From assembly GCA_027021085.1 (NCBI GenBank), contig JALUVB010000305.1:1-5094 (forward strand): a stretch of 5,094 bases of DNA, given 5' to 3'. Source of the stretch: a bacterium (GTDB taxonomy: Bacteria > CAIJMQ01 > JAADFP01). Positions 1 through 5,094 of this stretch are shown here, in pieces. The position numbers and the translations under genes were made by a program. The stretch's first letter is position 1. Each line of letters starts with the position of its first letter. The notes under the pieces were generated by a model. That model saw only the letters and a program-made list of their open reading frames with translations. It searched no databases and was not told the origin of the DNA.

Positions 1-290
1 AGGTATCCTTTTGGCAGTAGTGCAGTAACCAGGAGCCAGCGGGGTTCTGCCCCGGAAGTTACCACATCGTTGGCATTGACATGTACCAGGTACCATCCCT
101 GGAGTTTTCCGCTGAGCGTTATGGGGTCGGTCTTAAGAGCAAAGAATTTTTCTCCCATCTCTATCACTGCTACATCTCTTCCTATCCCGGGGCGGCTTAT
201 AATCCTTTTATCTTTGAGCGGTATGATAGAAAGAAGTTTTTCTAAAAAAGGAAACGGTAATTTTCCCAGGGGTAATCTATTATCTTTCAT
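1..290 (-). CDS. AIR synthase-related (PurM/HypE-like) protein, N-terminal part, cut by window edge
   Basis: This is a partial gene: 96 codons plus two bases are present and the rest lies beyond position 1. The translation begins MKDNRLPLGKLP. It carries a glycine-rich RPGIGRDVAVIE stretch at about residues 33-44, a KTDPIT motif at 53-58 and HVNANDVVTSGAEPRW at 70-85. These match the usual G-x-GIGEDAAVI, TDPI and VN-x-ND-x-x-x-x-GA-x-P pattern of the ATP-binding half of the PurM/HypE/ThiL/SelD superfamily. The closest fit is the AIR synthase-related, hydrogenase-maturation-like branch; ThiL is less likely. Arg38 stands where Glu is usual. The ATG (290-288) overlaps the xerD stop as ATGA, so the two are co-transcribed and probably translationally coupled. 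AAGAGG abuts the ATG too closely to be a normal SD, which fits coupling. Members presumably form or use an acyl-phosphate with ATP, but the substrate is unknown. Confidence 0.85.
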   Translation of the reverse strand, partial: MKDNRLPLGKLPFPFLEKLLSIIPLKDKRIISRPGIGRDVAVIEMGEKFFALKTDPITLSGKLQGWYLVHVNANDVVTSGAEPRWLLVTALLPKGY

Positions 291-1165
291 CCTCTTGGGT
301 GGTATTTCCTGTGCACTTCTTTTAAGTAACTCCTATCCACCTGCGTGTAAATCTGGGTAGTAGAGATATCCGCGTGTCCCAGAAGCTCCTGTACTATTCT
401 CAGGTCCGCTCCTCCCTGGAGCAGGTGGGTGGCAAAGGAATGCCGTAGTGTGTGAGGGGATACCTTTTTTATCCCTGCTTTCCTTGCCATTCTTTTTATC
501 ATTACCCATATTCCCTGCCGGGTGTAGGGCTTACCCTGCGGAGTAAGGAAGAGGCAGGGAGAATTGTTTTTATCCAGGGAGGGTCTTATTTCGGAGAGGT
601 ATTTTTTTATCCATTTTTCCGCTTCTTTACCGATAGGAATAATTCTTTCCTTCCCTCCCTTTCCTTTTACCCGCAGGAATCCTGCCTCCAGGTCAACTGC
701 GCTGCGGGGAAGGTCTACCAGCTCACTTACTCTCATGCCTGTGCCGTAAAGTACTTCCAGAATTGCCCGCCACTTTATGCCTTTCTTTGTTTCCGGGGAG
801 GGAAGCTCTAAAAGAGTCAGTACTTCTGCCTGGCTTAAAACATGCGGGAGCCTTTTGCCTCTGCGAAAGGAAAGAAGGTTTGCTGCCGGGTCTTCCTTGA
901 TGACTCCTTCCTGCATAAGAAACCGGATAAAACTTCTCACGGCGGATAACTTCCGGGCAATGGAACTCACCTGCAACCCCTTTTTCCTCAAGTGTATGAT
1001 AAATTTCCGCAGGTCCTCTTCCCTGATAGAGGCCGGGTCCCTTTTCTGTGCATGGAGAAAGTATCTGAACTGGGCAAGGTCCGAAGAATAACCGGAGAGG
1101 GTACGGGGAGAAAGCCCCCTTTCAATCTTAAGGTAGTAGAGGAAGTCGTTAATTACACTTTCCAT
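287..1165 (-). CDS. xerD: Site-specific tyrosine recombinase XerD
   Basis: This is a complete 292-residue tyrosine recombinase, close to the 298 residues of E. coli XerD. An N-terminal SAM-like core-binding domain (about 1-90) is followed by the catalytic domain (about 105-285). All six catalytic residues are present: Arg145 (GTGMRVSEL), Lys169 (KGKGGKER), His238 and Arg241 (HTLRHSFATH), His264 (LLGHADIS) and nucleophile Tyr273 (TQIYTQV). Their spacing follows E. coli XerD. The STTQIYT block and the HRKYHPRG C-terminus favour XerD over XerC. The family acts with XerC at dif to resolve chromosome dimers; no xerC is visible here, so a single-recombinase role is possible. The ATG at 1165 is the only plausible start: no ATG, GTG or TTG lies in frame between it and an upstream TAA, and the next Met is residue 84. 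No SD precedes it. The stop overlaps the next gene's start. Confidence 0.93.
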   Translation of the reverse strand: MESVINDFLYYLKIERGLSPRTLSGYSSDLAQFRYFLHAQKRDPASIREEDLRKFIIHLRKKGLQVSSIARKLSAVRSFIRFLMQEGVIKEDPAANLLSFRRGKRLPHVLSQAEVLTLLELPSPETKKGIKWRAILEVLYGTGMRVSELVDLPRSAVDLEAGFLRVKGKGGKERIIPIGKEAEKWIKKYLSEIRPSLDKNNSPCLFLTPQGKPYTRQGIWVMIKRMARKAGIKKVSPHTLRHSFATHLLQGGADLRIVQELLGHADISTTQIYTQVDRSYLKEVHRKYHPRG

Positions 1166-1177
1166 AACATTTGTTAA

Positions 1178-1207
1178 ATTATAGCACCCTTTGGCGGATT
1201 CTTAGAA
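1178..1207 (-). promoter_or_regulatory. Extended -10 promoter candidate for xerD
   Basis: Read leftward, TGC directly followed by a perfect TATAAT (1183-1178) forms an extended -10. The best -35 candidates 16-18 bp upstream (for example TTCTAA at 1207-1202) are poor, as is common with a TGn extension. Transcription would start near 1171, only about six bases before the xerD ATG. This is a sequence prediction only. Confidence 0.6.
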
Positions 1208-1246
1208 CCGGCAGGCAGAATTACCGGAAGAAATTAAGAAAGATAA

Positions 1247-1260
1247 TAGACTATAGACTG
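1247..1260. repeat. Heptamer tandem repeat, unit TAGACTR, two copies
   Basis: Two adjacent 7-bp units, TAGACTA and TAGACTG, differ only at the last base. The TAGAC core recurs in a second tandem pair at the right end of the window, right after tsaD. Two copies alone would be weak. The shared core and the neighbouring heptamers of other sequence make it credible. Confidence 0.6.
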
Positions 1261-1261
1261 G

Positions 1262-1289
1262 GTGAATAGTGAACAGTGAAGAGTGAATG
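1262..1289. repeat. Heptamer tandem repeat, unit GTGAANR, four copies
   Basis: Four exact-phase 7-bp units fill 28 bp: GTGAA is invariant, the sixth base is T, C, G, T and the seventh A, A, A, G. A stray GTGAACA lies at 1429-1435, out of phase. The unit length is not a multiple of three and the array contains TGA and TAG triplets, so it is not coding. Confidence 0.85.
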
Positions 1290-1294
1290 GGTTT

Positions 1295-1340
1295 CCTGTC
1301 TGCCTTCCCCGACCTAAAGTCGGGATCGGGAGCAGGCGGG
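1295..1340. repeat. Imperfect inverted repeat / two-tier hairpin
   Basis: The outer arms CCTGTCTGC (1295-1303) and GCAGGCGGG (1332-1340) pair over nine positions, with two G-U pairs if transcribed. The inner arms CCCGAC (1308-1313) and GTCGGG (1319-1324) pair perfectly around a CTAAA loop. TCGGGA is duplicated in tandem (1320-1331), so the inner helix can slip. There is no T tract, and the element lies upstream of both flanking genes, so it is not a terminator for either. It resembles an intergenic REP-like element; multicopy status is untested. Confidence 0.6.
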
Positions 1341-1343
1341 TAT

Positions 1344-1355
1344 GTCAGTACTGAC
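1344..1355. repeat. Perfect 12-bp palindrome
   Basis: GTCAGTACTGAC is its own reverse complement. It could be an operator half-site pair or the centre of a mobile-like repeat. It lies about 135 bp upstream of the rightward promoter and about 160 bp from the xerD promoter, so direct control of either is only conjecture. Confidence 0.5.
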
Positions 1356-1362
1356 AACTCTT
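1349..1362. repeat. Short relative of the AACTNNN heptamer, two units
   Basis: The units TACTGAC and AACTCTT share the ACT core and 7-bp phase with the larger array at 1390-1424. This pair overlaps the 12-bp palindrome. It is weak on its own and is listed because it extends the same motif class. Confidence 0.4.
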
Positions 1363-1389
1363 CCAGGATACAGGCGGGGGAACAGGTGG

Positions 1390-1424
1390 AACTAACAACT
1401 CACAACTAAGAACTGGCAACTTCT
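1390..1424. repeat. Heptamer tandem repeat, unit AACTNNN, five copies
   Basis: Five consecutive 7-bp units fill exactly 35 bp. AACT is invariant in every unit; the last three bases vary (AAC, CAC, AAG, GGC, TCT). The first three units are close copies and the last two have drifted. Unit length equals that of the unrelated arrays at 1247 and 1262, so a common expansion mechanism is likely. Confidence 0.85.
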
Positions 1425-1489
1425 CCCGGTGAACATGGGGAAAAGAGCAGGAAGAATTTTTCCAATATGTTATGGACTTATACATTACC

Positions 1490-1518
1490 TTGACTTGGAG
1501 AAGCTTTAATGGTAAATT
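1490..1518 (+). promoter_or_regulatory. Sigma-70-type promoter candidate for the rightward operon
   Basis: A -35 of TTGACT (1490-1495, five of six consensus bases) is separated by 17 bp from a -10 of TAAATT (1513-1518, four of six). An A/T-rich stretch lies just upstream. The predicted start near 1525 leaves a leader of about 19 bases that contains the strong SD at 1528-1534. No other promoter as good is seen before the tiny gene. Confidence 0.6.
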
Positions 1519-1527
1519 TCATACCAG

Positions 1528-1534
1528 AAAGGAG
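1528..1534 (+). promoter_or_regulatory. Ribosome binding site of the 31-codon gene
   Basis: AAAGGAG lies nine bases before the ATG at 1544. It is a near-perfect SD at a good distance and is the main evidence, with the promoter, that this very short frame is translated. Confidence 0.8.
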
Positions 1535-1543
1535 AAAATTGAT

Positions 1544-1639
1544 ATGCCTTGTGGAAGAAAAAGATTAAGAAGAAAAATGAAAACTCACAAGTTGAGAAAA
1601 AGAAGGAAACGGGACCGTCACAAGAAAAAGAATCACTGA
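1544..1639 (+). CDS. 31-residue, extremely basic protein, COX24/AURKAIP1-like, probably ribosome-associated
   Basis: ATG to TGA encodes 31 residues starting MPCGRKRLRRKMKTHKLRK. Eighteen residues are Lys or Arg, three are His and only Asp24 is acidic. The pattern MPxG-K/R-rich, then KMxTHK, then RKRxRxRHKKK matches from memory the tiny basic proteins annotated as COX24/AURKAIP1-like in Bacteroidota and candidate phyla, and resembles in size and composition actinobacterial ribosomal protein bS22. Such a peptide would bind rRNA; I infer a ribosomal or ribosome-associated role rather than see it. The strong SD and a promoter upstream support real expression. It heads the rightward unit, with 30 bp and no terminator before the S41 protease gene. 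Cys3 is the only cysteine. The coding assignment is firm; the family assignment is moderate. Confidence 0.75.
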   Translation: MPCGRKRLRRKMKTHKLRKRRKRDRHKKKNH

Positions 1640-1669
1640 GGGAGTTTTCTTAATAATTTAAGGTGGTAG

Positions 1670-2893
1670 ATGAAGCGTAAATTAGCCTTATTAGTTTTTT
1701 CTTTTGCACTTCTCGTTTTCCTTGCCGGCAACTCTCCCTCCCAGGAAGGAACTATTTACCCGCAGCTTAAGCTTTTTGCCAAAGTTATTGCTATTGTTCA
1801 GCAGAGCTACGTCAAGGAAGTGCCCACAAAAACTCTCATTGAGGGTGCCCTAAAGGGAATGATTGCCTCCCTGGACCCTTACAGCGAATTTATGACTCCC
1901 CAGGAATACGAGGATATGAAGATAGAGACGGAGGGTAAGTTCGGCGGAGTGGGGATGGTAATCACCTCGGAAAAGGGAATAATCACTGTTATCTCTCCCA
2001 TTGAGGATACTCCCGCCTTCCGGGCAGGGATAAAGCCGAGAGATAAAATCATAGAGATTGAGGGGGAATCTACCAAAGGCTGGAGCACACAAAAAGCTGC
2101 CCACAAGTTGAGGGGCAAACCTGGCACCAAGGTTAACTTCAAGGTATGGAGAGAAGGAGACAACGGCGTAAAATCTTTTACTATTACCCGGGAGATCATA
2201 AAGATAAAGAGCGTAAAGGGCCCCAAGATTTTTGACGGTAAAATTGCTTATATCCGCTTGAGTGTCTTCCGGGATGGAATAGACAGGGAGTTAAAGCGTG
2301 CTCTGTCCAAGGTCAAGGAGCAACATGTTTCTGCCCTGATCCTGGATTTAAGAAATAACCCGGGAGGATTGCTGGATGAAGCGGTTAAGGTAAGCGATTT
2401 ATTCCTGCCCCGGGGAAAGCTCGTGGTTTATACCCAGGGAAGAAATAATAAAAATAGAAATGATTACTTCTCTACCAGTGATCCCTATTTCACTTCGCCT
2501 TACCCGATAGTGATTATGGTGAACAAGGGGAGTGCTTCTGCTTCTGAAATAGTCTCTGCGGCTCTTAAGGACTGGGGAATAGGAATCTTACTGGGCGAGA
2601 AGACTTTCGGTAAGGGGTCTGTGCAGAGTATATTGCCCGTGGGAGATGGCTACACCTTGCGGCTTACTACCGCCCATTACTATACACCTGCTAACATATG
2701 TATAGAAGGAAAAGGACTGACACCCGATATAAAGGTAAGCCTGAAGCCGGAAGAAGAGAAGAAAGTAATAGAAGCATTCATAGAAGGTAAAGAAGAAGGC
2801 GATATTCAGCTCCAGAGGGCCCTGGAATTTCTAAAGCAGAAAATGAGCAAATCTGATAAAAAAGTAATATCGAAGAATAAAGTTGCAAATTAG
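1670..2893 (+). CDS. Carboxyl-terminal processing protease, S41 family (CtpA-like), periplasmic
   Basis: This is a 407-residue serine protease with an intact Ser-Lys-Gln centre. MKRKLALLVF and the following hydrophobic run to about residue 20 form a Sec signal; no lipobox Cys is present. The helical N-terminal part (about 28-85) contains GMIASLDPYSEFM. A PDZ domain covers about 90-165 (KFGGVGMVI to VWREG), and the S41 core about 185-360. Ser290 in GSASASEI, Lys315 and Gln319 in KTFGKGSVQ have the CtpB spacing (Lys 25 after Ser, Gln 4 after Lys). PDZ-gated proteases of this type trim C-termini of envelope proteins and control wall hydrolases; the substrate here is unknown. The ATG at 1670 follows AAGGTGG (1660-1666). 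The usual SGRS-like turn before the GKG-x-TPD motif is replaced by ANIC at 341-344. A Lys-rich tail of about 45 residues ends the protein. Confidence 0.93.
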   Translation: MKRKLALLVFSFALLVFLAGNSPSQEGTIYPQLKLFAKVIAIVQQSYVKEVPTKTLIEGALKGMIASLDPYSEFMTPQEYEDMKIETEGKFGGVGMVITSEKGIITVISPIEDTPAFRAGIKPRDKIIEIEGESTKGWSTQKAAHKLRGKPGTKVNFKVWREGDNGVKSFTITREIIKIKSVKGPKIFDGKIAYIRLSVFRDGIDRELKRALSKVKEQHVSALILDLRNNPGGLLDEAVKVSDLFLPRGKLVVYTQGRNNKNRNDYFSTSDPYFTSPYPIVIMVNKGSASASEIVSAALKDWGIGILLGEKTFGKGSVQSILPVGDGYTLRLTTAHYYTPANICIEGKGLTPDIKVSLKPEEEKKVIEAFIEGKEEGDIQLQRALEFLKQKMSKSDKKVISKNKVAN

Positions 2894-2986
2894 GCTTGGC
2901 TGCGGATTCACGAGTACTTAGAATTTTGGAATTGTGTACCTTGGCGGTTTTCGACCCCGCGATTACCTGGAAAGCGGAGGATTATC
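2894..2986 (+). other. Intercistronic gap with possible small hairpins
   Basis: These 93 bp between the protease and deacetylase genes show no terminator T tract. An imperfect stem with GTAC and AATT arms spans 2914-2939. CCGC at 2957-2960 can pair with GCGG at 2944-2947 or with GCGG at 2974-2977, the latter overlapping the SD. These four-base pairings are weak. The gap is open in the shared reading frame of both flanking genes. Confidence 0.5.
2976..2980 (+). promoter_or_regulatory. Ribosome binding site fixing the TTG start of the deacetylase
   Basis: GGAGG lies six bases before the TTG at 2987. The reading frame is open upstream as far as the protease stop but has no ATG or GTG, so this SD decides the start. 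The nearby ATG at 2998 is out of frame. Confidence 0.75.
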
Positions 2987-4063
2987 TTGAGCAGGGATGA
3001 AAAGTGGCTACTGGGTGGAGTCCTCCTTTTTGTCTCCTTCAGTCTAATTATCTGGTGGGGTATTAAATATTCGCTTTTTCAATCTACGTTTCTTTCTTCC
3101 CAGGTAGAAGAATTTCTCAACCAGACGTTTGTTCACATGGGTATAGGGGAAGAAAACATAGCAGAGAAATTTTCCGAAGAGAAAGACGGGAAAGTAGTTA
3201 TCTATGAAACCATTGTTATTCCAAGAAGCAAGGAATTTGTGGAAAAATTGTCCCGCAGGCTCAGGCAAGCCCACTTTTCCCTTTCTCTCCAGCAAGAGGG
3301 AAGGACTTTTATCCTGAGTGTGGGTAAAGGCAGTTTTAAAACCCATATTATAAGATTCAAGAGTAGAGAAAAATCTTCTCTTTCCACTACTAAAAAGCCC
3401 TATCTGGTTGTGGTGATTGATGATATAGGATATGGAGGAGAGGGGGATAATCTTGTGCTTACTTTGCCGTCCGAGGTAACCCTTTCCTTTCTACCCCGCA
3501 CTCCCCATGCAAAAGAACTTTCCCGGCAGGCGCGGGAAAAAGGGTTTGAAATACTCCTCCATCAACCCCTGGAAGGAAGAAACGTGGATCCTTATCCGAA
3601 CCCCGGGGTGATAACCTGTTCCATGAGTAAAGAAGAAATGAGAGAAATATTAAACAATAATCTCACCACGGTGGAAGGGATAGTGGGGATAAACAACCAC
3701 GAGGGCTCTGTTTTCACTTCTCGCCAGAAACCCATGGAAGAATTGCTCTCCCTGGTAAAAGGCAAGGACTTATTCTTTTTAGATTCCCTTACCACTTCCG
3801 GGAGCCAGGTAGAAAAAGTAGCGCAACAATTTGGCATTCCTGTACTCAAACGAGACATTTTTCTGGATAACAAGAAAGACCCTGCATATATTCATAATCA
3901 GTTTCAAAAACTCCTTTCTATTGCCCACCGGAAAGGTTATGCTATTGCCATCGGGCATTCCCGCGCCGTAACCATAGAAACGTTAAAAAAAGAACTGGCA
4001 AGAAACAAGGATAAGGTTCGCCTGGTTCATCTTTCCTTTCTCCTTAAGGATGAGAGTCCTTGA
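2987..4063 (+). CDS. Divergent polysaccharide deacetylase (YibQ-type), membrane-anchored
   Basis: This is a 358-residue protein with one N-terminal membrane segment (about 7-30, WLLGGVLLFVSFSLIIWW), then a poorly recognised region (about 35-130), then the divergent deacetylase domain (about 138-335). Visible family motifs are VVVIDDIGYG (Asp145, Asp146), FLPRTPHAKEL, LLHQPLEG (His192), GINNHEGS (His238), FFLDSLTT (Asp266), KRDIFLDN and AIGHSR (His324). In the family, the Asp and His residues form a metal-dependent NodB-like centre. Activity is usually predicted rather than shown, and the substrate (peptidoglycan or another glycan) is unknown. Glu239 replaces the Met usual in NNHMGS. The protein should face the periplasm, like the S41 protease encoded just upstream; the same pair of genes is adjacent in the proteobacterial envC-ctpA-yibQ cluster. 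The start is TTG; the stop overlaps the tsaD start. Confidence 0.87.
   Translation: MSRDEKWLLGGVLLFVSFSLIIWWGIKYSLFQSTFLSSQVEEFLNQTFVHMGIGEENIAEKFSEEKDGKVVIYETIVIPRSKEFVEKLSRRLRQAHFSLSLQQEGRTFILSVGKGSFKTHIIRFKSREKSSLSTTKKPYLVVVIDDIGYGGEGDNLVLTLPSEVTLSFLPRTPHAKELSRQAREKGFEILLHQPLEGRNVDPYPNPGVITCSMSKEEMREILNNNLTTVEGIVGINNHEGSVFTSRQKPMEELLSLVKGKDLFFLDSLTTSGSQVEKVAQQFGIPVLKRDIFLDNKKDPAYIHNQFQKLLSIAHRKGYAIAIGHSRAVTIETLKKELARNKDKVRLVHLSFLLKDESP
4046..4050 (+). promoter_or_regulatory. Ribosome binding site favouring the TTG start of tsaD
   Basis: AAGGA lies inside the end of the deacetylase gene, nine bases before the TTG at 4060. The in-frame ATG at 4075 has no SD at a suitable distance. Confidence 0.6.
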
Positions 4064-5085
4064 ATACACCTGTTATGCCCGCTGCAAAGGAAGAAATTGT
4101 ACTGGGGATAGACACTTCCTGCGATGATACTTCCTGCGGCATTGTAAAAGAAGGGAAAAAAGTCCTTTCTTCCGTAGTGAGTTCACAGGACAGCATACAT
4201 GCACCCTTTGGCGGAATTGTCCCGGAGGTGGCTTCCCGTGCCCACGTGGAAAGGATTGCCTGGGTGGTGAAGGAAGCAATGGAAAGGGCAGGTATTTCTT
4301 TTGAGCGGATAAAGGCAGTAGCGGCAACACAAGGCCCCGGTTTGCCGGGCTCACTATTGGTGGGATGGGAATTTGCCAAGGCATTATCATTTGCTGTGGA
4401 TATTCCCTTTATAGGAGTTAACCACATAGAAGCACACCTGTTTTCCCCCTTCCTGGACAGGGAAGAAGAAATAGATTTCCCGCTTCTGGGACTGGTAATC
4501 TCGGGTGGACATACTCTGCTTGCCTATGCAGAAAAACCTTTTCGCTTTTCTTTACTTGGTCAGACGCGGGACGATGCTTGTGGAGAAGCCCTGGACAAAG
4601 TAGCCAGGATATTAGGGCTTCCCTACCCGGGAGGCCCTTACCTGGAAAAAGCGGCGGAGAAAGGCTCTCCCCGGCGGATAAAATTTCCCACTGCTATTCT
4701 TCCCGGTACCTACGATTTTAGTTTCAGCGGGATAAAAACACATGCATGGCGGGTATTCAAAGAAAATAAGTATTCCCGGGAGGATATTGCTGCTTCTTTC
4801 CAGGAGGCAGTAATAAATATTTTAGCCTCCAAGCTGCTCTATGCCATAAATTCCCTGCCCGTGAAAAGTATTGTGGTAGGTGGCGGTGTAGTGGCTAATC
4901 GTAAATTAAGAAATGTTCTCTCCCACCTCCAGACAGAGACAAGTATTCCTGTTTACCTCCCTTTACCCTCTTATACCGTGGATAATGGAGCAATGATAGC
5001 AGGGCTTGCCTATTACCTGATGAGGGAAGGTAAATCTTCCCAAAAAGAAGAAGATATCAACCCCGGGCTGAGTCTGGGAGTTTAG
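4060..5085 (+). CDS. tsaD: tRNA N6-adenosine threonylcarbamoyltransferase TsaD
   Basis: This is a complete 341-residue Kae1/TsaD protein of the ASKHA fold. It transfers the threonylcarbamoyl group from TC-AMP (made by TsaC or TsaC2) to A37 of ANN-decoding tRNAs, working with TsaB and TsaE in the cytoplasm; none of those genes is visible here. Motifs in order are LGIDTSCDDTS (15-25), GGIVPEVASRAH (51-62), metal-binding HIEAH (His122, His126), VISGGHT (146-152), DDACGEALDKVARILGLPYPGGP (171-193), FSFSGIKTH (220-228), VVGGGVVANRKLR (272-284) and VDNGAMIA, with Asp308 as the third metal ligand. All expected ligands are present. The TTG at 4060 overlaps the deacetylase stop as TTGA and has an SD. 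Starting at ATG 4075 would remove five residues without touching the fold, so it remains possible. The last codons run into a 7-bp tandem repeat. Confidence 0.95.
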   Translation: MNTPVMPAAKEEIVLGIDTSCDDTSCGIVKEGKKVLSSVVSSQDSIHAPFGGIVPEVASRAHVERIAWVVKEAMERAGISFERIKAVAATQGPGLPGSLLVGWEFAKALSFAVDIPFIGVNHIEAHLFSPFLDREEEIDFPLLGLVISGGHTLLAYAEKPFRFSLLGQTRDDACGEALDKVARILGLPYPGGPYLEKAAEKGSPRRIKFPTAILPGTYDFSFSGIKTHAWRVFKENKYSREDIAASFQEAVINILASKLLYAINSLPVKSIVVGGGVVANRKLRNVLSHLQTETSIPVYLPLPSYTVDNGAMIAGLAYYLMREGKSSQKEEDINPGLSLGV

Positions 5086-5094
5086 ACTTTAGAC
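5081..5094. repeat. Heptamer tandem repeat TTTAGAC, two exact copies, reaching the window edge
   Basis: Two perfect 7-bp units start inside the last sense codon of tsaD and include its TAG stop. The array probably continues beyond the window. The TAGAC core and 7-bp period match the pair at 1247-1260. Confidence 0.6.

Follow-up and report, generated by a model that had tools for sequence, protein, structure and literature searches.

The window, by which we mean the whole stretch of 5,094 nucleotides analyzed here, is contig 305 of a 1.93-Mb MAG (G000) consisting of 307 contigs, with 94% completeness and 3.9% contamination. The closest named relative of its TsaD protein belongs to the MAG Caldisericota bacterium M_MaxBin.041 (92% identity), and by this comparison the host is Caldisericota-like and not cyanobacterial. 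Between a XerD-like gene and the next operon lies a spacer of 380 bp, most of which is taken up by a non-coding repeat element that carries three tandem arrays of heptamers and a GC-rich inverted repeat (Table 1). The next small open reading frame lies ∼120 bp beyond the end of the arrays. A very basic reading frame of ∼31 codons (MPCGRKRLRRKMKTHK...), located at window positions 1543–1638 and conserved in the congener, looks like a small ribosome-associated protein; it has no match in Pfam or NCBIfam.

Table 1. Features of the window and inverted AGT array pairs in other lineages.
Feature	Location	Strand	Remarks
XerD-type tyrosine recombinase gene, flanking	287..1165	-	
ATTACC at left border, candidate target-site duplication (6 bp)	1220..1225	.	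single in the empty site (L108)
Inserted repeat element, 258 bp, non-coding	1226..1483	+	not in orthologous spacer of same-genus genome; other copies exist
Family A array, 2 units ATAGACT (minus strand AGTCTAT)	1246..1259	-	sequence; copy comparison
Family B array, 4 units RGTGAAN (GGTGAAT AGTGAAC AGTGAAG AGTGAAT)	1261..1288	+	sequence; shuffle test
GC-rich inverted repeat (CCTGTCTGCC..CCCGAC/GTCGGG..GCAGGCGGG)	1295..1340	.	kept in 3/3 element copies
Weak family C pair, in register, CAGTACT GACAACT	1346..1359	-	sequence; shuffle test
Family C array, 5 units TGGAACT AACAACT CACAACT AAGAACT GGCAACT (minus strand AGTTNNN)	1387..1421	-	sequence; shuffle test
ATTACC at right border, candidate target-site duplication (6 bp)	1484..1489	.	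single in the empty site (L108)
Sigma-70-like promoter TTGACT-17-TAAATT	1490..1518	+	just past element; also in empty site; one such site expected by chance in scanned region
S41 (CtpB-like) peptidase gene, flanking	1670..2893	+	91% identical in same-genus genome
Inverted AGT pairs, other lineages	G372:C13:40880/40942, C14:8661/8709, C22:12426/12484; G363:C31:14451/14486		

The first-pass annotation had described tandem arrays with a period of exactly 7 bp in this spacer and had judged chance an improbable source of the 4- and 5-unit ones. Both statements hold: the arrays comprise two ATAGACT, four RGTGAAN, and five NNNNACT units together with a weaker pair, and none of 1000 dinucleotide shuffles of the 380-bp spacer reached any of its three highest scores for a period-7 segment, whereas periods other than 7 scored low in the same test. 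Its further statement that the three arrays are unrelated and share no common sequence is incorrect. When each array is read on the proper strand, AGT recurs at 7-bp spacing in all three (AGTCTAT on the minus strand, AGTGAAC on the plus strand, and AGTTGTG/AGTTGCC on the minus strand), so that all three conform to AGTNNNN. The same pattern dominates the genome, in which AGT-N4-AGT-N4-AGT-N4-AGT is matched 332 times (184 + 148) compared with 7 times (6 + 1) for the reversed pattern; this count and the shuffles together rule out a chance origin. An assembly artefact was likewise rejected, as arrays of 14–50 bp are shorter than the read length and are not clearly enriched at contig ends (3 of 40 ends with an expected fraction of 0.052, and 4 of 68 with 0.033). 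No Rfam match identifies the spacer as a structured RNA, and the array segments fold no better than shuffled sequence; the modest folding z, about −2, is due to the GC hairpin and not to the arrays.

The genome-wide scan for period 7 that the first-pass annotation had proposed reveals the expected intergenic excess. Within 376 kb of sampled sequence, base identity in noncoding DNA at a lag of 7 is 0.349, relative to ∼0.25–0.30 at most of the others; harmonics appear at lags of 14 and 21, and 20 contigs chosen regardless of arrays give the same lag-7 value. The coding DNA of this sample has no lag-7 peak, which rules out coding periodicity as the source. Noncoding arrays number 122 at period 7 and 0–4 at other periods, the harmonic at 14 aside; a larger sample holds 204 at period 7 and 10 at period 8. 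When 224 noncoding arrays of period 7 from 563 kb of sampled sequence were classified, 199 had an RGT core. The unit families of the window recur elsewhere in the genome, as had been anticipated, and at least four word families can be distinguished: A (RGTCTAW), B (RGTRARY), C (AGTTGYK), and D (RGTAGYG). The hundreds of arrays, together with hairpins, form mosaic intergenic elements of recurring order, in which a family A array on the minus strand is followed by a family B array on the plus strand 31 times, as against 3 times in the reversed arrangement, with a linker of mostly 2–9 bp. Such modules are dispersed copies, so this fixed grammar may simply be inherited.

Several smaller features accompany the arrays. 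GC-rich hairpins are interspersed with them, as are short 8-bp arrays (GGTATCCT among others) that likewise bear RGT. The period-8 arrays (GGTATCCT, RGTGAGTA) occur in the same noncoding regions, for example at L033:3877–3917, L135:10656–10705, and L148:8907–8941, and pairs of GGT at a distance of 8 are found at 6.3 times background in G000. Among the dispersed hairpins situated beside arrays, TGCCTGC-N-GCAGGCA was counted 19 times and ATTCCYGC-N-GCRGGAAT 16 times in 588 kb of G000; hairpins of this kind are seen in spacers of both G000 and its congener G001, as at about 1060–1090 of L047.

The element in the window is itself a dispersed repeat. A BLAST search with the spacer identified two further near full-length copies, at C160:8110–8335 (97%) and C257:2324–2602 (89%), the latter corresponding to window positions 1227–1484, with the same right border as the window copy, a left border within 1 bp of it, and flanks that diverge on both sides; only two of the three have an exact right border. 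At the orthologous locus of a same-genus genome (L108), which is 87% identical in DNA alongside, the spacer lacks window positions 1226–1483, and ATTACC, which stands once at each border of the element in the window, is present there as a single copy. The simplest reading is that the 258-bp element inserted, with duplication of a 6-bp target, after the split of this genome from its same-genus relative; insertion is well supported by this comparison of sequences, and the target duplication is a candidate seen in one copy, that of the window, the C257 copy having no clear duplication of its target. The three copies differ in the number of family A units (2 in the window, 5 in C160, and 4 in C257) and of family B units (4, 4, and 5, respectively). 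MITEs and similar small non-autonomous elements are alike in being short, non-coding, and dispersed, with an empty site and a candidate 6-bp target duplication. Inspection of the ends of the present element revealed no terminal inverted repeats, however, and a parental transposase was not found.

In two of the three copies (window and C257), the −35 box of a sigma-70-like promoter starts 5–6 bp past the right end of the element. The matches to the promoter consensus are 9/12 and 11/12, for which the chance per random position is 0.022 and 0.0007, respectively. It is as if insertion just upstream of promoters were favoured or tolerated, a point that we record purely as an observation.

Comparison of homologous module copies at ≥90% identity reveals how the arrays change. 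Among indels of at least 4 nt, 52 of 85 within arrays are multiples of 7 (36 of 7 nt and 12 of 14 nt), compared with 15 of 57 outside arrays; unit number thus varies in steps of 7, in line with the variable copy number that the first-pass annotation had named as support for a genome-wide heptamer system. Of 36 units gained or lost, only 3 match a neighbour exactly. Mismatch rates across unit positions 1–7 are 0.11, 0.01, 0.03, 0.23, 0.08, 0.27, and 0.35, against 0.13 in the flanks, although repeat alignments may be out of register; in register-anchored arrays, the corresponding values are 0.11, 0.02, 0.04, 0.19, 0.15, 0.25, and 0.35, against 0.11. The core GT is therefore conserved below the flank rate, while positions 4–7 on the whole vary faster than the flanks. 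Because the reference copy supplied the RGT by which arrays were located, the apparent rate at positions 1–3 may be halved for that reason alone, but this ascertainment cannot account for a fivefold drop at position 2.

Identical neighbouring units are likewise scarce. They make up 28 of 558 neighbouring pairs, whereas shuffles within arrays yield 48.2 (sd 5.0) and none of 2000 shuffles is as low. The congener deviates in the same direction without significance (8 observed and 10.4 expected), and in the more distant array-bearing genomes G121, G363, and G372, the deficit is weak or absent; a significant deficit of identical neighbours is thus confined to this genome. Plain slippage of identical units, one of the mechanisms initially considered, is disfavoured here, as neighbours are identical less often than chance would have it.

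These data bear on the possibility of pure polymerase slippage, in which the period derives from a 7-nt contact length of the polymerase and sequence is irrelevant, a hypothesis that two later papers (PMC4679880 and PMC4692102) credit to Mrazek et al. (2007). Consistent with it, period 7 outranks other periods here and in several genomes with different cores, indels come in whole-unit steps, heptamers are over-represented in published work, and some genomes contain perfect arrays, such as AGTCCAT in G121. Nearly all arrays of the present genome nevertheless share RGT, their neighbours are depleted of identity, positions 2–3 change several times less than positions 4–7, and 8-bp arrays with an RGT core exist as well, so that we regard this explanation as unlikely. 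The original proposal of a mechanism that measures length, with different cores and length as the sole determinant, is not supported, for a related reason: RGT is found in nearly all arrays of this genome, and mostly in the minor 8-bp arrays too, which argues that sequence matters. A preference for length may yet stand as a second ingredient, since period 7 persists with other cores across bacteria.

Conservation of the core could also reflect function. An array selected for binding would be the target, as DNA or as RNA, of a protein (a repeat-binding regulator, nucleoid protein, or RNA chaperone) that recognizes RGT every 7 bases, and the variable bases would serve to reduce slippage. Conservation of GT below the flank rate, the fixed relative orientation of the families, the avoidance of identical neighbours, and the regulatory roles proposed for TAACTGA repeats are all compatible with this model. 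It is harder to reconcile with the wholesale differences between orthologous spacers of the two congeneric genomes, as array content differs in nearly every one of 21 spacers compared and some sites are free of arrays. Arrays also occupy convergent, divergent, and co-directional spacers alike, with no clear link to starts seen, and a binding protein has not been identified. We thus consider selection for binding a possibility of low probability.

The phenomenon extends well beyond the genus. Among 386 genomes from across the domain, 116 were found to contain five-unit AGT arrays, and AGT arrays built from other words occur in many bacterial families, with lineage-specific words that include AGTCCAT and AGTTATR in G121, AGTGGTT and AGTAGGA in G363, and AGTTTTA and AGTGTTA in G372. 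Of the 76 genomes with at least 10 five-unit matches, 29 have a threefold excess of AGT over the reversed control and 18 a threefold excess of the control over AGT. This split, along with the other cores in G337, rules out AGT as a universal core; as other genomes favour other cores, RGT is common but not universal. The genome G337, seen at locus L173 (G337:C1), is dense in heptamer arrays, with many families that lack AGT (CCTGATC, AGAGCAT, and ATGAAGG, with lengths of up to 144 bp). Further lineages have AGT arrays in closely spaced inverted pairs, in which a plus-strand array is followed by a minus-strand array at a distance of tens of bp; such pairs could fold into hairpins (Table 1).

The distribution of candidate enzymes was compared with that of the arrays. 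Addition of units by a reverse transcriptase or other template-driven machinery (DGR, retron, group II intron, or telomerase-like), with RNA templates sharing ACT at their ends, would account for a constant 3-nt core used in realignment, for the variability of the 4 nt added each time, and for the differences between neighbours. RVT_1 (PF00078), however, has no match in this genome, the congener, or three class relatives searched, and is missing from 9 of 13 array-rich genomes, making this route highly improbable. Mobilization as a REP/RAYT-type element by a Y1 (HUH) transposase would fit with the presence of hairpins and with Y1_Tnp matches in 11 of the 13 array-rich genomes, with two such matches in this genome. 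Y1_Tnp was nonetheless not found in the congener G001 or in G004 (86% and 92% complete), both of which have AGT arrays. Y1 insertion normally proceeds without target duplication, and the duplication of ATTACC departs from that pattern. We deem this alternative very unlikely, and neither a reverse transcriptase nor a Y1 transposase is supported as required machinery by its distribution in array-rich genomes.

The closest known counterparts are the STRR sequences of cyanobacteria and the TAACTGA repeats. As in the STRRs of filamentous cyanobacteria, the arrays are tandem, degenerate 7-bp units in intergenic, noncoding DNA, with several families and many loci per genome. The likeness extends to words: plasmid A of the cyanobacterium Trichormus variabilis carries arrays of AGTGAAC AGTAAAC AGTTATC and of AGTCATT, with the same core as here and two words that belong to family B. 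Homologues on plasmids or phages were not found. The STRR parallel drawn in the first-pass annotation, along with its doubt that the genome is cyanobacterial, was therefore well placed. Because the host is Caldisericota-like, the arrays work like STRRs without being members of the cyanobacterial family; they differ further in that nearly all families share RGT, whereas the Trichormus plasmid also has AATTNNN families, and in that they sit in composite elements of fixed order.

TAACTGA direct repeats have been described in Maribeggiatoa, cyanobacteria, and Bacteroidetes, with 7-nt indels between Cyanothece strains (MacGregor, 2015; PMC4679880). Their rotated reverse complement, AGTTATC, has an AGT core, and they too are intergenic and mostly of 2–6 units. 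They consist of one exact word, with related words being rare, and lie largely near start codons (PMC4679880), whereas here four degenerate families mix and no start-codon link was seen; AGTTATC is not among the common units of this genome. The G-rich heptamers of the GGGAATC type in Xanthomonas and Nostoc (Rehm, 2015; PMC4692102) share the period of 7, intergenic location, inverted pairs, and variable unit number, but their G-rich core can form G-quadruplexes, and no such core exists here. At a more general level, the SPADE survey ranks tandem heptamers first in abundance among the tandem DNA repeats that lie between prokaryotic genes, and its authors see no clear indication of what they do (Mori, 2018; PMC6344855). 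The present arrays are one instance of that phenomenon, with a core and an element structure that the part of the survey available to us does not describe. We thus read them as a variant of a known, still unexplained class of bacterial intergenic repeats.

The explanation that we favour, with somewhat better than even confidence, is that these are STRR-like arrays with RGT-anchored turnover of whole units, carried in composite elements that spread by insertion. It joins the observed presence or absence of the element at an orthologous site, its dispersal, length change by whole units, and conservation of the core. Whole units would be gained or lost through misalignment in the course of replication or recombination, and the shared RGT, spaced at 7 bp, would be the anchor that sets the register. 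Units that keep RGT would stay in the exchange pool and those without the core would leave it, while positions 4–7 would drift and be shuffled. If identical neighbours are lost fastest, surviving arrays would come to look degenerate. The composite elements would spread by insertion, probably via a putative transposase acting in trans. Conservation of GT could instead reflect selection for binding, and local misalignment alone does not explain a core common to several phyla. A bolder reading, which we hold to be quite doubtful, is that RGT repeated every 7 bases serves some bacterial factor, in many phyla, as a general code for recognition or alignment; the factor would build, maintain, or bind intergenic arrays with any four bases between the cores. 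Were this so, STRRs, TAACTGA repeats, and the arrays described here would be dialects of one system.

These repeats belong to what are reported to be the commonest tandem repeats of prokaryotic intergenic DNA, for which no explanation is generally accepted. The RGT core, the contrast in conservation within units, the scarcity of identical neighbours, and the empty site serve to separate models based on length only from those based on core plus length, and both can now be tested, in culturable cyanobacteria as well as in a single array-rich lineage.
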